From IMG/VR virus record IMGVR_UViG_3300028394_000266, positions 1 to 27,435 of that record: a stretch of DNA of 27,435 bases; one strand, given 5' to 3'. The translations under genes and the position numbers were made by a program. This DNA is from a virus. The notes beneath the pieces are model-generated. The model was not told the DNA's origin. It made no database searches and saw nothing but the letters and a program-made list of their open reading frames with translations. Below, piece after piece: positions 1-27,435 of this stretch. The stretch's first letter is position 1, and every line of letters begins with the position of its first letter.

Positions 1-143
1 TGCCGTATGATTCCGCCGCGCTGGCGTGTATCTGGAGTGTTTCCATTATGTGGGCAACAAACCGCATTGAACTTTGTCCAGCCACTTGGTGTGCTTTTGC
101 GTTTTGCAGGAAGGTACGAATAGATTGCGTCAACTATACTCAT
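1..143 (-). CDS. gp61: DNA primase, gp61-like (N-terminal fragment, runs off the left edge)
   Basis: The first 47 codons of a gene continuing beyond base 1. The start MSIVDAIYSYLPAKRK is followed by a stretch with W22, F25, C29, C30, P31, H32 and then D38, R40, R42, G43, G44. This resembles the N-terminal zinc-binding segment of T4 gp61-type primases (a CP..C/H pair, then D.....RGG). In T4, gp61 makes RNA primers together with helicase gp41. Too short to exclude another zinc-ribbon protein. The ATG lies only 8 nt downstream of a sigma-70-like -10 box, with no Shine-Dalgarno sequence, so the mRNA is probably leaderless. The start is supported because the zinc motif begins near residue 22, leaving little room for a later start. 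It follows the 277-residue structural gene after 11 nt but has its own early promoter, so the two are probably expressed at different times. Confidence 0.6.
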   Translation of the reverse strand, partial: MSIVDAIYSYLPAKRKSTPSGWTKFNAVCCPHNGNTPDTRQRGGIIR

Positions 144-151
144 GTATAGTT

Positions 152-180
152 ATTTTAGTTTCTTATGATGATTTTGTCAA
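152..180 (-). promoter_or_regulatory. sigma-70-like early promoter for the primase gene
   Basis: On the minus strand, TTGACA (175-180, perfect consensus -35) and TAAAAT (152-157, -10) are separated by exactly 17 bp. The -35 lies inside the 3' end of the 277-residue gene and the -10 overlaps its stop codon. The -10 ends 8 nt before the primase ATG, so transcription should start at or within about two bases of the start codon. Recognition by the host housekeeping sigma factor is inferred from the consensus match. Confidence 0.7.
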
Positions 181-988
181 GATTTCCGGTAAGAGTGCGA
201 TAAGGCTCTACAGGCTCGATATACTTCTTATATTTGAAACGAACATAGTTATATTCGCCAGATACTGTAACGGCATCGTCAACTGGATCCCATGTGCTAG
301 CATTAACGACAACTGTATTAACTAGTGTCCATTTTACATCACCTGCATTACTCTTATTGGCGGTGACATAGATTAATACATTACCGTTAAATCCTGTTTT
401 AGGATATATTTCACATGTGATTGAGCGTGTTGGTGCGTCTTCATAATCTTCGTTTATTCTAGTGCCAAACTGTCCAATCTCACTAAAATAGGCGTTGGCA
501 TCAAACTCATAATTGAATACGTTAAGCACATCTGTAAAGTCTGGAGCTTCATTATACCCGTTTAACAAATCACAAGTGGCAACTAGACCAAACTGACTAT
601 CTGAATATAAAGGATAATCTACGGCATTCTTAGTCATTTTAACTGCAACACCAAGTTGTTGAGGATCAATCTTAGCAATAGTCTCTGCAGGTATTACTAC
701 TGACATAGTTCCTACAAGATAGTTACCGTTCATATCTCGTGCCATTGTACCAGCTACTTCAAATAGTTTTTTACGATCGTAATCAAAGAACATGGCTGTG
801 ATAGTTGCGCCACTAACGTCATAACGTCGTTGGTCTGAGTTTCTAATCTCAAACTCTATAGTATTTCTAATACCTTTGTATAACTTAATTGTTCTTGTGT
901 ACACTTGTCTAAACTCCGTGGTAAATCCCGCCATATCTGTCGTGACCGTGATCCGATTTGGTACTAAATAAAATTGAATTTTTTGCAT
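155..988 (-). CDS. probable virion structural protein (277 aa, conserved in marine T4-like phages)
   Basis: The start MQKIQFYLVPNRITVTTD and the closing LDKIIIRN fit a family of marine T4-like phage structural proteins that I recall from general knowledge but could not check by search. The protein is rich in beta-type residues and aromatic/polar alternation (for example YRTLTGNLDKIIIRN), with no enzymatic motif, signal peptide or membrane segment. A late-type box, CATAAATA, lies 33 nt upstream, which supports late expression and a virion role. No Shine-Dalgarno is visible before the ATG, so the start is less certain; the next Met is at residue 19 (MAGFTTEFR). It may be a fibre-associated or baseplate protein. 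Confidence 0.6.
   Translation of the reverse strand: MQKIQFYLVPNRITVTTDMAGFTTEFRQVYTRTIKLYKGIRNTIEFEIRNSDQRRYDVSGATITAMFFDYDRKKLFEVAGTMARDMNGNYLVGTMSVVIPAETIAKIDPQQLGVAVKMTKNAVDYPLYSDSQFGLVATCDLLNGYNEAPDFTDVLNVFNYEFDANAYFSEIGQFGTRINEDYEDAPTRSITCEIYPKTGFNGNVLIYVTANKSNAGDVKWTLVNTVVVNASTWDPVDDAVTVSGEYNYVRFKYKKYIEPVEPYRTLTGNLDKIIIRN
963..970 (+). promoter_or_regulatory. candidate late promoter box for the plus-strand gene at 1027
   Basis: ACTAAATA on the plus strand matches the NNTAAATA form found before many late genes in this window. It lies inside the 5' end of the minus-strand structural gene and would give a leader of about 50 nt before the ATG at 1027. One box in AT-rich DNA can be chance. 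Confidence 0.4.
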
Positions 989-1021
989 TGGACTATTTTT
1001 TCACTTATGAAGGTCATACAG

Positions 1022-1029
1022 TATTTATG
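1022..1029 (-). promoter_or_regulatory. late promoter box for the 277-residue structural gene
   Basis: The minus strand reads CATAAATA, a close match to the T4 late consensus TATAAATA. It is 33 nt upstream of the ATG at 988. The box physically overlaps the ATG of the plus-strand gene at 1027, so the two divergent genes share these bases. Confidence 0.55.
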
Positions 1030-1401
1030 GTAAAACTTACGGAAGAAATCAGAGAAAACTTCCCTTTTATATCGGTTGTTCACTATGGCGGCATTGAATA
1101 TGTCGGTGTAGTAATTAATCAAGATCAATATGTAACTAGCATCTATAACTACGAAGAGTTACGTACTGAATCGGATCGTAAGGTCTTTTTAGAACTAGGA
1201 GAAGTATGGTGGTGGGAATCAAATCGTACTATTCCAATCAGCATATTTCTAAAGAGCGAAATGGAAGCATTTCGCTACAGCATTATGACCATGAATACTA
1301 AGGATGTTACCGTAGTATTTGGGCCAACTGTTAATCTACATAATATGAGTATCAAACGTGTAAAACGTAAAATGATACAGCTAGTACGTCCTAAGCGTTA
1401 A
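1027..1401 (+). CDS. conserved phage protein of unknown function (124 aa)
   Basis: One of only two plus-strand genes. The open frame extends upstream to a TTG at 958, but that extension lies inside the opposite gene; the ATG at 1027 gives the natural start MVKLTEEIRENFPFISVV. The protein is compact, with a run of three Trp (GEVWWWESNR) and a basic tail (IKRVKRKMIQLVRPKR) suggesting nucleic-acid contact. I recall similar proteins in marine T4-like phages but no known function. It converges on the minus-strand DnaE-like gene, and the two stop codons share bases (1398-1401, TTAA). No terminator lies between them, so its transcript would run antisense into the replication operon. Confidence 0.7.
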   Translation: MVKLTEEIRENFPFISVVHYGGIEYVGVVINQDQYVTSIYNYEELRTESDRKVFLELGEVWWWESNRTIPISIFLKSEMEAFRYSIMTMNTKDVTVVFGPTVNLHNMSIKRVKRKMIQLVRPKR

Positions 1402-1976
1402 TTATACCCGTAACTAACGCCTTCGCAAATTAAATTCATCTGTACTACTATTGCCATTGCATAGGCTACAGCATGGGCTTTCTTAAAATAGTAATCGTCA
1501 TTCACGGGTTTCGTCCACACTTCCTTCATAATCGTCATCCAATCCTGCCCAATCAGGTGCCTCTTGGCAGGCCGAATCATAGCGAGGACCGCACTTAATT
1601 GTTCCACGGAAGTAGGGCAAGTCTTCTTCAGTACCGTCCCATGCCCGTTCAAATGAAATAACAGATTCACAAACTCGTCTTGTAAAAGTAAATCCCATAG
1701 TGGCTCAGTCTCCATTAATTGTTTCAAATGTTCTTCACTACGTACACCTTCATAAACTCCCACATTTAGAAAGTCTATTTTAAAATACCCTCTTTCTTCT
1801 GCTGTCTTGTATTCTATTGTTGATAAGTTATTGCGCTCGTCTTTAGGTATACTAGTAACATATATACCAGTATTATGAGGCTTTACTTGTCCGTTGTCAA
1901 TCCTACTAGCAGTAGTATGATTAAATAGTTCAAGCGCCTTGGTTCTGTCACTAAAGTCAATGTCAATATCAGGCAT
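1398..1976 (-). CDS. miniature DNA polymerase III alpha (DnaE)-like protein (192 aa)
   Basis: The protein strings together hallmark motifs of C-family polymerases in the correct order. PDIDIDF (residues 2-8) matches the palm motif with two catalytic Asp. HNTGIYV (34-40) resembles the H.aGvvi motif. FKIDFLNV (65-72) matches K.DFLGL, which carries the third catalytic Asp. LLFHLNGHG (105-113) followed by CPTSVEQLSAVLAMIRPAK (120-138) matches VFQ.ES.GM...PTSFEDL.AL.RPG. KKAHAVAYA (165-173) matches NKSHA.AYA. Normal DnaE is over 1000 residues, so fingers, PHP, tau-binding and OB domains are absent or reduced to stubs. Whether it polymerises, binds DNA or clamp, or is a repurposed relic is unknown. 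It is the last gene of the early operon, overlapping its upstream neighbour by 8 nt, and meets the plus-strand gene tail to tail. The motif reading is mine; the function is open. Confidence 0.75.
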   Translation of the reverse strand: MPDIDIDFSDRTKALELFNHTTASRIDNGQVKPHNTGIYVTSIPKDERNNLSTIEYKTAEERGYFKIDFLNVGVYEGVRSEEHLKQLMETEPLWDLLLQDEFVNLLFHLNGHGTVLKKTCPTSVEQLSAVLAMIRPAKRHLIGQDWMTIMKEVWTKPVNDDYYFKKAHAVAYAMAIVVQMNLICEGVSYGYN

Positions 1977-2163
1977 CGTTACCGTCCTTGTCCCATGTGG
2001 CTATCTTCTTCCATTGCAGTTTTCCTTCAGTTGTATACGGTACATACACTTCTCCAGTCTCTTTATCTGCCAACATCCACTTTCCAGGGCACTTGGTTTT
2101 AATAGTTAGTGTCTTGGCTTTTTTCAATTCTTCTGCTGTTGTTCCGTCTAGCAGTTTTCTCAT
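1969..2163 (-). CDS. small conserved phage protein (64 aa)
   Basis: A small protein starting MRKLLDGTTAEELKKAKTL, then a segment with CPGKWMLADKETGEVY and KLQWKKI. One Cys, several Trp and alternating charged/hydrophobic residues suggest a small beta fold. It resembles small unassigned ORFs of marine T4-like phages, from memory only. Coupling supports it as a real gene: its ATG overlaps the upstream stop as ATGA (2160-2163) and its own stop lies within the start of the DnaE-like gene. The tight link to that gene suggests a shared job, but no function can be assigned. Confidence 0.65.
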   Translation of the reverse strand: MRKLLDGTTAEELKKAKTLTIKTKCPGKWMLADKETGEVYVPYTTEGKLQWKKIATWDKDGNDA

Positions 2164-2897
2164 AATGATCCTTCATCGATTACCTGTTTAACTAAAGTTA
2201 AGTCTGCCGGGTAAGTTCTAAAACGTTTAGCCCAAAAGTCAGGATTCATTACTTCAAAAATAATATTTAACTGTTCATCGTTAAATTTACTTAACATACA
2301 CCGTCCACTTTCACTGTTCAATACTAACCACGGACTAATTTTACCGTCTTTAATATCATACACTGACCGATTTAAACTGACATATTTAAAATAGTGGTTC
2401 CATTGGCTGTTGTTAATATCGGCCCAATCCATCATTGTGGCAATACTTCGTTGTAGTGCTACTTCAGCAGGTTCTTTCTTGATTAGGTCTAATACATACT
2501 GATAATATAGTTCTTCTCTGCACCAATGGTCAAGTTTAACTCCACTAGTAACTACAAAATCAATATATCGATCTAAGTACAACGGATTAACATTGTGTAA
2601 GAAACTACCAAATTTTACAAATGCATTGTAGTATTGACTCTTGGCAAATTCCTCATAAGTTTTTGTAGTTTTTGCCTTTTGACTTAGTTGAAAAAATCTA
2701 ACATAAGTTTGATAACCTAGCTGAACATGTTTTTCAGTTTTGGCCATGTGCCGTCTTTTTTGTTCGCACATATGTACTGCCAGTGTGGATTCCTTAACAT
2801 AGGCACTGTTACAATATTGACATACATATGGCTTGTCTACGGCACTCAACTTAAATTTTATTCCTTTGTGTTGTTTTTCAAATACATCTAAATTCAT
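2160..2897 (-). CDS. zinc-finger protein of unknown function (245 aa)
   Basis: Near the N-terminus is a single C2H2/C2HC-type finger: C26 and C29 (YVCQYCNSAY), H42 and C44 (VHMCEQKRRH), with H50 as an alternative ligand, followed by a basic patch. The rest is a mostly helical, aromatic-rich domain (for example WCREELYYQYVLDLIKKEP and MMDWADINNSQWNHYFKY) with no enzymatic motif I recognise. It sits in the early operon between a possible clamp-loader subunit and two small genes, with ATGA overlaps on both sides, so it is probably translated in step with them. A DNA- or protein-binding role in replication or transcription is an inference from the finger and the context. Confidence 0.7.
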   Translation of the reverse strand: MNLDVFEKQHKGIKFKLSAVDKPYVCQYCNSAYVKESTLAVHMCEQKRRHMAKTEKHVQLGYQTYVRFFQLSQKAKTTKTYEEFAKSQYYNAFVKFGSFLHNVNPLYLDRYIDFVVTSGVKLDHWCREELYYQYVLDLIKKEPAEVALQRSIATMMDWADINNSQWNHYFKYVSLNRSVYDIKDGKISPWLVLNSESGRCMLSKFNDEQLNIIFEVMNPDFWAKRFRTYPADLTLVKQVIDEGSL

Positions 2898-3361
2898 AAC
2901 AGCTTTTTAATTTCTGCCTCACTCATCCCCAGATCTCTAGCTAACTCTTTAGCCTCTGCTGTGGTCATAAGCGTTGCTTGTAATTCTAATTCGTCGTCTT
3001 TCATTTGTGGATATACTGACTCTAAAAACTTGTATATTTTTCCATCACCGGACTTTTTCTTGTGTCCAATCCATTCATGAAAATAAATCTTTTTCTCATC
3101 ATTGCCGCACATAGCAAGCAAATACCATAGTAGTTTAGGATGTTTACTTAAACTAAAATAGTGTTTATTAAAGTATTCATTTGTTTTAAAAACTGCTAGT
3201 TCTTGTACATCTCTGTTGCTAGTTTTAATAGAACTAGCATATCTATTCAATAAGAAAAAACTCACCTGCTTTCGTTGTTCTTCGTCAAGGTCGTTCCATA
3301 GATCTCTTGCGCCCATATCAATTGCGCCAGTTAAGTCTTTGATTGCTAGTTTGTCACTCAT
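2894..3361 (-). CDS. possible clamp-loader small subunit (gp62-like), 155 aa
   Basis: A helical protein with a conserved-looking core (FFLLNRYASSIK, NEYFNKHYFSLSKHPKLLW, FHEWIGHKKK) and a C-terminal helix ending GMSEAEIKKLL. Layouts of this kind (NRY, then N..YN, then a HP.LLW helix, then a lysine-rich stretch) are annotated in T4-like phages as the small clamp-loader subunit, gp62, which works with ATPase gp44 to load the gp45 clamp. I assign it from memory of that pattern and from its place in the replication operon; there is no ATPase motif, as expected for gp62. The large subunit gp44 is not in this window. The gene overlaps both neighbours by 4 nt (ATGA). Confidence 0.5.
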   Translation of the reverse strand: MSDKLAIKDLTGAIDMGARDLWNDLDEEQRKQVSFFLLNRYASSIKTSNRDVQELAVFKTNEYFNKHYFSLSKHPKLLWYLLAMCGNDEKKIYFHEWIGHKKKSGDGKIYKFLESVYPQMKDDELELQATLMTTAEAKELARDLGMSEAEIKKLL

Positions 3362-3630
3362 AATGGTTTGTCTTTGCTAAGTCGATATATCATTATAGCA
3401 CGATCCAGAGCCTTTTGTAAAGTCACATTGGTCTTTGCTTCTCGCCGAATCTCGCCCCAGAGTTTACTATCCATTATGTGATCGTGCAATGGTCTTCCGT
3501 CCTCAGTTCTTGGATCGTGATTCCACCCAACTTCTTTACGAGTGCTCGGATTAGCGCCAATTTCGCGAGCATAAACTGTGCCGCCATCACGCTCGTATAT
3601 GTAGGTTGCTCCTGGTTTAAGACTGCCCAT
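3358..3630 (-). CDS. small conserved phage protein (90 aa)
   Basis: The open frame runs back to 3729, inside the upstream gene, but the ATG at 3630 starts one base after that gene's stop (TAA-T-ATG) and gives a sensible N-terminus, MGSLKPGATYIYERDGGTVY. The protein then has AREIGANPSTRKEVGWNHD and a helical C-terminus with KTNVTLQKALDRAIMIYRLS. I recall similar small proteins in marine T4-like phages, without function. Its stop overlaps the next start as ATGA, so translational coupling is likely. Confidence 0.65.
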   Translation of the reverse strand: MGSLKPGATYIYERDGGTVYAREIGANPSTRKEVGWNHDPRTEDGRPLHDHIMDSKLWGEIRREAKTNVTLQKALDRAIMIYRLSKDKPL

Positions 3631-3631
3631 A

Positions 3632-4138
3632 TTACAATAACTTATAGTGATCGATAACTTCGCTTTGACGACTAATATCTTTACAGAAAAATGCACACAT
3701 GGGCTTTTCGCCTTCGTGTAATGGAACACTGAGTAATTGATTATTTTTCATCTTTGGAAAATACCATTTAACATCATTGTAGACGTTTACAATTTCAATG
3801 TTTGCATAACCGTGTCTAAAAGCACTTAGGGGATTAAACAAAAATGCTTCAAAGCCTCTATCATTTAAACTAGTAAGTGGTAACACTTCAACTTCACTAC
3901 CGCATTCACTGTCCCCTACTGCTATACTCCAATCAACCGGCATAGTAACTTCATGTCCGCCAATATTTAAAACCATTGCAGGACTATTAAAACTCTCTAA
4001 GAATATTAACGGTATAAAAAAGAAATCGGGATTTTGTGGATCACTGTTATCTAGTACGCTAAAACGTATATCATCTTCTAATTCGTCGGGCATTTTAGAC
4101 AGATCAAATGTCTTGTCGTCTAGTGTTAAAATCATCAT
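3632..4138 (-). CDS. conserved phage protein of unknown function (168 aa)
   Basis: An acidic, mostly beta protein starting MMILTLDDKTFDLSKMP with a central GGHEVTMPVDWSIAVGD segment, then NDRGFEAFLFNP and a Cys-containing end (MCAFFCKDIS). No catalytic motif is recognised. The start is preceded by TAAGGAAAAATAATAATAAT, a Shine-Dalgarno with a long spacer. The same AATAAGGAAAAATAA string precedes the 2OG-oxygenase gene, so the two leaders look copied or under common selection. It is part of the early operon. Confidence 0.6.
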   Translation of the reverse strand: MMILTLDDKTFDLSKMPDELEDDIRFSVLDNSDPQNPDFFFIPLIFLESFNSPAMVLNIGGHEVTMPVDWSIAVGDSECGSEVEVLPLTSLNDRGFEAFLFNPLSAFRHGYANIEIVNVYNDVKWYFPKMKNNQLLSVPLHEGEKPMCAFFCKDISRQSEVIDHYKLL

Positions 4139-4155
4139 ATTATTATTATTTTTCC

Positions 4156-4785
4156 TTATTGTTGTTCTTTTGGAACTAGTATAGCATCAAATGCCATCAC
4201 AGTCCTATGCCCAATTCCTTTCCACGGATAGACAGTATGCGGTAAGTGACTTGGGAATACTACAACAGTACCGGGGGTAGGTGTGTATTTCCAAACATCA
4301 TTCATTATAAATTTACTAATATCTTTTGTCGCCGGCAATCTAAATAATATTTGACTGTCGCTAGGTTTGCTATTTTCTTCTAGCTCCGGTGCGCTAATAT
4401 ACATATTTCCGCTAAGGTGGCCGCCTGGGTGTGTATGCATTTCCTGGTAGTCACCTTCGTACTGTCGAATAGTCCAAATACTAACTACTTTAGGTTTGCA
4501 ATGTTTTAGCTCTTCAGTGCCTGATTGGCTAGATATAATCTCCATGTATCCTTGACAGATAGTTTCTAACCATGTGACTAACCAATCAACACCTAAGTTA
4601 ATAGAATTAGGATAAACTTGAATTTGCTGGCCGCCACGGATGCTTATCATTGGATTATCTGCATCATTTAAATCAGGCCGACCGTGTAACGATTCTGCTA
4701 GGCTATATATCTTACTAAACTCAACAGGGGGGATTTGATCAATAGCTAATACTGTTGGTTGAAAATAGGCTACTTTTAATGACAT
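4156..4785 (-). CDS. 2OG-Fe(II) oxygenase-like protein (209 aa)
   Basis: The C-terminal half has the double-stranded beta-helix signature of phage 2-oxoglutarate/Fe(II) dioxygenases. H117 and H119 lie in EMHTHPGGHLSG, followed by a beta strand (NMYISAP); the distal His is in PSHLPHTVYPW (H183), followed by R194 in HRTVMAFDA, the usual 2-oxoglutarate anchor. The canonical second ligand is Asp; here HTH offers His instead, as in some phage members, so activity is likely but unproven. Such enzymes are common in marine T4-like phages and their substrates (protein, nucleic acid or small molecule) are unknown. It lies between uvsW and small early genes, with the Shine-Dalgarno string AAGGAAAAATAA directly before the ATG. 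Confidence 0.8.
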   Translation of the reverse strand: MSLKVAYFQPTVLAIDQIPPVEFSKIYSLAESLHGRPDLNDADNPMISIRGGQQIQVYPNSINLGVDWLVTWLETICQGYMEIISSQSGTEELKHCKPKVVSIWTIRQYEGDYQEMHTHPGGHLSGNMYISAPELEENSKPSDSQILFRLPATKDISKFIMNDVWKYTPTPGTVVVFPSHLPHTVYPWKGIGHRTVMAFDAILVPKEQQ

Positions 4786-4798
4786 TTATTTTTCCTTA

Positions 4799-6259
4799 TT
4801 ATTGCCACGTTACTTTTTCTAAAGTAAACGGATACTTTGCTTCTTTATAAAACTTTTTGCGTTCAGTAAGATGACGCTTGGCATACTTGCATGAACTTGT
4901 TAGATCCCAGATCTGTACGAAGTCTTTGTCTTCTGCTTTTCTAATACCTCGCCCAATGCTTTGTATAACTCGGACAAAGCTCTTTCCGGGTTCCAAAAGA
5001 ACCAGATTAAAAATGCGGGGGATATTAAGACCCACAGCGGCCACACCGTAAGTCGCCACAATAACCTTATTAGTGCTTGTTTTAATTTCATCATATTCTT
5101 CTTTACGTTCAGTTAATTTTACATCCCCACTGACGAACACAGCATCCGGAATATGATCAATAATAAACTTTCCAGACTCAATTCTATTGACTAGAATCAA
5201 GGTGTTACCACTTTCTTTAATGTTACTGCACAGGTTAGAAATGTATGTCATTCTATCACTGTCTGTTACCAAATATTTCAATTCGTCCTGGTAACTACGA
5301 AATTCTTGTACGTCTACCATTTGCACAACGTTCACATGACATTGACTTAGCACACCTTTTTCTTGTAAGGCGTGTGCAGAAATTCTGTTAATGACAGGAC
5401 CAATAGTAGCTAAAATACTTTGAAATTCAATGTCTGCTTTAGGAACTGTGCCCGTTAGTCCCCAGCGTATTGGAGCATTGGCAAAGTTCATTGATAGTAG
5501 TTTTTTCAGTACTTCAGCTTTGGCTTGATGTACTTCGTCAATAATAACACATACTACTCCTTCAATAAACTCTGCTAGAGAGAGTGCTTCATTTTCAGCA
5601 CCTTTTTTCTCTAAAATATTCAAACTTTGCCATGTGCAGATAGTGTGCGTCCTGCCTATTTCTTTACGGTCGCCAAAGTAAACACCAACATCTAAACCCA
5701 CGTTAACATAGTCTTCTTCAGTTTGAACTACTAGACTCTTGTTAGGTACAATGACCAGTGTACGTCCATAAGGTTCACATAATTTGCTCAATGTAGCAGT
5801 GATAATGGTCTTACCAGCACCAGTTGCTAGCTCTTGTAGACCTTGTGGATGTTCCATGAACCCGTTAACTGCCGCAAGCTGATAGTCTCGCAATACAATA
5901 GGCTGTCCTTCAATTGGATGTCCTTTAGGCCATACTTTGCCTTGATCGGCCCAATAATTTTCTGTGATCTTTTCAAACTCAAATTTGTGATTTTCTCGTA
6001 AATCTTCTACTTCTGCAACATCGACACCACACTCATCAAGGATAGGTAGTATGACGTCTAAGTGATTGAGATAACCATTACCACCAAGGCCAAAGAAGGT
6101 GGTTGTACCGTCCCATCTACCTAGTTTATACTGAGGCATGTGTCTTGCATAAGGCAATTCAAATTTTAATTTGTTAGAAATTTTACGCCTAACTTCAACA
6201 CTTAGGCCTTCAATTTTTATATTGACTTCATCTCTAATGATTATTTTACAACTGGGCAA
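4799..6259 (-). CDS. uvsW: UvsW-like SF2 DNA/RNA helicase
   Basis: A complete SF2 helicase of 486 residues, close to T4 UvsW in size. The N-terminal domain has the UvsW-type run YARHMPQYKLGRWDG (38-51). Motif Ia region RDYQ follows, then Walker A ATGAGKT (145-151), DEVH (241-244), motif III TGT (269-271), and motif VI QSIGRGIRK (433-441). In T4, UvsW unwinds R-loops and branched DNA, helps fork regression and switches replication from origin to recombination mode. The start appears to be TTG (MPSCKIIIRDEV), preceded by a good Shine-Dalgarno (AAGGGAG) and lying inside the last 14 nt of the upstream 415-residue gene, so translation is probably coupled. The next ATG would remove conserved N-terminal residues. 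Confidence 0.95.
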   Translation of the reverse strand: MPSCKIIIRDEVNIKIEGLSVEVRRKISNKLKFELPYARHMPQYKLGRWDGTTTFFGLGGNGYLNHLDVILPILDECGVDVAEVEDLRENHKFEFEKITENYWADQGKVWPKGHPIEGQPIVLRDYQLAAVNGFMEHPQGLQELATGAGKTIITATLSKLCEPYGRTLVIVPNKSLVVQTEEDYVNVGLDVGVYFGDRKEIGRTHTICTWQSLNILEKKGAENEALSLAEFIEGVVCVIIDEVHQAKAEVLKKLLSMNFANAPIRWGLTGTVPKADIEFQSILATIGPVINRISAHALQEKGVLSQCHVNVVQMVDVQEFRSYQDELKYLVTDSDRMTYISNLCSNIKESGNTLILVNRIESGKFIIDHIPDAVFVSGDVKLTERKEEYDEIKTSTNKVIVATYGVAAVGLNIPRIFNLVLLEPGKSFVRVIQSIGRGIRKAEDKDFVQIWDLTSSCKYAKRHLTERKKFYKEAKYPFTLEKVTWQ

Positions 6260-7493
6260 TTTGTCTTGCTCCCTTAACTTTATTATTTCTTACTACGATT
6301 GAATTGTTATAATAATACACAGTAGACAGGTCGTCTAAAAATGCTGACGTTTTTCCAAAGTCATGATTGCTTAACATTATAGCAGTGTTAGGATGCCAGT
6401 CTGCTTTTAACAAAGGCTTTGGTATTTTATTTTTTGCAATGAATACAACCTTTGTGTCTGGCCCTATATAATTATTTAAGTGGTTATCCTTGACCATTTG
6501 GTTAAATTCGTTGTAATTTTTTTGTCCATTATCTATTCTAAAAAATACAGTAATCTCACTATTGGAAATTTTACCAGATAATGCTGAAAAAATACCGGCA
6601 ACTTGCTCTAATGCTTTATGATCATCATCAACTAATACCAACACCGGCCACTGATTTAAATTTTCAATGACTTCAATTAAATCAATAACCGGAACTGTCT
6701 CGGGACTAATTCTAAATCTAGTTGACGAATTGACTAGTATGTTTTTTGTTAAATCGTTGGGTGCAATTTTTCCAATTTTTTCAAGAATTTTTGCATCTTT
6801 ATGGTAGATACCACATTTTTTTAATTTGTCAATATAGCTGAGGAAGTTGCCTTTTATGTCATTGGAGATTTTTGTCTCAATATAGTCAACACAATGTTTG
6901 TTGGCATTTCTTATGACCACTTGGTCATCCTCTAAATCTACGTATGGGACAAATTTTTCAGGATTTTCTTGGATTTTTTCAATTTCTTTAAAAATCATTA
7001 AAAGTTCTGGATCAATGATAAAGTCACTGTCTTGAAATTCTGATACTACTACAGCAATATTGATTTCATTGAACGGAAATTCTTTTACTGTTCCGTGCTC
7101 GGTTATCGAACCCACTAATTTTTCCTGAATTTTTGGCCATTTTTCCTGAAATGTCTTGGCTCTAATACCTTTTACTGAAATTAACTTTTTATTTTCATCG
7201 TCAGTTGATATTAAAATCATTTGTGAGCGATCAATTTCTCGCAAAGGCAACCTTAATGATTTTGTTGCCAACAGCGAGGTCACGTCAATGTTGTTTTTTT
7301 CCAAATTTGACTGGTATTTTTTGATTTTTTTCAGGGATAGCTCAAGTTGACGATCAGTCAGTGCTAGTCCATTGGCAACTTGCCGGCCAATACTTTTTAT
7401 AAGATTTTTTTCGTTGTAGTCTATTCGAATATTAATAATTCGTGGACGTACACCGGCTAAAATTTCAATGGCATCTTCAACTGTTTGTGTCAT
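6246..7493 (-). CDS. unknown 415-aa protein leading the uvsW operon
   Basis: The largest unassigned early gene. It starts MTQTVEDAIEILAGVRPRI and has a lysine-rich helical N-terminal third (LELSLKKIKKYQSNLEKN). The C-terminal half alternates beta strands and helices: PVLVLVDDDHKALEQVAGIF, then KVVFIAKNK, NTAIMLSNHDFGKTSAFLDD and the closing VYYYNNSIVVR. The pattern recalls a nucleotide-binding or helicase-type fold, but no Walker A or B is present, so no enzyme activity can be claimed. It is the first gene of the early operon, with a near-perfect sigma-70 promoter whose -10 ends 7 nt before the ATG and no Shine-Dalgarno, and it overlaps uvsW by 14 nt. The coding DNA is more AT-rich and lysine/asparagine-rich than its neighbours. 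A partner of UvsW or an accessory replication/recombination protein is possible. Confidence 0.7.
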   Translation of the reverse strand: MTQTVEDAIEILAGVRPRIINIRIDYNEKNLIKSIGRQVANGLALTDRQLELSLKKIKKYQSNLEKNNIDVTSLLATKSLRLPLREIDRSQMILISTDDENKKLISVKGIRAKTFQEKWPKIQEKLVGSITEHGTVKEFPFNEINIAVVVSEFQDSDFIIDPELLMIFKEIEKIQENPEKFVPYVDLEDDQVVIRNANKHCVDYIETKISNDIKGNFLSYIDKLKKCGIYHKDAKILEKIGKIAPNDLTKNILVNSSTRFRISPETVPVIDLIEVIENLNQWPVLVLVDDDHKALEQVAGIFSALSGKISNSEITVFFRIDNGQKNYNEFNQMVKDNHLNNYIGPDTKVVFIAKNKIPKPLLKADWHPNTAIMLSNHDFGKTSAFLDDLSTVYYYNNSIVVRNNKVKGARQIAQL

Positions 7494-7500
7494 ACTATGT

Positions 7501-7528
7501 ATTATACAGCCTTATTTTGTAAAGTCAA
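7501..7528 (-). promoter_or_regulatory. strong sigma-70-like early promoter of the uvsW operon
   Basis: On the minus strand, TTGACT (7523-7528) and a perfect TATAAT (7501-7506) are 16 bp apart. It lies directly downstream of the terminator at 7536-7568 and is the only clear promoter for the run of minus-strand genes from 7493 to 1398. The -10 ends 7 nt before the ATG at 7493, placing the predicted start of transcription at or next to the start codon. Confidence 0.8.
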
Positions 7529-7535
7529 GAGAATA

Positions 7536-7568
7536 AACAAAAAAAGGTTATTATTTCTAATAACCTTT
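7536..7568 (-). terminator. rho-independent terminator ending the gp32-uvsX block
   Basis: A perfect 11-bp stem (7543-7553 with 7558-7568) closes a GAAA tetraloop on the minus strand and is followed by a run of T residues (CCTTTTTTTG). It begins 4 nt after the stop codon at 7573 and separates the uvsX block from the promoter at 7501-7528. Confidence 0.9.
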
Positions 7569-7572
7569 ATGT

Positions 7573-8025
7573 TTAAAGAGAAGCGTCTTCCATACCTGCC
7601 ACTCTAAGTTTTATAATGTTGGTGATTTGCCATTGCTTTTGGTCAAGTGCCTTGGTAATGCCTAACCATTTGTTGCGTAATAAGGCAAATTCATTGATAA
7701 TTTTTTCCATATCAACAACATCTGCTTCACCTTCAACATATTTTTCAACGTCTCTACTACTTAGTGCGCGAGCATAGCTTTCTAGGTATTTTCTAAAATG
7801 ACTACTTTTTAATCGACGCAATTCTATGTTTAAATATTCTAAAATTGCCTCAATTTCCTGTAACTGTGAAAATCGTTGTTCCACAACACCGGGCATACTG
7901 GCTGCGGCTTTTTCTAAATTTCCTGTTATACGGCATTCGTATCTTGCAGAAATTAATTCAGCCTCAAAATATTCCACGGCGTCTGGAATGTTACTAATAT
8001 CCTTAGCAACTTTGTTATACCACAC
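7573..8025 (-). CDS. conserved protein next to uvsX (150 aa), coiled-coil-like
   Basis: A helical, charge-rich protein starting (M)WYNKVAKDISNIPDAVEYF, with a heptad-like middle (FSQLQEIEAILEYLNIELRR) and a conserved-looking stretch KYLESYARALSSRDVEKY. The start codon is GTG, preceded by GAGGA built from the last Glu codons of the upstream gene; its stop is 2 nt away. I recall homologues beside uvsX in marine T4-like phages. The position invites comparison with the recombination mediator UvsY, but the sequence does not resemble T4 UvsY as I know it, so I leave it unnamed. It is the last gene of the block before the terminator. Confidence 0.75.
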   Translation of the reverse strand: MWYNKVAKDISNIPDAVEYFEAELISARYECRITGNLEKAAASMPGVVEQRFSQLQEIEAILEYLNIELRRLKSSHFRKYLESYARALSSRDVEKYVEGEADVVDMEKIINEFALLRNKWLGITKALDQKQWQITNIIKLRVAGMEDASL

Positions 8026-8027
8026 AG

Positions 8028-8279
8028 TTATTCCTCATCGCTGTCGTAATCTTCACTTTCGTAATCGATTTCGTCCTCGCCATCCCAGTCATCTAGATAA
8101 TATTCAATGGCAGCATCAAGGTCTTCATCACCACCAATGGCGGCTTTGAGTACGTGATCACTTACACCGTTATCAGCTAGGATGTCAATGTACTTGCTTG
8201 CGACAGTTTCAATGGCTTTTTTGTCAAAAAACTCTTTCATGCCTGTCCAGATATCAATAATATGGTCTTCAGTCAACAT
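8028..8279 (-). CDS. small acidic protein next to uvsX (83 aa)
   Basis: Starts MLTEDHIIDIWTGMKEFFDKK and ends in a strongly acidic tail (WDGEDEIDYESEDYDSDEE). Its start lies within the last 11 nt of uvsX, so translation is probably coupled. The acidic tail resembles tails that mimic DNA or contact single-strand-binding proteins, but no function is known. I recall similar small proteins immediately after uvsX in marine T4-like phages, which supports it as a real gene. Confidence 0.7.
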   Translation of the reverse strand: MLTEDHIIDIWTGMKEFFDKKAIETVASKYIDILADNGVSDHVLKAAIGGDEDLDAAIEYYLDDWDGEDEIDYESEDYDSDEE

Positions 8280-9357
8280 TTTCTAAGATCTCTCCCGTGT
8301 CTTGATCAATAGTTGGTTTTACATTTTTGTTAGCAACAGCTTGGTTAAACTCAAGCATGATCTTATCCAGACCACCCTCTTCATTACGGTCCCATTCCTT
8401 GCGATACATTTTAATTTCTGTACCATCTATTGAAACGTATTTAAGTCTATTACCATCTTTTACCAAGATACCCTTAGCCTCACATAAGTCAACCATACCG
8501 CTATATGGGCTCATGCCTGTTTCATAAGGAATCTCAACTTGAACTGACTCGAAAGGTTTAGCATAACGTGTTTTCATGATCTTACATGCGGCACGAATAC
8601 CATTTACTGTTGTAGTCTTATTACCATCAGCATCTGTTTTTAATTTTAGTTTACGCATGGCAATAACAATACTTGATGCATAGATAAAGCCTTGTCCGCC
8701 ACTAATCTTGTCATCTGGATCGAACATGTCCTGGCTTGCGTATGTGTGATTAGTACAAACTAGTCCAACATTATAGCTACCAAACATGTTTACACAGTTA
8801 CGAACAAGACTTGTAAGTGCTTTAGGTTTACGACCCATATCACCTTTCATTTCGCCTGCTTCGAACTGATTTACGTCTGTTGGTGTTAACAACATGCCCA
8901 ATGAATCAATTACAAATAATACCTTAGGACGAGTTGCTTCGTCCATTGTTTTGTATTCTTTCATGAATTCACTGATAGTTTTTGCCACATCATCAATCAT
9001 AGCCATGTTAAGTTTTAACAACTTATCTTCACTAGTATCAACACCTAGTGCGTGTAACCATGCTTCATCAAGAGCATTTTCACTGTCAACTAGTACAACA
9101 TAAATGCCTTGTTGTTGTGCGGCTTTGATCAAGTTACCGGAACAAATATATGATTTTCCTGCACCGCTTTCGCCTGCAAGTACAGTAACCTTACCCAACG
9201 GAACACCTTTGTTAAAGTCACTGCTAATTAGATAGTTTAAGGCATAATTGCCTGTACTGATCCAGTCTGTTGGATCATTAAAACCGACACCAAGCCCATC
9301 AATACTTTTTGTCAGAGTCTTTCTGAATTTTGAAAGGTCAAATGCTTTCGTAGCCAT
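8269..9357 (-). CDS. uvsX: UvsX, RecA-like recombinase
   Basis: A full-length 362-residue RecA-family strand-exchange protein. Walker A is AGESGAGKS (61-69), the catalytic Glu region follows (VDSENALDEAW), Walker B is KVLFVIDSLG, and the loop-2 region includes NHTYASQDMFDPDDKISGGQG. T4 UvsX forms filaments on single-stranded DNA for recombination-dependent replication and repair, with gp32 upstream in this window as its natural partner. A clear Shine-Dalgarno (AAGGAGAACGT-ATG) precedes the start. The gene follows gp32 after a C(UUCG)G hairpin and overlaps the small acidic gene by 11 nt. Confidence 0.97.
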   Translation of the reverse strand: MATKAFDLSKFRKTLTKSIDGLGVGFNDPTDWISTGNYALNYLISSDFNKGVPLGKVTVLAGESGAGKSYICSGNLIKAAQQQGIYVVLVDSENALDEAWLHALGVDTSEDKLLKLNMAMIDDVAKTISEFMKEYKTMDEATRPKVLFVIDSLGMLLTPTDVNQFEAGEMKGDMGRKPKALTSLVRNCVNMFGSYNVGLVCTNHTYASQDMFDPDDKISGGQGFIYASSIVIAMRKLKLKTDADGNKTTTVNGIRAACKIMKTRYAKPFESVQVEIPYETGMSPYSGMVDLCEAKGILVKDGNRLKYVSIDGTEIKMYRKEWDRNEEGGLDKIMLEFNQAVANKNVKPTIDQDTGEILENVD

Positions 9358-9383
9358 ACGTTCTCCTTGTGTTTGTAGTTATG

Positions 9384-9405
9384 AAGGGGCACCGAAGTGC
9401 CCCTT
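9384..9405 (-). promoter_or_regulatory. C(UUCG)G hairpin between gp32 and uvsX
   Basis: On the minus strand a perfect 9-bp stem, AAGGGGCAC with GTGCCCCTT, closes a UUCG tetraloop with the optimal C-G closing pair. No T-run follows, so it is not a classical terminator. C(UUCG)G hairpins are known in T4 intercistronic regions as very stable RNA structures. It begins 8 nt after the gp32 stop and may stabilise the gp32 3' end or dampen read-through into uvsX. Confidence 0.85.
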
Positions 9406-9413
9406 ATATGTGA

Positions 9414-10385
9414 TTACTGCTTTTGACGATTACGAATCATCGCAAGGATGTCTTCTGCACGACCACTACCACTTGCTGGAGCGGCTTCTGCTTTTGGAGC
9501 AGATTGTACAGGAGCACTAACACGAGGTGTTGGCTCGTCTGGATCGATGTTATCGATTGCAGAGCTAGTTGCCTTGTTTGGATCACCAGTTGCGGCGCCC
9601 ATACCTGCTGGACGGAAATATTGTCCCCATGCTTCTTTGTCAAACGGCTCGCCGTCAACACTTGCTTGGAACATTTCCTTAATAACCTTAAGTTCAACAT
9701 CACCTGGCTTCTTAGGCAAGAAGTCGTTTAAGTTAAACAAACCATGTGCCTTAACTGAGTCAAGTTCTGCATCAGTTAATGGACGCTCACGACGGCTCCA
9801 CTTACTTGTAGAGTAGTCTGCGTATCCACCTTTACTTGTCTTGACAAGTTTAAAGTCAACGCCACGTGCAAAGTCTGTTGGCAATTCTTCCAACTCTGGA
9901 TCAACCAATGCTGATTTGATCAACTGGAAAATCTGAGGTCCGATGATGAATCTACGAACTGGATTTTCTGGGTGTCCATCTTCCTTCAAGCCGTCTTCAA
10001 CAACAAAACCTTGGAAAATGTAACTACGCTTTTTCCAATATTTACGACCCATGTCTTCTAAAGACTTGTCTTTAAACCAACCGCGAACTTCGCTAAGGAT
10101 TGGACATGTTTCGCCGTACATTTCCATACAAGGTACTTGCACTTGTACTGGACGTGAGTCAGTTTCACCTTTGATTCCTGCGAATGGCAGTTTAATCATT
10201 AGGCGTTCTGCCCAGAAAAATGTATTATCGGAATTGCCGTCTGGTAAAAATCTTACTGTAGATTCTTTGCCCTGCTCGAGGTTCCAGAACGGATAGATTG
10301 CGTTGTCTCCAACGGGGCGATCACCGCCGCTTGATTTTGTTTCTTGTGCCTGAAGTTTTGCACGAATTTCTGCTAATGTGGCCAT
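9414..10385 (-). CDS. gp32: gp32, single-stranded DNA-binding protein
   Basis: 323 residues, starting MATLAEIRAKLQAQE; the T4 protein has 301. The core has the gp32 landmark YPFWNLEQGKESTVRFLPD, a Cys-containing zinc-type region (CMEMYGETC), and the OB-fold-like segment KRSYIFQGFVVED and NPVRRFIIGPQIFQLI. The C-terminal third is a flexible Ala/Pro/Ser linker ending GRAEDILAMIRNRQKQ, probably the protein-interaction tail. gp32 coats single-stranded DNA in replication, recombination and repair and works with UvsX. A clear Shine-Dalgarno (AGGAGAAACATT-ATG) precedes the start. Upstream lie a 19-bp dyad, a terminator and a late-type box, so control appears layered. Confidence 0.95.
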   Translation of the reverse strand: MATLAEIRAKLQAQETKSSGGDRPVGDNAIYPFWNLEQGKESTVRFLPDGNSDNTFFWAERLMIKLPFAGIKGETDSRPVQVQVPCMEMYGETCPILSEVRGWFKDKSLEDMGRKYWKKRSYIFQGFVVEDGLKEDGHPENPVRRFIIGPQIFQLIKSALVDPELEELPTDFARGVDFKLVKTSKGGYADYSTSKWSRRERPLTDAELDSVKAHGLFNLNDFLPKKPGDVELKVIKEMFQASVDGEPFDKEAWGQYFRPAGMGAATGDPNKATSSAIDNIDPDEPTPRVSAPVQSAPKAEAAPASGSGRAEDILAMIRNRQKQ

Positions 10386-10435
10386 AATGTTTCTCCTATT
10401 GTTATGCCTATGTACTGCTTTTTTGCCTTATATTT

Positions 10436-10454
10436 GTTTTACACCGTGTAAAAC
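10436..10454. promoter_or_regulatory. 19-bp dyad upstream of gp32 (possible operator)
   Basis: GTTTTACACCGTGTAAAAC is a perfect 9-bp inverted repeat around one central base. It lies 51 bp upstream of the gp32 start, partly over the T-run of the terminator at 10451-10487, next to a weak -10-like TATAAG. A protein-binding operator or an RNA hairpin are both possible; gp32 in T4 represses its own translation, but there the site is in the mRNA leader. Confidence 0.5.
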
Positions 10455-10487
10455 AAAAAGTGCATACATGTTATTGTACGCACTTTT
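10451..10487 (-). terminator. rho-independent terminator between the 529-residue gene and gp32
   Basis: On the minus strand AAAAGTGC...GCACTTTT (8 bp, then one mismatch and a further 4 bp around a 6-nt loop) is followed by TTTTTGTTTT. It isolates the late morphogenesis block from gp32. Its 5' arm abuts the late-type box at 10487-10494. Confidence 0.8.
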
Positions 10488-10494
10488 ATTTAGT
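10487..10494 (-). promoter_or_regulatory. late-type box ACTAAATA touching the terminator
   Basis: The minus strand reads ACTAAATA. If used, transcription would start about 6 nt later, inside the 5' arm of the terminator stem, so transcripts from this box would lack most of that arm and probably escape termination into gp32. The match alone is modest. Confidence 0.4.
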
Positions 10495-10538
10495 ATTGCA
10501 ACATCAAACCACGTTAAAATGTGGTCAGTTTTACCGTT

Positions 10539-12128
10539 TTAATATTTTGCTAGTTCTTTAATACGAGCCAACGGATCTACGCTTTCTTCTTCCTCTTCTT
10601 CTGGGTCAGTCAGTTGGTCTCCAGCGGCTGCACCAGTTAGTGCGCCCAGTGGGCCACCTAACGCGGCACCTGCTACTCCGCCTGCTATTGTCCCAAGGAT
10701 ACCTTCATTTCCGGGTGCGGCTATAGTCTTAGTACTTAATTTTTCAACTACGTAGTGAGCAAACTGTCCGGCTTGTTCACCAAACTTCTTCTCACAGGCA
10801 ATCTTAACACCTTCTTCACCACGTGGGAATGTACCGGTCTGACTGTCATACATTGATTGAATAAACTCAACTACTTCTTTAGGAATAGCTTGTTTAGCTA
10901 GATGTCTTGCACGGCTTTGTCCAGTATGTACTGCACCACTTTTATCTTTTACATCACCGGAATCTTTTGAGTACGGGCCATCAAATGGCGGCTCTTCTTC
11001 AGAATCTTTTTGGTGATCTAACTCGCCTAACTCATCAATTTGAGTTTCAAAATCTTGGAACATGCTGTGCTCTTTTACATCTTCTTCATCATCACATTCA
11101 CATGGATCTTTGTGGCATACTGAGCATTCGACTTCTTCAGCAACTAGATCTTCATAACCTAACTCGCCTTCACGTTTTTCACTTACTAGTTTATAAATGT
11201 ATGGGAATACACCTTTTAGTTCTTCGTTGAATGTACGAATAGTTAGGGCATCTACCCAACTGTTGATCATATCTTCTGGAACTACTTGTGCTTCTGTTGG
11301 AGCAAATGATTCACGGAAACTTTCATAATGAGCTTGCTTTTGTAGGCTAGCGACTTCGTGTTTAACTGCTTCAATGCGTTCCATAACACGCTCGCTAATA
11401 TCACCCATAGCTTCTGCCATAACGCCACTACGTTGTGTATAGTTTTTAAACTGACGAAGTTTGCTTAGTTCTTCGCTTAGTCCACTAATATGATTGCCAA
11501 TGCCGTCATATGGATTGCCGCCGTTAGCCACGTGAACAGCCATTGCACGAGCACCATTCAAATGCTTTGCAGGATAACGGAAACGTTCGCCTGTTGAGCT
11601 TTCAATGTAGATGCTTTCGATACGCTGTGTACGACCAGCTGGGTTTGCATAGTTAACAGGTGCGCTGTGCTTGACAATAATCTTTGCTTCGCCCACATCT
11701 TGGTAACTAGTCTTACTTGTACCAAATAGTTTTGATTCACTCATTTTTTCTTCTCCGTTCCTTTGTGCTAGATAAGCATAATCTCTTTTTTCTAAGTTTG
11801 ATTTAGCAATATCGCGTGTGTCAAACTTTAGTAAATTCTTTCTTGCAAATTGTCTTAACTCTTTTAAAAAGTCAAACCATTCATCTTTAACTTCATCAGT
11901 ATGTGCATCTAGCATAGATTCATCATAGATAACAGTTAGTGCATCGTCGTCTATTTGCAAGTTAATACGACCTAATTCATCGCCTTGTACTTTATAACTT
12001 ACATCAAAGAATCTAGCTGTCTCTGGGTCTGTGGTTAATGTACCATCCTCGGCACCCATTTTTACATTAGAGAAGCGGCTACGTACTTTGTTAAAAAGGT
12101 CAGTCGATATTGTAGTTAAGTCTTTCAT
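10539..12128 (-). CDS. conserved phage protein of unknown function, probable late gene (529 aa)
   Basis: The open frame extends to 12182, but the ATG at 12128 avoids overlap with gp17 and sits exactly 5 nt after the late box AATAAATA; the start is MKDLTTISTDLFNKV. The N-terminal 110 residues form a mixed alpha/beta domain (FFDVSYKVQGDELGRINLQI). A helical middle follows, then a Cys cluster CSVCHKDPCEC (335-345) next to an acidic run, and a glycine-zipper stretch GILGTIAGGVAGAALGG (476-492) that could insert into a membrane or pack helices. The C-terminus has an acidic run of seven or more Glu. No catalytic motif was recognised. The late promoter and its place after terminase suggest a virion or head-associated protein. 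No Shine-Dalgarno is visible. Confidence 0.75.
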   Translation of the reverse strand: MKDLTTISTDLFNKVRSRFSNVKMGAEDGTLTTDPETARFFDVSYKVQGDELGRINLQIDDDALTVIYDESMLDAHTDEVKDEWFDFLKELRQFARKNLLKFDTRDIAKSNLEKRDYAYLAQRNGEEKMSESKLFGTSKTSYQDVGEAKIIVKHSAPVNYANPAGRTQRIESIYIESSTGERFRYPAKHLNGARAMAVHVANGGNPYDGIGNHISGLSEELSKLRQFKNYTQRSGVMAEAMGDISERVMERIEAVKHEVASLQKQAHYESFRESFAPTEAQVVPEDMINSWVDALTIRTFNEELKGVFPYIYKLVSEKREGELGYEDLVAEEVECSVCHKDPCECDDEEDVKEHSMFQDFETQIDELGELDHQKDSEEEPPFDGPYSKDSGDVKDKSGAVHTGQSRARHLAKQAIPKEVVEFIQSMYDSQTGTFPRGEEGVKIACEKKFGEQAGQFAHYVVEKLSTKTIAAPGNEGILGTIAGGVAGAALGGPLGALTGAAAGDQLTDPEEEEEESVDPLARIKELAKY

Positions 12129-12133
12129 AGTTG

Positions 12134-12141
12134 TATTTATT
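12134..12141 (-). promoter_or_regulatory. late promoter box fused to the start of the 529-residue gene
   Basis: The minus strand reads AATAAATA-CAACT-ATG: the late box, exactly five bases, then the start codon. In T4 the late box is centred at -10, so +1 falls on or next to the A of ATG. There is no Shine-Dalgarno. Confidence 0.7.
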
Positions 12142-13735
12142 AGAAACTGCTGGAAACGAATATAGGCATAGGCGGTTCCCAATCTTCAAAGTTTTCATCT
12201 AAACTGTTAGACATTACTTCAAAAACCCTAGTATCCCAGTCGGCTAAAACTGCGCTCATACGTACTGCTAGTAACATAGCACTAACTAAATCGTCAGTTT
12301 CTCCTACTTTTGCTTTAAACGTAATGCCATTAGCAATAAACGCTTTGAGCTCACTAATAAGCGGTCTACTGTTGATTTTCATCTTGTTTGTTTCAATAAG
12401 GTGTTTTAATCGACTACAAATTGCAATTTTACTGCGGTGTGTGGTATTAAATCCCTTGCGGAATTTACGTACATGTCCTTTACGTATAGGTTCTGAAGTA
12501 AATAATCCAGGTATGTTTTCTTCGCCCACATTCTTAACAACAATAAGAGCGGCTTCACCTAGTGTGTTGTTTTCAACTGACCAATAGATATTAGAACCAT
12601 TCATTTTTGGACAACATTCAGCAATGTACTTGTTAATGTCCATAAGGATTTTAATCTGTCCTTCTACTGCGGTGGTATTATGTTGCCACTCTGCTACCTG
12701 TATCATTGACGGTAACTCTATGACTTGTATGGCCGCATAGTTGCCGCCGGTTCCTAATGCAGGGTCTAATGCCACGGCGTAAATCATATCATCAGTTGGT
12801 TTCTTATACCAACGTACTTGTCCCATTTTAAGGATAGGCTCTTTACCTTCCATTCCTGCGAGGCACAAACTATTAATCAGTGTTTCTTCATAAACTAAGA
12901 ACTCGCATCCGTATTCTCGACGAAAACGTTCTTCACCAATGCGTCCTAATTCTACTTGTTTCCATGCATCGTCGCGATCTGGATGCTCATGCCATTCTGC
13001 ACGGAATCCGTGAAACCCATTAACACCTAATGCTGTTTCATTTCCGTGTTCGTCAAATTTCTTTTGGCTTTCTTTCCAAATATTGGCAAATGTATCTTCG
13101 TCACTGTTAGGTGTGCTTGTAATAATAGCGCGGCCACCAGTTGCTAGTGTTGGCGATATGGAAGTCCAAAATTCTTCAGCAATGTTAGGTTGTACGAAAG
13201 CAAACTCATCGCAATATAGTAAGGATATGGACATACCACGACCGGTGTTACCAGTAGTAGTAGCTGATACAATTCTTGATCCGTTGTCAAATTCAATACT
13301 CCCCTTGTTATAGTTTGTTACTCCGCATCTAATATGATCCGGACAGTCTTCATATGCATAACGAATACGTTGCATAATTTCCTGTGCGCCTGTATATTTG
13401 TGTGCGGCAACAAGAACTGTTTGATCAGGATGAAACATAGCGTACCAAAGTAAGTAACCTGCCGCGCAGGTAGTTTTACCACTTTGTCGAGGCAACATGT
13501 TGATGTTGAAACGATGATCATGATAACTGTGTAATAATCTTACTTGATAGTCATATGGATCAAACAGTAGTTTACCTTTTACCGGATGCTGAATATAGAA
13601 AAAGTTTTTTGCAAAATGAATGTAGCCAATTTCGGAGTCAGCGCAAAGCATCAGATCCTGAATGTGTTTTTCAGTGAACGTTTCTTGCCTATTGGCTTTT
13701 TTAATTAATACGCCATCTAATGATTTGCTTGCCAT
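12140..13735 (-). CDS. gp17: gp17, terminase large subunit (packaging motor)
   Basis: Complete 531-residue large terminase. The ATPase half has Walker A PRQSGKTT (82-89, T4-type) and Walker B LLYCDEFAF (172-180), with ITSTPN as the coupling motif. The nuclease half has the RNase H-like acidic residues D324 (ALDPALGTGG), E388 (SVENN) and D481/D482 (GETDDLVSAM). It pumps DNA into the prohead and cuts concatemers, with gp16 as regulator. In T4, genes 16 and 17 are adjacent; here two other genes separate them. The start lies 5 nt after the box GTTAAATA with no Shine-Dalgarno, and a terminator stands directly upstream of that box. Confidence 0.97.
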   Translation of the reverse strand: MASKSLDGVLIKKANRQETFTEKHIQDLMLCADSEIGYIHFAKNFFYIQHPVKGKLLFDPYDYQVRLLHSYHDHRFNINMLPRQSGKTTCAAGYLLWYAMFHPDQTVLVAAHKYTGAQEIMQRIRYAYEDCPDHIRCGVTNYNKGSIEFDNGSRIVSATTTGNTGRGMSISLLYCDEFAFVQPNIAEEFWTSISPTLATGGRAIITSTPNSDEDTFANIWKESQKKFDEHGNETALGVNGFHGFRAEWHEHPDRDDAWKQVELGRIGEERFRREYGCEFLVYEETLINSLCLAGMEGKEPILKMGQVRWYKKPTDDMIYAVALDPALGTGGNYAAIQVIELPSMIQVAEWQHNTTAVEGQIKILMDINKYIAECCPKMNGSNIYWSVENNTLGEAALIVVKNVGEENIPGLFTSEPIRKGHVRKFRKGFNTTHRSKIAICSRLKHLIETNKMKINSRPLISELKAFIANGITFKAKVGETDDLVSAMLLAVRMSAVLADWDTRVFEVMSNSLDENFEDWEPPMPIFVSSSF

Positions 13736-13740
13736 ATGAT

Positions 13741-13748
13741 TATTTAAC
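13741..13748 (-). promoter_or_regulatory. late promoter box fused to the gp17 start
   Basis: The minus strand reads GTTAAATA-ATCAT-ATG: a late-type box, five bases and the start codon, directly after the terminator at 13750-13777. There is no Shine-Dalgarno, so a leaderless gp17 mRNA is predicted. Confidence 0.65.
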
Positions 13749-13749
13749 G

Positions 13750-13777
13750 AAAAAAATAGACCCCGGAGGGTCTATTT
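13750..13777 (-). terminator. rho-independent terminator before gp17
   Basis: A perfect 10-bp stem (AAATAGACCC with GGGTCTATTT, 13754-13763 and 13768-13777) closes a 4-nt loop and on the minus strand is followed by seven T residues. It ends transcripts from the head-protein genes just before the gp17 promoter box. Confidence 0.88.
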
Positions 13778-13812
13778 GGCACCAATTATGCAAGGTGCTA
13801 ACTGCCGACGAA

Positions 13813-14820
13813 TTACTCAGCACCCTTACCGCTGTAGTTTTTACCAGCTGTGTGTTTAATGCCTGTTTTTGTCTTTTCAATAGTACCGCCTGTACTAGAT
13901 TTCTTTTTCTCGCCTTGCTTCATTCCTGCTGTACCTTGTGCATTTTTCTTTGCATCGTCAACAGTTGGAAAGCCTTCTTTAACTTTTTTATCAGCTACTG
14001 CTTTCTTAAAAGGTTCTTTCTTATTGCCATCTTTGTCCATATCTAAGAAGTCTGGTTTAGCCTTTGCTTCTTTGATTGCTTTATAACGTGCGTCTAGTTG
14101 TTTACGGATGCTTTCCATTGGATTGCCACCGCCATTAACTTTCTTGGCCTCGTCGCCTTTGCTTGCTAGATCATCGCCTGTTGGGGTTACTGTGTTTACA
14201 TCGCCATACTTTTCATTTGGTGCTGTAGTTGCATCGCCAAAGCCGCCATCTTGATTTTCATCGGCTAGTGTATCAGCCATGCCGCGAACTTCATCAGCTA
14301 CTTTGTTCATTTCGTCTTTAGGAGCAGGATCTTTGCTACCTACTGGAGATTTTTCGCCTGCTTCATCACCACCTTTTTCTGCGCCAGGACCTTCGTCACC
14401 TGCTGGTGCTTTAGGGGCCATTGCAATTCCTGCTTTCTTAACTAGTGCATCTAATGGGTCCATTCCGCCTTCGGGTTCGCCACCAAAGCCCGGCTCATCT
14501 AAACTTAAAGCAGGCATATTCATTGGTGCAGGAGGAGCCATAGTTGGCATTGGAGCTTGTGGCATTAATGGAGAACCTACTGGTCCTGCTGCCAACGGGC
14601 TTTCTGCCTTGTGCATTAGATCTAACAAGCTCTTGATTTGATCAATACCTTGTGCGTTTAAGTTAACACTCATAGATACTGGAGGAGCAGATGGAATGTT
14701 GCTCATTGTGTCTGGCATCATGCCACACTCTGCTAGAGTAGATTCTGTTACTGGCTTTTTACCTTGATCTATATCTCTGATACGACCAAATAGTTTATTA
14801 AAGTCTAAATCTGATTTCAT
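13813..14820 (-). CDS. disordered Pro/Met/Gly-rich protein, probable internal-head or core protein (335 aa)
   Basis: Starts MKSDLDFNKLFGRIRDIDQG, then a long low-complexity stretch rich in Pro, Ala, Met and Gly (for example MPQAPMPTMAPPAPMNMPA) and acidic or lysine-rich segments to the end. A motif FLDMDKDGNKKEPFKKA near the C-terminus resembles an EF-hand-like DxDxDG loop; marine T4-like phages carry similar proteins, as I recall. LAE at residues 29-31 fits the (L/I)xE rule of the T4 prohead protease, so N-terminal trimming is possible. It follows the gene at 14822 by one base with the leader AAAAGGAAAATAAT. Scaffold, core or ejected protein are all open. Confidence 0.65.
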   Translation of the reverse strand: MKSDLDFNKLFGRIRDIDQGKKPVTESTLAECGMMPDTMSNIPSAPPVSMSVNLNAQGIDQIKSLLDLMHKAESPLAAGPVGSPLMPQAPMPTMAPPAPMNMPALSLDEPGFGGEPEGGMDPLDALVKKAGIAMAPKAPAGDEGPGAEKGGDEAGEKSPVGSKDPAPKDEMNKVADEVRGMADTLADENQDGGFGDATTAPNEKYGDVNTVTPTGDDLASKGDEAKKVNGGGNPMESIRKQLDARYKAIKEAKAKPDFLDMDKDGNKKEPFKKAVADKKVKEGFPTVDDAKKNAQGTAGMKQGEKKKSSTGGTIEKTKTGIKHTAGKNYSGKGAE

Positions 14821-14821
14821 A

Positions 14822-15400
14822 TTATTTTCCTTTTACCGGTGATGGTATTGTATTTTGTTTAGAACCCACCGGGCTAATACCTACACTAGCTTCGGGCATT
14901 GGAGATTCTTTTTCTTTAGGTTGTCCTGCACACAAATCTTTTGAATCTTTTGCAAGATCTTTTAAGAAACTACTAATGTGCTTTTCTCCCACTAGATTCT
15001 GTGCTGTCTTATCAACTTCAGATTCTTGTGGCTCTCCTAAAACTGGAGTCATCTTTTCATTCATTTCTGCTTCATATTGTTCGCTTGGTTCATTAGCAGT
15101 TCTTACAACTACTTCACAACCGCAAACTTGTTTGATGTAAGCTTCTAATACTTGGGGAGTTGTTGGATAGTGACACTCTAAATCAAACACTGTTACATGC
15201 GAGTTCTTTAAATTTGGAAAGTCTAAAGGAACATCTTGAATAGGTGTACGTTTGCCCTTGCTTAGTTTAACAACGGCAAACTTTTCCATTGCTGAGTTTA
15301 ATTCAGAAGAAAAATCTTCAGATAAGTCTCCTGCGACTTTGATCTTAAATTCATAAGTCTTTTTGCTTTCTGTTAGATATTCTGTAAATGATTTCATCAT
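14822..15400 (-). CDS. probable encapsidated internal-head protein with T4-type targeting sequence (192 aa)
   Basis: The frame can start at a GTG (15409), but GGGGACC lies just before two consecutive ATGs (15400 and 15397); the second gives MKSFTEYLTE. That matches, in length and pattern, the capsid-targeting sequence of T4 internal proteins (MKTYQEFIAE), removed by prohead protease gp21 after an (L/I)xE site, here LTE. After it comes a mixed alpha/beta domain (KTYEFKIKVAGDLSEDFSSE) and a charged, Pro-rich tail. T4 internal proteins are packaged in the head and injected with DNA. The assignment rests on the N-terminal motif; the rest shows no known fold. It has its own late promoter box and sits between the two terminase genes. 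Confidence 0.65.
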   Translation of the reverse strand: MMKSFTEYLTESKKTYEFKIKVAGDLSEDFSSELNSAMEKFAVVKLSKGKRTPIQDVPLDFPNLKNSHVTVFDLECHYPTTPQVLEAYIKQVCGCEVVVRTANEPSEQYEAEMNEKMTPVLGEPQESEVDKTAQNLVGEKHISSFLKDLAKDSKDLCAGQPKEKESPMPEASVGISPVGSKQNTIPSPVKGK

Positions 15401-15414
15401 GGTCCCCACTGTAG

Positions 15415-15422
15415 TATTTATT
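15415..15422 (-). promoter_or_regulatory. late promoter box before the internal-head protein gene
   Basis: The minus strand reads AATAAATA, overlapping the stop codon of gp16. It is 14 nt before the ATG at 15400, so the leader would be about 9 nt and contains GGGGACC as a Shine-Dalgarno. This is a normal-leader member of the late set. Confidence 0.7.
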
Positions 15423-15921
15423 TCATTTGCTTTAATTTTTCCAGCAGGCTATTACGGTCAGTTATTAGCATACCTTCACCAGCTATCATGCCTTCTTCGC
15501 CTTGTGGCTTAGAATCTTGGTCAAGTTTGGCTTTTTTAATCTGTAATTCAATCATTTTTAGCTTTTTATCAATTTTAGCTGACTTTGCATCAATGGCGTT
15601 TTTTAATGCAGACTGTGCTACCTCAAAAATCCTGCTAGAGTAACGTGCTTCTACATTCATACCTAAATCCATTAGATCGTCGTAAGCATCAGTAGCACGT
15701 TGCGCTAGACTATCAAATTCTGCATCGCTAGCATCACCTAATCCTTTTACACTAGGTAATGCTGTGGCAATTTTATCAATTTCTTCAATATCTCGAAAGA
15801 AATTATCTGCAGGCATTTTACTGCGAGCTTCTTCTATTTCAGCTCGACTTGCACTAGCGGATTTTTTAGCAATATCCTTACTTTCAGGAAGGTTTAGTAG
15901 TTCTTCAAGTTTCTTTGTCAT
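15418..15921 (-). CDS. gp16: gp16, terminase small subunit
   Basis: 167 residues, close to T4 gp16 (164). It starts MTKKLEELLNLPESKD and has the usual central helical core with a coiled-coil hairpin (FDSLAQRATDAYDDLMDLG and SRIFEVAQSALKNAIDAK), then a lysine-rich helix (IDKKLKMIELQIKKAKLD). Small terminase oligomerises on DNA and stimulates gp17. The identification is from size, helical pattern and the N-terminal motif. The ATG lies 5 nt after GATAAGTA, a variant of the late box that also contains the stop codon of gp4, so this gene may be expressed from an imperfect fused promoter or by read-through. Confidence 0.85.
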   Translation of the reverse strand: MTKKLEELLNLPESKDIAKKSASASRAEIEEARSKMPADNFFRDIEEIDKIATALPSVKGLGDASDAEFDSLAQRATDAYDDLMDLGMNVEARYSSRIFEVAQSALKNAIDAKSAKIDKKLKMIELQIKKAKLDQDSKPQGEEGMIAGEGMLITDRNSLLEKLKQMK

Positions 15922-15929
15922 ATGAATAC

Positions 15930-16364
15930 TTATCGTTTGTCGTTATGAAAAATATCGTTTTCTGAGACAACTCTAAAGAATATGCCGGTTTGTTTGGCCC
16001 ATGCTCTTGCGGCTTCCCATTTAGCCATATTTAATACTGCATGGGCTTGACTGTGTTTGCTACGACCTGCTTCTTTAAGACTAGTTTGTTTTAAAGGTTT
16101 TACTTCAATAATCTCAGCATGAGCTTTGCCGTTTTTGTCAACATAGTTGATAAAGAAATCCGGGACATATACTGTTTGTTTACCGGTAAACGGATTACGA
16201 TAGGGAATTTTAATTGCTTCGCTTGACCAATTTTGCACGGCAGGGTTGTTATCACAAAATTGCATGAAGGCCCATTCCCACGAGCTACGGTATGTTGGAT
16301 TTTTATTTCCTATATACTTTGCTGGGTTTTTAGGTATAAACTTTCCCTGTACAAACTGCTTCAT
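15930..16364 (-). CDS. gp4: gp4, head completion protein (TnsA-like nuclease fold)
   Basis: 144 residues (T4 gp4 is 150), starting MKQFVQGKFIPKNPAKYIG. A PD-(D/E)xK-type pattern is visible: E30 in SSWEWAF, D69 in VPDFF and E87/K89 in IIEVKPLK, the arrangement of the TnsA endonuclease family to which T4 head completion protein belongs. In T4 it acts at the portal after DNA packaging to complete the head. Its start overlaps the stop of the upstream gene as ATGA (16361-16364). Confidence 0.9.
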   Translation of the reverse strand: MKQFVQGKFIPKNPAKYIGNKNPTYRSSWEWAFMQFCDNNPAVQNWSSEAIKIPYRNPFTGKQTVYVPDFFINYVDKNGKAHAEIIEVKPLKQTSLKEAGRSKHSQAHAVLNMAKWEAARAWAKQTGIFFRVVSENDIFHNDKR

Positions 16365-16735
16365 ACTACAATATTTCTTTTCTCAAGTAAATCAGTTGTA
16401 TCGGGTCTCTTATATCCTAGTGTGGATATTTTTTGTCTATTATAGTTGAGAACTTGTGCAATCACTGCTGATATCTTAATTTCTTCTAATTTACCTAAAG
16501 TATCTAATAAAGTAAAAACATTAACATTATCTATCTTAGCTTGTTGTAATAGAATAATTGCAGTTGAATTACTAGCTAGGTCGTCAAAGCCGCGTTTCTG
16601 AAAAAATCCAACTACGGCATCTATCTCTGCGGCTGGGAAGACAACTGGCTCAATAAAATACATGTCAAAGAAATGTTTGACTTCATCGCTAGAGTCTGCG
16701 TTAATAATATTTAAGGGTAGATTAGACGTTGCCAT
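16361..16735 (-). CDS. conserved phage protein of unknown function, probable structural or baseplate component (124 aa)
   Basis: A helical protein starting MATSNLPLNIINADSSDEVK, with a central GFDDLASNSTAIILLQQAK segment and a C-terminal KISTLGYKRPDTTDLL. I recall relatives at this place, beside gp4 and the tube-like protein, in marine T4-like phages. No motif assigns a role; a position between baseplate and head-completion genes suggests a virion component. The Shine-Dalgarno AGGTGATAA lies inside the end of the upstream gene (overlap 14 nt). Confidence 0.65.
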   Translation of the reverse strand: MATSNLPLNIINADSSDEVKHFFDMYFIEPVVFPAAEIDAVVGFFQKRGFDDLASNSTAIILLQQAKIDNVNVFTLLDTLGKLEEIKISAVIAQVLNYNRQKISTLGYKRPDTTDLLEKRNIVV

Positions 16736-18185
16736 TTATCACCTGTGATTTAATTAATTGATATTGACTTTGCACCTCCGGTGCTCCGTTAATTACTTTT
16801 TCCAATGTTGTAGCTTTATATTGTGCTTGGGCCGATGCACTTAATGCGTTCCACCTAGTGTTTATTTCAGTAAGGTTTCCGGCACCAATGGCCTTGCCAA
16901 ACACTGCTGTCCTAGCTAATGAATCTAAAGATCCAGGTCGAGCATCAAAGAATGACTTTACTTTAGCCGCAGGTAATGGTCCTAGACCTTGTGTTATTTG
17001 TGTTTGATTTGCCGCAGTAAAATCTCCTTGACCTGTACCACCAGTCTTTGGAAATAACACATTAGCAACTCCGCTAACGTTCACCCCGGTTGCAGAACTC
17101 AGTGCGCCAGTTAATAAATTAAACCCTTCTTGACGTATGCCTTCCGATGTTAATTTTTTAGAATTATTAACTACTGCCGCACCTTTAATTAATGTACCTA
17201 GCAATGCTCCTGCACTACTAAATGCTGATCCACTCGAAATAGCTCCAACAATATCAACTGCTCCGCCTAGAATACCGCCTTGGCCAAATAAGCCAACTTT
17301 GCCGCCGCCTAATAATGATAATGGGCTAGGTGATTTATCATAAAATTCTTTTGCAAATCCATCAGGGTTGCCAGTACTAACCTGACCTTGTCCGTAAATC
17401 ACAGCTTCATACATAATGCTCATTTTATTTGCAGATGTATCTGATCCGTTACTATTATCCATATTATCATGTTGCCAACCAGTTATAATAGGGTTAACTA
17501 ATGTATAACTTTGATACTGTTGTTTACTCAATTGAAATATTTGTATGGTACTAAAGAACGGAACTGATTGATCTCTATCAAGTCCGTATCTATAAGGATT
17601 GAATCCTTGAGTGTTATCCAAACGACTGTAGCCAGGTGGCACAGCTGAAGAACTTGATCCAGACGTATCTGATGCACTACCAAATAATTTTGTTATTCCT
17701 GGAACTACAGTATTAGCCAATGTTGAGAAAAATCCTGTTGCTCCTGCTCCACCTGCACCCCCAGCAGAACTATTATGACTAGAGTCAGCAAAATAATACC
17801 CGTAGTATAGACTCCATAATGCTGTAGTGACGCCAAGGTTATCATCGTGAAATGCAATATTAATTGGCTCGTATTCTAATTTTGTTTGTGTTGCTCGTTT
17901 TCTATTGTATTGTTGTGCAACATCTACTTGAATTTTAAATTTAGGTAAGTCAATTGATTTAACTAATAATCCAACAGTTCGTTGATGTTGTTCTTTAAAG
18001 TTAGTACCAGCTAACGGCACATCATTAAAGTTAAAAACCACATGATATAGAAATTTTGTTTTAGGTGCAAGTCTAAACGCACTAGTATTATATAATCTAG
18101 CCGCATGTGCAAAATCGCCAAGGTTACCCTTTGGGTGGCCAAGGCCGTTACCTAAATTATCTAAAAAGCCGTCTAATATACTCAT
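16722..18185 (-). CDS. tube-like baseplate protein (possible gp48/gp54-type tube initiator), 487 aa
   Basis: The N-terminal 150 residues have the tail-tube fold signature seen in gp19 and its baseplate relatives: KFLYHVVFNFNDVP, then LLVKSIDLPKFKIQVDVAQQ, KLEYEPINIAFHDDNLGVTT and LYYGYYF. A flexible Gly/Ser-rich insert follows (GGAGGAGATGFFS), then a second domain and a long Gly/Ala/Asn-rich C-terminus that may line the tube or form a cap. T4 gp48 and gp54 sit between baseplate and tube; which of these this protein is cannot be settled. The start lies 5 nt after GATAAATA with no Shine-Dalgarno, just downstream of the terminator that follows gp19. Confidence 0.7.
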   Translation of the reverse strand: MSILDGFLDNLGNGLGHPKGNLGDFAHAARLYNTSAFRLAPKTKFLYHVVFNFNDVPLAGTNFKEQHQRTVGLLVKSIDLPKFKIQVDVAQQYNRKRATQTKLEYEPINIAFHDDNLGVTTALWSLYYGYYFADSSHNSSAGGAGGAGATGFFSTLANTVVPGITKLFGSASDTSGSSSSAVPPGYSRLDNTQGFNPYRYGLDRDQSVPFFSTIQIFQLSKQQYQSYTLVNPIITGWQHDNMDNSNGSDTSANKMSIMYEAVIYGQGQVSTGNPDGFAKEFYDKSPSPLSLLGGGKVGLFGQGGILGGAVDIVGAISSGSAFSSAGALLGTLIKGAAVVNNSKKLTSEGIRQEGFNLLTGALSSATGVNVSGVANVLFPKTGGTGQGDFTAANQTQITQGLGPLPAAKVKSFFDARPGSLDSLARTAVFGKAIGAGNLTEINTRWNALSASAQAQYKATTLEKVINGAPEVQSQYQLIKSQVINGNV

Positions 18186-18190
18186 AGTAA

Positions 18191-18198
18191 TATTTATC
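18191..18198 (-). promoter_or_regulatory. late promoter box fused to the start of the tube-like baseplate gene
   Basis: The minus strand reads GATAAATA-TTACT-ATG: a late box, five bases, start codon, with no Shine-Dalgarno. The spacing is the same as at gp17 and the 529-residue gene. Confidence 0.7.
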
Positions 18199-18220
18199 GA
18201 TTAGAATAAAGTGGAGAGAT

Positions 18221-18249
18221 AATAAAAAAGGACACCAAAGTGTCCTTTT
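18221..18249 (-). terminator. rho-independent terminator after gp19
   Basis: A perfect 10-bp stem (AAAAGGACAC with GTGTCCTTTT, 18226-18235 and 18240-18249) with a 4-nt loop is followed on the minus strand by a T-run (CCTTTTTTATT). It begins 23 nt after the gp19 stop and separates gp19 from the next late promoter. Confidence 0.88.
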
Positions 18250-18272
18250 AGAGCTCCCGGAATCAGTAGGGT

Positions 18273-18896
18273 TTAAGCACCGCCAGTTACGAATGTGCCT
18301 AAGCTACGTCCGACTGCTGTTCCAATACCTGTTCCTACTGGGCTTTGGATAGCATTATCATAACGAATAGCCAACTGGATAGTTACTGGTTCGTTATTTG
18401 CGTATGCTAGAGTTTGATAGTTTGCGTTCTTTACATAGCAACCATAAATTTCCCATGTTTCAAGAACGTTAGCTGTGTTAGCACCGTTACCACCGTCTAG
18501 AATTTCAATTCTAGTTGTGAATTTGTAATCGATACCAGAAGCCGCAGAACTTTGCTCATAGAAGTCAAATTGTTTCTGTAGTTGTTCGCCAACAAGTTTC
18601 TGCACTTGACCTGTAACGTCATCACGTAAGTTAATAGTGATGTCGTTCCATGTGTGCTTGCCTGCTAGACGTACTGTTGAGTTATAAACATGAATATCTA
18701 CATCAGCAAAATCCAATGTTGGTCTTGTGATGTCGACAACTTGTTTTGTCAACTCAGTTGTTGGTGTTGATACGCCAAAGTTTTCTAGTGATACTCTAAA
18801 ACGATATTGCAGTTTAGGCATCAACAAGCCTTGAGTGCTTGCTGATTGATCACTTACTAAGGGTACTGTTAGTTTGCTTAATGTTGAAATAGACAT
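18273..18896 (-). CDS. gp19: gp19, tail tube protein
   Basis: 207 residues, longer than T4 gp19 (163). The tube core is clear: MPKLQYRFRVSLENFGV, then VVDITRPTLDFADVDIHVYN, HTWNDITINLRDDVTG, and ETWEIYGCYVKNANYQ near the end. The protein stacks in hexameric rings inside the sheath. The leader carries a strong Shine-Dalgarno (AAGGGAGACAACAAATG) after the late box at 18916-18923. It follows gp18 directly, as in T4. Confidence 0.92.
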   Translation of the reverse strand: MSISTLSKLTVPLVSDQSASTQGLLMPKLQYRFRVSLENFGVSTPTTELTKQVVDITRPTLDFADVDIHVYNSTVRLAGKHTWNDITINLRDDVTGQVQKLVGEQLQKQFDFYEQSSAASGIDYKFTTRIEILDGGNGANTANVLETWEIYGCYVKNANYQTLAYANNEPVTIQLAIRYDNAIQSPVGTGIGTAVGRSLGTFVTGGA

Positions 18897-18915
18897 TTGT
18901 TGTCTCCCTTATTTG

Positions 18916-18923
18916 TATTTATT
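18916..18923 (-). promoter_or_regulatory. late promoter box for gp19
   Basis: The minus strand reads AATAAATA, overlapping the gp18 stop codon. It gives a predicted leader of about 14 nt containing AAGGGAG, a conventional translation start. Confidence 0.75.
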
Positions 18924-21831
18924 ATTTGCCTAACCCTGCAATCTCACCAGTGTTCTTCAAACGCACTGGAATGTAAATAAATTCCACTGCTTTTACTGGT
19001 TCAATAGCAATGTCTACGTGTAGTTCGCTACGATCAATTCTGTTAGGTGTATTGTTACTTTCGTCACAAACAACTAGGTAATCGTATAGAGCACGTTGAC
19101 CAACTAGTTCTAGCAATAGGCTTTCAACCTGTTGTTTGATTTCGTCACGTGTAATCTTATCGTTAGGTTCAAAGATATAAGGTTTAGCCAACTTGTTCAA
19201 CTGATTACGTAGGAAAATTACCAAACGTGCTACGTTGATACGATCTAAAGCACTTGCACCTTTAGCACGAGTCTTTTGACCAAAGTTAACTAGACCTGCA
19301 CCTGTAAAGTATGTAATTGGATTAACTTTTACATTATACAATGTGTCACGCTGTCCGTCATTTAGTGCAACTGATTTGAACTCGCCTTCTGCTGTAACAT
19401 AACCAACTGCTGTTGCGTTTGTAACATTACCACGACGTGTTCCTGCTGGAGCAAACCATGGATAAGCAACTTGGTCGTTTAGAGCAATAGTTCTTAAGAT
19501 CATGTGGCTTGGAGGAACTGCGATATTCTTTCCAAAGTTATCACTTGTGTAACCCCATGGATAGAATACACCTAAATATTCATCAAAGCTAACTAGACCA
19601 TCATCGTTATCTTCTAATGCACCCATTAAGTTAGTGCCCCAGTTGTTTAAGTTAGTAGCACTTGGCTCTAATCTAGCTGGAGTATCACCAACAACAAATG
19701 CTGTTAGTCCACGATCGTAGTTTAGGTTAACTAGTTCGCCAATTAGCTCAGGATATCCTGGGCAAGCTAACAGGTTAAAGCTATTACGTTCATTGTCACG
19801 AATTTCTTCGTTATTATTAACCGTGTGTTGTAGACTCTGGATAATAACTTTACGCTGTGCATGACGACCAAATGAACCGCTGCCGTCTGTTTGATTTGCA
19901 CTTTCTGTTACCCAACGATCAGCAAAGTAATCAGTCATTGTTTCGCCGTCGCCAGCGCCAAAGCGTCTGTTAATTGCTGTTTGATCAATGTAGTTACGAA
20001 CATAACGCTTGACATTAAATCCGCTACGACGAGTATTCCATAGCAACATACCTTCTGGATATAGTGCAGGATCTGGACAATCAAAATCAACAAAGTCGCT
20101 TTCTAATAATGCTGTAATTGATGCTGGCATGTCAAGATCGCCGGCGGTTGACCAACGTGCGTCAGCAAACACAATACCGTTTTCTGTTGTTTGATCAGTT
20201 ACATCAATTAGATCCCAACGCTTGAAGCTGTTGTTCCAACGCTTTAACAATGGATAGTGTTCTAGATCACTAGTATCAACCCATAGATCAAGATCGGATG
20301 GATCAGCTGGAGATGTTGGGCTAACTGTTGGACCGTCTGCATTAGTGTCTTCTGTTGGAACATAATTTAAATAACCAACCCAATCTGTACCATTGTTGAT
20401 CATGATATCAACTTCGTCTACTACAGAGCTATACCATAATTTGCCATCTGCTGTTTTAGTAGTTGGCGCAGTATCGCTAATGAAGTACATGATACCAACT
20501 GGTATGTTACTCCATGATGTAGTTGTATCTCTATATTTTACTACGAAATATGCTTCTGGAGTATCATCATACTGTACATATACTGTGTTAACTTTAATGC
20601 CTGAACCTGTATAATTACGGTTAGCATCAGAAGTAGGATCTCCTGCAGGATTTATTAGAGTATAGTTTAGTGGATCAAGAGCCTTGTTTGCCACTTGATC
20701 ATTGGCATACACTGGAGCAGTTAATTGTTCCCATAAACGTGTTGCACTGTTATAGACCTTAACACGCCATCTTGCACCAGCATTTGGCTCAGTAGTTTTG
20801 ATCCATACAGAACCTGTTGGACGATTATCTAAAGAAGCCTTATATTGTGGAACTTGTGTATGCTTGCTGATCTGTAGTTTAGGTGCCATGTATTCTTGGG
20901 CTATAATACCAAGTGCTCCTAGTAGATTGCCCCCACCAGATTGACTAATTGTTAAACTGTCACGACTTGCACTAACTGTAAAGATTTCTAATTTGCCTGC
21001 GGAATTTTTTCTAGCACCAAATGGGCCATCTTGATTATTAATATCAGTAACTAGACCGTCTACTGTAGTACCAGATGTTGCAAAAGGTGGTGCGCCTGAT
21101 ATTGTTAATGTTGTTGTTGGTAGGCCAGTTGTTGTTCCGCTGGTTTGACTGATTGTAGGCCATGCTCTTACCCACTGGTCTGATCCAATAACTACCCATG
21201 CGCCGTTGCCTTCTGGAGGTATACCGTTTGCATCGTATGCGCTCTTGTAGTAAATTTCAACATATTCATCGTCTAAGGCCAGTCCATATGAGCCTGCGGC
21301 TGCGTTATTATCGAGTATGTCTAGATATACTGTTGGAACTTGGTTGGTAAATGACTGGCCGCCAGCTGTTGCTGAACGTCCGTCCCATTGGAAAATACCG
21401 TAGGTTGAGCTTGCAGTATCTAGCCAGAAAGTACCATCTTCTGGTTCTCCGCCTGGGGCTTGTGCTCGTGCTTCTAGTTCGTTTAGGTCAATATCTGCAC
21501 GAACAACTAGTGCAGAGTTACTTATTCCTAAGAATGAATATGCGGCTTGCAGGCCGTATTCGTTTAGTTCACCAGCATGAATTGGATTGTTGTTTGTATC
21601 TTTCTTGAATACTGGATCGCCAAATGTCTCAGCGAGTTCACGCTGACTTGTAATTGTATATACTGTGCCTGTTTTCGAAGCTGTAGTTCCTAATGCTGTT
21701 CCCGATCCTGATGATGGGACCTTGTTCGCACCTGTCGCCACAACAAATAGTGGACGGGTGCCTGGTTCAGCGGTTGTGTAAAAACTTTCGTCGATTACAG
21801 AAACCTGTACGCCTGGTGATATTAAAGCCAT
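18922..21831 (-). CDS. gp18: gp18, contractile tail sheath protein (enlarged)
   Basis: 969 residues against 659 in T4. The N-terminus MALISPGVQVSVIDESFYTT and the C-terminal half (FNLLACPGYPELIGELVNLN, then YIFEPNDKITRDEIKQQVES and ELHVDIAIEPVKAVEFIYIP) are typical sheath. The extra length lies between about residue 130 and 560 and carries four related segments: GTFWLDTASS...QWDG (133-151), SVWIKTTEPN...LWEQL (341-370), GKLWYSSVVDE...DWVGYL (463-488) and DLWVDTSDLE...RWDLI (515-542). These look like repeated beta modules on the outer surface of the sheath. The leader has a strong Shine-Dalgarno (AAGAAGGAGACC) behind a late promoter box. Confidence 0.95.
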   Translation of the reverse strand: MALISPGVQVSVIDESFYTTAEPGTRPLFVVATGANKVPSSGSGTALGTTASKTGTVYTITSQRELAETFGDPVFKKDTNNNPIHAGELNEYGLQAAYSFLGISNSALVVRADIDLNELEARAQAPGGEPEDGTFWLDTASSTYGIFQWDGRSATAGGQSFTNQVPTVYLDILDNNAAAGSYGLALDDEYVEIYYKSAYDANGIPPEGNGAWVVIGSDQWVRAWPTISQTSGTTTGLPTTTLTISGAPPFATSGTTVDGLVTDINNQDGPFGARKNSAGKLEIFTVSASRDSLTISQSGGGNLLGALGIIAQEYMAPKLQISKHTQVPQYKASLDNRPTGSVWIKTTEPNAGARWRVKVYNSATRLWEQLTAPVYANDQVANKALDPLNYTLINPAGDPTSDANRNYTGSGIKVNTVYVQYDDTPEAYFVVKYRDTTTSWSNIPVGIMYFISDTAPTTKTADGKLWYSSVVDEVDIMINNGTDWVGYLNYVPTEDTNADGPTVSPTSPADPSDLDLWVDTSDLEHYPLLKRWNNSFKRWDLIDVTDQTTENGIVFADARWSTAGDLDMPASITALLESDFVDFDCPDPALYPEGMLLWNTRRSGFNVKRYVRNYIDQTAINRRFGAGDGETMTDYFADRWVTESANQTDGSGSFGRHAQRKVIIQSLQHTVNNNEEIRDNERNSFNLLACPGYPELIGELVNLNYDRGLTAFVVGDTPARLEPSATNLNNWGTNLMGALEDNDDGLVSFDEYLGVFYPWGYTSDNFGKNIAVPPSHMILRTIALNDQVAYPWFAPAGTRRGNVTNATAVGYVTAEGEFKSVALNDGQRDTLYNVKVNPITYFTGAGLVNFGQKTRAKGASALDRINVARLVIFLRNQLNKLAKPYIFEPNDKITRDEIKQQVESLLLELVGQRALYDYLVVCDESNNTPNRIDRSELHVDIAIEPVKAVEFIYIPVRLKNTGEIAGLGK

Positions 21832-21856
21832 TTTATGGTCTCCTTCTTACTGTTAA

Positions 21857-21864
21857 TATTTAGC
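21857..21864 (-). promoter_or_regulatory. late promoter box for gp18
   Basis: The minus strand reads GCTAAATA, 25 nt before the ATG, leaving a leader of about 20 nt with AAGAAGGAGACC as Shine-Dalgarno. The same GCTAAATA octamer precedes the gene at 23757. Confidence 0.7.
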
Positions 21865-21921
21865 AGGTATTTGGTAAAACAGCTACTTATAAGTCAGAGA
21901 AAAGGGCAGAAAAAGGGCTAG

Positions 21922-21929
21922 TATAAATA
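21922..21929 (+). promoter_or_regulatory. consensus T4 late promoter for the plus-strand HNH gene
   Basis: TATAAATA is the exact T4 late consensus, followed by TAAG and the ATG at 21934. Transcription would start at or within the start codon. There is no usable Shine-Dalgarno (a GGG run is 15 nt upstream, outside the predicted transcript). Confidence 0.75.
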
Positions 21930-21933
21930 TAAG

Positions 21934-22269
21934 ATGCGACCACTATGTAATATATGCAAAGAACGGCCTTGTGCAGTCAACTACTATAAGGATAAGAAAC
22001 CTTTTTATAGGCGCAAGTGTGACGGATGTGCTAGAGGCACTACACCTAGCCAACCTCGGTGGTTTCAATTAGGCTATCGTAAGAAAGATGCCTGTGAGAA
22101 ATGCGGATATAAGAGCCGACACTCTGAGCAGTTCAATGTATTTCACATAGACGGCGATCTTAACAACTGCCGTCCTGCAAACCTTAAGACAGTGTGTGCA
22201 AACTGTCAGCGAGTCCTACATAAAGAGGGCGTTCGTTGGCGTCAAGGTGATTTGGTACCAGATTTCTAA
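21934..22269 (+). CDS. HNH-like double-zinc protein (111 aa)
   Basis: Two zinc sites and an HNH-type core are visible: C5 and C8 (CNIC) with C29 and C32 (CDGC); then C54 and C57 (CEKC) with C88 and C91 (CANC) around FHIDGDLNN (70-78) and NLKTVC (83-88). This is the ribbon-flanked beta-beta-metal layout of HNH and endonuclease VII-type proteins, but the usual first His of the core is Phe and the last His (CH) is Gln (CQ), so catalysis is doubtful. I recall similar proteins in marine T4-like phages near the tail genes. The start is MRPLCNICKE, just after a perfect late box. The gene overlaps the dNMP kinase gene tail to tail by 86 bp and, with no terminator seen, its transcript would run antisense through it. 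Confidence 0.75.
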   Translation: MRPLCNICKERPCAVNYYKDKKPFYRRKCDGCARGTTPSQPRWFQLGYRKKDACEKCGYKSRHSEQFNVFHIDGDLNNCRPANLKTVCANCQRVLHKEGVRWRQGDLVPDF

Positions 22270-22879
22270 CCTGAAGATATAGGTCATCTATAGTGGCATT
22301 GTTGTCTAGGATATGATCAAACTTAGTGCCTACCCATGCTGTTTCGCTAGCATGAATTTTAAGTCGTTTTATACGCTCACTGCTGATAGCATAGCTTAGG
22401 TTGCGATCGCCTTCATTCATGTTAACAGCATCTTGATACCATTCAGGTAGTTGTCCACGCTGTACCCATACAATTTCGCCACCTGCGGCTCTAATTGATT
22501 TGATTTCGTTAGGAAAGCGACAATCGCTAATAACAATGTCATCTTTTGAATTACGGAGTTTATTCTCTAAGCTGGCAATCCATATATCGTCATGGAATGC
22601 TTTACGGCATACTTCTGTGCCCCAATATTGCAGGATCCAACGTGGTGTAAGATTGGGCATGTTTAGGCGTTCGCTCCACCACGGATCTACTTGTTCACGC
22701 CATTCACGAGCACTTTTTGTACGGCCTTCTAGCATGGTTCGATCCCAGCCAAATACCTGTGCTACTGCGTCTTTGAGACTGTTGGCAAAACTTTCTCGTC
22801 GAAATCCGTGAAAGTTAGTAAGATAATCAGCAACAGTGTCCTTGCCTGAACCAATAAAACCGCACACACCTATAATCAT
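22184..22879 (-). CDS. gp1: deoxynucleoside monophosphate kinase (T4 gp1-like)
   Basis: 231 residues (T4 gp1 is 241). The P-loop is GFIGSGKDT (7-15), followed by a lid/NMP-binding helix region (DRTMLEGRTKSAREWREQVD) and SDCRFPNEIKSIRAAGGEIV, a typical dNMP-kinase element. The enzyme phosphorylates dNMPs to dNDPs to feed phage DNA synthesis. It has an early sigma-70-like promoter and a good Shine-Dalgarno (TAGGAGACGCT-ATG). Its last 28 codons overlap the end of the plus-strand HNH gene, an unusual convergent coding overlap; conservation will tell which frame constrains the region more. Confidence 0.9.
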   Translation of the reverse strand: MIIGVCGFIGSGKDTVADYLTNFHGFRRESFANSLKDAVAQVFGWDRTMLEGRTKSAREWREQVDPWWSERLNMPNLTPRWILQYWGTEVCRKAFHDDIWIASLENKLRNSKDDIVISDCRFPNEIKSIRAAGGEIVWVQRGQLPEWYQDAVNMNEGDRNLSYAISSERIKRLKIHASETAWVGTKFDHILDNNATIDDLYLQVRNLVPNHLDANERPLYVGLADSLHTLS

Positions 22880-22900
22880 AGCGTCTCCTAAAGTAACGCT

Positions 22901-22929
22901 AGTATATAACAGTTTTATTACAAGGTCAA
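22901..22929 (-). promoter_or_regulatory. sigma-70-like early promoter for dNMP kinase
   Basis: On the minus strand TTGACC (22924-22929) and TATACT (22901-22906) are 17 bp apart, a near-consensus early promoter. It leaves a leader of about 15 nt carrying AGGAGA, in contrast to the fused promoters at the primase and 415-residue genes. Confidence 0.75.
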
Positions 22930-22983
22930 ATAATTTTTAGCCAAAAGCAAGTTTAACATTAAGTCGAGTTAGCCGCAATAGTA

Positions 22984-23757
22984 TTATCCAATAATAAATG
23001 TATAGCCGTGGCCGCCTGCTACCTGTTGCATTAGATCTGTTTCTAACTTTTCTATTTCAGCTGTACCTTCGCCTTTGATTGCTGTACCGTTTAGGCTAGT
23101 TCCGCCCTGTGGTCCTGCTATCTGTGCAAATTTTTCACGAGCATTACCCAGCATGACTTTACAGTTGGCCAGTGTGTAATCTTTAACCCATTGTGCCGCA
23201 TAGACATCATTTAAAATACCAATGTCCGGGCGATAGTTGTAGCAGTATAACATTAGTTCTTCGTCGTTAGTACGTGGACGTTGTAGTAGTGTTAGTTTGT
23301 GCGTTTGTGCATGCCACTTGAACTCAATAAATGCACCAAACATTTTACCAATCATTTCTTGATACTGTGCAAATAGTTCATAGGTCAGTATGCCGCCCAT
23401 GTTACTACTTGCTAGCAAATAGGTGTTAGAATAGGCCAAGTTGAATGGTTCAAAAATAGTGCCACCTGTACCTGAACCTGTTCTTGATCCTACCGAACGT
23501 CTAAAAATACTGCGAACTTCCACAACTTCTTTGGGAAGTATGTAGGTATTTTGGTCTGCTACTGTGGTCAAAAACATATAGCTTTCTTCTACACTACTGT
23601 CGCCGCGTTGACGATATTTTGCCAGAGCTCGTTGTAGTGCTGTTTCGTAATGTATGGGGTCAAGCTCAACATCAACCATGCCTTCGCCTAACATGGCTTT
23701 ACAATAAGTGTAAACTTCTGTACGTGCTTGCTGTAGTTCGTTAATTTCTTGTGGCAT
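22984..23757 (-). CDS. virion structural protein, neck/head-tail connector-like (257 aa)
   Basis: Starts MPQEINELQQARTEVYTYC. The region ALQRALAKYRQRGDSSVEES followed by FLTTVADQNTYILPKEVVEV and RSIFRR is the kind of segment seen in phage head-tail connector and neck proteins; the C-terminal part has YDYTLANCKVMLGNAREKF-like helices (here VKDYTLANCKVMLGNARE) and a Gly/Thr-rich end. T4 gp13 is a candidate counterpart, but the match is by pattern only. A late box GCTAAATA and Shine-Dalgarno AAAGAGAC precede the start, which fits a virion protein. Confidence 0.65.
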   Translation of the reverse strand: MPQEINELQQARTEVYTYCKAMLGEGMVDVELDPIHYETALQRALAKYRQRGDSSVEESYMFLTTVADQNTYILPKEVVEVRSIFRRSVGSRTGSGTGGTIFEPFNLAYSNTYLLASSNMGGILTYELFAQYQEMIGKMFGAFIEFKWHAQTHKLTLLQRPRTNDEELMLYCYNYRPDIGILNDVYAAQWVKDYTLANCKVMLGNAREKFAQIAGPQGGTSLNGTAIKGEGTAEIEKLETDLMQQVAGGHGYTFIIG

Positions 23758-23773
23758 AAGTGTCTCTTTAGTG

Positions 23774-23781
23774 TATTTAGC
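23774..23781 (-). promoter_or_regulatory. late promoter box for the neck-like gene
   Basis: The minus strand reads GCTAAATA, 16 nt before the ATG at 23757, leaving a leader of about 11 nt that contains AAAGAGAC. The octamer is identical to that before gp18. Confidence 0.65.
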
Positions 23782-23787
23782 GGTTTA

Positions 23788-23880
23788 TTAAGTTGGTCCG
23801 TCTGTTACTACCGGCACCTTTACAGTAACTCCTGCTCTTATAGTTACACCTGGCCCTATGGTTAATATTGTAGCACTCAT
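23788..23880 (-). CDS. 30-residue beta-strand mini-protein after the tail fibre gene
   Basis: A short frame beginning 3 nt after the fibre stop codon: MSATILTIGPGVTIRAGVTV and then KVPVVTDGPT. It is almost entirely short hydrophobic beta strands with Gly turns (IGPGVTI, RAGVTV), like one rung of a beta-helix or fibre-tip cap. Similar mini-ORFs follow fibre genes in marine phages, as I recall. Spacing, composition and position support a real gene, but a frame this short may be chance. Its start is preceded by AGGTTAGG as a weak Shine-Dalgarno. Confidence 0.5.
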   Translation of the reverse strand: MSATILTIGPGVTIRAGVTVKVPVVTDGPT

Positions 23881-23883
23881 AGA

Positions 23884-26800
23884 TTAACCTAACCTAGTAT
23901 AACCGTAATTCACAATCACAGGGCCTACACTGTTGTTGGTGATACCAAAGGTAAAGGTCCGAGATGCATTTCCCACAGTGGTTCCTCCTGTAGTTATTTG
24001 ACCGGCAGTGCCCGTAATCTGAGCGGGCATAGTGTCGAGCACTAACATGTTTCCCGTATCGTAATACCAACCGTATTGGCTTCCTAGGACAGGAACATTT
24101 ACATTAGTCACAACCACTGTGGCTGTATATGTAACTATACCATTGTCACATGTTCCATTCACCCATAGGGTATAGGTGCCTGGTCCAGGCACACTGAAGT
24201 TTTTAGTGTTGGCACCTGTGGCTAATGTCCAACTGTTTGTATAGGATGCAAACTTGCTTGCGGTAACTGTTCCATTAGTTGGCGCAGACAAGTTGCCACC
24301 TACGCCAAATGTCCAGCCTTGTGAATTGTCCACATCGGTCATTATCACTATGTCAGCATTGTCTGATTGGAGTGAGAATGCACCCCAGGTTTGTGTTCTA
24401 ATAATACTTTGATCCGGCAACTTTGTTGTACCATCTGTGCCAAAGGTCCATTCGTTTTTATTACCACTAAAATCAGTAGTTAATTTTATATCTTGTGGAG
24501 TTACTTCAAACTGTGTAGTTCTATCATTGTCAAGGTCTACCTGACGATTTTGTACAACAAAACTTACACCGCCTTGAGCGTCAGGATTGAAAACTTGAAC
24601 GGCTAAATCATTTCCTTCTTGGCCGAGAATATCTCCGGGAACAGTTAAGTTGCCAGTATTACCAAGATGCCATTCGTTGCTATTTGAAACAAGAGCTATG
24701 TAACCATCAACGCCGATTGAGGTAAGTTTTATTGCGCCGCCTGACTCGCCATCTGCGGTGATTCTCATTTCTGCTAAATTACCTGCACGATGCGTTGATA
24801 TCGAATCTATTGGAGTACCACCTAATGAGTATCTTTGATAGGTTAATCCGTTGTCAGCACTATTTCCACCAATAGTAACACCGTGACCATCTAATGCGAC
24901 TCGCATTACCTCTAACGGAGTAGTAGGACCAACTGTAATAAAACCACTTGAATGAATAGCAGACTGACCACTGTTTGTAGGCAATGTTAGATTACCATCT
25001 GTGCCAAAGGTCCAATTTTTGGTATCAGCTGATAGTTTGATAGTTGCGGTAGATTTAACAGTTGATGGATATTCTGGACCTGGACCTGTAGCGAAATTAG
25101 CAGACCACTGACCCCCGCCAAGGTCGTTCACAACGCCAAGTGTCAAGGTAAATGTATATCCTGGAATACCGTGATCAGCTTGGGTAAAGTTCCAAGAATC
25201 GCCTGATTGATAACCTGTATTGTGATCCCATACTGTGTCGCCACCACTGATCATTGTTTCATAACCATCACCGTTTGCAAGAGGTTGGAATATCACTGTA
25301 TAATGCCAAGCATTACCGCCGCCGCCTGCGTGATAAACAGGCACTAGGTTTGCTGTAAATGTTATAGGTGCTGATGCGGGTAGTGTCAAACTACCGGTTG
25401 CGCCAAAGTTCCAAGACTGACCATATGCAGAAGATAGTGAAACTGACTTGGTGTTGGCATCATAACTGTCACGTATGGCAATGAGTGAGGCTCTCATGTC
25501 ATTATAGAATTGAACTGTCATTAGTGGCAGAATAATCAATGTTGCACCAGGAGTACTTTGTAGAGTATAGGCAGTGGCTAAGAAGTCAATATAGCCTTGA
25601 GCAGTGGTGCCAGTTGGATACCAGTCGACCATTGGCCAACCGCCAGGCGGTACAAGACCGTTGTTAATTGTGGCTGTTATATAGCCACCACGAATAAATT
25701 CCCATCCAGCCAATGCTGAGTCATAGGCCGCAGTGCTTGGGCGTAGTTCGCCGCTGTTTGGTAGTGTCAAAGTACCATCTGTGCCAAATGTCCATAAAGA
25801 TAGATTAGACAAGATATCAATATTCTTGGCGCTCTGTATGCGGGCATTGTCGCTTTCAGTATTGGCCGCACCAGGTAGATTTAACTGCCCTGTTGTAGCC
25901 AATGCCACGGTATATGTGCCGTTGACCAGTGTACTTGTTGTGGCAAATCCACCGCCGCCTTGGACAGATTGGAAACCCAATGTGCCAGTACCATCGCTAT
26001 ACAAGTACCCTGTTGCAGTTGTACTAAACCATGCTGGCTTGTTGACAACATCAGTCCAGTTGCCAGTTCTTGCAACTGTGGCAAGGTTGTTGGTTAGGCT
26101 GTTGGCGATTAGTGTTGCAACTGAAGCTGTAGTTAGATATCCCTGTGATGTAACATAACTCTGTGTTGCGTAGTTTGTTAGTGAGTTGGCAATCAGGCCT
26201 GTAACTGTAGCCGTAGTGACAAAATTAGTCAAGCTATTTGCTATCAATGATGTTACAGTGGCAGTAGTTACCCCACTAACAAAATTGCTGAGACTGTTGG
26301 CAATTAATGCTGTTACAGTGGCGGTACTTACCCCACCTGATGTATCAATTACATACTGATAACTTAACGTGCCATTGCCGTCACTATATAGATAACCAGT
26401 AGCTGTGGTACTGACCCACGAGGGCTTGTTGACAACATCATTCCAGTTGCCAGTTCTCGCAACGGTTGCTAGGTTATTGGTCAAGCTATTTGCTATCAGT
26501 GCCGTTACTGTGGCAGTACTAACTCCACTGACAAAATTACTTAGACTGTTGGCTATCAACGATGTCACAGTGGCTGTAGTCACTCCATTGACAAAATTAG
26601 TCAAGCTATTTGCTATCAGTGCCGTTACTGTGGCTGTACTTACTCCACTGACAAAATTACTTAGACTGTTGGCAATTAATGCCTTTACTGTAGCAGTACT
26701 TACTCCGCCCGATGTATCAATTACATTCTGAAAAGTCAGCGTACCACTACCATCGCTGTACAAATAGCCAGGTGTTGTTGTGTTGAACCATGCGGGCTTA

Positions 26801-27150
26801 TTAACCACATCGTTCCAGTTACCGCTGGTTGCTACTGCGGAAAGTTGCGGAGCATTTGTAATGATACCGTAGTCAACTGTTGTAAGATAACCCCTGTCAT
26901 TTGTAAACGCAGATACTAGGGTAGGTATAACTGGTATTGTTGGTTTACCGCTTAGGTCAGCATACAGTCCACTGAATGCCACACTATTAAAATTAGGCTT
27001 GCCAGTTACCTCGCTCCAGCTGGGAATGACCGCAGTTTTTATCGAACCTAAGGTAACCTTGTAATTGCTCCCACTAGATACTACTGGAAATACAGTATCG
27101 CCGGGTGGACTTGTTAAAGATTGTAGTTGACTAAATTTTATTGATGACAT
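23884..27150 (-). CDS. large repeat-built tail fibre protein (1088 aa)
   Basis: The N-terminus MSSIKFSQLQSLTSPPGDTV leads into the fibre-type elements WSEVTGKPNF and YADLSGKPTIP. Then come three repeat families. Eight copies of a roughly 20-residue unit (TATVTALIANSLTNFVSGV type) lie in the first third. Three copies of a longer unit contain GNWNDVVNKPAW and GYLYSDGSGTL. Six copies of a W-F-G-G-L-P motif (WTFGTDGTLTLP type) are spread through the middle and C-terminal part. The C-terminal 120 residues (FSVPGPGTYTLWVNGT to FTFGITNNSVGPVIVNYGYT) look like a compact tip domain for receptor binding. There is no chaperone or autoprotease motif. The protein follows a subtilisin-like protease gene by only 3 nt, suggesting co-expression. 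Confidence 0.9.
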   Translation of the reverse strand: MSSIKFSQLQSLTSPPGDTVFPVVSSGSNYKVTLGSIKTAVIPSWSEVTGKPNFNSVAFSGLYADLSGKPTIPVIPTLVSAFTNDRGYLTTVDYGIITNAPQLSAVATSGNWNDVVNKPAWFNTTTPGYLYSDGSGTLTFQNVIDTSGGVSTATVKALIANSLSNFVSGVSTATVTALIANSLTNFVNGVTTATVTSLIANSLSNFVSGVSTATVTALIANSLTNNLATVARTGNWNDVVNKPSWVSTTATGYLYSDGNGTLSYQYVIDTSGGVSTATVTALIANSLSNFVSGVTTATVTSLIANSLTNFVTTATVTGLIANSLTNYATQSYVTSQGYLTTASVATLIANSLTNNLATVARTGNWTDVVNKPAWFSTTATGYLYSDGTGTLGFQSVQGGGGFATTSTLVNGTYTVALATTGQLNLPGAANTESDNARIQSAKNIDILSNLSLWTFGTDGTLTLPNSGELRPSTAAYDSALAGWEFIRGGYITATINNGLVPPGGWPMVDWYPTGTTAQGYIDFLATAYTLQSTPGATLIILPLMTVQFYNDMRASLIAIRDSYDANTKSVSLSSAYGQSWNFGATGSLTLPASAPITFTANLVPVYHAGGGGNAWHYTVIFQPLANGDGYETMISGGDTVWDHNTGYQSGDSWNFTQADHGIPGYTFTLTLGVVNDLGGGQWSANFATGPGPEYPSTVKSTATIKLSADTKNWTFGTDGNLTLPTNSGQSAIHSSGFITVGPTTPLEVMRVALDGHGVTIGGNSADNGLTYQRYSLGGTPIDSISTHRAGNLAEMRITADGESGGAIKLTSIGVDGYIALVSNSNEWHLGNTGNLTVPGDILGQEGNDLAVQVFNPDAQGGVSFVVQNRQVDLDNDRTTQFEVTPQDIKLTTDFSGNKNEWTFGTDGTTKLPDQSIIRTQTWGAFSLQSDNADIVIMTDVDNSQGWTFGVGGNLSAPTNGTVTASKFASYTNSWTLATGANTKNFSVPGPGTYTLWVNGTCDNGIVTYTATVVVTNVNVPVLGSQYGWYYDTGNMLVLDTMPAQITGTAGQITTGGTTVGNASRTFTFGITNNSVGPVIVNYGYTRLG
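26085..26715 (-). repeat. 60-bp coding repeats inside the fibre gene, with a 120-bp higher-order unit
   Basis: The DNA carries 60-bp units encoding the 20-residue repeat; two examples are 26221-26280 and 26281-26340. A two-unit block starting at 26481 is repeated at 26601, exactly 120 bp apart, with only two mismatches over the first 75 bases, pointing to a recent duplication. The block is split by one copy of the longer GNWNDVVNKP unit around 26345-26460. It is coding sequence, not a CRISPR array. Confidence 0.85.
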
Positions 27151-27153
27151 TTT

Positions 27154-27435
27154 TTAGAATCCAGATGTGATTGACCAAGGGTACGGATTATTAAACGGTT
27201 GGAATACTTGTCTATTGACCGCTCCCTGAAGACCGGCAAACTGCACATATCCGGCTCCTCCGTAGTACGTTTCGTTAAGTGTATTTAATAGTGCGTTCTC
27301 TTTAAGCCACTGTTGTACTTGCCATTGCTTATACCAAGGACGACTTTGTAATAGACATGCAACTACACCAGTGACCTGCGGGCATGACTGACTTGTTCCG
27401 CTAATCTTGTTTAGATAGAATGTTGCAAGATCGGA
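27154..27435 (-). CDS. subtilisin-like serine protease, C-terminal end (runs off the right edge)
   Basis: The frame is open from the window edge to a TAA at 27154-27156, 93 residues in all. It begins SDLATFYLNKISGTSQSCPQ and continues VTGVVACLLQ: the sequence GTSxSxPxVTGVVA is the catalytic-serine motif of the subtilase (S8) family, normally GTSMAxPhVaG. After it come a helix (WYKQWQVQQWLKENAL) and an aromatic/Gly tail (YYGGAGYVQFAGLQG) ending ITSGF. The catalytic Asp and His would lie outside the window. Its stop is followed by two A residues and the fibre gene start, so the two are probably co-transcribed. It may mature the fibre or other tail proteins, or act on the host surface. Confidence 0.75.
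   Translation of the reverse strand, partial: SDLATFYLNKISGTSQSCPQVTGVVACLLQSRPWYKQWQVQQWLKENALLNTLNETYYGGAGYVQFAGLQGAVNRQVFQPFNNPYPWSITSGF

Follow-up and report, generated by a model that had tools for sequence, protein, structure and literature searches.

A conserved 192-residue palm/fingers protein of a T4-like jumbo-phage contig as the probable catalytic half of a split, PHP-less C-family DNA polymerase

How a protein of 192 residues can carry the ordered motifs of bacterial DNA polymerase III alpha (DnaE), and what such a protein might do among phage recombination genes, are the questions raised by the gene at positions 1398 to 1976 (minus strand) of the viral contig analyzed here (27,435 bases, referred to as the window); the partner protein and the B-family polymerase considered below are known from the genomes of its relatives. 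The product, a palm-C/fingers subunit or "mini-DnaE" (PHROG 11778) hereafter named palm-C, is specified by an open reading frame which begins with ATG and whose first residues are MPDIDIDF, and the plus-strand frame over the same interval contains many stops. The motifs PDIDIDF (residues 2 to 8), HNTGIYV (34 to 40), FKIDFLNV (65 to 72), LLFHLNGHG (105 to 113), PTSVEQLSAVLAMIRP (121 to 136) and KKAHAVAYA (165 to 173) occur in this order, and D5, D7 and D68 lie where the initial annotation, which regarded the product as a miniature of DNA polymerase III alpha, had placed them. The sequence MPDID[IL]DF with ATG at the start is present in all 80 of the closest loci (the L variant in two); the upstream frame is open for a further 1 to 41 codons in most of these, so that some of them may start earlier, and RaK2-like members possess approximately 8 to 16 additional N-terminal residues.

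Conservation was assessed in an alignment of 71 sequences, comprising the window protein and 70 relatives which are 37 to 82% identical to it (drawn from 72 non-redundant sequences, with the exclusion of L102, for which a start codon was not found). Twenty-two positions never change in this alignment, namely, D3, D5, D7, H34, G37, P44, K66, D68, L70, Y75, H83, L87, W94, P121, R135, P136, K138, W154, F164, H168, Y172, and N181. D3, D5, D7, H34, K66, D68, R135, P136, K138, H168, and Y172 are also invariant in 48 of 48 sequences of less than 80% identity, a set which includes five named phages and which was derived from 139 palm-C loci by removing four truncated loci, adding the window (136 rows), and discarding rows at least 80% identical to a kept row. 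The Asp triad (D5, D7, and D68), whose retention had been noted from the window sequence, is thus never lost in either set (71/71 and 48/48).

Most of these positions can be paired with residues of E. coli DnaE, for which an eight-member alignment (E. coli and seven phage DnaE proteins) has among its invariant positions D401, D403, D405, H511, G514, K553, D555, L557, P640, F756, H760, and Y764. D3, D5, and D7 (codons D3 to D7, positions 1956 to 1970, minus strand) form the DxDxD motif corresponding to D401, D403, and D405, a pairing based on motif and structure range, and H34 and G37 of the HxxG motif (codons H34 to G37, 1866 to 1877, minus strand) are matched to H511 and G514 by motif, beyond the range of the hhalign alignment. 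Profile-profile alignment (hhalign) pairs K66, D68, L70, and P136 with K553, D555, L557, and P640, and thereby anchors the codons of K66-I67-D68 (1773 to 1781, minus strand) and those of R135-P136-A137-K138 (1563 to 1574, minus strand), in which R135 and P136 are aligned with R639 and P640. The FxxxHxxxY element, F164, H168, and Y172 (codons F164 to Y172, 1461 to 1487, minus strand), is paired by motif with F756, H760, and Y764.

The kinship with the DnaE palm and fingers that had been suggested by these motifs is substantiated by profile comparisons. Palm-C matches PHROG 11778, annotated as "DNA polymerase," with an E value of 2.4e-68 and PHROG 405, a full-length "DNA polymerase" family of 1190 positions, with an E value of 3.2e-7, and hhalign against the eight DnaE proteins returned a probability of 92.9 and an E value of 3.6e-7 across residues 49 to 137. 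The single sequence gave weak matches elsewhere (NCBIfam DnaE models, E values of 0.012 to 0.063; PDB, E value of 0.33) and, in a Pfam search, no DnaE, PHP, or finger-domain (PF17657) match. The family profile matched 5lew, a DnaE chain of M. tuberculosis type, with a whole-sequence E value of 0.0013 made up of colinear pieces which are each nonsignificant alone. A match of this profile to the tRNA hydroxylase 8fhc (E value of 0.0074) was set aside as unrelated.

By tblastn, palm-C was detected in 63 of 50,697 phage records, in all cases at less than 60% identity, and the phages among the matches listed (60 of the 63) include RaK2-, 121Q-, and CBB-like phages, PA5oct/Paride, Atu_ph07, Phosso, SCTP-2, XacN1, and others. 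Sharanji, also in this tblastn set, is recorded from E. coli K-12 MG1655. At least 547 relatives are present in IMG/VR; a scan with the SCTP-2 protein as query gave none. The initial annotation had spoken of a remnant, and the shortness of palm-C beside DnaE would suit a full-length DnaE that is decaying to a remnant or pseudogene; given the number of IMG/VR relatives, the invariance of the catalytic residues, and a median dN/dS of 0.14 (range of 0.04 to 0.35 over 112 nonindependent pairs, sampled from 64 of the 80 closest loci and the window), we consider such decay to be extremely improbable. As judged from these substitution ratios, palm-C is under purifying selection.

The AlphaFold2 model of palm-C has a mean pLDDT of 91.5 and a pTM of 0.80, with predicted strands at residues 4 to 8 (DIDIDF) and 67 to 71 (KIDFLN). 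Pol III alpha occupies each of the top eight PDB rows of a Foldseek search with this model (best E value of 3.6e-4), and in VIA-align the first 14 entries are Pol III alpha or PolC (three of these are titled just "DNA polymerase" and were called PolC from their residue numbering), with Z scores of 9.7 to 5.9, rmsd values of 3.1 to 3.9 Å, and 177 to 188 of the 192 residues aligned; the first row outside Pol III alpha/PolC has a Z score of 3.3. The best of these superpositions is on 3e0d_A (Z score of 9.7, rmsd of 3.5, 188/192 residues), and in E. coli DnaE the aligned range spans residues 400 to 781, the latter falling inside the fingers. On the basis of the model, palm-C is a relative of the DnaE palm and fingers in which just the latter half of the palm is present.

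Compared to bacterial DnaE and PolC (E. coli DnaE; PDB 2hnh, 3e0d, and 5lew), palm-C shares the palm/fingers fold and the DxDxD, KxD, HxxG, RP, and FxxxHxxxY motifs, but is considerably smaller (192 residues versus 1160 for DnaE), represents one half of the palm, and has 60 residues between D7 and D68 where E. coli DnaE has 149 between D405 and D555. The GS motif (RGS), which would be expected upstream of DxDxD, is absent from the chain, the protein starting with MPDIDIDF. In nucleotidyltransferases with a Pol-beta-type fold, an hG[GS] motif precedes DxD in the same chain; palm-C contains no such motif before its DxD, and it is instead present in a second phage protein, here named palm-N. The description as a miniature polymerase III alpha therefore stands insofar as palm-C possesses the palm/fingers core with the Asp triad, but not as a whole enzyme, as the N-terminal palm half with the GS motif is encoded by a separate gene in the relatives.

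This separate gene was located through PF07733, which matches a small open reading frame over profile positions of approximately 11 to 98 in 12 of 17 palm-C-holding records; the match is absent in the other five, comprising four contigs of 133 to 150 kb and one of 280 kb. One additional match to PF07733, sub-threshold and interrupted by stops, was observed in record G003. All 12 palm-N frames contain GRGS[SC]V and terminate 1 to 3 residues past EF[LF], with lengths of 155 to 197 residues as called, and the equivalent region of E. coli DnaE reads GPGRGSGAGS...FERFL. In an alignment of 42 palm-N relatives, G134, G136, R137, G138, S139, S140, V141, and S143 are invariant (42/42), and in the GS region of DnaE, R362, G363, S364, and S368 are invariant in 8/8. 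Residues 98 to 167 of palm-N are aligned by hhalign, without gaps, to residues 323 to 392 of E. coli DnaE (probability of 97, E value of 8.9e-11); R390, which is invariant in the DnaE set (8/8), is nevertheless not kept, with E165 standing opposite.

The palm-N model (AlphaFold2; pLDDT of 90.9, pTM of 0.69) yielded 15 Pol III alpha/PolC entries in VIA-align (Z scores of 10.2 to 6.3, with 88 to 104 of 168 residues aligned) before the next row at a Z score of 2.7. Foldseek E values were weak (best, 0.017), though the first eleven rows were again Pol III alpha or PolC. Residues 61 to 168 superpose on residues 272 to 393 of E. coli DnaE, and the first 60 residues are outside the DnaE-matched range. 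As palm-N ends at DnaE residue 392 or 393 and palm-C begins at approximately residue 400, the two proteins are complementary, and the break in the palm falls after the GS motif and before the catalytic Asp pair. To divide a catalytic palm into two proteins in this way, with the GS motif on one and the Asp triad on the other, is uncommon, and the arrangement has been retained throughout a broad set of giant phages which possess a B-family replicase as well.

Two further sources of missing sequence were considered. In cyanobacteria, DnaE is specified by two distant genes whose products are joined by a split intein; the phage halves are likewise encoded by distant genes, but an intein-split gene was ruled out, as palm-N terminates and palm-C begins at the junction, leaving no room for an intein. 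Further DnaE fragments elsewhere in the genome were also discounted, since the PHP domain (PF02811) and the DnaE finger domain (PF17657), both features of bacterial DnaE, were found in 0 of 12 relatives' records, the controls being detected in 14/14 and 10/14 cases, respectively. Because the GS motif, the PHP domain, and the finger domain were not found with it, palm-C is not classed as a one-chain C-family polymerase.

The two halves occur together. Palm-N is also present in 59 of 60 palm-C phage records among the matches listed, a comparison of the best 60 of 63 palm-C records with palm-N matches comprising the best 60 of 157 and the best 60 of 87 records, from which repeated accessions and weak DnaE-like or Pol III alpha rows of Bacillus, Enterococcus, and Bacteroides phages (E values of 1e-3 to 6e-3) were excluded. 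The exception, PP728206, measures 109.5 kb against approximately 350 kb for most relatives and is therefore probably a partial record, and OP752703 is listed for palm-N alone among these matches. The genes are separated by approximately 30 kb in 121Q, 33 kb in CBB, 43 kb in Paride, 116 kb in SCTP-2, 182 kb in Atu_ph07, and 224 kb in Phosso. In 121Q the pair consists of genes 16 and 56, and contig 3300024503_000015 likewise carries both halves. Across 12 genomes, pairwise distances of palm-C and palm-N correlate (Pearson coefficient of 0.93, a value reached in none of 9999 permutations; Spearman coefficient of 0.68); this correlation of sequence distances shows co-inheritance rather than contact, as common inheritance alone would also produce it. 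Among individual contigs, a palm-N profile matched 0 of 12 palm-C contigs (58 to 280 kb) in a search run without a positive control, and the reciprocal palm-C search matched two of nine palm-N contigs, at 383 and 181 kb, and none of the other seven (91 to 213 kb). Like the five records lacking a PF07733 match, these outcomes speak against the pairing rather than for it, although the contigs with one half alone are probably fragments.

The existence of a conserved, co-occurring second half bears on the suggestion that palm-C acts alone, be it as a minimal nucleotidyltransferase or as an adaptor which binds DNA ends or the clamp. The confident, self-contained fold of the model and the invariant Asp triad would be compatible with such a function, but the GS motif that belongs to the Pol-beta-type fold resides on the product of another, co-occurring gene, and a stand-alone role is thus considered quite unlikely. 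It is more likely, and in our estimation probable, that two proteins make up a C-family polymerase without a PHP domain, of which palm-C is the catalytic half, and that this enzyme probably performs recombination- or repair-linked synthesis beside a B-family replicase.

According to this proposal, palm-C would be the C-terminal subunit, contributing the Mg2+-binding palm and the fingers, and palm-N (155 to 197 residues), encoded far off in the same phage genome, would be the N-terminal subunit contributing the GS motif, with non-covalent docking of the two predicted to rebuild a C-family active site. In DnaE, the GS turn binds the triphosphate, and Lys, Arg, and His residues contact the nucleotide and template. 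By analogy, the GRGS turn of palm-N may hold the incoming triphosphate, D5, D7, and D68 of palm-C may hold two Mg2+ ions, and K66, R135/K138, and the F164-to-Y172 segment (including H168) may touch the nucleotide and template. The predicted enzyme would be devoid of a PHP domain and, within the regions tested, of the later DnaE domains, and it would carry out short stretches of recombination- or repair-coupled synthesis beside the gp43-like B-family replicase. In DnaE, the region of R709 and R710 also makes triphosphate contacts, and an obvious counterpart of this region was not seen in the split polymerase.

If active, an enzyme of approximately 350 to 410 residues in total would be very small for a C-family polymerase, and would show the minimum that this fold requires. 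African swine fever virus Pol X, of about 174 residues in one polypeptide of the X family, is likewise a viral polymerase of very small size within the Pol-beta-like superfamily, but differs in being a single chain and in its family.

Two other readings would dispense with catalysis. In the first, palm-N and palm-C would form a scaffold which is catalytically dead but binds DNA or dNTPs, as would, for instance, a dNTP sensor or a regulator of the B-family replicase; a protein far shorter than DnaE, in which the R709/R710 region is not seen and R390 is not kept, and the B-family polymerase of the relatives would be in accordance with this. A dead scaffold, however, need not keep all of the Asp triad, K66, and H168 (each invariant in 48/48) together with the GRGS motif of palm-N (42/42), and this reading is regarded as rather unlikely. 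In the second, previously raised for palm-C, its likeness to DnaE in sequence and fold would serve as a decoy or inhibitor that sequesters host replisome partners. DnaE binds epsilon at its PHP domain and the clamp and tau at its C-terminal regions. Neither region falls within the aligned range of palm-C, the PHP model matched 0/12 records, and neither the catalytic aspartates, which are kept, nor a matched second half would be necessary for mimicry, which makes a decoy highly improbable. A polymerase assembled from palm-N and palm-C remains the explanation that we favor.

Regarding the co-resident replicase, a B-family polymerase was identified in 13 of 17 palm-C records, each of these 13 being 209 kb or longer, and is absent from four records of 133 to 150 kb; no B-family polymerase match was obtained within the 27-kb window contig. 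The view that it is out of the ordinary for a C-family piece to accompany a B-family replicase is upheld by these records, and, if the split enzyme is active, such phages would own two unrelated polymerase families with divided labor.

The setting of palm-C in the window is consistent with the proposed role. Encoded on the palm-C strand (minus) are a UvsW-like DNA helicase (4799 to 6259; profile match and locus comparison), a UvsY-like recombination mediator (7573 to 8025; profile match), a UvsX-like recombinase (8269 to 9357), and a gp32-like single-strand DNA-binding protein (9414 to 10385), so that the replication or recombination context anticipated from the window sequence is borne out. 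Beyond these genes, the window harbors, on the same strand, genes for the large terminase, a head-closure protein, and the tail sheath and tube, and it is read as the core of a T4-like jumbo phage. It is from these gene families and their order that a role of the split polymerase in recombination or repair is suggested.

Closer to palm-C, its start is overlapped by a 64-residue open reading frame (1969 to 2163, minus strand; 22/80 close loci), and the upstream neighbor encodes a 245-residue protein with an N-terminal C2H2-like zinc finger (PHROG 11058; 2160 to 2897, minus strand), the family profile of which matches PDB zinc fingers with an E value of 4e-8. This family is found in 79 of the 80 close loci and in 57 of 59 further ones (L081 to L139), of which 53 have flanks of at most 3 kb, such that neighbor counts in that set are minimum values where a gene lies at a distance beyond 3 kb. 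Conserved proteins of 155 residues (PHROG 11758; 2894 to 3361, minus strand; 78/80 close loci) and 168 residues (PHROG 11279, by PHROG match; 3632 to 4138, minus strand) follow, and a convergent gene (PHROG 11637; 958 to 1401, plus strand; 76/80 close loci) overlaps the end of palm-C by four bases. In 54 well-flanked loci, the 245- and 155-residue proteins are upstream in 54/54, UvsW is present in 50/54, and the convergent small gene is downstream in 54/54. A PDB profile search returned no credible match for the 155- and 168-residue families and zero matches for the convergent family. The four neighbor families gave hhalign probabilities of at most 1% against nine single T4 proteins (including gp62, gp59, gp45, and gp44), a weak test because single T4 sequences were used; by the same weak test, the possible clamp-loader subunit that the initial annotation had tentatively seen near palm-C is not supported, as the 155- and 245-residue families match neither gp62 nor gp44.

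A more speculative extension, which we hold to be doubtful, is that assembly itself is the switch in a heteromeric C-family polymerase whose genes lie up to 224 kb apart, with the zinc-finger protein (2160 to 2897) as a third, DNA-recruiting subunit and with the active site being built only where UvsX, UvsY, and UvsW work. Were this correct, the phages would possess an assembly-activated polymerase dedicated to recombination-coupled synthesis.

The split has a precedent in the literature. Using comparative genomics, Iyer et al. (2021; PMC7824862) described a DNA polymerase III alpha that is both minimal and split in the jumbo phages of group 2.2, in which Atu_ph07 is placed, and proposed an active enzyme formed from two pieces. 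Their split Pol III alpha (PHROG 11778/11127) and the window gene come from overlapping phage groups, the window copy being from the contig of an uncultured phage. As the split was deduced here ahead of recourse to Iyer et al. (PMC7824862), the two analyses agree independently, and relative to that article the present work adds the split point, models of both halves, co-occurrence counts, selection, and the conserved neighbors. Judged by its sequence, the window palm-C is a further member of this family of split, minimal Pol III alpha proteins, its partner being known from relatives. No experimental test of the split polymerase was found in the open-licence literature; the idea was first published in 2021, and the pieces and residues defined here make it directly testable.

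Individual halves have also been recorded in genome reports. CBB_328 of CBB was called a "truncated DNA polymerase III alpha" (PMC5259590) and gp316 of Atu_ph07 a predicted alpha subunit (PMC6102473); both are palm-N halves, and the corresponding palm-C genes, FDG95_gp287 (CBB) and FDI40_gp074 (Atu_ph07), are unmentioned in the available portions of these papers. A 2024 paper on a Sinorhizobium jumbo phage lists two "DNA polymerase III subunits," gp197 and gp206, without further analysis in the text available, the accessible parts of the XacN1 and RsoM2USA papers mention the epsilon subunit alone, and a marine jumbo-phage survey, in the portion available, gives a figure of 51.9% for PF07733 in one group. 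Both the palm-C and the palm-N genes are labeled DnaE-like in the Phosso annotation. In CBB, an annotated Pol III epsilon-like exonuclease adjoins the UvsW-like helicase, and 121Q has a gene annotated as "DNA polymerase III" at the matching position. Finally, the convergent open reading frame at 958 to 1401 contains an in-frame ATG at position 1027, which is possibly its true start.

The gene encoding palm-C, the half of the split minimal Pol III alpha which carries the catalytic aspartates, is preceded upstream by a gene for a 245-residue protein (2160-2897, minus strand), identified by profile match as a C2H2-like zinc-finger protein. The finger is located at the N-terminus, where C26, C29, H42, and C44 are invariant, and an SPW motif is also conserved. 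This family occupies the upstream position in 79 of the 80 close and 57 of the 59 further loci, and its product represents a candidate DNA-binding partner.

Between the UvsW-like helicase gene and palm-C, the minus strand additionally encodes two conserved proteins, belonging to PHROG 11758 (2894-3361) and PHROG 11279 (168 residues; 3632-4138), which were present in 54/54 and 50/54 well-flanked relatives, respectively. Neither family matched any of nine T4 proteins using hhalign, a weak test given that single T4 sequences were used, and a profile search of PDB sequences returned nothing credible for either. A variable member of the operon is the 2OG-Fe(II) oxygenase-like gene of PHROG 81 (4156-4785, minus strand), situated between UvsW and the 168-residue gene and found in only 23 of the 54 well-flanked close relatives.

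Downstream of palm-C lies a small convergent gene of PHROG 11637 (958-1401, plus strand; likely start, ATG at 1027), a family in which WW and RxxP are invariant. In the window, its 3′ end shares 4 bases with palm-C, and its orientation is opposite to that of palm-C in all 54 well-flanked relatives.

Just before UvsW, CBB (locus L084, 4730-5575) has a gene whose annotation names a Pol III epsilon-like exonuclease, and 121Q (locus L085, 2802-3620) has one labeled "DNA polymerase III." The corresponding place in the window holds a 415-residue open reading frame (ORF) (6246-7493) without a PHROG match.

Palm-C carries varying labels: some annotations give "DNA polymerase" or "DnaE-like DNA polymerase III alpha," and others "putative membrane protein" or "hypothetical protein." CBB_328 and Atu_ph07 gp316, termed "truncated Pol III alpha" in passages of two genome papers (PMC5259590 and PMC6102473), correspond to palm-N, the N-terminal half. 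The first 60 residues of palm-N (positions 3001-3180 of palm-N locus L164) adopt a confident fold in the predicted model, matched DnaE neither by structure nor by profile, and are possibly a phage-specific addition.

Near the window end, a 1,088-residue minus-strand ORF (23884-27150) contains many near-repeats of stretches resembling ATVTALIANSLSNFV and WTFGTDGNLTLP, and probably encodes a repetitive virion or fiber protein.
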